From positions 1 to 49,552 of the forward strand of contig JAPPHD010000116.1 in assembly GCA_028821125.1 (NCBI GenBank): a stretch of 49,552 bases of DNA, given 5' to 3'. Shown piece by piece: positions 1 to 49,552 of the stretch (position 1 is the stretch's first letter; each line of letters starts with the position of its first letter). Position numbers and translations under genes: made by a program. Source of the DNA: Gammaproteobacteria bacterium. GTDB taxonomy: Bacteria > Pseudomonadota > Gammaproteobacteria > Pseudomonadales > Azotimanducaceae. Under the pieces are notes generated by a model. It did no database searches and was not told where the DNA came from. It saw nothing but the letters and a program-made list of their open reading frames with translations.

Positions 1-180
1 ACCGCTAGAATCCGCTAGAATCCCGCTCCGTCACGGGACGACCGAACGCTTACCCACCGCGCGGCATCGCATCCGTCCCGGGACCGCGAATACCGTCTCG
101 TGATTGTGATACTTGAAGTGATACCCATTCCCCAATATTGACGTTTTTTCTTTTATTTTCAAATCGTTATATAAGGGATG
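1..180. other. Leading spacer, no gene seen
   Basis: No coding region is supported here. Positions 2-21 hold two tandem copies of CCGCTAGAAT, and 138-160 is a T-rich tract on the plus strand without a clear hairpin in front. The left flank lies outside the window, so the tract could belong to a feature that is cut off. Confidence 0.5.
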
Positions 181-257
181 TGGCGGAGCGGACGGGACTC
201 GAACCCGCGACCCCCGGCGTGACAGGCCGGTATTCTAACCAGCTGAACTACCGCTCC
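181..257 (-). tRNA. tRNA-Asp (anticodon GTC)
   Basis: Read on the minus strand this folds as a full cloverleaf: acceptor arm GGAGCGG paired with CCGCTCC, a D-arm with GGTTAGAA, anticodon loop CTGTCAC giving GTC (aspartate), T-loop TTCGAGT, and a genomically encoded CCA at 183-181. It lies one base downstream of tRNA-Val and is most likely co-transcribed with it. Confidence 0.97.
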
Positions 258-258
258 G

Positions 259-334
259 TGGTGGGTGTTGCAGGGCTCGAACCTGCGACCTACGGCTTGT
301 AAGGCCGTCGCTCTCCCAACTGAGCTAAACACCC
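259..334 (-). tRNA. tRNA-Val (anticodon TAC)
   Basis: A 76-nt cloverleaf on the minus strand: acceptor GGGTGTT paired with AACACCC, D-arm GCTC/GAGC, anticodon loop CTTACAA giving TAC (valine), T-arm GCAGG/CCTGC with loop TTCGAGC, and encoded CCA at 261-259. It is the first gene of a Val-Asp pair. Confidence 0.97.
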
Positions 335-354
335 CCGTTCAAACGAGGGAGCGT

Positions 355-382
355 ATCTTAACGGGTGACCTGCGCCAGTCAA
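355..382 (-). promoter_or_regulatory. Sigma70-type promoter of the tRNA-Val/Asp pair
   Basis: On the minus strand TTGACT (382-377) is separated by 16 bp from TAAGAT (360-355), close to the -35/-10 consensus. The expected start lies a few bases downstream, about 14 nt before the mature tRNA-Val 5' end, and the discriminator is GC-rich (ACGCTCCC), as is usual for stringently controlled stable-RNA promoters. Confidence 0.75.
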
Positions 383-643
383 ACGGAATACACGCGCATT
401 GCACCACCCGGATTCCGCTCCGCGACCACTCGTTTTCGCACGGTAAACGGCCTGAACGCCGGGCTGCCGCCGCAACACCTGTTGAACTCGTTATCCCCCG
501 CGGAGCGCCAGCGCCAACCGCTATCGGCTCGCGGCGGAATGCCCGTCTACCGGACCAGATGCAAAAAATTCATGTTGAAGAATTCTTCTTGTTTTTCAAC
601 ACATAGCACATCAGGCAACAGGTTACTCAATAGAGTCCCCGCC

Positions 644-708
644 TTATCCACAACCCTATCCACCGCTTGCCCACACTTGCCCACAACCAAGGCCCCGACT
701 TATCCACC
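644..708 (+). promoter_or_regulatory. Cluster of five DnaA-box-like 9-mers
   Basis: A perfect DnaA box TTATCCACA lies at 644-652. Related 9-mers follow in the same orientation: CTATCCACC 656-664, TTGCCCACA 667-675, TTGCCCACA 677-685 and TTATCCACC 700-708. Spacing is 12, 11, 10 and 23 bp, so they fall on nearly one face of the helix. An AT-rich stretch (about 561-640) with the palindrome GAAGAATTCTTC at 577-588 precedes them. The layout is like a replication-origin or DnaA-titration cluster, but no dnaA, dnaN or gidA gene is nearby. It may instead regulate the structured RNA that follows. Confidence 0.45.
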
Positions 709-778
709 GGCTCTTGCAAACCTTTCATTGGGCAAACGGAAAACGCCTTGGTAGGCTCATCAATACGGTCGAACGAAG

Positions 779-1362
779 CGGGCTGGCCGGCAACGGCGGG
801 CCGAGGCGGAGTTCGAACCGAGAGGCCTCAAGCCAAGGCCGGGGTCACTCCAGGCTTGAGTGGCTCAAGGGTGGCCGGTCCCGCGCGAGCGGGATGGGTC
901 GGAACCTCTCCGGAGGGAACGGCCCAAAGCGGGTATCCGCCTCTCTCGGAAGCGTCGGCCGCGCGATCGGGAGACGACGTAGCAAGGCGTCGTTAAACAA
1001 CGGCTCGCGGAGCCAACGGTTGTGGAGGCGGCGGAGACGTCCGTCAAGCGGAAGCAACCTCGCGGTCGGGGAGCGAAGGCGGCCCCAGGGTCGACCGGAG
1101 AACCGACCGGCCGCGGACGCGGGGCGAAAGCCACGCGGGGCCGAGAAGGTTCGCCTTCAAGGCCAACCGGATCTGCAAGGGTCCAGGGAATCTTCGGATT
1201 CCGCCCGGCCTTCGGGCCAGGCGCCCGGGTCTTCGGCCCCGGGGCAAGTGGAACCAAGGGGGTTCGGGAGGACTAGCCCGGCGCCAATGGGGTCAAACCC
1301 GGCGGCACAGGACGACATCCTGAATTATGGAAACCCCGCCTTCGGGCGGGGTTTCTTATTTT
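779..1362 (+). ncRNA. Candidate large structured noncoding RNA, family unknown
   Basis: No credible protein is encoded here, but on the plus strand the stretch is packed with hairpins capped by stable tetraloops: TCCCGC-GCGA-GCGGGA (879-894), CCTC-TCCG-GAGG (905-916), GGC-GAAA-GCC inside a CGCG/CGCG helix (1118-1137), GAAGG-TTCG-CCTTC (1145-1158), GGAATC-TTCG-GATTCC (1187-1202) and GGCC-TTCG-GGCC (1207-1218). Further hairpins lie at 974-993 and 997-1023. CGGGCT at 779-784 could pair with AGCCCG at 1275-1280 to close the structure, and a strong terminator follows. GNRA and UNCG loops are RNA-stabilising and strand-specific, which fixes the orientation. I do not see the conserved signatures of RNase P RNA, tmRNA or 6S RNA. 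The 5' end is uncertain; transcription may begin anywhere from about 715. Adjacency to tRNAs recalls the large ornate RNAs GOLLD and ROOL, but that is only an analogy. Confidence 0.6.
1330..1362 (+). terminator. Strong intrinsic terminator
   Basis: An 11-bp perfect stem GAAACCCCGCC / GGCGGGGTTTC closed by a TTCG tetraloop is followed on the plus strand by TTATTTTC. The U-rich tail is on the plus strand, so it ends the structured RNA. It may also stop pcm transcription from the other side, though the minus-strand tail is poor. Confidence 0.85.
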
Positions 1363-1415
1363 CAGGGCTGCAGTTCAGGGGCTCCGATTCAGCGGCTGCA
1401 ATTCAGCGGCCGCAA

Positions 1416-2261
1416 TCAGCGATCACCCGTCAGCGGCACGAAAGCCACCGGCAGCACTTCCCGGGCGGTGTAGCTCCCATCCTCCAGCTTGGTCACCACG
1501 GTAAGTTCCTGTGCCGTGTACTGCGTGCCGACCGGCAGAACCATGCGCCCGCCCGGTTTCAGTTGCTTCAACAGGTCCGCCGGAATGTCCGGCCCCACGG
1601 CGGTGACGATGATGCCGTCGAAGGGAGCCGCCTCCGGCCAGCCGTAGTAGCCGTCTCCCGCCTTCACGGATACGTTGTCGTAACCCAGGGCCTCCAGGCG
1701 CTCGGCAGCGGACTCGGCCAGCGCCGGGATGATCTCGATGGTGTAAACCTCGTCGACCAGCACCGAGAGCACCGCGGCCTGATAACCGGAACCCGTGCCG
1801 ATCTCCAGCACCCTGTGGTCCGGTTCCGGCTCCATCAGGTCTGTCATCAGCGCCACGATGAACGGTTGCGAGATGGTCTGCCCGTGGCCGATGGGCAACG
1901 GGCGGTTGGCGTATGCCGCGCGCACGCCGAACCGGTCGACGAAATCGTGCCGGGGCACCGCCCGCATGGCCTCGATCACCGCATCGCCGAGGCGTGCGCG
2001 ACCCGTGTAGCCCCGGGTCTCCCGGGTATCTGTCTCGATCTGCTCGATCAGCCGAGCCTGAAGTACGTCCACTGCCGGTTCCTCGCCCTGGGCGCACGCA
2101 CCACACGCAACCGCCAGGCTCGCGGCCAGCAGAACCGCGCTCCCGAACCGCCGGGGTGCGGCGCTGCCCTCACCTGCCGTGCCACAACCCACGGCGGTTT
2201 CAGGCCGATACCGGCTACGCCGGGCCACCGCACCGCAAACGGGATTGATCGAACGCCACAT
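1416..2261 (-). CDS. pcm: Protein-L-isoaspartate O-methyltransferase, probably exported
   Basis: The product (281 aa) would use S-adenosylmethionine to methylate isoaspartyl residues in damaged proteins. Seen: SAM motif I VLEIGTGSGY at residues 151-160, upstream GHGQTISQPF (125-134) typical of the Pcm family, and the late strand KPGGRMVLPVG. Unlike the usual cytosolic enzyme of about 210 aa it has an N-terminal extension with a hydrophobic stretch (residues 40-57, ending AVACGACAQG) that looks like a signal peptide, possibly of lipoprotein type, so I infer a periplasmic location. It is transcribed divergently from the epoxide hydrolase gene. The ATG at 2261 has only a weak ribosome site. Confidence 0.88.
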   Translation of the reverse strand: MWRSINPVCGAVARRSRYRPETAVGCGTAGEGSAAPRRFGSAVLLAASLAVACGACAQGEEPAVDVLQARLIEQIETDTRETRGYTGRARLGDAVIEAMRAVPRHDFVDRFGVRAAYANRPLPIGHGQTISQPFIVALMTDLMEPEPDHRVLEIGTGSGYQAAVLSVLVDEVYTIEIIPALAESAAERLEALGYDNVSVKAGDGYYGWPEAAPFDGIIVTAVGPDIPADLLKQLKPGGRMVLPVGTQYTAQELTVVTKLEDGSYTAREVLPVAFVPLTGDR

Positions 2262-2388
2262 GCCTGGGAAGTCTACACCCCCGAAGGGCCCATCGGGTCG
2301 CGGAGCCCACGCTTCATTGGAGATCCATTCTTCCTAATTCCGGGCATTCCTGCTTTCATAAACGGACAAGGAACCAGGAGAATCCCCC

Positions 2389-3527
2389 ATGGCGGCCGTC
2401 AAGCCATTTCGTATCGACATCGCAGAGAGCGAGCTGGAAGACCTGAGATCGCGCCTCGCCAACACCCGCTGGCCCGAGAAGGAAACGCCGGACGACTGGT
2501 CGCAGGGCATACCCCTGGCCTACGTGAAGGAGGTGGCCGACTACTGGCGTGGCGCCTACGACTGGCGGCGCGCCGAAGCCCGCATCAACGCGCACGAACA
2601 GTTCACTACGGAAATCGACGGGCTGGACATCCACTTTCTGCACATCCGTTCGCCCCACGAGCATGCCCTGCCCCTGGTGATGACCCACGGCTGGCCCGGT
2701 TCGATCGTGGAGTTCCTGAAGGTGATCGGGCCCCTCACCCGGCCGGAAGAGCACGGGGGCGACAGCGCGGACGCGTTCCATCTCGTCTGCCCCGCGTTGC
2801 CCGGCTACGGCTTCTCCGGCAAGCCCGCCGAACCCGGCTGGGGCGTCGAGAAAATCGCCGATACCTGGGCGGCGCTCATGGCGCGGCTCGGCTACGGCCG
2901 CTACGTCGCCCAGGGCGGTGACTGGGGCGCCGGGGTCACCATGCACATCGGGCCCCGGGACCCGGACCATTGCGCCGCGATCCACCTGAACATGGTCATC
3001 GCGACGCCGGATCCAGACACCATGGGCGACCTGACGCCCCAGGAAAAACTCGCGCTGGAAGGCATGGCCAGCTACCAGAAATGGGACTCGGGATACTCAA
3101 AGCAACAGAGCACCCGGCCGCAGACCCTGGGTTACGGCCTGGTCGACTCCCCGGTCGGGCAGATGGCCTGGATCCTCGAGAAGTTCTGGCGCTGGACGGA
3201 CTGCGACGGGCACCCCGAGAACGCGCTTACCCGGGATGAAATGCTCGACAACGTGATGCTGTACTGGCTCACCCGCTCAGGCGCCTCATCGGCCCGCCTG
3301 TACTGGGAGAGCTTCGGCGGCGGGTTCGACGGATTCGAAATCGCCACACCGGTGGGCTGCAGCATCTTCCCGAAGGAGATTTTCCGCTGTTCGCGGCGCT
3401 GGGCTGAAAAGCGGTACCCGAACATCATCCACTGGAACGAACTGGAGAAGGGCGGGCACTTCGCCGCTTTCGAACAGCCGGAGCTGTTCGTCACGGAGGT
3501 GCGCGACTGTTTCCGCTCCGTGCGCCA

Positions 3528-3531
<4 letters not shown>
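2389..3531 (+). CDS. Epoxide hydrolase, alpha/beta-hydrolase fold
   Basis: Hydrolyses epoxides to vicinal diols through a covalent aspartyl ester. The 380-aa product begins with the N-terminal epoxide-hydrolase (EHN) region (about residues 5-110, with WPEKETPDDW) followed by the alpha/beta core. HGWPG (100-104) forms the oxyanion loop, the nucleophile is D178 in GGDWG, and H357 in GGHFAAFE is the likely catalytic base. A good ribosome site (AGGAG) lies 8 nt before the ATG. The stop overlaps the next start by ATGA, so it is translated together with the acetoacetyl-CoA synthetase gene. The natural substrate cannot be told. Confidence 0.92.
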
Positions 3532-5462
<1,931 letters not shown>

Positions 5463-5547
5463 AGTTGGTCAGGCTTTCATGGGACAATCTTCAACTATTT
5501 GATTTTAAAGGAAAACATATTTTAAACAATATGGGAAATTCAACACC

Positions 5548-5658
5548 GAGTCGGTATACGGTGCAGGCATCCGGCACGCCAAGCGGACGCGTTGTGGCGG
5601 AATTCGAGGGCGCAGGGGTGCTTTAAAGGTGCCGGATGCCTGCACCGTACACCGACTC
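5548..5658. repeat. Family A inverted-repeat element, copy 1 (111 bp)
   Basis: About 30-bp imperfect terminal inverted repeats: the left end begins GAGTCGGTATACGGTGCAGG and the right end, reverse-complemented, begins GAGTCGGTGTACGGTGCAGG; both run on into CATCCGGCAC. The core (about 5578-5628) contains GGCGGAATTCGAGG and TTTAAAG. A second 111-bp copy lies at 44305-44415 with an alignable core in the same orientation. No coding capacity; best described as a MITE-like or REP-like palindromic element. Confidence 0.85.
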
Positions 5659-5789
5659 TCATCCCACAGCCAAACAGTTCCTTCAACGTCAGCGCCCCGG
5701 CGCGCCGGGGTGGAAACTTTCATGGAAAACCTTTGTTCTCTGATTTTGACGAAAAAGTTTTCTTGCAAAACATCGTCAGTCGCGACAGC

Positions 5790-5898
5790 GAGTTCGCATA
5801 CGGCGCTTCCCTTTCGGCGCACGGCCACGTCATCCTACCGTACGCAAGGTTATTGAACGAGCTTAACGCGCCGAAAGGGAAGCGCCGCATACGAACTC
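5790..5898. repeat. Family B inverted-repeat element, copy 1 (109 bp)
   Basis: About 31-bp terminal inverted repeats: the left arm reads GAGTTCGCATACGGCGCTTC and continues CCTTTCGGCGC, the right arm is the near-perfect complement ending CGCATACGAACTC. The core is about 46 bp. Similarity to copies at 30164 and 49507 continues outside the arms (TCTCGG-AAAGAGTTC flank), so the mobile unit may be nearer 130 bp. Orientation is opposite to the other two copies. Confidence 0.88.
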
Positions 5899-5942
5899 TT
5901 TGCCGAGATTCGGCGCTGTTCCTACCACGTCTGCGCAGCAGG

Positions 5943-6590
5943 TCAATCGTCGTCCGGGCCGGTCAATCCGTGCTTCCAGACGGAAATGCGGCCGAGCATT
6001 TCACGGCCGATCAGGTCCATCTTGCCCAGTTGTCGTAGGCGGGGCATGTTCCGCTCGATTTCCGCTTCTTCGAAGGCTGTCCGGAGGACGCCGCAGGCAT
6101 CGGCGAGCGATACAAGTGCTACATCCCGGGGATCGGGTATCTGGTCTGAAGACAGCAGTTCGGAAATGCGCAGACTTGCCGACCGCATGCGCTCGCCGTC
6201 GACCGGCGGGTAGCGCCGGGAGCGGAAAAATCCGAGCACCTTTGTGTCGCGCCGCTCGACGATGCCGCGCTCCACCAGGCTTGCCAGTGCCTGTTCGCGG
6301 ATGTTTGCCGCCTCTTCGCCGCTCAGCGCCTTCAGCCAGTCGACGGCTGACCGTGCCTTTCGGCTGCTCACGATGCGTTCGAGCACCTCGTCGAGCATCG
6401 GGTTGTGTGTGGGCGTTGCGTCCGTGACCGTCAACCGCTCGAGGTCCGTGTCGATACGGTTCGCGAAAGCCAGGTCCATCAGAACGGCCCCCACCAGCGC
6501 GTGGCCCAGCGCATGCCGGGTTACCGGCAGGAACTTGCCCTGTTCGTCCTCGAGCAGCAGGAGCAGGATTTCTTCGGCAAACGTCAGCAT
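5943..6590 (-). CDS. GPP34 (Golgi phosphoprotein 3)-domain protein
   Basis: The 215-aa product begins MLTFAEEILLLLLEDEQGKF, the hallmark opening of the GPP34/Vps74 fold, followed by the all-helical domain. In eukaryotes the fold binds phosphatidylinositol-4-phosphate and glycosyltransferases; bacterial relatives are mostly uncharacterised and I do not infer a specific role. The start (ATG at 6590) overlaps the stop of the upstream TIGR02453 gene as TGATG, so the two are translationally coupled. A longer reading frame continues upstream in this frame but overlaps the neighbour and lacks the domain. Confidence 0.82.
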   Translation of the reverse strand: MLTFAEEILLLLLEDEQGKFLPVTRHALGHALVGAVLMDLAFANRIDTDLERLTVTDATPTHNPMLDEVLERIVSSRKARSAVDWLKALSGEEAANIREQALASLVERGIVERRDTKVLGFFRSRRYPPVDGERMRSASLRISELLSSDQIPDPRDVALVSLADACGVLRTAFEEAEIERNMPRLRQLGKMDLIGREMLGRISVWKHGLTGPDDD

Positions 6591-7288
6591 CAGAACTCGA
6601 CGCCGACGGCCGTGCACAGGAACGCCATCAGCGGGGTCGCCCTGGCAAAGCGCTCCGCCACTTCCTCGGGAAAGCCCGCGCCGGCCGCCCGCTCGATGGA
6701 AAAGTCGCTGACGCCGATGAAGTCCTTGCGCTTGATGTCTTCCAGGTGGGGCAGGTCGGGCGCAAAGCCCCGGGGCGGCCGCTTCAGGCTGTTGCCCGCG
6801 AACGTGTACTCGCTCTTGAAGCGTCGCGACCGCAACACCTTGCGCCAGGCATCGGGATGCTCGGCAATGCGCTCGCGGATTGCCTTGAGGGCGGCCGGCT
6901 CGGGGTGCCACATGCCCGCGCCGAGGAAGCAGCCGGTGGTTTCTATGTGCAGGTAGTAGCCCGGCGCGTGTACGTCCCTGCCCTGCTCATGGCGGAACTG
7001 AATGCCGATGTTCGTCTTGTACGGCGTCTTGTCCCGGCTGAAGCGGGTGTCGCGGTAGACGCGCATGAGCGAGCCGCCCATGCGTTTGGGAATGGCGGTG
7101 AAGCACTCCGACACCCGCGCCAGTAACGGCCCCATGGCGCCGATGAAGGCGAGCGCCGGTTCCAGAACGTCGCTGTCGTAACGGTGCTTGTTCTCCTGGA
7201 ACCAGGCGCGGTTGTTGTTGTCTTCCAGGTCCTCGAGGAACCGGACCGTGTCCGCGCCGAAACCGTTGAAACCGGAATTGCCGCTCAT
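6590..7288 (-). CDS. TIGR02453/DUF2461 family protein
   Basis: The 232-aa product shows the family signatures FNGFGADTVRFLEDLEDNNN near the start, AWFQENKHRYD, RDTRFSRDKTPYKTNIGIQF, and GYYLHIE followed by the GAGMWHP block. The family is of unknown biochemical function. I chose ATG 7288, preceded by AGAGGT, over an in-frame ATG at 7324, because the latter lies inside the terminal repeat of the 183-bp element at 7308-7490. It is followed directly by the GPP34 gene with a 1-nt overlap, an association I would take as functional. Confidence 0.85.
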   Translation of the reverse strand: MSGNSGFNGFGADTVRFLEDLEDNNNRAWFQENKHRYDSDVLEPALAFIGAMGPLLARVSECFTAIPKRMGGSLMRVYRDTRFSRDKTPYKTNIGIQFRHEQGRDVHAPGYYLHIETTGCFLGAGMWHPEPAALKAIRERIAEHPDAWRKVLRSRRFKSEYTFAGNSLKRPPRGFAPDLPHLEDIKRKDFIGVSDFSIERAAGAGFPEEVAERFARATPLMAFLCTAVGVEF

Positions 7289-7307
7289 TGCGATACCTCT
7301 GAACCTA

Positions 7308-7490
7308 TAGCCCGACCTATTCATGAATAAACTACTGCGGCCGTCAATAGCAGCGAAACACTTAAGCGTGCTCCCGCCGCGTGCTCAACGTGCTGTCAAG
7401 CACGGTAAGCGCGCGCTCTTACTCCGCGCACCCAGTGCTTTCACTACTCTTGCCAGCCTCGCTACGTTCATTCACGAATAGGTCGGGCTA
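7308..7490. mobile_element. MITE-like element with 21-bp terminal inverted repeats
   Basis: TAGCCCGACCTATTCATGAAT (7308-7328) is repeated inverted at 7470-7490 with one mismatch, enclosing about 141 bp that encode nothing. An internal hairpin CGTGCT-GTCA-AGCACG is present. The size and ends fit a non-autonomous transposon; the end sequence reminds me of IS1380-type ends, but I cannot verify that. No clear target duplication is visible (left flank CCTA, right flank ATTC). It abuts the TIGR02453 gene start and supplies an alternative in-frame ATG to it. Confidence 0.7.
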
Positions 7491-7881
7491 ATTCGCGGAT
7501 CAGGCCGGCAAACGGGTCGAGACCGTTCCCCATCACCGCATTCCTGTCGGGGCCGGGCATGGCCCCGCCGGGCGAGTCCCGTCGGCAGGACCGGGCCCTC
7601 GATGGCATCCGGACAGGCACGGGCCTCGCATCCGGCGTGCCGTCAGGAACGCGGCATCCTAGTCGAGACACTCGATGCACGCCAGCGGCCGGGGGCGGTG
7701 CCGGCACTTGCGGACAGGGTTTTTCCAAAGCCACCCCGCTATGCTCTACTACACGTTCAGTTCGCGGACAAGGTAGCCAAGTGAGTCAGGATCGCGCCCG
7801 TTCGCGGCTTTCCGGTCGAGCCGGGGCATCACCCGGCCAGACCTCGTACCGTTTCCCGTTCAACGTCGCGGAGGTTTGAGC
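7491..7881. other. Spacer upstream of the ThDP enzyme, nothing certain
   Basis: Short frames exist on both strands but none has recognisable sequence, a ribosome site or family signatures. The only supported element is GGAGG at 7870-7874, the ribosome site of the following gene. Confidence 0.5.
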
Positions 7882-9546
7882 ATGCGGGCACAACAGGTCT
7901 TCATGGAGAGCCTTCTCGCGCATGGGGTCGACAGCATCTTCGGCAACCCCGGCACCACCGAGAATTCCCTGCTCGACCGGCTGGCCGACTACCCGCAGAT
8001 CGGCTACTACGTCGTGCTGCACGAAGGCGTTGCCGTGGGCGCCGCAAACTACTATGCGCAGGCCGCCGGCAGGACGCCCGTGGTCAACCTGCACGTCGCG
8101 CCCGGCCTCGGCAATGCCATCGGCATGATGTACGGGGCGCTGAAGGCGCGGGCGCCGATGCTGGTCACCGCCGGCCAGCAGGACACACGCCTGCAACTGC
8201 GGGAGCCGCTGCTCTCCCATGACCTGGTCGCCATGGCCGCGCCGGTCACCAAGTGGAGCGCCGAACCCAAGGCACCGGACGAGGTCGCGCCCATGCTGCG
8301 CCGGGCGTTCCAGATCGCCAACCGGCCGCCCGCCGGGCCCGTTTTCATGTCGCTGCCGGTCAATGTCATGGAAGGCGAAACCGGCGCAACAGACACCGCG
8401 CCGGCCAGGCTGCAGGTCGCCAGTCCGCCCGACCCCAATGGGCTTGCGAAGGCTGTCGACCTGCTGCTCGACAGCGACTCGCCCGCCATCGTGACGGGCG
8501 ATGACATCGCACCGGACGGGGCGTTTTCCTCGCTCGTGGCATTCGCGGAAACCCTCGGCGCGCCGGTCTGGCAACTGGGCCTGCGCTCCCAGGTAGTCTT
8601 CCCGAGCCGTCATGCGAACTACAAGGGACGGCTTGCGCTGGATGCGGCCGGGATTCGCGACGCACTGAAGGGGCGCGATCTCGTGTTCCTGCTCGGCGGG
8701 CCCGGCTGGGAAGAACTGTGGTTCGACGGAGCGAGCCCCCTGCCGGAGGGTGTGCCGGTGGTCGAACTGCAGAACGCCTCCGAGCTTCTGGCTTTCAACG
8801 ATCCCGTGGATGTCGGCATGGCCGGCGGCCTCGCCGTTTCGCTGCACAGGCTCCGGGAGGAATTGCACGCCCGCGGTGGGAACGGTCTCGCCGCGGCCGC
8901 CGCAGCCCGGAACGCGGCGCTTGCCGACGAAAAGGCTGCCGAGCTGCAGGCGGTGAACGCGCGCCTCGAGAAACTCTGGGATACGAGTCCCATGACGCCG
9001 GCCCGGGCCCTGCACGAAGTCGCGACCGCGGCGCCGGAGGATGTGGTGATCGCCGACGAGTCCATCACCGCGTCTCTGGAGGTATGGGGCCACTTCAACT
9101 TTCAGCGCCCGGGCGACTACTACGGCGGCAAGGGCGGCGGCATCGGCCAGGGGATCGCCGGCGCCATCGGCACGAAGGTCGCCCATCCCGACAGGCCGGT
9201 GCTGGCGATTTCCGGGGACGGGTCGGCGATGTACAGCATCCAGGCGCTCTGGACCGCTGCCCACCACCGTTTGCCCATTGTCTTCGTGATTCTCTCCAAC
9301 CGGGAATACCGGGTGCTGAAGCACAACATGGACATCTACCGGCATCGCTACGATGCCCGCTCCAACCGCCCCTATCCGCACATGGATCTCACCGAACCGG
9401 CACTCGGCTTTGTGGAAATGGCGCGCGGCATGGGCGTCGACGGCGTTCAGGTCACCGAACCGGAACAGGTGGCTCCGGCCATCCGCAAGGGCTTTGCGTC
9501 CGGCGCGCCCTACCTCGTCGATCTCGTGATTTCCGGCAAGGTGTGA
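7882..9546 (+). CDS. Thiamine-diphosphate enzyme, benzoylformate decarboxylase-like
   Basis: The 554-aa product has the three-domain ThDP decarboxylase layout: N-terminal pyrimidine-binding domain with FGNPGTTEN, the activating glutamate in LHEGVAVGAA and a His in NLHVAPGLGNAIG matching the benzoylformate decarboxylase active site; a middle domain; and a C-terminal diphosphate-binding domain with GDGSAMYSIQALW and the closing asparagine of VILSNREY. It probably decarboxylates a 2-oxo acid such as benzoylformate; MdlC is the closest family I recognise, but acetolactate-synthase-like relatives with other substrates exist. Start ATG 7882 has GGAGG 7 nt upstream; an in-frame TTG 6 nt earlier is less likely. 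It stands alone. Confidence 0.85.
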   Translation: MRAQQVFMESLLAHGVDSIFGNPGTTENSLLDRLADYPQIGYYVVLHEGVAVGAANYYAQAAGRTPVVNLHVAPGLGNAIGMMYGALKARAPMLVTAGQQDTRLQLREPLLSHDLVAMAAPVTKWSAEPKAPDEVAPMLRRAFQIANRPPAGPVFMSLPVNVMEGETGATDTAPARLQVASPPDPNGLAKAVDLLLDSDSPAIVTGDDIAPDGAFSSLVAFAETLGAPVWQLGLRSQVVFPSRHANYKGRLALDAAGIRDALKGRDLVFLLGGPGWEELWFDGASPLPEGVPVVELQNASELLAFNDPVDVGMAGGLAVSLHRLREELHARGGNGLAAAAAARNAALADEKAAELQAVNARLEKLWDTSPMTPARALHEVATAAPEDVVIADESITASLEVWGHFNFQRPGDYYGGKGGGIGQGIAGAIGTKVAHPDRPVLAISGDGSAMYSIQALWTAAHHRLPIVFVILSNREYRVLKHNMDIYRHRYDARSNRPYPHMDLTEPALGFVEMARGMGVDGVQVTEPEQVAPAIRKGFASGAPYLVDLVISGKV

Positions 9547-9784
9547 CCTCCGGCACCGGGCCGCAACAGCGGGAAACAGGCTGCCGGCCGCTTCCGCGAA
9601 CAGGTGCTCCGGGGATGGAATCGACGCCCGAGGGCCGCCCCGAAAGCGAAAAAAAGACCGTTTGCTTTCCCGTGCGTGACCTATATAGTACGGGGTGCAC
9701 CGCAGAGACCTAGTGCTCGTTCGCGGGCACCTGGTCGACAGTGTTGTGCAAGAGGTACTCACTTTCGATTGAGGGGGAAGGAAA

Positions 9785-10114
9785 ATGGCGACAAGAATAA
9801 TTGTCGGACTGGCTGCTCTAGCGTCTATCGTTGAAGGATTGGCGCCGGGTGCGGTTCCGCAGAACCTGCTGCCGTTGGCACTTGTCATCCTCGGGCTGGT
9901 TTACGGCGCGATGGTGGTGGATGCCGAAGACGCAACAGGCTTCCTGGCCGTCACGATCGCTGTTGGCGCAGCGGCCGGAGCGGATGTCCTCGGCAACATT
10001 CCTATGATCGGCGGTTACCTGGACGCTATCCTGGATCAACAGGCCACGGCACTGTACGGCGCGGTGGGAGCGATTCTGGTTGTGCGGGTCTGGAATCGCC
10101 TTAAGAGCGAATAA
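9785..10114 (+). CDS. Small membrane protein, function unknown
   Basis: The 109-aa product is strongly hydrophobic, with about three or four membrane spans (for example residues 5-22, 28-45, 52-72 and 88-102) separated by short loops; the loop VDAEDATG (46-53) is acidic and the C-terminus (RVWNRLKSE) is basic. I do not recognise a family. A purine-rich ribosome site (GAGGGGGAAGGA) lies just before the ATG. It is monocistronic and is followed by a strong GC hairpin at 10145-10172. Confidence 0.72.
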   Translation: MATRIIVGLAALASIVEGLAPGAVPQNLLPLALVILGLVYGAMVVDAEDATGFLAVTIAVGAAAGADVLGNIPMIGGYLDAILDQQATALYGAVGAILVVRVWNRLKSE

Positions 10115-10144
10115 CGCGCTGCCATAGGCAGTTCACGGTTCGCG

Positions 10145-10172
10145 GGCGGGCGGCGTCCAGGCGCCGCCCGCC
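10145..10172 (+). terminator. GC-rich hairpin after the small membrane protein gene
   Basis: An 11-bp perfect stem GGCGGGCGGCG / CGCCGCCCGCC with a 6-nt loop, closely followed by a second hairpin CCTGCG-TGAGAA-CGCAGG. There is no U-tract, so this may act as an RNA-end stabiliser or a weak terminator. Confidence 0.5.
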
Positions 10173-10379
10173 GTTCCTGCGTGAGAACGCAGGTCGCGTT
10201 CAACCGGTTCCGGCAAGGCGCCGCTGAACGCCCGATGTGAAAAGGCCGGGTTTCCGTAACCGTGGCCGGCTCGCTCGGAGAACAATCGATACGCTGCGGT
10301 GCGCCGGTGCCGCCAGCCAGCGGTAGTATTGACCCTTCGCACTGTCCGCGCCCCCATCACCGGGCGGCGCTAGACCCTA

Positions 10380-11270
10380 CTACACCCGCCTCCTGAAACC
10401 GATCAACGTCGCCTTGGCTTTGTGGGGGTGGCCGAAATAGGCGAACCGCTCGCCATCTTCAGCCGCCATGGCCAGTACCGCCTCCCGGTCTCCGGCCAGA
10501 TTGACGACTTCGTCGCAGACAAGGCCGGCGCCGCGGAAATGCTCGATCAGCCGTTTTCCGAGCGTATGCAGGTGCGCCGGTCGCAGGGTAACGCCGGCCA
10601 GTGCCGTGCGGCCGCACGTGGCGATGAAGGCGCGCAGGTATCGGGGCCGGGTCAGGTCGCGTTCCGAAATGTCGAGCAGCCCCTGCTCCACGATTCCCGG
10701 GCCAAGCTGAACCGCCGAGGGGTACATGCCCCTGTGAAATTCGCGGTGCCCCAGCACGCCCAGCGAGTCGGAACGCAGGCCCAGCACCCGCGTGTAACCG
10801 TACGGCTGCATCTCGCTCAGCATCTCGCCGTCGATCTGCAGCAGCCCCACCGGCGAGAGCGAACTCACATGGGAAACGAAGCCGCTGCCGACGACCACCT
10901 GAGCCTCCCGGAGCGCGTCCGCCGCCGTCACCCCGCCGGGCCGGCCGCCGATCAGAACCGGCTCCATCGCATCGATGGCCACGCGGACCAGCAGCACCGG
11001 CTCACCGCCTTGGTCGAGCAATTCAACGCCCACCCCATCGACCTTGAGTTCCGAAAACGCCCGCGCCAATGCCCGCGGCGACAACGAACCGCCATCGACC
11101 GCGCCCGCAGGCAGCAACGAAGCGCCGGCCGGGGCCCGTTGCGCCGGCGCGTCGGCAGAGGGCACATTCTCCTCGTCGTCCGCCCCCGAACAACCCGCCG
11201 CAATCGCAATCAGCAACAGGCACAGTCCGAGGCGGGACACCTGATCGAACCCGAACCGGAGAAGATTCAT
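10380..11270 (-). CDS. Lipoprotein coupled to CstA, possibly phosphodiester glycosidase-like
   Basis: The 296-aa product has a signal peptide with lipobox IAAGC (Cys27) and a low-complexity linker (about 28-60), so it should be lipid-anchored. The rest (PSAVQLGPGIVEQG, AFIATCGRTALAGVTLRP, VCDEVVNLAGDREAVLAM) resembles in rhythm the phosphodiester-glycosidase (NAGPA/YigE-type) fold, but this is a weak impression. The start overlaps the cstA stop by ATGA, so the lipoprotein is made with the transporter and could serve it, for example in substrate processing; that is inference. Confidence 0.72.
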   Translation of the reverse strand: MNLLRFGFDQVSRLGLCLLLIAIAAGCSGADDEENVPSADAPAQRAPAGASLLPAGAVDGGSLSPRALARAFSELKVDGVGVELLDQGGEPVLLVRVAIDAMEPVLIGGRPGGVTAADALREAQVVVGSGFVSHVSSLSPVGLLQIDGEMLSEMQPYGYTRVLGLRSDSLGVLGHREFHRGMYPSAVQLGPGIVEQGLLDISERDLTRPRYLRAFIATCGRTALAGVTLRPAHLHTLGKRLIEHFRGAGLVCDEVVNLAGDREAVLAMAAEDGERFAYFGHPHKAKATLIGFRRRV

Positions 11271-12946
11271 GCCGCTGCCTGTCGCGACTCCCCGTTACGC
11301 AAAGACACGATCACCGAGGCAGCTTCCAGCATGACGAGAACGCTGGTGCCCAGCACGATCGCCCCGATACCAACCAGCAGATAATTGCCCGCCGCAAAGA
11401 GCTGGTTCAGCGTCACCACCCCCGCCGAGAACGACATGACCAGCACGAACAGCATCGGCGCCATGGTGTACCAGGCGGGCCGCCCCAGTTTCATCAGCAG
11501 CACCGTCAGGACCAGTAGCGTCAGCCCGGCGAGAAGCTGGTTGGTCGACCCGAATAACGGCCACAGAACCAGCCCGCCGGCCCCGCTCGCCCCGCCCGCG
11601 CCGAACGCCAGCAACAGGCAGGCGCCCACCGCCAGGGCGGTGGCGAGCACACTGTTGCCGAGCACGGGAACTCCATAGATCTCGCCCCACTCCTGGATGA
11701 TGTAGCGCTGCAGGCGCACCCCGGAGTCCATGGTCGTGCCGGCGAACAGCACGACCATGGTGGCGAGCATGGTCTGGGCGACCCCCACGGGCAGCCCCCA
11801 GCCAGAGCTGATCAGGTTGGCCCCGCCCTGTATGAAGCTGGCTGCCCCGGCCGAGCCGAACTCGCTGTACATCGCGTGCCACTCTTCGGTGGTGGCGGCC
11901 AGCGTCACACCCGTTACCGCAACGATGGTGATCAGCGCCAGCGACCCTTCGCCGACGGCGCCGAGATAGCCCACGAAACGCGCATCGGGCTCGCGGTCGA
12001 GCTGCTTTGAGCTGGTGCCCGAGGCGACGATGCCGTGAAACCCGGACACGGCGCCACAGGCGATGGTGACGAACAGCAGCGGAACGATCGACGGTGCGCT
12101 CTCGCCCAACCGGTCGTTGAACGCCGGCGCGGCGATGTCCGGCATCACCAGCAACACCGCCCCGTACAGCAGCGCCAACCCGAGAAAGAGCTGAACGCCG
12201 TTGATGAAGTCGCGCGGCTGCAGCAGCACCCAGACCGGCAGCATGGAGGCCACGGCCGCGTACAGGAAGAGAATGAGTATCCAGTTGGCCTGGGGCGCCA
12301 GGCCGAACATCGCCGGCAGCTCCAGCGGCATGAGATCGCCGACGTAGATGGAGACGTACAGGGCGGCCACCCCGCCGATGCACAGCGCAATGAGGTTGAA
12401 CCGGCGATGCAGCAGTTGCCCGATGACCAGTGCAACCACAATGGCCGCCCAGGCCGGAAAAACGGCGCTCGGCGTGTTCACGAACGCCCGCGCGATGATC
12501 ACGCCGAATACCGAGTTCACCATGAGCAGCAGCAGGAACACCACCACCATGTAAAGCTTGCGCGTGCGCGCCCCCACCACGGATTCCGACAGCACGCCGA
12601 TGGAGCGCGCCTTGTGCCGGTTGCTCGCCCACAACGCCCCGAAGTCGTGCACGCCGGCGAAAAAGATCGTGCCCAGCACCACCCAGGCCACCGCCGGCGC
12701 CCAGCCCCAGTACACGGCAATCGCCGGCCCCACGATGGGCGCCGCACCCGCCACCGACGTAAAGTGATGGCCCCACAGCACGTAGCGGTTGGTGGGGACG
12801 AAGTCGACGCCGTCGCTGAACTCGTGGGCGGGGGTCACGAATTCCGGGTCGAGCCGGAAGATGCGCTCGGCAATGAACCGCGAGTAGACGAACCAGCCGA
12901 AACACATCCCGGCGATGCCGAGCAGCACGACGAACACCGAGTGCAT
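11267..12946 (-). CDS. cstA: CstA-family carbon-starvation peptide/pyruvate transporter
   Basis: The 559-aa polytopic inner-membrane protein matches CstA: FVPTNRYVLWGHHFTSVAGAAP-type opening, GTIFFAGVHDFGALWASNRHK, the HGIVASGTSSKQL block and WPLFGSTNQLLAGL near the C-terminus. Family members import peptides or pyruvate during carbon starvation. It is shorter than the roughly 700-aa E. coli protein and lacks its C-terminal extension, which is common in other phyla. A longer upstream frame exists, but family alignment points to ATG 12946. It is divergent from the selenoprotein gene and coupled downstream to the lipoprotein. Confidence 0.92.
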   Translation of the reverse strand: MHSVFVVLLGIAGMCFGWFVYSRFIAERIFRLDPEFVTPAHEFSDGVDFVPTNRYVLWGHHFTSVAGAAPIVGPAIAVYWGWAPAVAWVVLGTIFFAGVHDFGALWASNRHKARSIGVLSESVVGARTRKLYMVVVFLLLLMVNSVFGVIIARAFVNTPSAVFPAWAAIVVALVIGQLLHRRFNLIALCIGGVAALYVSIYVGDLMPLELPAMFGLAPQANWILILFLYAAVASMLPVWVLLQPRDFINGVQLFLGLALLYGAVLLVMPDIAAPAFNDRLGESAPSIVPLLFVTIACGAVSGFHGIVASGTSSKQLDREPDARFVGYLGAVGEGSLALITIVAVTGVTLAATTEEWHAMYSEFGSAGAASFIQGGANLISSGWGLPVGVAQTMLATMVVLFAGTTMDSGVRLQRYIIQEWGEIYGVPVLGNSVLATALAVGACLLLAFGAGGASGAGGLVLWPLFGSTNQLLAGLTLLVLTVLLMKLGRPAWYTMAPMLFVLVMSFSAGVVTLNQLFAAGNYLLVGIGAIVLGTSVLVMLEAASVIVSLRNGESRQAAA

Positions 12947-13047
12947 TGACGATTCCCAAGCCCGATGACGCGGCGAGCATAGCAGGGGAAATTGATCTTG
13001 CCCAAGGGGGATGGCAGCATGGGCGCGTTCCACAAGGATCGAACGAA

Positions 13048-13392
13048 ATGACCGCCACAAGGGTTGACTGGTACTACTTCCGCAGCGGCTGAACAAGCTG
13101 CAAGCGGGCCTCCAAGTTCCTGGAGGCGAGAAACATCGAGGTGGCCGAAACCGTACTGGCCAGCCGCAAGCTGCAGCGCGGCGACGCCGTGGCGCTGCTC
13201 GAAGCGGCTACCGCCGCCCACGTTGCCAAGGGCAGAAAGCTGCAGCAATTCACCGGCGCCGACAGGCTCTCAGACGAGGCGGTAACCGCCATGCTCGGGT
13301 CCACGGGCAACCTCCGGGCTCCCACCCTCCGTGTGGGCGGCACCCTGCTCGTTGGCTTCAACGAATCCGTCTACGCCGAGGTGTTCGACTAG
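13048..13392 (+). CDS. ArsC-family selenoprotein (UGA-encoded selenocysteine in a UxxC motif)
   Basis: Reading from ATG 13048 (AAGGA upstream), the frame meets a single in-frame TGA at 13090-13092, then stays open to TAG at 13390-13392. With TGA read as selenocysteine the 114-aa product contains VDWYYFRSG-U-TSCKRA, a thioredoxin-fold redox motif with Sec at residue 15 and Cys at 18, and a C-terminal half TGNLRAPTLRVGGTLLVGFN that I recognise as the ArsC/Spx-like family in which selenoproteins occur. A bacterial-type SECIS hairpin follows the UGA. It is likely a glutaredoxin- or thiol-dependent reductase; its substrate is unknown. Conventional annotation would give only a truncated 83-aa frame from 13141. 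The genome must then carry selA, selB, selC and selD outside this window. Confidence 0.88.
13090..13127 (+). promoter_or_regulatory. UGA codon with bacterial SECIS hairpin
   Basis: Directly downstream of UGA 13090-13092 is a 7-bp perfect stem GCCTCCA (13108-13114) / TGGAGGC (13121-13127) with the 6-nt apical loop AGTTCC. The loop begins 22 nt after the UGA and has G in its first two positions, matching the known bacterial SECIS rules (loop about 16-37 nt after UGA, early G in the loop). It lies within the coding sequence, as expected in bacteria. Confidence 0.82.
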
Positions 13393-13465
13393 CGTTCACG
13401 TGCCCCGCGTCCGGCGCCGGCGCATTCCGCCGGTTCCGCGATTGAGAGCGGGCGCAACGGCCCGT

Positions 13466-14281
13466 TCAGGCTGACGGGTTGCCCAGAAACACCTTGCTGC
13501 AGAACTCGGTGCGGCTGTTCACGTCGAGCTTGCCGAATACGTGCTGAACGTGACTGCGCAGCGTCGGCATCGAGATGTGCAGCGTCTCGCTGATCTTCTT
13601 GTCGGGCAAGCCCTCCAGAACCGCAGCCGCGACGTCGAGTTCCCGCCGGGTCAGGCTGTAACTGTCACACAGTGACTTGCGAATCTCGTCCACCTCGAGC
13701 GCCGGAATCCTGTGCTTGGCGAACAGGATATTGCGCATGGCATTCCTGAAGTGCGGCGCGATCATGTCCAGTATTTCCAACTCCCGCCGGTCGAAATTGG
13801 CGCGCTTGCGCGAACGCCACACCCGGAAGTCGCCGATGTTCCGGTTGCCGTTGTCGTAGACGTAGATGTTGATTCCGTAATAGAGCCCGTCCCTGGCAAG
13901 AAAGTCGTTGAAGAACTCCGTATTGATCAGGTCCTGCTGGGCCATCACTTCATTGACTGAAACCGCCCGCCGGTACGGCTGCATCCTAAACGTGATTGGG
14001 TCGTGGAACTGGTAGTACTGATCGTAGAGCTTCAGGTTCTCCGGCGACATGTTCAAGTACACCGGCCTCGCGAAGACGCCCCCGCGCTCGTCCCAGATGA
14101 AAGAGGCAAAATAGTCCGCCGACAGGAGGTCGAGCAGGTCCCGCCCCGCGCGCTCCCGGACGTCGCAGTCGTCCAGGCTGTCATTCAGGTGTTGAATGAC
14201 ACTCAACAGTTTGCGCCACTGCTTCTGCGTGAGATTCACGAGCCCACTGTACTCCCTCCAATCGTTCCTCGCATTCGACAC
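13466..14281 (-). CDS. LuxR-type transcriptional regulator
   Basis: The 271-aa product has a C-terminal LuxR/NarL helix-turn-helix (about residues 208-265: YSLTRRELDVAAAVLEGL then ISETLHISMPTLRSHVQHVF and GKLDVNSRTE) and a roughly 190-aa N-terminal part without an obvious receiver or autoinducer domain; GAF/PAS-like ligand sensing is possible. It lies 102 bp downstream of the TonB-dependent receptor gene on the same strand, so it may control that receptor-amidase unit. It converges with the selenoprotein gene. Confidence 0.85.
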   Translation of the reverse strand: MSNARNDWREYSGLVNLTQKQWRKLLSVIQHLNDSLDDCDVRERAGRDLLDLLSADYFASFIWDERGGVFARPVYLNMSPENLKLYDQYYQFHDPITFRMQPYRRAVSVNEVMAQQDLINTEFFNDFLARDGLYYGINIYVYDNGNRNIGDFRVWRSRKRANFDRRELEILDMIAPHFRNAMRNILFAKHRIPALEVDEIRKSLCDSYSLTRRELDVAAAVLEGLPDKKISETLHISMPTLRSHVQHVFGKLDVNSRTEFCSKVFLGNPSA

Positions 14282-14383
14282 GGCCTCCTGCGCATGGCGT
14301 CAGTCGGGCGTCTCAACGACAGCGGCGCCAAGCCGGCAGCCTGAGCCAGGCTTTCGACCGCTACCAGTCGCGATTGGTTCCGG

Positions 14384-16651
14384 CTAGAAGCGGTACGTTG
14401 CCGTCGCACCGTACATACGCGGGTCGCCATGCACCGCCACCACGCTCGAGGCGATGGTGTAAAGGTGGCTGAGGTACTCCTCGTCCGCCAGGTTCCTGCC
14501 CCACACCGCTACTTCCAGGGCATCGTCGCTGCTCGTCCAGCTCACCCGGGCATCGAAGAGGTCGAACTCGGGCTGCACCGCCCACGGCTCCAGTTCACCG
14601 CGCTGATCGTCCGTGTAGCGCCAGCTCAGGGTCACCGCCAGTTCACCGCCGTTGGCGAGCGCCTGGACGTAATCCGCATTGAGATTGAACTTGTGCTCGG
14701 GCGCCCGGATCAGGTCCTGGCCTGACTGGTCGGGGAAGGCGGTACCCGGAATGTCGGTGTCGCCGAACTCGCTGTCCTGGTAGGCGTAAAAACCGGAGAG
14801 CGTCAACCTGTCGGTTACGATCCAGGTCGCTTCCAGTTCTGCGCCGAAGATCTCGGCATCGCCCGCGTTGAATGTCTGGAAGGTCCCGAAGGCGGCGGCG
14901 GCGGTCAACGGGCCGAAAGTCTGGATCTGCAGGTCCTGGTATTCCGTGTAGAAAACCGCTGCGTTCAGCCGGAAGCTGTCGCCGAAGTCCGCCTTGACGC
15001 CCACCTCGTAGTTGAGCGCTTCCTCCTGGTCCAGGGGCTCCGTGAACTCGATGCCCTGTGGCGCCGCGGCAAAGCCGCCGCTCTTGAATCCCCAGGAGAC
15101 GGCGCCGTAGATCGTGGCGTTTTCGCCGGGAAGGTATGCCAGGGCGATCTTCGGAGTGAAAGCGCTCCAATTCTCGCTCACCGAATTCGAGAACGTCTGG
15201 TTGATCACCACGAAATCGCCCGCGATGGCGTCGTTGTCGATCTCCTTCCTGTCGTAGCTGTAACGCCCGCCCAGGGTCAGTTCCCAGCCGTCGGCAAACC
15301 GCCAGTCGACCTGACCGAACCCGGCGTAGCTGGTAGTTTCGTTCACCTGGCGGTACCAGTCGGTGGCTCCGTTGTCCGCCGTGGGGGTGCAGTCGCTGGG
15401 CAGCACATCGTTGTCGAAGCACTCCGTACGGTCAGTGTTCTCGGTGAGAAACCACAGTCCCGCTATGGTGTCGACCGTCTCGCCCAGGCCAGATACCCAG
15501 CGCAGTTCCTGGGTGAACTGCTCGGTGCTGTCGAAAATGTCGTCGTTGATCTGGTTGAACAGCGGCGGTAGCGGCGAGACGGGCGTTCCCGTGGAGTCCA
15601 TGTTCCAGTCCGCTTCGTTTTCCCGGTAAGCGGTAATCGAGATCAGCTCCCCGGCCGCCGGGCGCCAGTTCAACTTCATGCTGAAACCCCAGGCTTCCCG
15701 TTCCGCATAACCGTCGATGGGGCCCGCCGAGCAATCCGCGCCCCGGCCACTGCAGCGGTCCGCATAGCTGCCCGGGACGTTGGCGGCCCAGAACGCCGGG
15801 TCTCCCGGTTCGCCCGTGGCGATGGGGGTTCGTGCCATGTCCTCGATGTCCAGGCGGTTGAAGTCCGCGCTGAACAAAGCTTCGAAGCTCTCTCCGGCGT
15901 ACAGCAGTTGACCGCGCAGTGCCAGCACGTCGTCGTCTTTCTGTTTCTTGTCCAGGTAGACGTTTTCCACCCAGCCGTCCCGTTTCCGGTAGCTGAACGA
16001 TGCCTTCGCCGCCCAACCCTCGCCAATCGGTCCACTCAGGAGCCCCGAGACATCGTGGCGCGCGTAGTTGCCCACATTGACCCGCACCTTGCCTTCCAGC
16101 GCCTCGATGTTCGGTCGGGCCGATACGATGTTGATGGCGCCGCCGATCGTGTTCTTGCCGTACAGGGTGCCCTGCGGTCCGCGCAGTACCTCGATGCGCT
16201 CGATGTCGAACATCTCCGGATTGATGTTGGAGACCCTGCCCAGGTAGACATCGTCGACGAATACGGACACCGAGTTGTCGGTCCCCGCGCCGTCGTCGTT
16301 GGACGATGCGCCGCGCAGGGCCACGATGTTCTGCCCGGGGGAAAAGGGCGAGAACGTAAGGCCGGGAATGCGCGTTGCGATATCGGTCAGGTCGTGAATG
16401 TCGGCCTGTTCGATCGTTGTCTCGTTGAGCGCCGTGATCGCGTTCGGCACGTCCTGCAGGTTCTCCGCGCGTCTTTCCGCGGTGACGACGATCTCCTCGA
16501 GTTCCCGGGCCTGGACCGGACCGAAGAGCATCACGGCGACGGCCAACCCGGTTGCCGACGTGGCGGTACTTTTTCTGACGCCCGTGCCGATCCAGGTGCG
16601 GAGGGCCAAGCATGCGGAACCACTACTGTTCACGATATTCCCCTTGTTCAT
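14384..16651 (-). CDS. TonB-dependent outer-membrane receptor
   Basis: The 755-aa product is a full receptor: signal peptide (basic start, hydrophobic LAVAVMLFGPVQA ending near residue 48), TonB box EEIVVTAERR (about 52-61), plug domain with DNSVSVFVDDVYLGR, RIEVLRGPQGTLYGKNTIGG and INIVSARP, then a 22-strand-type barrel ending in ATYRF with the terminal aromatic residue. It resembles the large receptor class often paired with catabolic genes; the substrate is unknown. Its start overlaps the amidase stop (ATGA), so it is second in an amidase-receptor operon, possibly with luxR third. Confidence 0.93.
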   Translation of the reverse strand: MNKGNIVNSSGSACLALRTWIGTGVRKSTATSATGLAVAVMLFGPVQARELEEIVVTAERRAENLQDVPNAITALNETTIEQADIHDLTDIATRIPGLTFSPFSPGQNIVALRGASSNDDGAGTDNSVSVFVDDVYLGRVSNINPEMFDIERIEVLRGPQGTLYGKNTIGGAINIVSARPNIEALEGKVRVNVGNYARHDVSGLLSGPIGEGWAAKASFSYRKRDGWVENVYLDKKQKDDDVLALRGQLLYAGESFEALFSADFNRLDIEDMARTPIATGEPGDPAFWAANVPGSYADRCSGRGADCSAGPIDGYAEREAWGFSMKLNWRPAAGELISITAYRENEADWNMDSTGTPVSPLPPLFNQINDDIFDSTEQFTQELRWVSGLGETVDTIAGLWFLTENTDRTECFDNDVLPSDCTPTADNGATDWYRQVNETTSYAGFGQVDWRFADGWELTLGGRYSYDRKEIDNDAIAGDFVVINQTFSNSVSENWSAFTPKIALAYLPGENATIYGAVSWGFKSGGFAAAPQGIEFTEPLDQEEALNYEVGVKADFGDSFRLNAAVFYTEYQDLQIQTFGPLTAAAAFGTFQTFNAGDAEIFGAELEATWIVTDRLTLSGFYAYQDSEFGDTDIPGTAFPDQSGQDLIRAPEHKFNLNADYVQALANGGELAVTLSWRYTDDQRGELEPWAVQPEFDLFDARVSWTSSDDALEVAVWGRNLADEEYLSHLYTIASSVVAVHGDPRMYGATATYRF

Positions 16652-18150
16652 TGGTTTGTCTGTTCACGCCCGCTGCCCTGCCGTTGCAGAAGACGTTCGA
16701 TTGCGGCGCCGATGGCGAGGAGGCGCCTGTCGCTGCCCTCAGGCCCGTCGATCTCGACGCCCACCGGCAGGCTCCCTTCAGGAACCGGCAGTGGAACGCT
16801 CAGCCCGGGAATGTTTGCGTTGCTGCCCGGATCCGTGTTGCGGATGTAGGTTGCGAACGCGGGTACCGAATCACCGTTCAGTTCCACCACATCAGAGGTC
16901 TCCCCGATTGGCCTCGCGGTGAGCGGCGTGGTGGGAAAGAGGATCGCCTCTACCTCGTGCTTCCCGAAGTAGTCGGCGTAAAGGCGCTGCAGTTGCGGCC
17001 GGTAGTGCTCCCTGGCCCGCCGGTATGCGAGTTCGGAAACCTCTCCGCGCAACACATCGCCCATGAGCTGCCGGACATCCGGGCTGGAGACCGAGTCGAC
17101 CAGGCTTTTCAGGGAGTGACCCGGCAGGTGGGCGTCCAGGAAATCGCTCAGCAGCGACCGTGCCTCGAACAGCACGATCGGGAAGCCCGTTTCCCTGTTG
17201 AGCCGACCGATGTCGGCCAGGTCCGCATGCACCGGTTGCATGCCGGCTTCGATGAGCATGCGCAGGAGGCTCTCCACCGGCTCGCGTACTTCAGGTTGCA
17301 GATCGTCGTAGAAATAACCGCAGGGAACGCCGATCCGGAGACCGTCGAGGCCGACTTCCGGCAGCGACCCGCTCTCCCCCGCCAGGATCCGGTCAAGCAG
17401 GGCGGCGTCCCGCACGGTACGCGCCATGGGCCCGATGGTGTCCCGTGTACTGGAGATTCGCGTGATGCCGGCAGACGGATAGCGGCCCCCGGTGGGCCTG
17501 AACCCGACGATGCCGTTGAGAGCCGCCGGAATCCGGCTGCTTCCCCCGGTGTCGGTGCCGAGGCCCGCTACCGTCATGCCGGTGGCGATAGCCACTGCGG
17601 TGCCGCCGCTGCTGCCTCCGGCGATGAATTCACGGTCGTGAGCGTTCCCCACCGCCCCGAAAGCTGCATTGCCGCTGGTTATGCCGAAGGCCAGCTCGTG
17701 CATGTTCGTCTTGCCGAGCACGATGGCGCCCGCAGCCTTCAGGCGGGCTACGGCCGGCGCATCGTCCATCGGAACAAAGGACTTGAGGAGTGGCGTACCT
17801 GCGGTACTGGGCAACCCGGATACGTGGATATTGTCTTTCGCAACGACCGGAATCCCGTGCAGGGGTCCCAGGACTTCACCCCCGAGACGCAATTCGTCCA
17901 GACGTCGTGCCCGGTCAAGGGCCCCCTTGCTGTCGAGCGAAATGAAAGCGTTCAGGAAGTCCTGGCGATCGGCTGCCTCAAGCCCACGGCGAACAAGCTG
18001 CTCGCTCGACAATTCGCCCCGGGCCATTGATTGCTGCAGGTCTGCAATGGCGGGAAGCGGGGCCGAAGCGCTCTGGTAGGTTGCCTTCCAGGCGCCGGCC
18101 GACAGCAATGCTGCGCGTGCCAGTCGTTGCCCGGGAGACACGTTTCCCAT
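16648..18150 (-). CDS. Amidase-signature family amidohydrolase
   Basis: The 500-aa product carries the Ser-cisSer-Lys triad of amidase-signature enzymes: K105 in VVAKDNIH, cis-Ser in GGSSGG (178-183) and nucleophile S204 in GTDTGGSSRIPAA. It hydrolyses a C-N amide bond; relatives include indoleacetamide hydrolase and GatA-like amidases, but GatB/GatC are absent, so a catabolic role fits better. It leads the operon with the TonB receptor (4-bp overlap), suggesting that the imported compound is an amide or that the enzyme acts on what the receptor takes up. Confidence 0.88.
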   Translation of the reverse strand: MGNVSPGQRLARAALLSAGAWKATYQSASAPLPAIADLQQSMARGELSSEQLVRRGLEAADRQDFLNAFISLDSKGALDRARRLDELRLGGEVLGPLHGIPVVAKDNIHVSGLPSTAGTPLLKSFVPMDDAPAVARLKAAGAIVLGKTNMHELAFGITSGNAAFGAVGNAHDREFIAGGSSGGTAVAIATGMTVAGLGTDTGGSSRIPAALNGIVGFRPTGGRYPSAGITRISSTRDTIGPMARTVRDAALLDRILAGESGSLPEVGLDGLRIGVPCGYFYDDLQPEVREPVESLLRMLIEAGMQPVHADLADIGRLNRETGFPIVLFEARSLLSDFLDAHLPGHSLKSLVDSVSSPDVRQLMGDVLRGEVSELAYRRAREHYRPQLQRLYADYFGKHEVEAILFPTTPLTARPIGETSDVVELNGDSVPAFATYIRNTDPGSNANIPGLSVPLPVPEGSLPVGVEIDGPEGSDRRLLAIGAAIERLLQRQGSGREQTNQ

Positions 18151-18308
18151 GATCCGCCGTCACTTCGTTAAGGGTTTGAAAACCTTACGAATTCGGCGAA
18201 CGTCGCGAATCATCAATACTGATGATATTTGATCTTGGCGCCTCGAAAGGGTCGCTTATCCAGACTGGACAGAAAAAATTAAATTTATATTTCTCTAATT
18301 AAAAAAAT

Positions 18309-18326
18309 TTAGAATAAATATTCTAA
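18309..18326. promoter_or_regulatory. Perfect dyad in the AT-rich spacer before the amino-acid dehydrogenase
   Basis: TTAGAATA-AA-TATTCTAA is a perfect 8-bp inverted repeat with a 2-bp centre. It lies in a very AT-rich stretch (18271-18360) between the divergent amidase and dehydrogenase genes, unlike the GC-rich surroundings. The size and symmetry suit a dimeric regulator; I cannot name it. Confidence 0.5.
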
Positions 18327-18418
18327 TTATTATCGTTATTAAAGGAAAAATAGCACACATATTTCCCCGAAACTCCAGTATTTTTCGATCAATCGAAATT
18401 CCTTGCGGAGCCAGTTCC

Positions 18419-19522
18419 ATGCACCTCTTCGACAACCCGGCCTTTGACGACCATGAAGCCGTTCATCACGTCTTCGACAAGACGTCCGGATTGCGCGCCA
18501 TCATCGCGATCCATTCCACCGCACTCGGCCCGGCCGCCGGAGGGTGCCGGCGCTGGCATTACGGGAGCGAGGCGGAAGCCCTGAACGATGTGCTTCGCCT
18601 GTCGAGGGGGATGAGCTACAAGAACGCGCTGGCCGGCTTGCCCTTCGGCGGCGGCAAATGCGTCGTGCTGTGCGAACCCGGCGAAACGAAGTCTGCAGAG
18701 GTCTTCCAGGCACTTGGCGCTGCCGTTGACTCCCTGGGCGGCCGGTACATAACCGGCGAGGATGTGGGTGTCTCCACCCGGGACATGGCGCAGGTGGGAA
18801 CCCGGACGAAATTCGTCTCCGGGCTTCCCCACGTAAACGGCGCCGTCGGCGGCGACCCTTCTCCCTGGACGGCGCTCGGCGTCGCTCTCGGCATGGAAGC
18901 GGCCGCGCGGCGAAAGCTCGGCGCCGGCTCCCTCGAGGGGTTGAGGGTAGCCGTACAGGGTGTCGGCCACGTTGGCTTTCACCTGTGCAGGCTCCTTGCC
19001 GAGCGGGGCGCCCGCCTGGTCGTATCGGACCTGAACGCCGACAACCTCCGACGGACCGTACAGCAGTTCGGCGCCAGGGCCGTGCCACCCGAAGCCATTC
19101 TGTTTCAGGATGTCGAGATCCTGGCGCCGTGCGCCCTCGGCGCGGTGCTGAATGCCCGGACCATCCCCGGTCTGAAGTGCAGGGTCGTCGCCGGTTCCGC
19201 CAACAATCAACTGGAAACCGCCCCGGACGCGATGCGTCTTCACGAGCGGGGCATACTCTTCGCCCCCGACTACGTGATCAACAGCGGCGGGGTCATCTGC
19301 ATCGCCCGGGAGTACCTCGGCGGCTGCACCCGGCAACGGCTGGCGGACGAAGTTCACCGCATCCCGCAACGGCTCACTGCAATCTTCGATGAGTCGGCGC
19401 GTACCGGACGGCCGGCGAGCGTCGTCGCCGACGAGATGGCGGAAATGGTCCTGCACTCCCGTTCCCCGGCTGATTCGTCATCATCCGTTCAAAGCGGCGG
19501 AATGCTGAATTCAGCCGCCTGA
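18419..19522 (+). CDS. Leucine dehydrogenase-type Glu/Leu/Phe/Val dehydrogenase
   Basis: NAD-dependent oxidative deamination of a branched-chain or aromatic amino acid. In the 367-aa product the residues known in Bacillus leucine dehydrogenase are at identical positions: K68 in SYKNALAG, K80 in PFGGGKCVV and D115 in TGEDVGV. A Rossmann motif VQGVGHVGFH follows near 180, then ANNQLE and the YVINSGGVI block. Substrate choice among Leu, Val and Phe cannot be read by eye. GGAG lies 9 nt before the ATG. The AT-rich upstream region with an inverted repeat suggests dedicated regulation. It converges with the DoxX gene across a hairpin at 19549-19568. Confidence 0.9.
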   Translation: MHLFDNPAFDDHEAVHHVFDKTSGLRAIIAIHSTALGPAAGGCRRWHYGSEAEALNDVLRLSRGMSYKNALAGLPFGGGKCVVLCEPGETKSAEVFQALGAAVDSLGGRYITGEDVGVSTRDMAQVGTRTKFVSGLPHVNGAVGGDPSPWTALGVALGMEAAARRKLGAGSLEGLRVAVQGVGHVGFHLCRLLAERGARLVVSDLNADNLRRTVQQFGARAVPPEAILFQDVEILAPCALGAVLNARTIPGLKCRVVAGSANNQLETAPDAMRLHERGILFAPDYVINSGGVICIAREYLGGCTRQRLADEVHRIPQRLTAIFDESARTGRPASVVADEMAEMVLHSRSPADSSSSVQSGGMLNSAA

Positions 19523-19548
19523 GGTGCTCGGAAGACCGGAACTGCGTC

Positions 19549-19568
19549 TTGTCGCGCACGCGCGACAA
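19549..19568. terminator. Hairpin between convergent genes
   Basis: A perfect 8-bp stem TTGTCGCG / CGCGACAA with loop CACG sits midway between the convergent dehydrogenase and DoxX genes. U-tracts are poor on both sides, so a terminator role is only likely from its position. Confidence 0.45.
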
Positions 19569-19610
19569 AACGGCGGCGCGGCTTTCACGCATTCCCATCT
19601 GTCGGCACAG

Positions 19611-20312
19611 CTAACCGCCTGCGCCTTTCGTTACTGAGCGCTCCACGAAAAGACGTACGTAGTAGTCCAGGCTGAAATACCGGCCGCCGCCGATGATGAG
19701 CAGGCCGAGCAGCATGGTCAGGTAGATCGCCGCGAACTCGATGCCGTTGTTGAGCTTGACGATGGCGCCCCGGCCATTCAGGTACCGGTAATCGCCATGC
19801 TCGCGCAGGATGGCTTTCGCCCTGGCGAGCCGCTTCGACGCTTCAATGGTTCGCGCATTCACGTTCTGACATTCCATAAAGCGCACGAATCGGCTCGAAG
19901 CCGCGTGTGCTTCGCTGCCGGGAATGCAGACGGCCGCCGGGCGGGACGGAGCGATCGCCGCCCAGCCATTGTCCAGGTGCACCGACCAGGCCGCCACGAA
20001 CATCGTCACCGCCAAGGGTATGGCGACGACCCGGGTTGCAAGGCCGAACAGCAGCAGAATGCCGCCGAGGAACTCGGTCCAGGATGCGAGAAACCAGGAA
20101 AACTCCGCTGGCAGCACGTTGAACGGAAACGGGAACGAATCGAGAACGTGGACAAACCAGTTCGTACCCGTGAGTTTCTCCCAACCCGAAGCGATGAGAA
20201 CGGGTCCGAGAATGAGCCGAATCAGAAGCGAAGCGACACCGTCCAGGTGCCGGAGTCCCGCCAGGGCGCGGTCATGGGCGCGTCCGATCGCCGTCAAGTG
20301 CGCTTTCAGCAT
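19611..20312 (-). CDS. DoxX-family membrane protein with an insert
   Basis: The 233-aa product has DoxX-type membrane segments: LIRLILGPVLIASGWEKL, FLASWTEFLGGILLLFGLATR, AIPLAVTMFVAAWSVHLD and a last pair around IYLTMLLGLLIIGGG. Between the third and fourth spans lies a hydrophilic insert of about 75 residues (after HLDNGWAAIA) rich in Arg, Lys and Ala, which is longer than in typical DoxX proteins. Family members are small inner-membrane proteins linked to thiosulfate or redox functions; no precise role is assigned. ATG 20312 is preceded by AGGGAG. It sits downstream of the ParB-like gene, 45 bp away. Confidence 0.8.
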   Translation of the reverse strand: MLKAHLTAIGRAHDRALAGLRHLDGVASLLIRLILGPVLIASGWEKLTGTNWFVHVLDSFPFPFNVLPAEFSWFLASWTEFLGGILLLFGLATRVVAIPLAVTMFVAAWSVHLDNGWAAIAPSRPAAVCIPGSEAHAASSRFVRFMECQNVNARTIEASKRLARAKAILREHGDYRYLNGRGAIVKLNNGIEFAAIYLTMLLGLLIIGGGRYFSLDYYVRLFVERSVTKGAGG

Positions 20313-20357
20313 CTGATCTCCCTCTCTGACAAGCCTGACTGCGCCCGGCACCGGGAT

Positions 20358-21473
20358 CTACCCGCCGGGGTCCGCCTCCGCACCGCCGATCGCCCGGACC
20401 ATCGCCCGCTCCCAACCGTCCTGCTGCGACCGCAATACCTCCGCCGCAGCCGCGCAGCGCCACTGATCCCAATCGAGGCCGCTGTCTCGGGCCGCCGCCC
20501 AGATGCATCCCTCGAGCCAGGACCGCGTCACATCCTTGGCTTCCTCGGGCGTCAGGAACGACGCAAGGCGCCTGCCGAGCCGCACTCCGGCCGCCTCGGC
20601 GGTTTCCGTCGCAACCAGCGCCTCGATCTTCTCGGCAAGTTCAGCCAGTTCCGACGGCGTCTGCTCGTGCGCGCGAACGTTGACCGAGAACCAGCCGGCG
20701 CCATCGCGCTCGATTTTCGCGGCGACCACGCCACCGCCCGCCTGACCCTTGCGGCGCACGAATACCACCTCCCGCCGGCTGTCGTCGCCGTCCCCCTCGA
20801 ACAGCAGGTTGTAGAGGCTTCCCGCCGGCACGCCCGGCTGCAGGTTTCTCGCGCGCCTCCTGGCGGACTGACGTTGCGTCTTGTCCACGCACGCATCCGC
20901 CAGGCGGTCCGCCGAGCGGCCCGTGAACTGGTGCATCACCGGGCGCACCAGCCGCTCGATCCAGCGCTCGCCCAGCAGCGCCGTGGCCGTGCGCACCCCC
21001 CGCGACACCGTGCCGCGATGGCAGCCGAGCTGTGCGGCCAGCGCCGACTGGTTCTTGAATACCCCGGCATCCAGCATGACTTTCCACTGCGCGGCGTTCT
21101 CCAGCGGCGAAACGCCTTCCGTCCACTCGTTCTCGCCGTGCATGAGCGCCGCACACTGTGCATCCGTGAAAGACGCCTCGCGCACTTCCGCGCGCCAGCG
21201 CAAACCGGCGCGCCGGCATGCTTCCAGGCGACGCACGCCAAATATGACTTCCACCGTGTGGGTGTCACCCTCCGGCAGGCGCCTGGCGAGCCCCAGTTGC
21301 TGCTGCCCGTCCCGGGCAATGGAGGATGCCAGCGCATTCAGCGAGGCGTCGTCCATGCCTGACCGGGTGCGGTTGTGATACCGCCACGGTCGCGCTTCAG
21401 TCGAATCGAACGTCTCCACGCTCACCGTTTCCACGGTCCCGCCCCGCGTCTCTTCCATGCTGTCGTCTGCCAT
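20358..21473 (-). CDS. Orphan ParB/RepB-like DNA-binding protein
   Basis: The 371-aa product has a ParB N-terminal domain (about residues 12-105, including VIFGVRRLEACRRAG, the counterpart of the GERRxxAxxxAG motif) followed by helix-turn-helix segments (about 139-162, SALAAQLGCHRGTVSRGVR). The C-terminal half resembles plasmid ParB/SopB-type proteins. No parA gene is adjacent, unlike chromosomal or plasmid partition operons, so it may be a relic, a regulator or an accessory centromere-binding protein. GAGGG lies 7 nt before ATG 21473; in-frame ATGs at 21479, 21527 and 21617 are alternatives. Confidence 0.78.
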   Translation of the reverse strand: MADDSMEETRGGTVETVSVETFDSTEARPWRYHNRTRSGMDDASLNALASSIARDGQQQLGLARRLPEGDTHTVEVIFGVRRLEACRRAGLRWRAEVREASFTDAQCAALMHGENEWTEGVSPLENAAQWKVMLDAGVFKNQSALAAQLGCHRGTVSRGVRTATALLGERWIERLVRPVMHQFTGRSADRLADACVDKTQRQSARRRARNLQPGVPAGSLYNLLFEGDGDDSRREVVFVRRKGQAGGGVVAAKIERDGAGWFSVNVRAHEQTPSELAELAEKIEALVATETAEAAGVRLGRRLASFLTPEEAKDVTRSWLEGCIWAAARDSGLDWDQWRCAAAAEVLRSQQDGWERAMVRAIGGAEADPGG

Positions 21474-21712
21474 CGTCATGCCCTCGTTTTCCCTGCCGTT
21501 CGTTTCTCGCACTGCATCTGCAGCCATGGGATAAATCCGCCCGCTGCCAGGCGCCGCTTGAAAGAAAATTGATTGGACCGTCGCGCGGATAATCGGTTCC
21601 ACGCCAAGGCGTGTCAACTGGCCTCGTTCCAGTTCGGTCAGGGTTTGAAGCAGCCGAGGGTACAGACGACTCAGGCGGAGCAGATGCTACTCATGTGCCG
21701 TTCTCCCGCCGT

Positions 21713-22792
21713 TCAGTCACCCGCAACAATAGTGCCCGCCGGGTTTCCCGCAAGCCGTTCCCGGGCTTCCGTCACCATCGCGCCGATCAACTCCGCGCAG
21801 GTCGGCAGGTCGTCGATCAGCCCGGCCACCTGTCCGCTGGGCAGCACACCCTCGTCCGGCCGGCCGTGCACCATGGAATCCTGGATAATCATGGGTGAAT
21901 TGGCGGCCAGCAGCGTCTGGCCGAACGACAGTTCCGACTGCCTCGCCATGGCCCAGGAGGACTTCAGCATCTCTGCGAGGCTCGCGCCGGTCTGCCGCTT
22001 GAAACGCCAGCCGCTGTTGAGGGCAATCAGCAGCAGGCGCAGGCGCGAAGCCCGCTCCAGGGACTCGAGCCGCCGGTTCAGGATCATGCGCTGCGGCAGG
22101 CCGTCGAGCCTGGTGGAAACCTTGATGCGGGTCACCTCGGCTTCGAGGTAACGGGCTTTGGTGGCTGCCGGCGTCGGACTCTCGGCGGTGAGCAGAAAGC
22201 GCGTGCCCATGGCGATGCCGTCGGCGCCGAAGGTGAGCGCCGCCGCGAGCCCGCGCCCGTCCCTGAAGCCGCCGCAGGCCACGACCGGCACGCCGAGGCC
22301 CATGTCGAGGACCTGCGCGAGCAAAAGCCAGGTCGGCGTTTCGCCGGTGTGCCCGCCGCCTTCGCCACCCTGGCAGACCAGAACATCCGCCCCCAACGCC
22401 ACCGCCTTTTTCGCGTGTTTCGCCGCACCGATGGTCGGAACGCAGAGGATGCCCGCCTGTTTCACCTTGTCGATGAGGCTGGCGGAGGGCGCCCGGCCAT
22501 AGGAAATCGCCGCCACCCCCTGTTCGATACAGGCATCGACAATGCGGTCCACGCCCGGCTGGAACGAGTGCACGTTTACACCGAACGGCGCGGCAGTCCT
22601 GCGCTTGATCTCCTTGAGAGCCGAAGCGCACTCCTCGGGCGTCATCACCGCGGCCGCCAGAAAACCCATGGCCCCTGCGGATACCGACGCGACGACCAGA
22701 TCGGGCGTCGCAACCCATCCCATGGCGGTCTGAATGATGGGCACCCGGGACCCCAGCGCTTGCGTCAAGGGCGTTTGGAGCCTGGCCGTCAC
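21713..22792 (-). CDS. ipdC: IpdC-like nitronate monooxygenase-family flavoenzyme
   Basis: The 359-aa product is a 2-nitropropane-dioxygenase-fold FMN enzyme: QTAMGWVATPDLVVASVSAG opening, CQGGEGGGHTGE, and ACGGFRDGRGLAAAL with GADGIAMGTRF for phosphate binding. By itself it would be called nitronate monooxygenase, but it directly follows ipdA and ipdB; in actinobacterial cholesterol clusters the same arrangement contains IpdC, an oxidoreductase of steroid C/D-ring degradation. The GTG start (22792) has AAGGG 7 nt upstream. It is last in the operon. Confidence 0.82.
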   Translation of the reverse strand: MTARLQTPLTQALGSRVPIIQTAMGWVATPDLVVASVSAGAMGFLAAAVMTPEECASALKEIKRRTAAPFGVNVHSFQPGVDRIVDACIEQGVAAISYGRAPSASLIDKVKQAGILCVPTIGAAKHAKKAVALGADVLVCQGGEGGGHTGETPTWLLLAQVLDMGLGVPVVACGGFRDGRGLAAALTFGADGIAMGTRFLLTAESPTPAATKARYLEAEVTRIKVSTRLDGLPQRMILNRRLESLERASRLRLLLIALNSGWRFKRQTGASLAEMLKSSWAMARQSELSFGQTLLAANSPMIIQDSMVHGRPDEGVLPSGQVAGLIDDLPTCAELIGAMVTEARERLAGNPAGTIVAGD

Positions 22793-22801
22793 CGGGCGCC
22801 C

Positions 22802-23587
22802 TTACTCGGCCCTGCGGCCGGGAGGATTGCCCTTGAACACGGTCGCCCTGAGGTTGTGCGGGTCGAGCCGGTCCAGTACGCCGAGTTGCCGGGCCGTCGG
22901 CGCCGCCGTTTCGCCCAGGCCCCCGGTCTGTTCGAGCGCAAAGCCCGTGTTGTCCTGCACTTCCTCGAAAGTGACGCCCGGATGCAGGCTGATGACGCGG
23001 ATCGCATTGCCGGCGCCCTGGAAGTCCATCACGGCGAGGTTGGAGACGATGCGCCGGAGATCCAGAAATTCGGGTTTCCTGCCGCCTGGCCAGCGCGCCG
23101 GGTTGTATCCGGCCCCCGCCACCATGTCGACTTCGCCGGCAACGAAGGTGCGCCTGTCGTGGCTCGGTACGAACATGGAGTTCGCATTGTTGACGGTGTT
23201 GCCCGGGTAGCCGCGCACCCCGAGCAACGCGGCTTTCGGCCGCGCGTAGTCGCCGATCACCGAGATGTTCATCTGGCCGTACCGGTCCACCTGTACCGGC
23301 GTGACCATCGCATGGCGCATGCCCCGGTAAATAATGTCGAAGACCCGCTCGTAGGTCATGAGCCCTTCGATCTTCGGCCGATAGTCGCCGCGCGGGCCCA
23401 CCGGCACGGGTTCGCTGACCAGGTAAGCCTCCCCCTCCGTCATCATCAGGCCAGGCGCAAAGGTGGACTTGGCCAGCGAAGCGGCCAGCCGGGGTACAAG
23501 GCCGATACTGGTGACCATGGTCTCGCCTTCGCCGCGGAACGCTTCCGCGGCGGCGCAGACGCACAGTTCCGCCAGCGAACAGGCCAT
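22802..23587 (-). CDS. ipdB: CoA-transferase-fold subunit beta, IpdB-like
   Basis: The 261-aa product is a family-I CoA-transferase beta-type subunit (EVDMVAGAGYNPARWPGG, SLHPGVTFEEVQDNTGF, LDRLDPHNLRATVF). In steroid degraders the IpdAB heterodimer is not a transferase but hydrolyses the last carbocyclic ring (ring C) of COCHEA-CoA. The usual transferase glutamate context is not obvious here, in line with the IpdAB group. It starts on TGATG shared with ipdA and ends 9 bp before the ipdC start, so the three are one translational unit. Confidence 0.88.
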   Translation of the reverse strand: MACSLAELCVCAAAEAFRGEGETMVTSIGLVPRLAASLAKSTFAPGLMMTEGEAYLVSEPVPVGPRGDYRPKIEGLMTYERVFDIIYRGMRHAMVTPVQVDRYGQMNISVIGDYARPKAALLGVRGYPGNTVNNANSMFVPSHDRRTFVAGEVDMVAGAGYNPARWPGGRKPEFLDLRRIVSNLAVMDFQGAGNAIRVISLHPGVTFEEVQDNTGFALEQTGGLGETAAPTARQLGVLDRLDPHNLRATVFKGNPPGRRAE

Positions 23588-24462
23588 CAGAAAACCGGCA
23601 GCGGCAAGGCTTCGATCCGGGCCGCTCCACCGACCGCCTCCACATAGCCTTCAAGGTCCAGGCCGTCCACGTATTGGGCCCGGTAGCCCGGCCAACCGCC
23701 TTTCGCCGCGGCGCTGTAGTGGCGCAGGTGGTCGACATCGATGCCATAGGCCGGCGCACAGGACGTCGGGTGCGCACCGTGCCTGGCGAGCGCCACCCCA
23801 TGCACCAGGTTGCGCTCGATGGGCATCTGCAGCGCTGTCAGCGGATCGTCGAATGCATCCGTCGGCACGACTTCCTCCGTGGTTAGAAAGGCCTTGCCGG
23901 CGGCGCGGCAGAACCACTCGTCGAAGAAGGGGTCCGGGCCGCTGATGCGCGAATTGCCCAGAGTGTCCGCCTGGTTGACATGACAGATCGCCACATCCAC
24001 CGGCAGCGCGGGCACGGCCACCAGTTCCTCATCGCCATAGGGGGACTTGACCGTTTTGATTTCGGGGTTGGTGGTCAGTACATCCGAGCCGAACCCGACG
24101 CGCGTGGGCAGGAAGGGAAGACGCGCCGCCGCCGCCTTCAGCCCGAGCTGGAACATGCCCTCGTCGAGCTCCATCACCTCGAAGGCCCCCGCCTGGCGCG
24201 CGGCGCGGAAATGCGCTTCAAGAGGCACCAGGTCCATGGAAACGAAGCCGAAAACCAGCTTCCGGACCTTGCCGGCCGCTGCGAGCATGCCCACATCCGG
24301 ACCGCCGAAACTCAGGAGCGTGAGATCGGTTGCCGGTGTCTGAAGAAGTTCCCGCACGAAGGCCATGGGCTTGCGGCGCCCGCCCCAGCCGCCGATGCCG
24401 AGCGTCATGCCGCTTTCGATCCCGGTGGCGATGTCGCGGATGCTGCAGGTCTTGTCAATCAC
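23587..24462 (-). CDS. ipdA: CoA-transferase-fold subunit alpha, IpdA-like
   Basis: The product (291 aa from GTG 24462) shows GMTLGIGGWGGRRKPMAFVREL at its N-terminus, LTLLSFGGPDVGMLAAAGKV, and the long YGDEELVAVPALPVDVAICH-VNQAD block, which match IpdA of cholesterol catabolism. With IpdB it should hydrolytically open the last steroid ring. I prefer GTG 24462 because it gives the usual IpdA N-terminus and clears hsaC; ATG 24492 would overlap hsaC by 23 bp. The stop overlaps ipdB as TGATG. Confidence 0.87.
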   Translation of the reverse strand: MIDKTCSIRDIATGIESGMTLGIGGWGGRRKPMAFVRELLQTPATDLTLLSFGGPDVGMLAAAGKVRKLVFGFVSMDLVPLEAHFRAARQAGAFEVMELDEGMFQLGLKAAAARLPFLPTRVGFGSDVLTTNPEIKTVKSPYGDEELVAVPALPVDVAICHVNQADTLGNSRISGPDPFFDEWFCRAAGKAFLTTEEVVPTDAFDDPLTALQMPIERNLVHGVALARHGAHPTSCAPAYGIDVDHLRHYSAAAKGGWPGYRAQYVDGLDLEGYVEAVGGAARIEALPLPVF

Positions 24463-24469
24463 CCGGGGC

Positions 24470-25366
24470 TTACTCCGGAAAGCTGTAGGCATGGCCCCAG
24501 AGGTCGCCTACGGTGCTCCTGGTGGGCACGAAATCGTCCCAGTCGTACTGCCTGCCGTCGTAGCCGACTTCCACCGGGATGCCGCCGGGGGCGAGAAAAT
24601 AGAACGAGACCATACCGTCGTTGACGTGGCGCCCAAGCGTCGCCGTCAGGGGCAAGCCCGCCGCATTCACCCGGTCCAGACAGGCCCCCACGGCATCGAG
24701 GGTGGTCATCTCCACCATGAGGTGCACAACGCCCGACGGGGCCGGCCCGTTGAAGAGCCCCAGGCTGTGGTGACGGGGGCTCCTCGCATGCAGGAAGTGA
24801 ATGCACATCTCCGGCGCACCGTCGGCCGGAGGCGGTAACGTCAACTCATCGCTCATGCCCAAACCGAACACCTGCCGGTAGAATGCACTGGTGAGGGCAT
24901 GTTCGGCGGCCGGCAGCACCAGGTGACCGAGGCCCAGGTCGTCCGCCACGAACTCAACCCCGCCGATCGGCGACCGGAACACCGAATCCGCACTCCGGCG
25001 GCCATGGAACACCTCGAAGACATTGCCCGACGTATCCGCGCCCCGGGCAAAAGCGTCCACGGCGCGCTCGGCACACTCGACCGGCGACCCGGTCTCGAGG
25101 CTCACGCCATGCTCCGCGAGAGCGGCGGTCAGTCCCGGATAATCGGCGCCGGAGCACTCCCAGCCGGCACAGATGAAGCGATCCTGCTCCGCTTGCTCCA
25201 CAATGAAGCGCACCGGCGCCGAGTCCATGCGCAGGTGAAACGAGCCGCCGGCCCGCGGCCGTGCGCGGAACCCCAGGATCTCTTCCCCGACACTCGCCCA
25301 TTCGGCGGGCTCGCACATACCGATGCGCACATAGCCCAGGGAGGCGATCCTGTTTCCTGCCGTCAT
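24470..25366 (-). CDS. hsaC: Iron-dependent extradiol dioxygenase, HsaC-like
   Basis: Meta-cleaves a catechol, here presumably the A ring of the 3,4-dihydroxy-secosteroid. The 298-aa type-I extradiol dioxygenase has two VOC modules; the iron ligands are H148 (GLGHLVL), H215 (SGVVHLMVE) and E266 (GIPVEVGYDG), with second-sphere H200, H247 and Y256 as in BphC/HsaC. Its start overlaps the preceding 69-aa ORF by ATGA and its end is 7 bp from the preferred ipdA start. Context with hsaA, hsaD and ipdABC makes HsaC more likely than a biphenyl enzyme. Confidence 0.9.
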   Translation of the reverse strand: MTAGNRIASLGYVRIGMCEPAEWASVGEEILGFRARPRAGGSFHLRMDSAPVRFIVEQAEQDRFICAGWECSGADYPGLTAALAEHGVSLETGSPVECAERAVDAFARGADTSGNVFEVFHGRRSADSVFRSPIGGVEFVADDLGLGHLVLPAAEHALTSAFYRQVFGLGMSDELTLPPPADGAPEMCIHFLHARSPRHHSLGLFNGPAPSGVVHLMVEMTTLDAVGACLDRVNAAGLPLTATLGRHVNDGMVSFYFLAPGGIPVEVGYDGRQYDWDDFVPTRSTVGDLWGHAYSFPE

Positions 25367-25572
25367 CGTTGCCCGGCCTGTTCGGCCGCCCGGTCCTTGA
25401 GCTTGCCGAGATCCAGGGTCACGTCGACGATCATTTGCTCCTGACCGCCGACCATGCGGCGCCTGCCCGGTTCAACCGGTATTTCACGCGTGTCGAGCCC
25501 GTAGTCTGCCGCTTCCCGCATCGATCGGTGCAACGCGCCCGCGATCTTGCCGAACCGTACTTCCGCAATCAT
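25363..25572 (-). CDS. Small ORF of 69 aa coupled between hsaD and hsaC, function unknown
   Basis: It starts on TGATG shared with the hsaD stop (ATG 25572) and ends on ATGA shared with the hsaC start, so both junctions are translationally coupled. The basic product MIAEVRFGKIAGALHR... contains PVEPGRRRMVGGQEQMIVDV and a helical C-terminus LDLGKLKDRAAEQAG. No membrane span, Cys cluster or family signature is visible. Conserved coupling on both sides argues for a real gene; a small accessory or stabilising protein of the dioxygenase-hydrolase pair is possible but not shown. A longer upstream frame overlaps hsaD and is not supported. Confidence 0.68.
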   Translation of the reverse strand: MIAEVRFGKIAGALHRSMREAADYGLDTREIPVEPGRRRMVGGQEQMIVDVTLDLGKLKDRAAEQAGQR

Positions 25573-26501
25573 CAGCCGTTGGCCAGAAAGTCGAGGCAGG
25601 CGGCGTTGAAGAACCGGGTGTGCTCCACCATCACCCAGTGTCCGCACTGCGCGATTTCGATGTGACGGGCCGGTTTGCAGGCGCGGGTGATCTTGAAGCC
25701 GCCGCTGGCGGGCAACATCTCGTCGTCGGCGCCCCAGAAACTCAGCACCGGACATCGAATCTCCGACAGTTCGGCTTCCATGTTCGGGATGATCATGCGG
25801 GAGAGTACTTCGGGCGGCTGCTGCTGAAGAATCGCCCAGCGCTCGTCCACCAGTGCATCGGTGACATGCACCGGATCGTACACCAGGGTTTCGAGGACAC
25901 GGCGCAATCCGTCCCGGTCCAGCGCCCCGTCGACGAAGTTGCTGATCATTTTCGCCATGGCGGGCATGGCCAGGTAGGTCTCCAGCTCTTCGATGCCGCC
26001 CGGCGCCATCAGGATCAGCCCGGTTACCCGGTCCGGGTGGTCCAGCGCCGCCCGGATGCTGATTGCGCCACCCAGCGAGTTGCCGATGAGCGCAAAGTTC
26101 GGGATTGCCAGTGCATCGAGCAGCCCGACAAGATGCTCGCTGAAGAACGCGGTGGTGTAGTCACGGTCGGTGGGCTTGGATGAATACCCGAAACCGGGCA
26201 GGTCCGGAACGATGACCCGGTACCCGGCCGTAGCGAACGCATCGACATTCTTCCTGAAATTGCTGTGGCCGCTGGCGCCCGGGCCGCTGCCATGCACAAA
26301 CACGACCGCATCTCCATCGGGGCGTCCATGGCTTCGATAGTGGATGCTCAAATCGCCGACAGACACCGTCTCTCCGCGCGGGGGGCCCTCGAACCCGGCA
26401 GCCACGGCCTCAAGCCCTTCCCGTCGGCGCAATACCGCGGGATTCATGCCGGTAGCCATGTATCCGCAAGCGCGGAGCAGGCGAGTGAAGCCGTGCTCCA
26501 T
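25572..26501 (-). CDS. hsaD: Meta-cleavage-product hydrolase, HsaD-like
   Basis: Hydrolyses the C-C bond of the ring-opened product made by the dioxygenase. The product (309 aa from ATG 26501) is an alpha/beta hydrolase of the MCP-hydrolase class: HGSGPGASGHSNF with the oxyanion glycine run (70-83), nucleophile S142 in GNSLGG, acid in WGADDE (D259/D260) and H288 in CGHWVMVEH. No good ribosome site supports the first ATG; ATG 26459 or 26447 would fit usual HsaD length better. It overlaps the 69-aa ORF by TGATG and lies 92 bp after the hsaA-like gene. Confidence 0.9.
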   Translation of the reverse strand: MEHGFTRLLRACGYMATGMNPAVLRRREGLEAVAAGFEGPPRGETVSVGDLSIHYRSHGRPDGDAVVFVHGSGPGASGHSNFRKNVDAFATAGYRVIVPDLPGFGYSSKPTDRDYTTAFFSEHLVGLLDALAIPNFALIGNSLGGAISIRAALDHPDRVTGLILMAPGGIEELETYLAMPAMAKMISNFVDGALDRDGLRRVLETLVYDPVHVTDALVDERWAILQQQPPEVLSRMIIPNMEAELSEIRCPVLSFWGADDEMLPASGGFKITRACKPARHIEIAQCGHWVMVEHTRFFNAACLDFLANG

Positions 26502-26593
26502 GCGGTTCGTGTCGGAGCCAATCCGTCTGGTATATACTCAACTCTTTGAAAAATAATGACATTTTTGACTATCGGTCCGGCACAAAGGTGGGG

Positions 26594-27766
26594 CTAGACG
26601 AAGAAATCGCCGTTTTCCGCGCCGAGCGTCATGCCGCCCAGGTTCCGGGCGAAGGGCGTCGGGTTGTTGGCGACGTGGGCACGGGCGATGTGGATGTCGC
26701 GCCAGATATCCTGGATGCCGGCGCCGTCAAACACGCTCTTGCCGCCGGCCACCTCGAACAGCCGGTCCACCGCGGCGCCCATGCGGTCGATGACGATGCT
26801 CGCCTGGTAGCGGTAGCGCACCCGGTCGATCATGGGAATGGGCTCACCGGCGTTCACCAGTTCCATCATGCGGTCGAAGTTGCGGAACATGACGGTCTCG
26901 ACTTCATCGATGTCGTTGATCGCCTCGGCAACCCGCCGGGTGATGTCCGGATCGCCCTGCAGCTTGGTGGGGTCGGTGCTGGAAGCTGCCGCGTTGCCGG
27001 TGAACAGGTCGACGGCGTGCCGCGCCGCGCCGATCGCCGGCGTGGACACGACCCGGATGAAGACCTGTGCCCAGGGAATGCCGTACATCGGGTTGTCCTG
27101 GGAATGCACGCAGTTGAACCCGTCCATCTGGCGATGGGTGCGGTGCCCGGGCACGAACACCGGCTCGTCGATCACGATGTCGTTGGAGCCGGTGGCCTGC
27201 AGGCCGTAGACGAACCAGGTGTCCTCGATCCGATAGTCGGGGCGCGGCACCAGGAAGGTGCGGTAACCGTCCCCCGGCACGATGGCGCCGAGCAGCACCC
27301 ACGTACAGTGCGCCGAACCGGAACTCCAGCCCCAGCGGCCGCTCAGCCGGAAGCCGCCGTCACACGGCTCCGCCCGTCCGCCCACCGGGTTGTAGGAACT
27401 CGAGATCAGGGTATCCGGATCGTCCGCATAGACATCGGACTGCGCCTGCTCGTCCATGAGCGCGAGCTGATAGGCATGCACCGCAATGATTCCGGCGATC
27501 CAGGCCGAACTCATATCCTGTTCGGCGATCTTCAGCAGCGCTGCGAAAAACTCCTGGGGCGTGGCCTCGAGCCCTCCCCAGCGCTTCGGAAGAACAGCGC
27601 GCATGAAGCCGGCGTCCTTGAGCGCGCGGACGACATCCTCGCCGACCTGCCGCCGTGCCCGCCCCGCCGCGGCGCGGTCGGCGATGAGCCCGGAAACGGC
27701 CGCGACTTCCTCTACGAGGTTCCACGAAGACGGGGGCGCTGTTGCCTGAGCCGGTGCCTCGGCCAT
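26594..27766 (-). CDS. hsaA: Flavin-dependent monooxygenase, HsaA-like (acyl-CoA dehydrogenase fold)
   Basis: The 390-aa product has the acyl-CoA-dehydrogenase/group-D monooxygenase fold: LPKRWGGLEATPQEF, the DMSSAWIAGI segment, GGFRLSGRWGWSSGSAHC, and a C-terminal helical domain ending ARNLGGMTLGAENGDFF. It is the oxygenase component that hydroxylates the phenolic A ring of the secosteroid to a catechol, using reduced flavin. The partner flavin reductase (HsaB) is not encoded in this operon or elsewhere in the window. ATG 27766 has AGGA 5 nt upstream. First gene of the minus-strand operon ending at ipdC. Confidence 0.88.
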   Translation of the reverse strand: MAEAPAQATAPPSSWNLVEEVAAVSGLIADRAAAGRARRQVGEDVVRALKDAGFMRAVLPKRWGGLEATPQEFFAALLKIAEQDMSSAWIAGIIAVHAYQLALMDEQAQSDVYADDPDTLISSSYNPVGGRAEPCDGGFRLSGRWGWSSGSAHCTWVLLGAIVPGDGYRTFLVPRPDYRIEDTWFVYGLQATGSNDIVIDEPVFVPGHRTHRQMDGFNCVHSQDNPMYGIPWAQVFIRVVSTPAIGAARHAVDLFTGNAAASSTDPTKLQGDPDITRRVAEAINDIDEVETVMFRNFDRMMELVNAGEPIPMIDRVRYRYQASIVIDRMGAAVDRLFEVAGGKSVFDGAGIQDIWRDIHIARAHVANNPTPFARNLGGMTLGAENGDFFV

Positions 27767-28082
27767 GGAATCCTACCTTCGCTCGATCAGCCTGCAATAT
27801 TCCACAGGACCAACGCTAATTCTACCATTTTGCGTAATTCTGAAACGAGATTTAACGAATTGTGATAGGAATTGGCCAGAAAAATATCCCTATACGCGAT
27901 TTACGCCAGAAATGGCTTCATAACTCGCCGCAGCGAAGTCGGCGACGCAAAGGTTCGCGCGCTTCCGAAATCTTCCAGCCTACGAACGCGCTTGCAAACG
28001 GTGGAGGATGACGTGTTGTTGTTCTTCTTGCGTACATCGTCAATTAGGATACTTTGAGAATTCCGGAATCTTCTGGTTCGAC
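27767..28082. promoter_or_regulatory. Divergent promoter region between hsaA and the SnoaL-like gene
   Basis: A 316-bp spacer, AT-richer than its surroundings in 27795-27900, between divergently transcribed genes; it should hold the promoter of the hsa-ipd operon. ATTTTGCG at 27827-27834 recalls elements upstream of the kstD-like (ATTTTCGCG) and FAD-protein genes, but it is short and may be chance. No gene is seen. Confidence 0.5.
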
Positions 28083-28712
28083 ATGGCCCCTTCGCGAAAC
28101 CTCGAGGACCGCATCGACCGGCTCGAATCCATCGAGGAAATCCGGCAACTCGTCGCCAAGTACGCGCTGTCGCTGGACATGCGCGACCTGGACGCCCACG
28201 TCAACCTGTTCGCCTCCGACATCCGGGTCAGCCGCGACAAGGTCGGGCGCCCGCACCTCAAGCGCTGGCTCGACGACACGCTGCGGTTGCAGTTCACCGG
28301 CACCTCCCACCACACCGGCAATCACATCATCGAGTTCGACGACGCGGATCACGCTCACGGCGTCCTCTACTCGAAGAACGAGCACGAGACCGGCACGGAA
28401 TGGGTGATCATGCAGATGCTTTACTGGGACAACTACCAACGCATCGACGGACGCTGGTACTTCCGCCGCCGGCTGCCCTGCTACTGGTACGCCACCGACC
28501 TGAACAGGCCGCCGTTGGGCGGGAACAAGATGCGCTGGCCGGGCCGCGAGCCCTATGACGGCGCGTTTCACGAGCTCTTCCCGTCCTGGGAAGCCTTCTG
28601 GAAGACACCCCCGGACGAGGACGAGCCGCAGGTTTCCGCGCCCGCCCCCCTGGAGGAGTTCCTGGCCACGATGCGCGCCGGCGCGCCCGACCCGCGTATC
28701 CGGATTCGTTGA
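28083..28712 (+). CDS. SnoaL-like / NTF2-fold protein
   Basis: The 209-aa product begins LEDRIDRLESIEEIRQLVAKYALSLD, the typical opening of SnoaL_4-type NTF2-fold proteins (related to small subunits of ring-hydroxylating dioxygenases, ketosteroid isomerases and dehydratases). It continues with GTSHHTGNHIIEF and YWDNYQRIDGRWYFRRRL, usual for the fold. In steroid clusters such proteins act as isomerases, hydratases or unknown partners. Start ATG 28083 is chosen from the family opening; the ribosome site is weak. The stop overlaps the ferredoxin start as TGATG. Confidence 0.82.
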   Translation: MAPSRNLEDRIDRLESIEEIRQLVAKYALSLDMRDLDAHVNLFASDIRVSRDKVGRPHLKRWLDDTLRLQFTGTSHHTGNHIIEFDDADHAHGVLYSKNEHETGTEWVIMQMLYWDNYQRIDGRWYFRRRLPCYWYATDLNRPPLGGNKMRWPGREPYDGAFHELFPSWEAFWKTPPDEDEPQVSAPAPLEEFLATMRAGAPDPRIRIR

Positions 28713-29029
28713 TGCCCACCGTCCACGTAACGGATCGGGACGGCAACGCCCACCGGCTTCATGCCGCCGAGGGCAGCGTCCTCATGGAGGTGCTGCGCGA
28801 CGGGGATATGGGCATCGAAGCCATCTGCGGCGGCCAGTGCGCCTGCGCCACCTGCCACTGCCTGATCGACCCGGACTGGTTCGGGAAAACCGGCGCGCGG
28901 GGCGGAGATGAGGAGGACCTGGTTTCCTGCCTGGACGCCTACGATGCCGGCCGCTCCCGGCTGACCTGCCAGCTTCGGGTATCCGCCGAACTTGACGGCC
29001 TGTCGCTGACGGTGGCGCCCGAGGAATAG
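28712..29029 (+). CDS. [2Fe-2S] ferredoxin
   Basis: The 105-aa product is an adrenodoxin-type [2Fe-2S] ferredoxin: cluster ligands in CGGQCACATCHC (the first Cys plus C-x2-C spacing) and the fourth in RLTCQLRVS. It should pass electrons to an oxygenase such as one of the three Rieske enzymes or a P450. Coupled by TGATG to the SnoaL-like gene. No ferredoxin reductase is present in the window. Confidence 0.9.
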   Translation: MPTVHVTDRDGNAHRLHAAEGSVLMEVLRDGDMGIEAICGGQCACATCHCLIDPDWFGKTGARGGDEEDLVSCLDAYDAGRSRLTCQLRVSAELDGLSLTVAPEE

Positions 29030-29174
29030 GGGCGCCGGCGCGCAACCCGGTTTGTGGTCGGCCGCGAAACGCTTACGGCAAAAACGTCAAGGCCGGAATC
29101 CGCCGGCATTATCTTGATCGCAAGGAAAATGGGATGATGCAGCGATCCGATGCAACCCGCCCGGGAGCCCGCGA

Positions 29175-30086
29175 GTGAGCGCCGAAATCATCCGCAAGAT
29201 TCCCATCGTCGACCTGATGATGGGCATCCCCGTCAGCGAGACGAACGAGGAGTGGTACGCAAGCTTCCTGCCGCTGCTGAAGGACCGCGAGAGCATCGAG
29301 CAGTTCAGTATGCCGGTACAGTACATGTTCCGCGACGTGCCGGTGCTCGAGAAGACCGAAGACTACGTCGCCTTCCTGGTCGGGGAAATGGACCGCTACG
29401 GAATCGACATCGCGCTGGTCGGGTATTTCGAGGGGTCGGAAGCAGCCGAGAGCGCCAGGTCCCGCTACCCGGAGCGCTTCGCCTTCGATTTTCCGGTGGA
29501 CCCCAATCACGGCATGGAGGCGGTCCGGGCAATCCGCCGGGCCCATGACGGGTTCGGCATCCACTCGGTGTCCGTCTTTCCCTGCGGCTGCAATCCGCCC
29601 GTGCCCATCGACGACCGCCGCATGTGGCTGATCTACGGCGCCTGCTGCGACCTGGACCTGCCGATTCTCGTCAACGTGGGCGTACCCGGGCCGCGCCTCC
29701 CAATGGCCCCGCAACGCGTCGAACTCGTTGACGAGGTCTGTTACCACTTCCCGGACCTGAAGTTCGTCATGCGCCACGGCGGCGAACCCTGGGTGGAACT
29801 GGCCGTGAAGTTCATGCTGAAATGGCCGAATCTCCACTACTCCACCTCGGCGTTCGCACCGAAGTACTACCCCGACGCCATCGTCGACTACGCGAACACC
29901 CGGGGGGCCGACAGGATCATGTACGCCGGCTACTATCCCCAGGGACTGAGCCTCGAACGCATTTTCAGGGAGCTGCCAGAGGTGCCGTTCCGCAACGAGT
30001 CCGTTTGGCGCAAGTTCCTCTGCGACAACGCTCGCCGCGTTTTCAAGCTGCCGCCGCCGGACGCCCGGGGCGCCGCAACTTCATGA
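29175..30086 (+). CDS. Amidohydrolase-2 family metal-dependent hydrolase/decarboxylase
   Basis: The 303-aa product has the TIM-barrel amidohydrolase_2 pattern: PIVDLMMGIP at the N-terminus in place of the usual HxH, FAFDFPVDPNHGMEAVRAIRRA, the strand LPILVNVGVPGPR, KFVMRHGGEPWVELAVKF and MYAGYYPQGL near the C-terminus. The metal-binding N-terminal HxH is not present (VDLMMG), so a divergent or non-hydrolytic member is possible. GTG 29175 has GGGAG 8 nt upstream. A family B element separates it from the kshA-like gene. Confidence 0.78.
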   Translation: MSAEIIRKIPIVDLMMGIPVSETNEEWYASFLPLLKDRESIEQFSMPVQYMFRDVPVLEKTEDYVAFLVGEMDRYGIDIALVGYFEGSEAAESARSRYPERFAFDFPVDPNHGMEAVRAIRRAHDGFGIHSVSVFPCGCNPPVPIDDRRMWLIYGACCDLDLPILVNVGVPGPRLPMAPQRVELVDEVCYHFPDLKFVMRHGGEPWVELAVKFMLKWPNLHYSTSAFAPKYYPDAIVDYANTRGADRIMYAGYYPQGLSLERIFRELPEVPFRNESVWRKFLCDNARRVFKLPPPDARGAATS

Positions 30087-30163
30087 CGGGAGCTGTCATG
30101 CGAGTCGAGAACCCGGCGCCCCGGAACGATGACGTTTAAGGAACACTACTGAATCTCGGGAAA

Positions 30164-30272
30164 GAGTTCGTATGCGGCGCTTCCATTTCGGCGCGTTAAG
30201 CTCGTCCGATAACCTTAAATGCGGCAGGATGGTGGGGCCGTGCGCCGAAATGGAAGCGCCGTATGCGAACTC
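30164..30272. repeat. Family B inverted-repeat element, copy 2 (109 bp)
   Basis: Arms GAGTTCGTATGCGGCGCTTC...and its complement ending CGCCGTATGCGAACTC, same length as copy 1 but inverted: its core is the reverse complement of the copy 1 core. Where copy 1 arms pair CCCTTT with AAAGGG, copy 2 pairs CCATTT with AAATGG, a double compensatory change. Its right end lies 23 nt before the kshA-like ATG, so the mRNA leader would carry this hairpin. Confidence 0.88.
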
Positions 30273-30295
30273 GTTGTATCGGAGTCAAAACAATC

Positions 30296-31420
30296 ATGAG
30301 CGAAGCCGTAGACATCAGGGACACCCGCACCCCGCCCGTGTTGGTATGGGACCAACTCAAGAAGCTGGACAAGGCCGCCCTGGCCCGCTGGCGGCTCGAG
30401 CCCGTGGTCAACGGCCGCAGCGCCGAGGAGCGGAACATTACCGTGCCGATGCCGTTCGGCTGGTTCGTCATGTGCTACAGCGACGAACTGGGGGTGGGTG
30501 AAGTAAAACCCCTGCACTACTTCGAGCGCGAACTGGTGGCCTGGCGCGGCGAAGACGGCGAGGCGCGGGTACTCGATGCCTATTGCCCGCACCTCGGCGC
30601 CCACATGGGCTACGGCGGCAAGGTCAACGGGAACCATATTCAGTGCCCCCTGCACTCCTGGCAGTGGAACGGGCACGGCGCCGCAGTCGGCATCCCCTAC
30701 TCGAAAACCATACCCCCGGCGATGAAAAGGCCCTGCCGCGAACGCGCCTACCCCGTGCGCGAGGCGAACGGTTTCGTGTGGGCCTGGTATCACCCGGAGA
30801 ACGAGGCGCCGAGCTACGAGGTCGCCGAGTTCGAGGAGGTCGGCCACCCGGACTGGACCGGCTACGAGAAGCACGAATGGATCGTGCACGGCCCCATGCA
30901 GACCATCGCGGAGAACGGCGCCGACAGCGCCCATTTCAAGTACATCCACGGCGTTGCGGACTATCCCGACTACGACATCCGTTTCGAGGGGCACCGCCGC
31001 ACCGCCGAAGTGCGCGTAAAGATGGGAACGCCCAGGGGCACCGTCGACGGGAAGATCGCCTACGGGGTTGACGGCAGCGGCCAACCCTGGACGCGCTTTA
31101 CCGGCATGTGCGAGACCCTGCTGGTCACGGGCGTCACGCCGGTCGCCCGGGACATCACCCACCTGCGCTTCGCGTTCACCCAGCTCAAGGCCGACCGGGA
31201 CGGCCCGAGGGGCGGGCTGGCACGGGCGGTGATCAAGGACATCTGCAAGCAACTCGACCAGGACAAGGTGGTGTGGGACCGGCAGAAATACATCGAGGCG
31301 CCGCCGCTGTGCGCGGGCGACGGCCCCATCAACGACTTTCGCAACTTCTTCCGCCAGTTCTACGCGGGCCCGGAGTGGGAGAAGTACCGCGGCGGAATCA
31401 GGCGCAGCGTCAGCCGCTGA
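30296..31420 (+). CDS. kshA: Rieske oxygenase, KshA-like (3-ketosteroid 9-alpha-hydroxylase oxygenase)
   Basis: The 374-aa product has a Rieske [2Fe-2S] centre (C97-P-H99 and C117-P-L-H120) and a mononuclear iron site (D210, H213, H218 in ADSAHFKYIHG). The ending region PINDFRNFFRQFYAGPEWEKYRGG is shared with KshA-type monooxygenases, which 9-alpha-hydroxylate 3-ketosteroids and so trigger B-ring opening. ATG 30296 has GGAG 11 nt upstream; an earlier in-frame ATG (30263) lies inside the family B element. Electron donors could be the nearby ferredoxin plus an unlinked reductase. Confidence 0.85.
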   Translation: MSEAVDIRDTRTPPVLVWDQLKKLDKAALARWRLEPVVNGRSAEERNITVPMPFGWFVMCYSDELGVGEVKPLHYFERELVAWRGEDGEARVLDAYCPHLGAHMGYGGKVNGNHIQCPLHSWQWNGHGAAVGIPYSKTIPPAMKRPCRERAYPVREANGFVWAWYHPENEAPSYEVAEFEEVGHPDWTGYEKHEWIVHGPMQTIAENGADSAHFKYIHGVADYPDYDIRFEGHRRTAEVRVKMGTPRGTVDGKIAYGVDGSGQPWTRFTGMCETLLVTGVTPVARDITHLRFAFTQLKADRDGPRGGLARAVIKDICKQLDQDKVVWDRQKYIEAPPLCAGDGPINDFRNFFRQFYAGPEWEKYRGGIRRSVSR

Positions 31421-31521
31421 CCGGCAGCCGCGCGCCGGGAGGACAACCGGCCGAGCGTTCGCGCGACACGGTCGTCTCCGTCCGATTTCCATCCGATTTG
31501 AGAAAGCCGCGCCCCCGCTGC

Positions 31522-32130
31522 TCATCCGCTTTTGAGCAACGGCACGTGGGGCGCTGCGGATTCGGGCAGCACGCCGGTAATCCTGGGGTCGTCGGCCACC
31601 TCGATCTGCCTGTGGAAGGGCACGAACCCGGTTCTGATGTAGAAATCCAGCGCGCCGGGATGGTCGAAGGTGCAGGTATGCACCCACAGCCTCCGGATGG
31701 GGCGGGACCAGGCGATGTCGAGTGCCCGATTCATCAGCCAGCGGCCGGCGCCAAGGCCGATCATGTGTGGCATCAGCCCGAAGAAAGCCAGCTCGCACTG
31801 CCCTTCGGTACCGAAGTCGAGTTCGAGGAGGCCCGCGTCCCCTCGCTCCTGCCCTTCCTTGAACACGTATAGCTCGCGAGCCGGTTCCGCGAGCACACGC
31901 CGAAGTTCGTCGTCGCTCAGCTCAAGGCGCGAGAACCAGAGCCAGTCCTCTCCAACGCGCCGGAACAGGGTTCGGTAGGAGTCCGGGTCGATGGAGTCAA
32001 CCTTCTTGAGCGCCCAGGTTGCCTCGGCATGGCCGCCCCGCGGTTGCGGCCGCTTGAACATCTGCAGCGACGTGACGATGGAAGCCACTTTGCAATCCGG
32101 AACATCGGTATAGCCATCGGAAATACTCAT
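31522..32130 (-). CDS. GNAT-family N-acetyltransferase
   Basis: The 202-aa product has the GNAT core: LELDFGTEGQCELAFFGLMP, MIGLGAGRWLMNRALDIAW (acetyl-CoA-binding motif with GLGAGRWLM) and LWVHTCTFDHPGALDFYIRTGFVPF. Substrate unknown. ATG 32130 is preceded by GAGGG; a longer frame to 32334 lacks support. It converges with the kshA-like gene. Confidence 0.87.
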   Translation of the reverse strand: MSISDGYTDVPDCKVASIVTSLQMFKRPQPRGGHAEATWALKKVDSIDPDSYRTLFRRVGEDWLWFSRLELSDDELRRVLAEPARELYVFKEGQERGDAGLLELDFGTEGQCELAFFGLMPHMIGLGAGRWLMNRALDIAWSRPIRRLWVHTCTFDHPGALDFYIRTGFVPFHRQIEVADDPRITGVLPESAAPHVPLLKSG

Positions 32131-32188
32131 TCGACCCTCTTCCTTGGAACAGATCTGGAACAGATCTGGAACAAACGCCGGCACCGGG

Positions 32189-32206
32189 CAGCGAGTTCGC
32201 ATGCGG
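32189..32206. repeat. Solo arm resembling family B
   Basis: CAGCGAGTTCGCATGCGG matches the outer left end of family B copy 1 (5788-5805) at 17 of 18 positions, but no second arm follows. It could be a decayed fragment or a recombination remnant. Confidence 0.45.
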
Positions 32207-32298
32207 GGCTTGCCTGAAGGTACCAGATTAAGGAAGTCCAGGCGGGGGACCGTTGTGGTCAACTCGGTCCGGGCAATCCATATGCGGAAATTTTCATA

Positions 32299-32344
32299 AT
32301 ATTTTCGCGGATAGTGGTATATTTTCGCGCTCAAACTATCGAAA
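32299..32344. promoter_or_regulatory. Helically phased direct repeats before the kstD-like gene
   Basis: ATATTTTCGCG occurs at 32299-32309 and again at 32319-32329, exactly 20 bp (two turns) apart, followed by AACTATCGAAA (32334-32344) and an inverted half CGAAAAGCG. AACTATCGAAA also occurs at 36637-36647, in the spacer between the divergent FAD-protein and SDR genes. Probable regulator-binding sites; the factor is unknown. Confidence 0.5.
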
Positions 32345-32396
32345 AGCGCAGTTTTCAGGGTTTTAGGGAACGTTTCTTGTCACAACCCGAATCGCC

Positions 32397-34106
32397 ATGA
32401 ACGCGCCCGGCATGGACAACCCGTTGCTGACCACCGATCTCCTGGTGGTGGGCTCCGGCGCCGGCGCGCTGACGGCCGCAGTGACAGCGGCAGATCTCGG
32501 CCTGGACACCCTGGTGATCGAAAAGGGAAACCTCTGGGGCGGCACCTCCGCCACATCCGGCGGCACGCTCTGGATTCCCTGCACGCGCCACATGGCCGAA
32601 GCCGGTGTTGAAGATTCGCCGGAGGAGGCCTTCGCCTACCTGCGCGCCCTGGTTGATGAGGAGGTGCCGGAGTCGAAACTGCGCGCCTACATCGCCAGCG
32701 CCAGCAAGATGCTGCACTTCCTGGAAGACCGCTGCGGAGCCCGGTTCCGTTCCGTCAAGTATGCCGACTATCACATGGACCTCCCGGGCGCCCGGGAGCA
32801 CCGGTCCCACGAACCCTTTCCGTTTTACGCGGGCCGCCTCGGGCCCGACTACGCCACCCTGCAACCGATGCATCCCGGCGCCCAGGCATTCGGCCGCGTG
32901 AACTGGACCATCGTCGAGGCCCGGCCCATGATCACGAAGCGCCCGGGCTGGGCCTGGAACACCTTCAAGGTCATGGCCCGGTACTACCTCGACCTGCCCC
33001 AGCGCTACCGCACCGCCCGGGACCGGCGCCTGACCGCCGGCAATGCCCTGCTGGGCCAGTTGCGCATGGCGCTGAACGATCGGAACGTGCCGCTGATGCT
33101 GGGAGTTGCGCTCGAGGAACTGGTCGCCGAATCGGGGCGCGTAACCGGCGCCCTGGTGAATCAGTCGGGCCAGCGCCGCCACATCAAGGCCCGGCGCGGC
33201 GTCGTCCTCGCGGCCGGGGGCTTCGAGCGGAACCAGGCCATGCGCGAAGCGAACCTCACGACCGACGGGGTCACCTCCGCACAGTGGAGCGGCTCCCAGG
33301 GCAACAATACCGGCGATGCCATCTCCGCTGCGGAGCGCATCGGCGCGCGCCTTGAGTTCATGGACTGCGCCTGGTGGGCGCCGGCCTTCCGGCTCCCGGA
33401 CGAGGATCGCGCCCGGCCCATGTTCGTCGAGCGATCGCTGCCCGGCTCCATGATCGTCAACCGGCAGGGCCGGCGGTACATGAACGAGGCTGCCTCCTAC
33501 CACGTGGCCGGCGGCGAGATGATGCGCCTGCACTCGGATGCGTGCTCCACCATACCGTCGTGGTTCCTGTTCGATGCGCGCTACCGCGCCGAGTACGCCG
33601 TGGGGCCACTGCTGCCCGGCCCGCCCGCCATGGACAAGGCGGTCAGGCAGGGCATGCGCGATGTCATGAAGCGCGGCCGGACGGTCGAGGAACTGGCCGA
33701 AGCAATTGAAGTGCCGGCCGCCGTGCTTGAGGAAACCTTCGCGCGCTTCAACGATTTCGCCGCCAGGGGCGAAGACCCCGACTTCCAGCGCGGCGTGAAC
33801 GGCTACGACCGCTACTACGGCGATCCGCGCAGCGAACCGAACCCGTGCCTGGCGCCGCTCGAGAAGCCCCCCTTCTACGCGGTGAAGATTTTCCCCGGCG
33901 ACATCGGCACCAAGGGCGGCGTGCTCACCGACGAGAACGGCCGCGCGCTCGACACCGACAACCAGCCGATCCGGGGCCTGTACGCCGTCGGCAACAGCAG
34001 CGCGTCGGTCATGGGGCGCACCTATCCGGGGGCCGGCACGACACTGGGCCCGGCAATGACTTTCGGATACCTCGCCGCACATCACCTGGCGCAGCAACAG
34101 CCATAG
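32397..34106 (+). CDS. kstD: KstD-like FAD-dependent 3-ketosteroid dehydrogenase
   Basis: The 569-aa product is an FAD-binding-2 flavoprotein with VVGSGAGALTAAVTAADLG (17-35), EKGNLWGGTSATSGGTLWIP, and the C-terminal FAD/substrate loop GRTYPGAGTTLGPAMTFGYLA typical of 3-ketosteroid delta-1-dehydrogenases, which insert a double bond in ring A. Other members act on delta-4 or related positions, so the exact regiochemistry is not certain. It leads a two-gene unit with the SDR at 34115, 8 bp after its stop. Confidence 0.88.
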   Translation: MNAPGMDNPLLTTDLLVVGSGAGALTAAVTAADLGLDTLVIEKGNLWGGTSATSGGTLWIPCTRHMAEAGVEDSPEEAFAYLRALVDEEVPESKLRAYIASASKMLHFLEDRCGARFRSVKYADYHMDLPGAREHRSHEPFPFYAGRLGPDYATLQPMHPGAQAFGRVNWTIVEARPMITKRPGWAWNTFKVMARYYLDLPQRYRTARDRRLTAGNALLGQLRMALNDRNVPLMLGVALEELVAESGRVTGALVNQSGQRRHIKARRGVVLAAGGFERNQAMREANLTTDGVTSAQWSGSQGNNTGDAISAAERIGARLEFMDCAWWAPAFRLPDEDRARPMFVERSLPGSMIVNRQGRRYMNEAASYHVAGGEMMRLHSDACSTIPSWFLFDARYRAEYAVGPLLPGPPAMDKAVRQGMRDVMKRGRTVEELAEAIEVPAAVLEETFARFNDFAARGEDPDFQRGVNGYDRYYGDPRSEPNPCLAPLEKPPFYAVKIFPGDIGTKGGVLTDENGRALDTDNQPIRGLYAVGNSSASVMGRTYPGAGTTLGPAMTFGYLAAHHLAQQQP

Positions 34107-34114
34107 GACACCTC

Positions 34115-34912
34115 ATGGAAACGAAGTCTTCCCCCTACGCTCTGACCGGTAAAGTCGCTTTGGTCACGGGCGCCGCCCGGGGCATTGGCCGGGCCATCGC
34201 GCAAGCCTTCGTCGCGGCGGACGTGGCGCACGTGGTGTGCGCGGACATCCTGGAAGATACCCTGGCCGAGATCGAGCAGACCCCGCAACTCAGCACCACG
34301 GTGCTCGACGTCACCGACCGGGACCAGTGGCGAAGCGTTGTCGACGCAACCCTGGAGTCGCAGGGCCGTATCGACATACTGGTCAACAACGCGGGGATTC
34401 TGGCCTACGGTACCGTGGCGGAAACCGACCCCGACGAGTTCCGGCGCTTGCTCGAAGTGAACGTGATCGGCGTTCTGCACGGCATGCAGGCGGTGATTGG
34501 GCACATGAAAGCCCGCGGACGAGGCTCGATCGTCAATACCTCCTCCGCCTCGGGCATTCTGCCGAACAATTTCGTCGGCGCCTACAGCGCCAGCAAGTTC
34601 GCCGTCCGGGGATTGAGCCGTTCGGCCGCGATGGAACTCGGGCTGCACGGCATCAGGGTCAACTCGCTCCATCCCGGCGGCGTGAATACGCAAATGACCA
34701 ACCCGATGGGTCAAACCAGGGAGGAAGTCGACAAGGGCTACGCGTTTGCGTCATTGCAACGGGCGGCCAGCACCGAGGAAATCGCCCACGGCGTGACCTA
34801 CCTGGCCTCCGATGCCGCTTCCTACTGCAGCGGCACCGAACTGGTGATCGACGGCGGCATGACCACCGGCATGTACTTCCGCGGACTGCCCGGCTCGCCG
34901 GAGAATCCCTGA
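34115..34912 (+). CDS. Short-chain dehydrogenase/reductase, hydroxysteroid-dehydrogenase-like
   Basis: The 265-aa classical SDR shows TGAARGIG (18-25), NNAG, the catalytic Ser of NTSSASG, and YSASK. It closes with SYCSGTELVIDGGMTTG. Sequence style (LTGKVALVTGAARGIG, MELGLHGIRVNSLHPGGVNT) is close to 3-alpha/20-beta-hydroxysteroid dehydrogenases; it probably oxidises or reduces a steroid hydroxyl/keto group with NAD(H). Co-transcribed with the kstD-like gene. Confidence 0.87.
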   Translation: METKSSPYALTGKVALVTGAARGIGRAIAQAFVAADVAHVVCADILEDTLAEIEQTPQLSTTVLDVTDRDQWRSVVDATLESQGRIDILVNNAGILAYGTVAETDPDEFRRLLEVNVIGVLHGMQAVIGHMKARGRGSIVNTSSASGILPNNFVGAYSASKFAVRGLSRSAAMELGLHGIRVNSLHPGGVNTQMTNPMGQTREEVDKGYAFASLQRAASTEEIAHGVTYLASDAASYCSGTELVIDGGMTTGMYFRGLPGSPENP

Positions 34913-34929
34913 GCAACGGCGCTCGGGGT

Positions 34930-36621
34930 CTATCGCGCCACGTGCTCCGCTGCGCGCAAGCCGGAAAAGACGCAGTCGGCGACGGACAGGCCGCTCATGT
35001 ACAGATGGGAAGGTATGCCCACAGCGGTTCGCCCGGCGGCGTACAGCCCCGGCACCCCGGCGCCCTCCTCGTTCACCACCTGGCCGGTCGCCTCGTTCAC
35101 CCTGAGCCCGCCCATGGTGAGCACCGTGCAGGGCAGCAGTTTCGCACCCAGGGATACATCGATGACATGCAGGGGAAATCCGAGTTTGTGCACGTCTTCC
35201 GGAGGTTTGCCGAACGGGTCCGCTTCCAGGCCGTCAGCAGCCCGGCCGGTCTGGGCGAGCGTCTTCGCGAGTACCTCCGGATCGAACCCGATCGCACCGC
35301 ACAGGCTTGCCAGGTCCCGGTACTTTCTTTTGCCGAACACCATGTTGATCGCGGCGAGTTGCCATTGAAAAGGCAGCACTTTGGAGGGCCGGATCTGCCG
35401 CCAGGCGTTGCTGACGAGGTGGTTGTCGAGCAGCAGCCAGCCGCGGCCTCCGGCCCCGGCGACCATCGCATCGCCGATGGTCGCGCCATAGCAGCATTCG
35501 TTGACGAAGCGCCGGCCCTGCCCGTCGACCACGATGCCCTGCGACCAGGCCAGCGGCGGGTTGATGAACCGCCAGGCCGTGGCGCGGTCCATATGGGCGA
35601 CCGCTCCGCCCGCCGTCTGGCCAAGGCGGATGCCGGAGCCGTCATCGCCCGGTGTGCCCAGGGGAACACCTTCAGAGAACGCCGGGCAATGGTGATCGAC
35701 CATGGGCCGGTTGAATACGAATCCGCCGGCGGACAGGCACAGGCCACGCGTGGCGCGATAGCGCAGGGTCACCCGGCTGGTTGCCTCGATCTCCGCCGCC
35801 CGGGCGAAGTACTTCCCCGCCCGCGCGTGTGCCGAGCGGGCGCCGGGAAGGAAGAACGGATACATCGCCACCAGCCGGTTGCCCTTGCGCAGGCAATCCG
35901 CGTGCTCGCGGCGGGCTTCGCTGCCATGCGGAAGCTGCCGTGCTTCCACACCCAGAACCGCACCCGATTCATCGACGATCAGCCGATGCGCTTCCGTCTT
36001 CGTCTCGAGTGAAACGCCGAGTTCCAGGCAACGCGCCTTGAGTGGGTCGTAGATGCTGCCGCCGAGGTCCACGGCGCTGCGGCCTTTCCGGACAACCCCA
36101 CGGTGACCGCGTGCCGCCGGCACAGCATGCCTGGTGTATTCGGGGAGCAGCGAGTTGTCGGAGTGGTACAGGAAGTAATCGACGTTGGGGTAAGAGGTCT
36201 TCTCCTTCCAGACCGGCCCGCCAAAGCGCACGCCGTGGCTCATCAGCCAGTCCAGGTCCGCTGCGCTTGCCTCGCAGAACCGCATGAGGGTCTCGTCGCT
36301 GACGACGCCGCCCGTCTCCAGCTTGAGATAGGCGAACATGTTCTCCGGCGAGTCCTCCTCGCCCAGCGCCTTCTGCACCGACGTGCCGCCGCCGGCATAG
36401 AGCACACCGCCGCTTGCCAGGGTGGCGCCGCCGCCTTCGGCCTTGTCCAGGGCAATTACCGAAATGCCGAGTTCAGCGCAGCGCAGCGCGGTGGTGGCCC
36501 CCGCTCCGCCGAAGCCGACGACCAGCACATCCGCCTGCCGGTGCCAATCGACCGATGCGGGCCCGGCGACCACCATCGGTTCGCCCACCGCGGAATGCCA
36601 GTTGTCATCTCCCGGACGCAT
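34930..36621 (-). CDS. FAD-binding dehydrogenase, KstD/TesI-like
   Basis: The 563-aa product is a second FAD-binding-2 flavoprotein: VLVVGFGGAGATTALRCAELG (32-52), DKAEGGGATLASGGVLYAGGGT, GLCLSAGGFVFNRPMVD and a C-terminal GLYAAGRTAVGIPSHLYMSG. It differs from the first at the substrate loop, so it may act at another steroid position; the delta-4(5-alpha) dehydrogenase TesI/Kst4D is one candidate. Cytosolic. It is divergent from the SDR at 36778 and converges with the SDR at 34115. Confidence 0.8.
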   Translation of the reverse strand: MRPGDDNWHSAVGEPMVVAGPASVDWHRQADVLVVGFGGAGATTALRCAELGISVIALDKAEGGGATLASGGVLYAGGGTSVQKALGEEDSPENMFAYLKLETGGVVSDETLMRFCEASAADLDWLMSHGVRFGGPVWKEKTSYPNVDYFLYHSDNSLLPEYTRHAVPAARGHRGVVRKGRSAVDLGGSIYDPLKARCLELGVSLETKTEAHRLIVDESGAVLGVEARQLPHGSEARREHADCLRKGNRLVAMYPFFLPGARSAHARAGKYFARAAEIEATSRVTLRYRATRGLCLSAGGFVFNRPMVDHHCPAFSEGVPLGTPGDDGSGIRLGQTAGGAVAHMDRATAWRFINPPLAWSQGIVVDGQGRRFVNECCYGATIGDAMVAGAGGRGWLLLDNHLVSNAWRQIRPSKVLPFQWQLAAINMVFGKRKYRDLASLCGAIGFDPEVLAKTLAQTGRAADGLEADPFGKPPEDVHKLGFPLHVIDVSLGAKLLPCTVLTMGGLRVNEATGQVVNEEGAGVPGLYAAGRTAVGIPSHLYMSGLSVADCVFSGLRAAEHVAR

Positions 36622-36636
36622 TCATCCACTGTCCGC

Positions 36637-36674
36637 AACTATCGAAATTCGTATTCTCGCTACGGATTTTTGCG
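36637..36674. promoter_or_regulatory. Shared 11-mer and ATTTTTGCG in a divergent promoter
   Basis: AACTATCGAAA (36637-36647) is identical to 32334-32344, and ATTTTTGCG (36666-36674) resembles the ATTTTCGCG of the kstD-like promoter. The spacer is AT-richer than the neighbouring genes and lies between divergent steroid genes, so a common regulator is plausible. Confidence 0.4.
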
Positions 36675-36777
36675 CTTTTGGAAAGCGTATCAGCCATTCT
36701 GTTGCAATATGCGCTTTAAGTCATTAGGTTTTACCGCATCCCGAACCTGCATGGCCCCGCTTCGGAATCGAACGATC

Positions 36778-37647
36778 ATGGCAGCATCCGTCGCACTGGT
36801 GACCGGCGCCACCCGCGGCGCCGGCAAGGGCATCGCCCTGGGGCTGGCGAGCCGGGGAATGACCGTCTACGTCACCGGGCGCTCGAAAAGCGAGGCAAGC
36901 GCGACCCTCAAGGGCGAGGTGCTGCGCGGCACGCTCGACGAGACCGTGGCCGCCATCGAGGCCGCGGGCGGCAAAGGCATCGGCATCCGGTGCGATCACT
37001 CCGACGACGACGCGACCCGTGCAGCTTTTGCGCAGATCGAATCCGAGCAGAACCGGCTGGACATTCTGATCAACAACGCCGCCCACATTCACGACAGCCT
37101 GATCGACCCCGGCGGCTTCTGGGAGAAACCCCTGGAACTCGCCGGAATTCTGGACGTCGGCCTGCGCTCGGCCTATGTCGCAAGCTACTACGCGGCCCCC
37201 ATCATGGTCCGCCAGGGTTCGGGGCTCATCACCTTCACCTCCTCGTTCGGCGGTGTCTGCTACATGCACGGCCCGGCCTACGGGGCACAGAAGGCGGGCT
37301 ATGACAAATTCGCCGCGGACATGGCGGTGGACCTGGAAAACACCGGCGTGGCCGCGGTTTCCCTGTGGCTCGGCCCGCTCCTCACCGAGCGCACCGAGGT
37401 GGTGCTGCGCCATCGGGGCGAGCAGTACGACGAGTTCATGGCCATGGCCGAAACGCCGCAGTTCAACGGGCGAGTCATCCATGCCCTGGCCAACGATCCG
37501 AAGCTCGGAGAAAAGTCCGGGCAGACCCTGGTAACCGCTGAACTGGCGCTCGAATACGGCCTCACGGACGAGGGTGGCAAGCAGCCACCCTCCTACCGTG
37601 AACACCTCGGTGAGCCGCGCACCCCCCACCCCGCGCGGGTGATCTGA
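36778..37647 (+). CDS. Short-chain dehydrogenase/reductase, DHRS1-like
   Basis: The 289-aa SDR has TGATRGAGKGIA (9-20) in place of the commoner TGxxxGIG, an NNAA motif, a serine in TFTSSFGG and YGAQKAGYDK as active site. The layout (FWEKPLELAGILDVGLRSAYVASYYAAP) resembles DHRS1-type enzymes. Reaction partner unknown. ATG 36778 is chosen; ATG 36751 would add nine residues. It is followed 111 bp later by the ene-reductase gene on the same strand. Confidence 0.83.
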   Translation: MAASVALVTGATRGAGKGIALGLASRGMTVYVTGRSKSEASATLKGEVLRGTLDETVAAIEAAGGKGIGIRCDHSDDDATRAAFAQIESEQNRLDILINNAAHIHDSLIDPGGFWEKPLELAGILDVGLRSAYVASYYAAPIMVRQGSGLITFTSSFGGVCYMHGPAYGAQKAGYDKFAADMAVDLENTGVAAVSLWLGPLLTERTEVVLRHRGEQYDEFMAMAETPQFNGRVIHALANDPKLGEKSGQTLVTAELALEYGLTDEGGKQPPSYREHLGEPRTPHPARVI

Positions 37648-37758
37648 ATTGCTGATTGGCGGAGTTCTCGGTCAAGGCTGTCTCATGAGTCAGGTTTCGA
37701 CACATTCGCCGCAATCCCGTCGGGGGCGGGCTTTGCCGCCGTCCATCTCGAAGGGCGC

Positions 37759-38985
37759 ATGAGCGACGCATCGAAAGGAAAGATCGATCCGTTCGCTCCC
37801 TGGGTCCTGCGCGGCCTGGAAATGCGCAATCGCTTCATAAAGGCGGCGACCTATGAAGGCCATTGCCCTGGAGGACGGCCGGACCGCGAAGGGCTCGCCG
37901 CTTTCCACGAAGCCTTCGCAAGGGGCGGCGCCGGGCTCTGCACCATGTCCTACGGGTCGGTGGAACCGGGTGGCCGCACCTTCGACAACCAGATGTGCCT
38001 TCAGGACGACATCCTGGACGATCTCAGGTACGTCACCGGAAAGATCCACGCCCACGGCGCCAAGGCCGCCATCCAGCTCGCGCACTGCGGCGGCATGTCG
38101 AAGTGGCGCGGCTGGGTCGGGCGCCGCGCACGCGGGCCGAGCGGCGGTTTCAACAGCCTGGGCGCATTTGTCGGCACCCCATTGACGAGGGCATTCAAGG
38201 CCCACGAACTCGGCCGACTGGCCGATGACTACAAGTCCGCGGCGGTTCGCGCCGTGCAGGCCGGGTTCGACGCCTTGGAACTGCACATGGGCCACGGTTA
38301 CCTCCTGAGCCAGTTCCTGTGCCCGGCCATCAACAAGCGCAAGGACGAGTACGGCGGCAGCCGGGAGAATCGCGCGCGGTTTCCGCTGGAAGTGCTGCGG
38401 GCCGTGCGCGAAGGCGTGGGCGGGACGGTGCCGATTCTCGTGAAACTGAACCTCCGCGACGGATTCCGCGGCGGCGTCGAAATTGAGGACAGCGTCGCCT
38501 TCGCCCGGCAACTCGAGGCGAACCACGCCGACGCCCTGGTGCTGAGCGGCGGGTTCACTTCCCGGAACGCCATGTACCTGTTTCGCGGCCCCACCTTCGT
38601 GGAGGAACTCATCAAGGCGCAGCGCCGCAAGATCGACAAGCTGGTATACAGCATGGCGCGGCCTTCCCTGCGCTCGCTACCCTTCGAGGAACTCTATTTC
38701 CTGAAGCACGCCCGCAAGGTGCGCGCCGAGGTCGGCCTGCCCCTGATCTGCGTCGGCGGCGTGCAGAGCCTCGCCTCGGTGCACCGGGCCCTGGAAGACG
38801 TCTACGACGCGGTGCAACTCGGCCGCGCCCTCATTCACGACCCCGCACTGGTAAACCACTACCGGGACGGCGCGAAGACCGAATCCGGCTGTACCGTCTG
38901 CAACCTGTGCGTTGCCGAAATGGACCGCGACGGCGTGAAATGCGTGCTGAACGACGACCTGCCCGCCCGGGTCCGGGTAGCGTGA
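37759..38985 (+). CDS. Old Yellow Enzyme-type NADH:flavin oxidoreductase
   Basis: The 408-aa TIM-barrel flavoprotein has the substrate histidines H176 and H179 (LHMGHGYL), FLCPAINKRKDEYGGSRENR, and the FMN-phosphate site LPLICVGGVQS. Near the C-terminus C378, C381, C384 and C395 form a cysteine cluster like that binding [4Fe-4S] in 2,4-dienoyl-CoA reductases, but the following FAD/NAD half of those enzymes is missing. It probably reduces an activated C=C bond, for example of a steroid enone or enoyl-CoA, with electrons from a partner. Confidence 0.85.
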   Translation: MSDASKGKIDPFAPWVLRGLEMRNRFIKAATYEGHCPGGRPDREGLAAFHEAFARGGAGLCTMSYGSVEPGGRTFDNQMCLQDDILDDLRYVTGKIHAHGAKAAIQLAHCGGMSKWRGWVGRRARGPSGGFNSLGAFVGTPLTRAFKAHELGRLADDYKSAAVRAVQAGFDALELHMGHGYLLSQFLCPAINKRKDEYGGSRENRARFPLEVLRAVREGVGGTVPILVKLNLRDGFRGGVEIEDSVAFARQLEANHADALVLSGGFTSRNAMYLFRGPTFVEELIKAQRRKIDKLVYSMARPSLRSLPFEELYFLKHARKVRAEVGLPLICVGGVQSLASVHRALEDVYDAVQLGRALIHDPALVNHYRDGAKTESGCTVCNLCVAEMDRDGVKCVLNDDLPARVRVA

Positions 38986-39075
38986 CGACGATCGAGATTC
39001 TGTGGCGCTTCCGGTTTGGCGCCACGTTGGGGTTGGAACAGTCTGTTTAATTTTGTCTCATCGGCTTGGACTTAT

Positions 39076-39100
39076 GGAACATTCATCAATAATATGTTCC
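39076..39100. promoter_or_regulatory. Dyad upstream of the acetoacetate-decarboxylase-like gene
   Basis: GGAACAT (39076-39082) and ATGTTCC (39094-39100) form a perfect 7-bp inverted repeat with an 11-bp AT-rich centre, 53 bp before the ATG. It may be an operator or an mRNA hairpin. A GC hairpin GTGGCGC/GCGCCAC at 39002-39025 lies just before it, after the ene-reductase stop. Confidence 0.5.
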
Positions 39101-39152
39101 TTACTCCAATTCTGGTGGCACACACGACAAAACACGAGTCTGGAGGGACCAA

Positions 39153-39902
39153 ATGACCGACGCCGCTCCCCAGGGGAACCCGGGCGACATACTCAACTGG
39201 CCGATGCTGAAGATCGTCTATCGCACGGATTCGGACGCCATCGCCAAACTGCTGCCGCCGGGCATCGAGCCGGGGGCCGATCCGAAGGTATTCCTTACCT
39301 TCTACAGTTTCCCCGTGCTCAACGAACCGGAACTCGGGCTGGTGATGACCGCGGCCGCGGATTTCGACGGCATCCAGGGCGAATACGCGCTCGGCTACGC
39401 CATCGATCAGGAAGCCGCCGTTTACGTGAGCCGCGAGCACTGGGGGCAGCCGAAATATCTCGCCGACATCCGCTATTTCCGCATGATGAACCACGTGGAG
39501 GCGGCGGTGCGGCACGCGGGTCACACCTTCGCCGAGTTCAGCGGCGACATATCGGGCACCGATGAGGCCGGGGAGGAGTTCGAGACCAACGAATGGTGGA
39601 TCAAGGTCGCCCGCAGCGTGACCATGGCCCCGAACAGCTACGATTACCCGCCCCACGTGGTGCGGGTGTACGCCAAGTACCGGACGGCGTTCCGCCAGAG
39701 CCTGTCGGGGGAACTCGTTCTGAGGGACGCTCCCTTCGACCCCCTGGCCCAGCGACTGCCCATGCGCGAGCAGGTCGATGCCTATCTCTGGACGCCGGAG
39801 TTCCTTGCCCGGGAAATCACCCTGGCCGGCGAGTTGGACGCGGAAGGCTTCTGGCCCTACGCCAACACCATCGGCGGCACGCGGTTCCCAGTGGAGGCGT
39901 AG
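39153..39902 (+). CDS. Acetoacetate decarboxylase-family protein
   Basis: The 249-aa product has the ADC-fold core with the Schiff-base lysine K101 in EHWGQPKYLADI, preceded by AAVYVSREHW. True ADC decarboxylates acetoacetate; family members in catabolic clusters act as aldolase-dehydratases or hydrolases on 3-oxo acids. The context suggests a steroid side-chain or ring intermediate, not solvent formation. Ribosome site GGAGG precedes ATG 39153. Confidence 0.85.
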   Translation: MTDAAPQGNPGDILNWPMLKIVYRTDSDAIAKLLPPGIEPGADPKVFLTFYSFPVLNEPELGLVMTAAADFDGIQGEYALGYAIDQEAAVYVSREHWGQPKYLADIRYFRMMNHVEAAVRHAGHTFAEFSGDISGTDEAGEEFETNEWWIKVARSVTMAPNSYDYPPHVVRVYAKYRTAFRQSLSGELVLRDAPFDPLAQRLPMREQVDAYLWTPEFLAREITLAGELDAEGFWPYANTIGGTRFPVEA

Positions 39903-39994
39903 GGGAGCGGTGACGCTGGCGTAGCGCGAAAACGGCCGTCGGGAGTGAACGTGACCCAACCTACAACGTCGATCCGCGAACAAGAGGTGCACCA

Positions 39995-40873
39995 GTGCAG
40001 GATTTCACCGGCAAGCTTGCCGTCATAACCGGCGGCGCCAGCGGCGTCGGCCGCTCGCTGGCGTTCGCGCTGGGTGCGGAAGGGGCGCGCGTGCTGATCG
40101 CGGACGTGGACGAACGGGGGCTCGAAAACACGAAGGCGGATCTCGTCGACAAGGGCGTTGACGCACACAGCCAGCGGTGCGACGTGAGCCGGCAACAAAG
40201 CCTCGATGCGCTGGCCGCCACCGCGTTCGACGACCTCGGCGGCGCGCACCTGGTGTTCGCCAACGCCGGTATCTCCGCCGGTGAGGCGGGCAACCTCTGG
40301 GAGTACTCGTCCCAGGACTGGCAGTGGACCTTCAACGTCAATTTCTGGGGTGTCATCCACAGCATCAACGCCTTCATGCCGCGGCTCGTGGCACAGGGGG
40401 AAGAAGCGCACCTGGCCATTACCGGTTCGGGCAACGGGGCCTTCATCGTCTATCCCGACCAGCCGGTGTACACCGCCACCAAGGCCGCCATTCAGGCCGT
40501 GACCGAGGCGCTGCATATCCAGACCAGGAACCAGGACAGCCCGGTAAAGATCCACGCGCTGTTCCCGGGGCCCCACATCGTGGACACGGGCATCTTCAAC
40601 TCCGACCGGGTGCGCCCGTCCGAGTTCGAGAAGCCCGAAGGTTCGCCGGAGACGGGCATCAACTCGGCCGAAGACCTGCGCAAGCTCATGGAGTTCATGG
40701 GCCAGAAACTGGTCACCACCCATCCTGACGAAGTCGCGCAGACCGCGATTCGCGGAATCCGCGACGGCCAATTCTGGATTGCGCCGCTCAACCCCGGCAT
40801 AAAGGATATGGTTCGGGCACGCTTCGACTCGATTCTCGAGCGGAGCGAGCTGCCAATCCCTACACTCGGATAA
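39995..40873 (+). CDS. Short-chain dehydrogenase/reductase
   Basis: The 292-aa classical SDR shows TGGASGVGRS (13-22), FANAG, a serine in AITGSGNG and YTATKAA active site, with a long substrate loop (about 195-240). GTG start 39995 is supported by GAGG 6-10 nt upstream. The last 12 bases ACACTCGGATAA (40862-40873), including the stop, are repeated at 40877-40888, a small tandem duplication. Confidence 0.86.
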   Translation: MQDFTGKLAVITGGASGVGRSLAFALGAEGARVLIADVDERGLENTKADLVDKGVDAHSQRCDVSRQQSLDALAATAFDDLGGAHLVFANAGISAGEAGNLWEYSSQDWQWTFNVNFWGVIHSINAFMPRLVAQGEEAHLAITGSGNGAFIVYPDQPVYTATKAAIQAVTEALHIQTRNQDSPVKIHALFPGPHIVDTGIFNSDRVRPSEFEKPEGSPETGINSAEDLRKLMEFMGQKLVTTHPDEVAQTAIRGIRDGQFWIAPLNPGIKDMVRARFDSILERSELPIPTLG

Positions 40874-40903
40874 CCCACACTCGGATAAAAGGAGAGAAAT
40901 CCC

Positions 40904-41905
40904 ATGGGTGTTGGACTCGATCTGCCCATCCCCTTCGGATGGTTCGCCGTCGCCTACAGCAAGGAACTGATTCCGGGCGGCGTTACCCCGACGTTTCTTT
41001 TCAACCAGCACCAGGTGCTGTTCCGCACCGAAAGCGGCCAGGCCAGGATGCTCGAGGCATTCTGCCCGCACCTCGGGGCGCACCTGGGGCACGGCGGCAG
41101 GGTCGTGGGCGAGCGGATCGCCTGCCCGTTCCACGGCTGGCAACTCGATGGCGACGGGGCGGTCAAGGAAGTTCCCTATGCCGATGCCATGCCGCGCCGC
41201 GTGCAGGAAGGCCGCTGCCTGTACAGCTACCCGGTGCAGGAACGCAACCAGATGATCTGGGCCTGGTACCACCCGCGGCGCATCGAACCCACCTTTGAGC
41301 TTGAGGACATTCCCGAATTCTCGGACCCCGATTGGTCGGAACTGGAAACCTACGAGTGGGAGATCGAATCCCATATCCAGGAAACCGGCGAGAACGCGGT
41401 GGACATCGCCCACTTCCCATATGTGCACCGTACGCAGAACATGCCCAAGGCCAGGATCGAACTCGACGGTTGCCGCCGCCTGACCGAGATGGTGACCATC
41501 GCGCCGGCGATCGGCGAGGACGGCACGATCGACATGTCGAAGACGGAAGACGCCTACCTGATCAGCAAGAACTGGGGGCCGGGCATGAGTTCCCAGACCT
41601 TCGACCGCGCATTCAAGACCGTCATGATGGGAACGATGACCCCCGTCACCGACAACCGCCTGATCCTGCGGTTCGCCTTCACCAAGCCCAACCAGCTCTC
41701 CGAGCAGTTCAGGGTTCTCACCGACGGCCTGATCGCGGAAATCGTCCGCCAGGTCGGCCACGACATGGTGATTTGGAAGAACAAGCTGTATCGGGACGAT
41801 CCCATCCTCTGCGACGGGGACGGCCCCGTGGCAAAGTACAGGCAATGGTTCCGCCAGTTCTATGACAACGACGCCGGGGAGGCGCCGGTGCGGCTGGTGG
41901 GCTAA
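40904..41905 (+). CDS. Rieske oxygenase, KshA-related
   Basis: The 333-aa product has the Rieske pairs C54-P-H56 and C74-P-F-H77 and mononuclear-iron ligands D167, H170, H175 (AVDIAHFPYVH). The C-terminal DGDGPVAKYRQWFRQFYDND matches the ending of the first KshA-like oxygenase, placing it in the same subfamily. It starts with a good site (AGGAG) at 40904. It and the following oxygenase gene are 10 bp apart; they may act on different steroid positions or ring substituents. Confidence 0.88.
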   Translation: MGVGLDLPIPFGWFAVAYSKELIPGGVTPTFLFNQHQVLFRTESGQARMLEAFCPHLGAHLGHGGRVVGERIACPFHGWQLDGDGAVKEVPYADAMPRRVQEGRCLYSYPVQERNQMIWAWYHPRRIEPTFELEDIPEFSDPDWSELETYEWEIESHIQETGENAVDIAHFPYVHRTQNMPKARIELDGCRRLTEMVTIAPAIGEDGTIDMSKTEDAYLISKNWGPGMSSQTFDRAFKTVMMGTMTPVTDNRLILRFAFTKPNQLSEQFRVLTDGLIAEIVRQVGHDMVIWKNKLYRDDPILCDGDGPVAKYRQWFRQFYDNDAGEAPVRLVG

Positions 41906-41915
41906 GCTTTCCGCC

Positions 41916-42998
41916 ATGGCCACCACCGCTGAATACGGCCTTGGCCCGTTCACCTTCCCGCGCGGCTGGTTCATGATCGCCGACGCCGCCGAGGTGGGCG
42001 AGGCGGTCCTGCCGCTGCGTTTCTTCGGCAACGAGCTGGCGCTGTACCGCGGCGAGAGCGGCCGGCTCGTGCTGCTGGACGCCATCTGCGCGCACATGGG
42101 CACCAATATCGCGCGCAACACCACGTCGTTTGTCGTTCTCGACGGCCAGATCGAGGGCGACTCCGTCCGGTGCCCGTACCACGCCTGGCGTTACGGCCCC
42201 GACGGCAGGTGCAACGACATCCCCTATCACGACGGCCCCATCCCGGCCAGAGCCTGCCTGAAGAGCTGGCCCGTGCAGGAGCGCTACGGCTGCATCTGGA
42301 TGTGGCACGACCCGGAGGGGGGCGAGCCCGACTACGACATCCCGTCGCTCCCGGAATGGGACGATCCGCAATGGGTGCACTGGGGGGTCGATCACATGGG
42401 CGAGATCGGCTCCCATCCGCAGGAAGTGATCGACAACATGGCGGACTCGCCGCACCTCGGGCCCATTCACGGCTCGACGCTGGAGTATTTCGAGAACGAG
42501 GTGCGCGACCATATCGTCATTCAGCGCCAGGGCGGCGGGCACAAGACCCTGGCCGCCAGCAACACGCTGCTGGAGACCGACACCTTCTATACGGGCCCCG
42601 CCATCCTGATTTCGCGGCTGACCGGCCTGTACGACGCGATCATGTTCATTACCAACACGCCGGTGGAAGACGGGCGGATCAGGGTCTGGCACGGCCTGAT
42701 GGTCCAGAGCGAAAACCAGGTCGCCACGCAGGCGGATGTGGAACGGGCGCGCGAGTTCCAGGAGTCCAGCCGCCTGGCCTTCCTGCAGGACTTCGAGGTC
42801 TGGGAATCCAAGGCCCCGATTTTTCAGATCATGCAGATCAGGAGCGACGGGCCCTTCCACAAGATCCGCGAGTGGTACCGCCAGTTCTACAACCCGCGCG
42901 AAGAGGCCGCGGAGCGCCAGGCGAAGGTCAACGGCACCTACTACACTGACTGGCTCAAGCCCGCGCCCGAGGAGGTGGTGGCGCGGGGCCGCTACTGA
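41916..42998 (+). CDS. Rieske oxygenase (third copy)
   Basis: The 360-aa product has Rieske ligands C58-A-H60 and C86-P-Y-H89 and iron ligands D177, H180, H185 (ADSPHLGPIH). It is more divergent from the other two and carries FHKIREWYRQFYNP near the end. ATG 41916 is preferred over an upstream frame reaching 41862, which overlaps the previous gene. The stop overlaps the LLM gene start (TGATG). Confidence 0.87.
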   Translation: MATTAEYGLGPFTFPRGWFMIADAAEVGEAVLPLRFFGNELALYRGESGRLVLLDAICAHMGTNIARNTTSFVVLDGQIEGDSVRCPYHAWRYGPDGRCNDIPYHDGPIPARACLKSWPVQERYGCIWMWHDPEGGEPDYDIPSLPEWDDPQWVHWGVDHMGEIGSHPQEVIDNMADSPHLGPIHGSTLEYFENEVRDHIVIQRQGGGHKTLAASNTLLETDTFYTGPAILISRLTGLYDAIMFITNTPVEDGRIRVWHGLMVQSENQVATQADVERAREFQESSRLAFLQDFEVWESKAPIFQIMQIRSDGPFHKIREWYRQFYNPREEAAERQAKVNGTYYTDWLKPAPEEVVARGRY

Positions 42999-43858
42999 TG
43001 CATCTCGCCTTCAGTTCCATGAATACGCCGAACGATCCCCATCCGGCGGAACTGGCCCGTGCACTGGAAGAGCGGGGATTCGAATCGCTCTGGTACGGGG
43101 AGCACAGCCATATCCCGTGCTCCCGGCAGACGCCCTACCCGCTCGGCGGGGAACTGCCGCGGCCCTACAGGCAGATGATGGACCCGTACCTGTCGCTGAT
43201 GACGGCAGCCAACGCGACGAAATCCCTGCGGCTGGGCACCGGCATCGCGCTTTTGATGGAGCGCGACCTCTTTTCCCAGGCAAAGACCATCGCCACGCTG
43301 GACCGATTGTCTGGCGGCCGCGTGCTCGTCGGCACCGGGGTGGGATGGATCCGCGAAGGCTTCGAGAACATCAGCCCGCATCCGTTCGAGAAGCGCTACG
43401 GCGTGCTGCGCGAAACCGTGGCCGCCACCCGGGCGCTGTGGACGGAAGACGAGGCCTCCTACGACGGCCGGTACGTTCGCTTCGATACCGTCTGGTGCGA
43501 CCCGAAACCCTTGCAGAAAGGCGGGCCCGGAATCTTCCTGGGCGCCATGGGGCCGCTCGGCAGAAAGCACGCCGCGGCCTGGGCCGACGGCTGGTATCCG
43601 GTGGATCTCGCGCTGCCGGATGTGGCCGAGTCCATCGACAGCTTTCGCGAGGAAGTCCGGGCCGCAGGCCGCGACCCGGCAAGCGTGGAGATCAACATCC
43701 AGATCATGGATACCGGCAACCTGGACAAGCTCAAGCATTACCGCGACCTGGGCGTCGAGCGGGCCACCATCGGCATATCCAACGACCTCTGGGATAAACC
43801 CGAAGCCGTGATGCCCATGATCGACAAGTACGCGAAAGTCATTCCCCACCTGGGTTGA
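42998..43858 (+). CDS. LLM-class flavin (F420 or FMN) oxidoreductase
   Basis: The 286-aa product is a luciferase-like TIM-barrel: ALEERGFESLWYGEHSHIP, LRLGTGIALLMERDLF, ATLDRLSGGRVLVGTGVGW and IFLGAMGPLGRKHAA. Members use F420 or reduced FMN for monooxygenation or hydride transfer. Whether F420 is used depends on cofactor genes not in the window. Coupled by TGATG to the Rieske gene before it and followed closely by the SRPBCC gene. Confidence 0.86.
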   Translation: MHLAFSSMNTPNDPHPAELARALEERGFESLWYGEHSHIPCSRQTPYPLGGELPRPYRQMMDPYLSLMTAANATKSLRLGTGIALLMERDLFSQAKTIATLDRLSGGRVLVGTGVGWIREGFENISPHPFEKRYGVLRETVAATRALWTEDEASYDGRYVRFDTVWCDPKPLQKGGPGIFLGAMGPLGRKHAAAWADGWYPVDLALPDVAESIDSFREEVRAAGRDPASVEINIQIMDTGNLDKLKHYRDLGVERATIGISNDLWDKPEAVMPMIDKYAKVIPHLG

Positions 43859-43866
43859 AACAGCAC

Positions 43867-44292
43867 ATGGCAGACTCGGTATCGTTTTCGCACAAGAGCC
43901 CGCACCCGGCGGATTCGTTCTGGAAGGTTCTCGGGGCCTTCACGGAAATCGACTGGCTGGTGGGTCCGGGCAACTACTCCGTGGGCGAACACGAGGGGCG
44001 CCCGGCGCGCATCCTGAAGATGGATACCCCGGTCGTCGAGTTTCTGCTCGGTTGTGACGACGACCGCCGTGAGTTGCGCTACGGCGTCCTCAAGAATCCG
44101 TTCGTGCCGGTGGACAATTATCGCGCGACCGTTACGGTGAAACCGGATGCCGAGGGCTGTCTGGTGGAGTTCAGCGCCACGTTCGATCTGGACGAAGTGC
44201 CGCTCGCACAGGTTAGCGAGATGCTCAATTCGGGGTACGGGATGATCGCCAGCCAGATCGACATAAGCCTCGAACAGCAGGCGGCCCCTTAG
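43867..44292 (+). CDS. SRPBCC/START-fold protein
   Basis: The 141-aa product (ATG 43867) has the pattern of SRPBCC/polyketide-cyclase-like proteins: WKVLGAFTEIDWLVGPGNY, RRELRYGVLK, VDNYRATVTVKPDAEGCLVEFSATFDL. Such small proteins bind hydrophobic ligands, here possibly a steroid intermediate. An in-frame TTG 12 nt earlier overlaps the LLM stop. It ends 12 bp before a family A element. Confidence 0.8.
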   Translation: MADSVSFSHKSPHPADSFWKVLGAFTEIDWLVGPGNYSVGEHEGRPARILKMDTPVVEFLLGCDDDRRELRYGVLKNPFVPVDNYRATVTVKPDAEGCLVEFSATFDLDEVPLAQVSEMLNSGYGMIASQIDISLEQQAAP

Positions 44293-44304
44293 TAAGGGGT
44301 CCGA

Positions 44305-44415
44305 GATTGGGGGTGCGGTGCGGGCATCCGGCACGCCAGGCGGACGCGCTGTACTGGAATTCGAGGGAGCAGGGCTGCCTTAAAGGTGCTGGATGCCCGC
44401 ACCGCACCCCCACTC
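44305..44415. repeat. Family A inverted-repeat element, copy 2 (111 bp)
   Basis: Terminal repeats GATTGGGGGTGCGGTGCGGG (continuing CATCCGGCAC) and GAGTGGGGGTGCGGTGCGGG (reverse-complemented right end). The core, GGAATTCGAGGGAGCAGG and CTTAAAG, aligns with the copy at 5548-5658 in the same orientation. It lies 61 bp before the hydroxysteroid-dehydrogenase-like ATG, and a short peptide frame around 44289-44525 is only its translation. Confidence 0.85.
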
Positions 44416-44476
44416 TCTCTTCCTGGGTTCACAGTTTGTTCTCTGCGCATCAGCGCACCGGCAGGAACAGGAACGC

Positions 44477-45241
44477 ATGGGAACATACGTGGTAACCGGC
44501 GCCGCCAGCGGCATCGGCAAGGCAATCAAACTGGGGCTGGAGTCCGACGGTCACCAGGCCATCGGCGTCGATCTGCAGGAGAGCGACATTCGCGCTGACC
44601 TGGCAGGTGAGGAGCAGCTTGCATCGGCGGTCGCCGAAATCCTGCGCCGTGCCCCGGACGGACTCGATGGCCTGGTCCCCTGCGCCGCCGCGGGCGCCGA
44701 GAATCCGCGCAAGGCGCTGATTCCCCGAGTCAACTATTTCGCCACGGTGGAACTGGTCGAGAGGCTGATGCCCGCGCTGGAGCGGCGGCAGGGGGCGGTG
44801 GTGCTGATGTGTTCCAACTCGGCAACCCTGATGGCCTATGAAGATGCCTACGTGCAGGCCCTGCTGGACGGCGAGCAGGAAAAGGCCCTGGCTTTCGCCG
44901 AGTCTCTGGAGGGTTTCCAGCTCTACGGCGGCGGCAAGTTCGCCCTGGGCCGCTGGATGCGCCGAAGAAGCACCGCCGCCGCAAAGGCGGGCGTGCGCAT
45001 GAACGCGCTGGCGCCGGGATACACGGAAACCGCGATGACCGCTGCCGGCCTGAAGGATCCCCGAATCGGCCCCAGCATGCGGGAGTTCGTCACTACCATT
45101 CCCATCGGCCGCCCCGCCCAGCCGGAGGACCAGGCCAACGCGGCGCTCTTCCTGCTCTCCGACAAGGCCGCCCACATCGCCGGAGCGGTGCTCTTCGTCG
45201 ACGGCGGACACGACGCCATGTTTCGCCCGGACAGCTTTTAG
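44477..45241 (+). CDS. 3-alpha-hydroxysteroid dehydrogenase-like SDR (HsdA type)
   Basis: The 254-aa SDR resembles Comamonas testosteroni HsdA: TGAASGIGKA (8-17), the odd loop VPCAAAG where most SDRs have NNAG, VNYFATVEL, active-site Ser and the Y/K pair in LYGGGKFALGR, a variable segment (YEDAYVQALLDGEQEKALAF) like that before the HsdA active site, and the ending VDGGHDAMFRPDSF against VIDGG-DA-RP in HsdA. It should interconvert 3-alpha-hydroxy and 3-keto steroids with NAD(H). ATG 44477 fits; a longer frame crosses the repeat. Confidence 0.86.
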   Translation: MGTYVVTGAASGIGKAIKLGLESDGHQAIGVDLQESDIRADLAGEEQLASAVAEILRRAPDGLDGLVPCAAAGAENPRKALIPRVNYFATVELVERLMPALERRQGAVVLMCSNSATLMAYEDAYVQALLDGEQEKALAFAESLEGFQLYGGGKFALGRWMRRRSTAAAKAGVRMNALAPGYTETAMTAAGLKDPRIGPSMREFVTTIPIGRPAQPEDQANAALFLLSDKAAHIAGAVLFVDGGHDAMFRPDSF

Positions 45242-45376
45242 TGTCCTGTCCCATTTGACGCGGGTCCCATGGCGGAATAGGCTTCGCCTCCAGTTTGGCG
45301 ATGATTCAAAGCGCCTGCGGTCGAGGCCCGAGAGTCTCTCGTTCAGGTGCTGCGCGGAGACGGAAACGGCCTGGAC

Positions 45377-46036
45377 ATGCTTGTTGTCTACCTGCTGATT
45401 GCCCTTGTGCTGACCGGCGCGGTGGTTGGCTCGTGCCAGTGGGCCCACTTTCGATTTCCGGGCTACCGGATCGCCGACAGCAACGGAGCCCGGATAGCCG
45501 GACGACTGCTCAATCTCGCCTTCAATCTCGCCATCGTCGCCGGCATGTTCACCGTCGCGCTGACGCAGTTCGGAGAGCATCTGATTCGCGAAGGGTCGTC
45601 TTACTGGTACGAGCCGATCGTTTTCCTGCTTGTATTCGACCTGGCCTACTACTGCCTGCACCGGACCCTGCATCGCCCCGTACTGATGCGCCTGCTGCAC
45701 GGCGTCCACCACAGGATCCGCCACCCCACCGCGATGGAATCCCTGTATTCCCATCCGGTCGACACGGTGATCGCGTTCACCCTGCTGTTTGCCTGCATGG
45801 CGCTGGTGGGGCCGCTCGGCGAGACATCGTTCGTCGTCGCGTCGTTGCTCTACATGGTGATTTTCGGGCTCGGCCACGCCAACCTCGACCTGCCGTTCCG
45901 GGGCATGGCGCCCCTGAACCATTGGGCGCGACGGCACGACGCGCACCACGCGCAACGGAACGTGAACTTCGGCTCCATCACGCCGGTTTGGGACTGGATG
46001 TTCGGTACCCTGCCGGAGCCGGCCCGGAGAAGCTAG
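45377..46036 (+). CDS. Sterol desaturase/fatty acid hydroxylase-family membrane enzyme
   Basis: The 219-aa polytopic protein has the di-iron histidine boxes H95-RTLH (HRTLH), HGVHH (108-112) and HDAHH (187-191), with membrane spans around 1-20, 45-65, 80-95 and 132-150. It would hydroxylate or desaturate a lipid or sterol substrate at the membrane. Start ATG 45377; GTG 45347 would add ten residues. Next to the Baeyer-Villiger gene; a role in sterol modification is inference. Confidence 0.87.
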   Translation: MLVVYLLIALVLTGAVVGSCQWAHFRFPGYRIADSNGARIAGRLLNLAFNLAIVAGMFTVALTQFGEHLIREGSSYWYEPIVFLLVFDLAYYCLHRTLHRPVLMRLLHGVHHRIRHPTAMESLYSHPVDTVIAFTLLFACMALVGPLGETSFVVASLLYMVIFGLGHANLDLPFRGMAPLNHWARRHDAHHAQRNVNFGSITPVWDWMFGTLPEPARRS

Positions 46037-46199
46037 GCCACATCACTGGCAATTTCGTCTACGCCCGCCTTGTCTTCGAGGCGGATACGGGTTTTGTTAC
46101 CGGGTTCCCGGCTCATGTGACTGAGCGCGCCGCGCCGGGGTTTTCAATTGGACGAGGTTACCCTGGCGGCTCGCTTCGGCCACAATAGGAACGGTCGCA

Positions 46200-47855
46200 G
46201 TGCCGGAAATTCGGGAAACGAGAATGCGTCGGGAGCCAAACCGTCAGCACGCGGAGACGCGCGAAATCGACGCCGTCGTGATCGGTGCGGGGTTTTCGGG
46301 ACTGTGCGCGCTCCACCGTCTGCGCGACGGGCTTGGCCTCAACGTGCAGGTCTTCGAGGCCGCCGATGGCGTGGGCGGCACCTGGTACTGGAACCGTTAC
46401 CCCGGCGCCCGCTGCGACTCGGAGAGCTTCTACTATTGCTATTCCTTTTCCGATGACCTGGCCCAGGAGTGGGAGTGGTCCTCCAGGTATCCGGAACAGC
46501 CCGAGATCGAACGCTATCTGAATCATGTGGCCGACCGTTTCGACCTGCGCCGGGATATCCGGCTGCAGGCACGGGTGACTCGTGCCGCATTCGACGATGC
46601 GTCGAATTGCTGGGATGTCCATACCGAACACGGCGAGCAGGTCCGCGCCCGCTTTCTGGTCTGTGCGGTGGGATGCCTCTCCGATGCGAACCTGCCCGAC
46701 ATTCCGGGGCGAAACAGCTTTGCGGGCGAGTCGTATCACACCGCCCGCTGGCCTCGTGACGGGGTCGGCTTCAAGGGCAAACGCGTCGGGCTGATCGGCA
46801 CCGGGTCAAGCGGCATCCAGGCGACCCCGGTCATTGCCGCGGAGGCCGGGCACCTGACCGTGTTTCAGCGCACCCCCAACTTCACCGTGCCCGCCCGCAA
46901 CGCGCCGTTCAACCCCGATGACCAGGCCGCAATCAAACGGGACTACGCGGCCATCTTCGATCGCACCCGCGCATCGATCGGCGGCTTCCCCTACTTCGGC
47001 ATCGATCGAAGCACCCTGGACATCTCGCCCGAAGAGCGCACGAAGATCCTGGACGAATTGTGGGAAGAAGGCGGCTTCAAGTTCATCTGGGGCGGATTCA
47101 GCGACATCTTTACCGACCCGGACGCGAACGAAATCGTTTCGGAGTACATTCGCGAAAGGATTCGGGAAATCGTAGCCGACCCCGAGACCGCCGAACTGCT
47201 GTGCCCCTACGACCATCCCTACACATCGAAGCGGCCGCCCATAGACACCGATTACTACGTGACGTTCAATCGGGACAACGTGAGCCTGGTCGATGTGAAG
47301 TCAGCGCCCATCCGGGAGATCACGCCCACGGGCTTACGCACCGCGGATGCCCACTACGACCTCGACGTGCTTGTGTACGCCACCGGCTTCGACGCAATGA
47401 CCGGATCGCTGCTGCGCATGGATATCCGGGGAAGCGACGGCGTACGCCTCGCCGACGCCTGGGCGCACGGCCCGCGCACCCTGCTCGGCCTGCAGGTGGC
47501 GGGCTTTCCCAACCTGTTCACCGTCACCGGTCCAGGTAGCCCGTCGGTGCTGGTCAACATGCCCACCGCCATCGAGCATCACGTGGAATGGATCGCCGAC
47601 TGCATCGCGCACATGAACCGCAATGGCCAGATGCGCATCGAAGCGGCCGAGGATGCCCAGGACGCCTGGGCCGAACATGTTGCCGAGGTCGCCGAACACA
47701 CGCTATGGAGCAAGGGCAACTCCTGGTACGTCGGCGCAAACATACCCGGCAAGCCCCGAATCATCCTGCCTTACACCGGTGGACAACCGCAGTACCGGGA
47801 GCGCTGCCAGGCGGTCGTCGATGCCGGTTACGAGGGATTCGAGTTCAGCGCCTGA
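46200..47855 (+). CDS. Baeyer-Villiger monooxygenase (cyclohexanone-monooxygenase type)
   Basis: The 551-aa flavoprotein has two Rossmann motifs (GAGFSG 29-34, GTGSSG 200-205) flanking the exact type-I BVMO fingerprint FAGESYHTARWP (174-185). It uses NADPH and O2 to insert oxygen next to a ketone, giving a lactone or ester; ring ketones of steroids are suitable substrates. GTG 46200 has AGGA about 9 nt upstream; ATG 46224 is an alternative. Confidence 0.92.
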   Translation: MPEIRETRMRREPNRQHAETREIDAVVIGAGFSGLCALHRLRDGLGLNVQVFEAADGVGGTWYWNRYPGARCDSESFYYCYSFSDDLAQEWEWSSRYPEQPEIERYLNHVADRFDLRRDIRLQARVTRAAFDDASNCWDVHTEHGEQVRARFLVCAVGCLSDANLPDIPGRNSFAGESYHTARWPRDGVGFKGKRVGLIGTGSSGIQATPVIAAEAGHLTVFQRTPNFTVPARNAPFNPDDQAAIKRDYAAIFDRTRASIGGFPYFGIDRSTLDISPEERTKILDELWEEGGFKFIWGGFSDIFTDPDANEIVSEYIRERIREIVADPETAELLCPYDHPYTSKRPPIDTDYYVTFNRDNVSLVDVKSAPIREITPTGLRTADAHYDLDVLVYATGFDAMTGSLLRMDIRGSDGVRLADAWAHGPRTLLGLQVAGFPNLFTVTGPGSPSVLVNMPTAIEHHVEWIADCIAHMNRNGQMRIEAAEDAQDAWAEHVAEVAEHTLWSKGNSWYVGANIPGKPRIILPYTGGQPQYRERCQAVVDAGYEGFEFSA

Positions 47856-48028
47856 CCTGAACCGGCACGACAGGCCCCGCATTGCTGCCGAACCGCTTCG
47901 GCAAACCCCAAGAGCGCGCAATCGCGGTCGAGCCCGGAGCGCGTACCCGCACCCGCACGCCGGTGCACAAATCCCCCGGTTCGATGCGGATGCTATAGTC
48001 CTGCAAACCTTGCGGGAGGGAATTTATC

Positions 48029-49363
48029 ATGCGCGCAGCGGCTTCTTTTGGGGTATTGGTGGCCCTTGCCTGCGGCCCGGCAAGCGCCGCCTTTTACTCC
48101 TTCACCGACGATGCCCGTTCCCAGTGGCGGGCCTCCTGCATGATCCGCCACGACAAGTTCGACTACGTGCTGCCGGGCGCCATGCGCCGCAACGACATCG
48201 ACATGTGGATCGTCACCGACCGGGGCCGCGGTACCCAGCCCATGGCCAGGGACTTCGGGATCGCCTCGGTAAACGGCCAGATCATCTACGTGTTCTCCGA
48301 CCGTGGCGGAGACCGCATCGAGCGCATTCAGTTGGGCGGCGAAACCGATCTGGCGGAGGAGTGCGCCGCCTACGACCGCTTCGGAGACATGGATGAGCTG
48401 CGCGCCATCGTCGAGGAGCGGGACCCGCAAACCATCGGCCTGAACTACCTCGCCATACCCTACGAAACCGAAGGCCTGCACGTCGCCGACGGGCTCACGC
48501 ACACCGACTACCGGTTTCTCGAGAGCGAACTCGGCTCCACCTATGCGTCCCGCTTCGTCTCCGCCCAGCACCTCATCGCCGATTTCCACGGTGAGCGGGT
48601 GGCGGGCGAGATCATCGAGTTCTCGAAGATTGGCCATATCACCAGCCGCCTCGAAGAACGGGCCCTGTCCAACGAGGTCATCACACCGGGCATGACCACG
48701 CACAACGATGTCTCCCGCTGGCTGGAAGAGCAGACCGCGGCGCTCGGCCTGCTGCGCGGCTGGTATCCCACCACCTATACGCACCTCCCCGACGGCGGCG
48801 AGATCGGCAACACCGAGCGCGTCATACAGCGCGGCGACGTGCTGCAGATCGACTGGGGCGCCGACCGCAACAACTTCACCACCGACCTCAAGCGGTTCGC
48901 CTACGTGCTGAAAGACGGCGAGACCGAGCCGCCGCCGGGCGTGCTGAGGGCTTTCGCCGAGTCGAAGAAAGTCCGCGAGATCATCCGCAAGAACGTGAAG
49001 CCCGGACGCACCGGGCGCGAGCAGCTCGACGAACTCAAGCAGATCATCCGCGATGCCGGCTACGTCTACACGGAACTGGAGCGGGCCAGCGACGTCGAGG
49101 GCATCGAGGTGAACGTGGGCATGCATGCCGCAGGCAACATCGGCCACGACATGGCGGCCAACCTGTTCGAGATCTTTCCCGAGCGAACCAAGTACACGGT
49201 CAGGCCCGACCTGATCCTTTCCCTTGAGTTCATAGTCTTCACGCCGGCGGAGGAATGGAACGGCGTCAAGATCCCCGTGAACGTGGAGGAGAACGTGGTC
49301 GTTACGGAACGGGGCATCGAGTGGCTGTATCCCCCCCAGGAGCGGGTGCTCGTCATTCGTTAG
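48029..49363 (+). CDS. Secreted M24-family (Xaa-Pro aminopeptidase-like) peptidase
   Basis: The 444-aa product has a signal peptide cut after ASA near residue 20 and a creatinase/aminopeptidase-P fold: N-terminal domain to about residue 185, then the metal site D275 and D286 (IDWGADRNNFTTDLKR), H373 (GHDM), E400 (LEF) and E420/E421 (VEEN). It should cleave peptides in the periplasm with two metal ions. TATAGT at 47994-47999 is a possible -10 element, and GGGAGGGAA gives a strong ribosome site. Not obviously linked to steroid catabolism. Confidence 0.9.
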   Translation: MRAAASFGVLVALACGPASAAFYSFTDDARSQWRASCMIRHDKFDYVLPGAMRRNDIDMWIVTDRGRGTQPMARDFGIASVNGQIIYVFSDRGGDRIERIQLGGETDLAEECAAYDRFGDMDELRAIVEERDPQTIGLNYLAIPYETEGLHVADGLTHTDYRFLESELGSTYASRFVSAQHLIADFHGERVAGEIIEFSKIGHITSRLEERALSNEVITPGMTTHNDVSRWLEEQTAALGLLRGWYPTTYTHLPDGGEIGNTERVIQRGDVLQIDWGADRNNFTTDLKRFAYVLKDGETEPPPGVLRAFAESKKVREIIRKNVKPGRTGREQLDELKQIIRDAGYVYTELERASDVEGIEVNVGMHAAGNIGHDMAANLFEIFPERTKYTVRPDLILSLEFIVFTPAEEWNGVKIPVNVEENVVVTERGIEWLYPPQERVLVIR

Positions 49364-49506
49364 CCCGTGCTGCGCAGACAGCGATGATCGCGCCCGCCAA
49401 CCGGCGCCTCACCCGTGTGCGAAATCGGCTCATTGACTCGTTGCTGGCAGGGAATCCGGCGCGCCGGGACGAGGACGGGCAAGGAACAACGCCGAGCCTC
49501 GGGAAA

Positions 49507-49552
49507 GAGTTCGTATGCGGCGCTTCCCTTTCGGCGCGTTAAGCTCGTCCGA
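49507..49552. repeat. Family B element, copy 3, cut by the window end
   Basis: GAGTTCGTATGCGGCGCTTC followed by CCTTTCGGCGCGTTAAGCTC matches the left half of copy 2 in the same orientation, including the flank CTCGGGAAA. The right half lies outside the window. Confidence 0.85.

Follow-up and report, generated by a model that had tools for sequence, protein, structure and literature searches.

An ArsC-family gene of the NF041106 type whose in-frame UGA is very probably read as selenocysteine

Results and Discussion

The locus and its reading frame

The window, by which we mean the whole stretch of 49,552 nucleotides analysed here, carries a short gene flanked by a CstA-family gene in divergent and a LuxR-type regulator in convergent orientation. 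Its frame is open from ATG to TAG save for one in-frame TGA at codon 15 (Table 1). With the TGA read as U, this codon stands in the context FRSG-U-TSC. Both starting points of the initial annotation, namely that a single TGA splits an otherwise intact frame and that standard gene calls would report only a truncated product of 83 residues, are borne out, the former by translation of the window and the latter by a conventional ORF list, whose sole entry in this frame opens with a GTG downstream of the TGA. A scan of positions 12900-13480 for sigma-70-type promoters returned no candidate.

Table 1. Positions of the gene, its recoding elements and other features in the window
Feature	Position	Strand	Basis
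CDS, predicted ArsC-like selenoprotein, 114 residues	13048..13392	+	read-through of TGA codon 15; NF041106 match; conservation
Start codon ATG	13048		translation of the window
Stop codon TAG	13390..13392		translation of the window
In-frame TGA, inferred Sec15 of U-T-S-C18	13090..13092	+	conserved as TGA in 71 of 73 rows
Bacterial SECIS-type hairpin	13108..13127	+	7-bp stem, 6-nt loop AGUUCC; fold, synonymous constraint
Hairpin 5' arm, GCCTCCA	13108..13114		
Hairpin loop, AGTTCC (G at loop position 2)	13115..13120		
Hairpin 3' arm, TGGAGGC	13121..13127		
AAGGA, Shine-Dalgarno-like candidate	13034..13038	+	9 nt upstream of ATG; by eye
GTG ORF in the same frame, 83 aa	13141..13392		conventional ORF list
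Two adjacent tRNA genes	184..334	-	

Family membership of the read-through product

The comparison with ArsC-family (seleno)proteins that the initial annotation had proposed gives a match of the read-through product to the NCBIfam model NF041106 (ArsC_rel_Se_1, "ArsC family (seleno)protein") with 106.3 bits against a cut-off of 85 and over the entire profile (1-107 of 107). No other family listed exceeds its cut-off; the scores for the Pfam models ArsC and Glutaredoxin and for the Spx/MgsR model all lie under theirs. All 31 members of our alignment A2 likewise match NF041106 at E <= 0.001. The UxxC motif reads U15-T-S-C18, and 70 of 70 aligned rows have U or C at position 15 and C at position 18. 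Also invariant in these rows are W8, Y10, R12, A38, K41, L42, G62, L83, G84, T86, G87, N88, R90, P92 and G103. Among PDB sequences, those nearest to the family profile are 2m46, a putative arsenate reductase (1.4e-08), and Spx (1.2e-06). By family membership the protein would have a thioredoxin fold of the ArsC/Spx-like branch.

Distribution of the gene and conservation of the TGA

When the NF041106 profile was searched against 206 genomes from the same bacterial family as the window (E <= 1e-9), it returned 110 matches in 109 genomes and 27 of 37 genera, with 106 genomes at or above the cut-off. Exactly one TGA interrupts 107 of the 110 matches, three interrupt one (G593) and none interrupts the remaining two (G481 and G551). 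The other 97 genomes, some of them incomplete, gave no match at this threshold, and therefore the gene seems dispensable. Among 398 genomes searched across the phylum (E <= 1e-12), the one that contains the window was the only one with a match to the family.

Seventy-three rows were read codon by codon: the returned loci, a hand-picked set, three named loci from public data, and the copy in the window itself. The public loci come from metagenome-assembled genomes labelled Gammaproteobacteria or Pseudomonadales; rows with UGA were located by tblastn. Thirteen weaker matches from 58 relatives (22.5-31.4 bits, under the cut-off and with no internal stop) were excluded, by score, as other ArsC/Spx-like proteins. 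The codon aligned to residue 15 is TGA in 71 of the 73 rows and TGT in one (L084, from G481); the remaining row (L087, from G551) has a run of N there. The initial annotation had named homologues with a stop codon and neither Cys nor Sec (selenocysteine) at this position as evidence that would count against it; the sole relative with a sense codon there, L084, encodes Cys. Removal of rows with identical 51-mers left 66 distinct rows, the window's own included (L037 and L049 represent a single gene). At least 95 codons stay open past the TGA in 65 of these 66, the exception being L086, which ends after 42; it comes from G593, a genome 72% complete, where the UGA-bearing frame is interrupted early.

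These counts bear directly on the reading in which the gene has decayed through a nonsense mutation, the TGA, and yields either the product of the 83-residue downstream ORF or nothing at all. Such a reading could draw on the fact that the window's hairpin, considered alone, is not far above chance. It is contradicted, however, by conservation: the TGA recurs at the aligned codon in nearly every row, the frame beyond it stays open, and W8, Y10 and R12, which lie upstream of the TGA, are invariant throughout. We therefore regard decay as extremely improbable.

Selenocysteine machinery in the same genome

The initial annotation had pointed to selA, selB, selC and selD as the genes to look for, a lack of Sec machinery being evidence that would count against it, and all four were found in the genome from which the window comes. 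Contig C142 carries selA (518.5 bits), selB (385.5) and selC (75.8) together and contig C33 carries selD (277 bits), each over its cut-off, and ARAGORN calls a tRNA-Sec with anticodon tca. In L016 (1393-3576, minus strand) selD is part of a fused ORF of 727 residues, the N-terminal portion of which is a pyridine nucleotide-disulphide oxidoreductase domain. For the assembly, completeness is 97.3% and contamination 2.45%. The genome also holds a second UGA gene, SelW-like (TIGR02174, 50.1 bits; Pfam Rdx), with one TGA and a product of 73 residues in which the CxxU motif reads C-V-Q-U; the Fdh-alpha match in the same genome contains no internal stop.

Across 58 genomes, our own included, a selA match (E <= 0.001) is present in all 25 that carry the gene over its cut-off, as against 14 of the 33 others; in two of the 25 (G024 and G026) the match is under the selA cut-off. 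selB exceeds its cut-off in 6 of 7 genomes checked, among them G481, which encodes the Cys form, and the gene-less G001 and G005, while G593, with its UGA gene present at 72% completeness, gave no selB over the cut-off.

That TGA might be reassigned throughout the genome, for example to Trp, is a reading already contradicted on three counts. The one sense codon found at residue 15 specifies Cys, the tRNA-Sec together with SelA, SelB and SelD is present, and TGA serves as the terminal stop of this same gene in 6 of 28 rows among those listed. We consider it next to impossible.

A separate observation concerns locus L076, in which two integrase-type ORFs (6720-7592 and 7846-8505, plus strand) directly follow the tRNA-Sec gene (selC, 6461-6553). 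Arm-DNA-bind_3 is found in both and Phage_int_M in the first, as though a mobile element attached at the tRNA-Sec gene.

The hairpin in the window and across relatives

A stem of 7 bp closing a 6-nt loop with G at position 2 had been described as starting 16 nt past the TGA, and it is present in the window exactly so, with 15 nt between UGA and stem and 22 nt between UGA and loop. The constraints on bacterial SECIS elements given in the legend of Fig. 2 of PMC13188914 (a stem of 4-16 bp, a loop of 3-9 nt with G at its first or second position, a UGA-to-loop distance of 16-37 nt, MFE <= -7.5 kcal/mol) were applied by script, and the window's hairpin satisfies them with loop 6, stem 7 bp, G at 2, distance 22 nt and -13.3 kcal/mol for the folded 33-nt stretch. 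Considered as a single sequence, it is only weakly above chance. The z-score of its fold against shuffles is -1.07, with 29 of 200 shuffles equally stable; under a lax rule (loop 3-14 nt) some hairpin forms in 62% of 5000 mononucleotide shuffles and a stem of at least 7 bp in 2.5%; and of 20,000 synonymous versions drawn from the codon usage pooled over the relatives, with the protein held fixed, 4.7% give the complete 7-pair stem. Rfam, run over the whole window at its gathering threshold, reports two tRNAs and nothing else. A permissive Rfam scan of 12900-13500 gave one match that overlaps the hairpin (E 0.66). It is to a viral frameshift family with no relation to the gene and lies far under that family's cut-off, and we take it as chance.

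The geometric rule decides nothing by itself, because it is satisfied by 66 of 66 distinct rows, by 45.8% of another 5000 mononucleotide shuffles (loop 3-9 nt) and even by the Cys relative L084. What does decide is conservation in register. Over the 66 distinct 51-mers (own included) a mean of 5.98 of the 7 pairs is formed, compared with 4.51 under synonymous resampling (500 runs, sd 0.13, maximum 4.83), and it is this conserved pairing that sets the hairpin above chance. From the outermost pair inwards, pairs are formed in 62, 64, 19, 55, 66, 64 and 65 rows; the third, formed in just 19, is A.A in 37. In the common register 64 of 66 rows have G at loop position 2 and two do not. Pairs changed on both sides are seen at the second position (C-G to U-A in 3 of 66 rows) and at the fourth (U-A to G-C in one row and to G-U in another), and single rows have U-A at the third, fifth and sixth. 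The energy limit of -7.5 kcal/mol is reached by 22 of 66 rows, the window's own among them (33-nt stretch; range -14.8 to -4.9).

Codon choice shows the same constraint. Among 56 codons compared over the 66 rows, the four strongest synonymous deviations all fall on hairpin codons, in the order +7 (Ser TCC, 52 of 53), +10 (Leu TTG, 55 of 62), +8 (Lys AAG, 61 of 61) and +6 (Ala GCA, 44 of 63), with the fifth strongest, +24, lying outside the hairpin; an earlier run on 27 rows gave the same pattern. Since these tests ignore shared ancestry, the constraint statistics are to be taken as descriptive.

Two loci, L091 and L098, keep the TGA and have a different hairpin, built around CATG and without G at loop position 2; this branch may have rebuilt its SECIS.

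Interpretation and candidate functions

We conclude with high confidence that the UGA is read as selenocysteine, because the product matches NF041106, TGA occupies the aligned codon among relatives, the hairpin codons are biased, and selA, selB, selC and selD occur in the genome together with a SelW-like UGA gene; the Cys codon of L084 agrees with this. The gene as a whole would thus, we are nearly certain, encode a 114-residue member of the NF041106 family in which codon 15 is decoded as Sec with the aid of the hairpin and Sec15 and Cys18 are predicted to form a redox center. Mechanistically, SelB and tRNA-Sec would be recruited by the hairpin that starts at the 16th nucleotide past the UGA and would decode codon 15 as Sec. 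In the resulting Sec15-x-x-Cys18 center the selenolate would be expected to attack a disulfide or another oxidised substrate, and Cys18 would then resolve the selenenyl-sulfide, as in glutaredoxins and YffB-type proteins.

As for function, an analogy with better-described relatives favors a UxxC oxidoreductase of glutaredoxin- or YffB-like type. We infer this from two comparisons. First, the stretch of Spx that contains Gly52, a residue called essential for binding of the RNA polymerase alpha-CTD in PMC3386922, aligns to a gap in the family profile (a distant alignment, with numbering counted by hand). Second, in the account given in PMC3169414, classical ArsC has three arginines (Arg60, Arg94 and Arg107), whereas YffB keeps one arginine of this triad and binds glutathione. 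The protein family studied here resembles YffB and ArsC-related proteins (PDB 1rw1, 2kok) in its predicted ArsC-type fold and in having one invariant arginine past the UxxC where YffB has one triad arginine. It differs from YffB, which according to PMC3169414 has a single Cys, in its Sec-Cys pair, and the sequence similarity is weak (0.0027 for 1rw1, 0.41 for 2kok). No conserved neighbor points to a pathway: the widest neighbor cluster covers 7 of 73 rows, most of them with flanks of about 1.5 kb or less.

Alternatively, the selenoprotein could be a Spx-like regulator, in which the U-x-x-C motif would be no catalytic center but a redox switch governing attachment to RNA polymerase. Spx (PDB 1z3e, 3gfk, 6ghb) is ArsC-type by sequence, as is our protein, and is one of the closest proteins in the PDB; its C-T-S-C lines up with our U-T-S-C, and both have L-R-x-P and V-G-Y-N close to the end. 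Moreover, the Spx/MgsR model TIGR01617 is matched at E 1e-06, and 27 of the 31 A2 members match it as well (E <= 0.001). That match, however, amounts to just 29 bits where the cut-off is 75.05, and the Gly52 stretch is missing in the protein family, albeit by the distant alignment described above. We consider this reading unlikely. The more specific proposal of a selenium-dependent redox sensor of the Spx type in Gram-negatives, in which a Sec-Cys bond would switch binding to RNA polymerase or another partner, we hold to be quite unlikely; if it were true, selenium supply and oxidant level would jointly set gene expression.

Very unlikely, in our estimation, is a genuine arsenate reductase with Sec as its nucleophile. 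Pfam ArsC (PF03960) does give a weak match of 19 bits, under its gathering cut-off of 24, and all 70 aligned rows keep Arg90. Against this, the classical enzyme uses three arginines by the description in PMC3169414, and R90 is the sole invariant arginine past the UxxC within the alignment of the 70 rows. Nor does any ars-family Pfam match occur among the 8 window ORFs near the gene, two of which match no Pfam family at all.

Place among described selenoproteins

The model cd03032 is presumably the ArsC_Spx model. It appears in the Global Ocean Sampling selenoproteome, drawn from ocean metagenomes, where a table entry reads "Arsenate reductase 2, cd03032, UxxC" (PMC2398784); by that table description this entry and our protein are alike, both being ArsC-type with UxxC. 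ArsC-like selenoproteins are listed in PMC1794560 as well, PMC9312934 tabulates an "Arsenate reductase-like protein, COG1393, UxxC", and the 2026 review PMC13188914 equates NF041106 with "Arsenate reductase-like protein, UxxC". The novelty implied by the initial annotation does not hold, the family being already catalogued in the latter two. Judged by the model and these table descriptions, the gene described here scores over the cut-off, covers the full profile and has the UxxC motif, and no feature was found that sets it apart from NF041106. It is an ordinary further member of a catalogued, functionally uncharacterised selenoprotein family.

The main use of the finding is therefore to correct annotation, given that a plain ORF list reduces this selenoprotein to an 83-residue fragment; general ideas on recoding are unchanged by it. 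Because the functions of most such selenoproteins are largely uncharacterised according to the PMC13188914 review, the rows read here also constitute a usable starting set for finding one.

Variation among the relatives

The Sec form is the rule in this bacterial family, with one TGA in 107 of 110 matches, and at least one Cys form with a degraded hairpin exists alongside it. In the latter, L084, pairs 1 to 3, counted from the outside, and pair 7 can form, pairs 4 to 6 are broken, and loop position 2 is not G. A midpoint-rooted tree of 69 rows and 113 columns places L084 beside L096 among Sec rows (local support 93/64), with the bootstrap unsettled, and a change from Sec to Cys is the likely direction.

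Two further loci vary in other ways. L088 (G489:C152) carries the ArsC-like selenoprotein gene twice, about 2.2 kb apart, and the copies are identical over the 51 bases from the TGA. In L043 (G008) the gene has a 15-codon in-frame insertion near its 3' end, 14-mers of which recur in L039, from the same genus, but neither in the window nor in any further locus compared; the insertion looks like a dispersed short repeat that enters coding frames.
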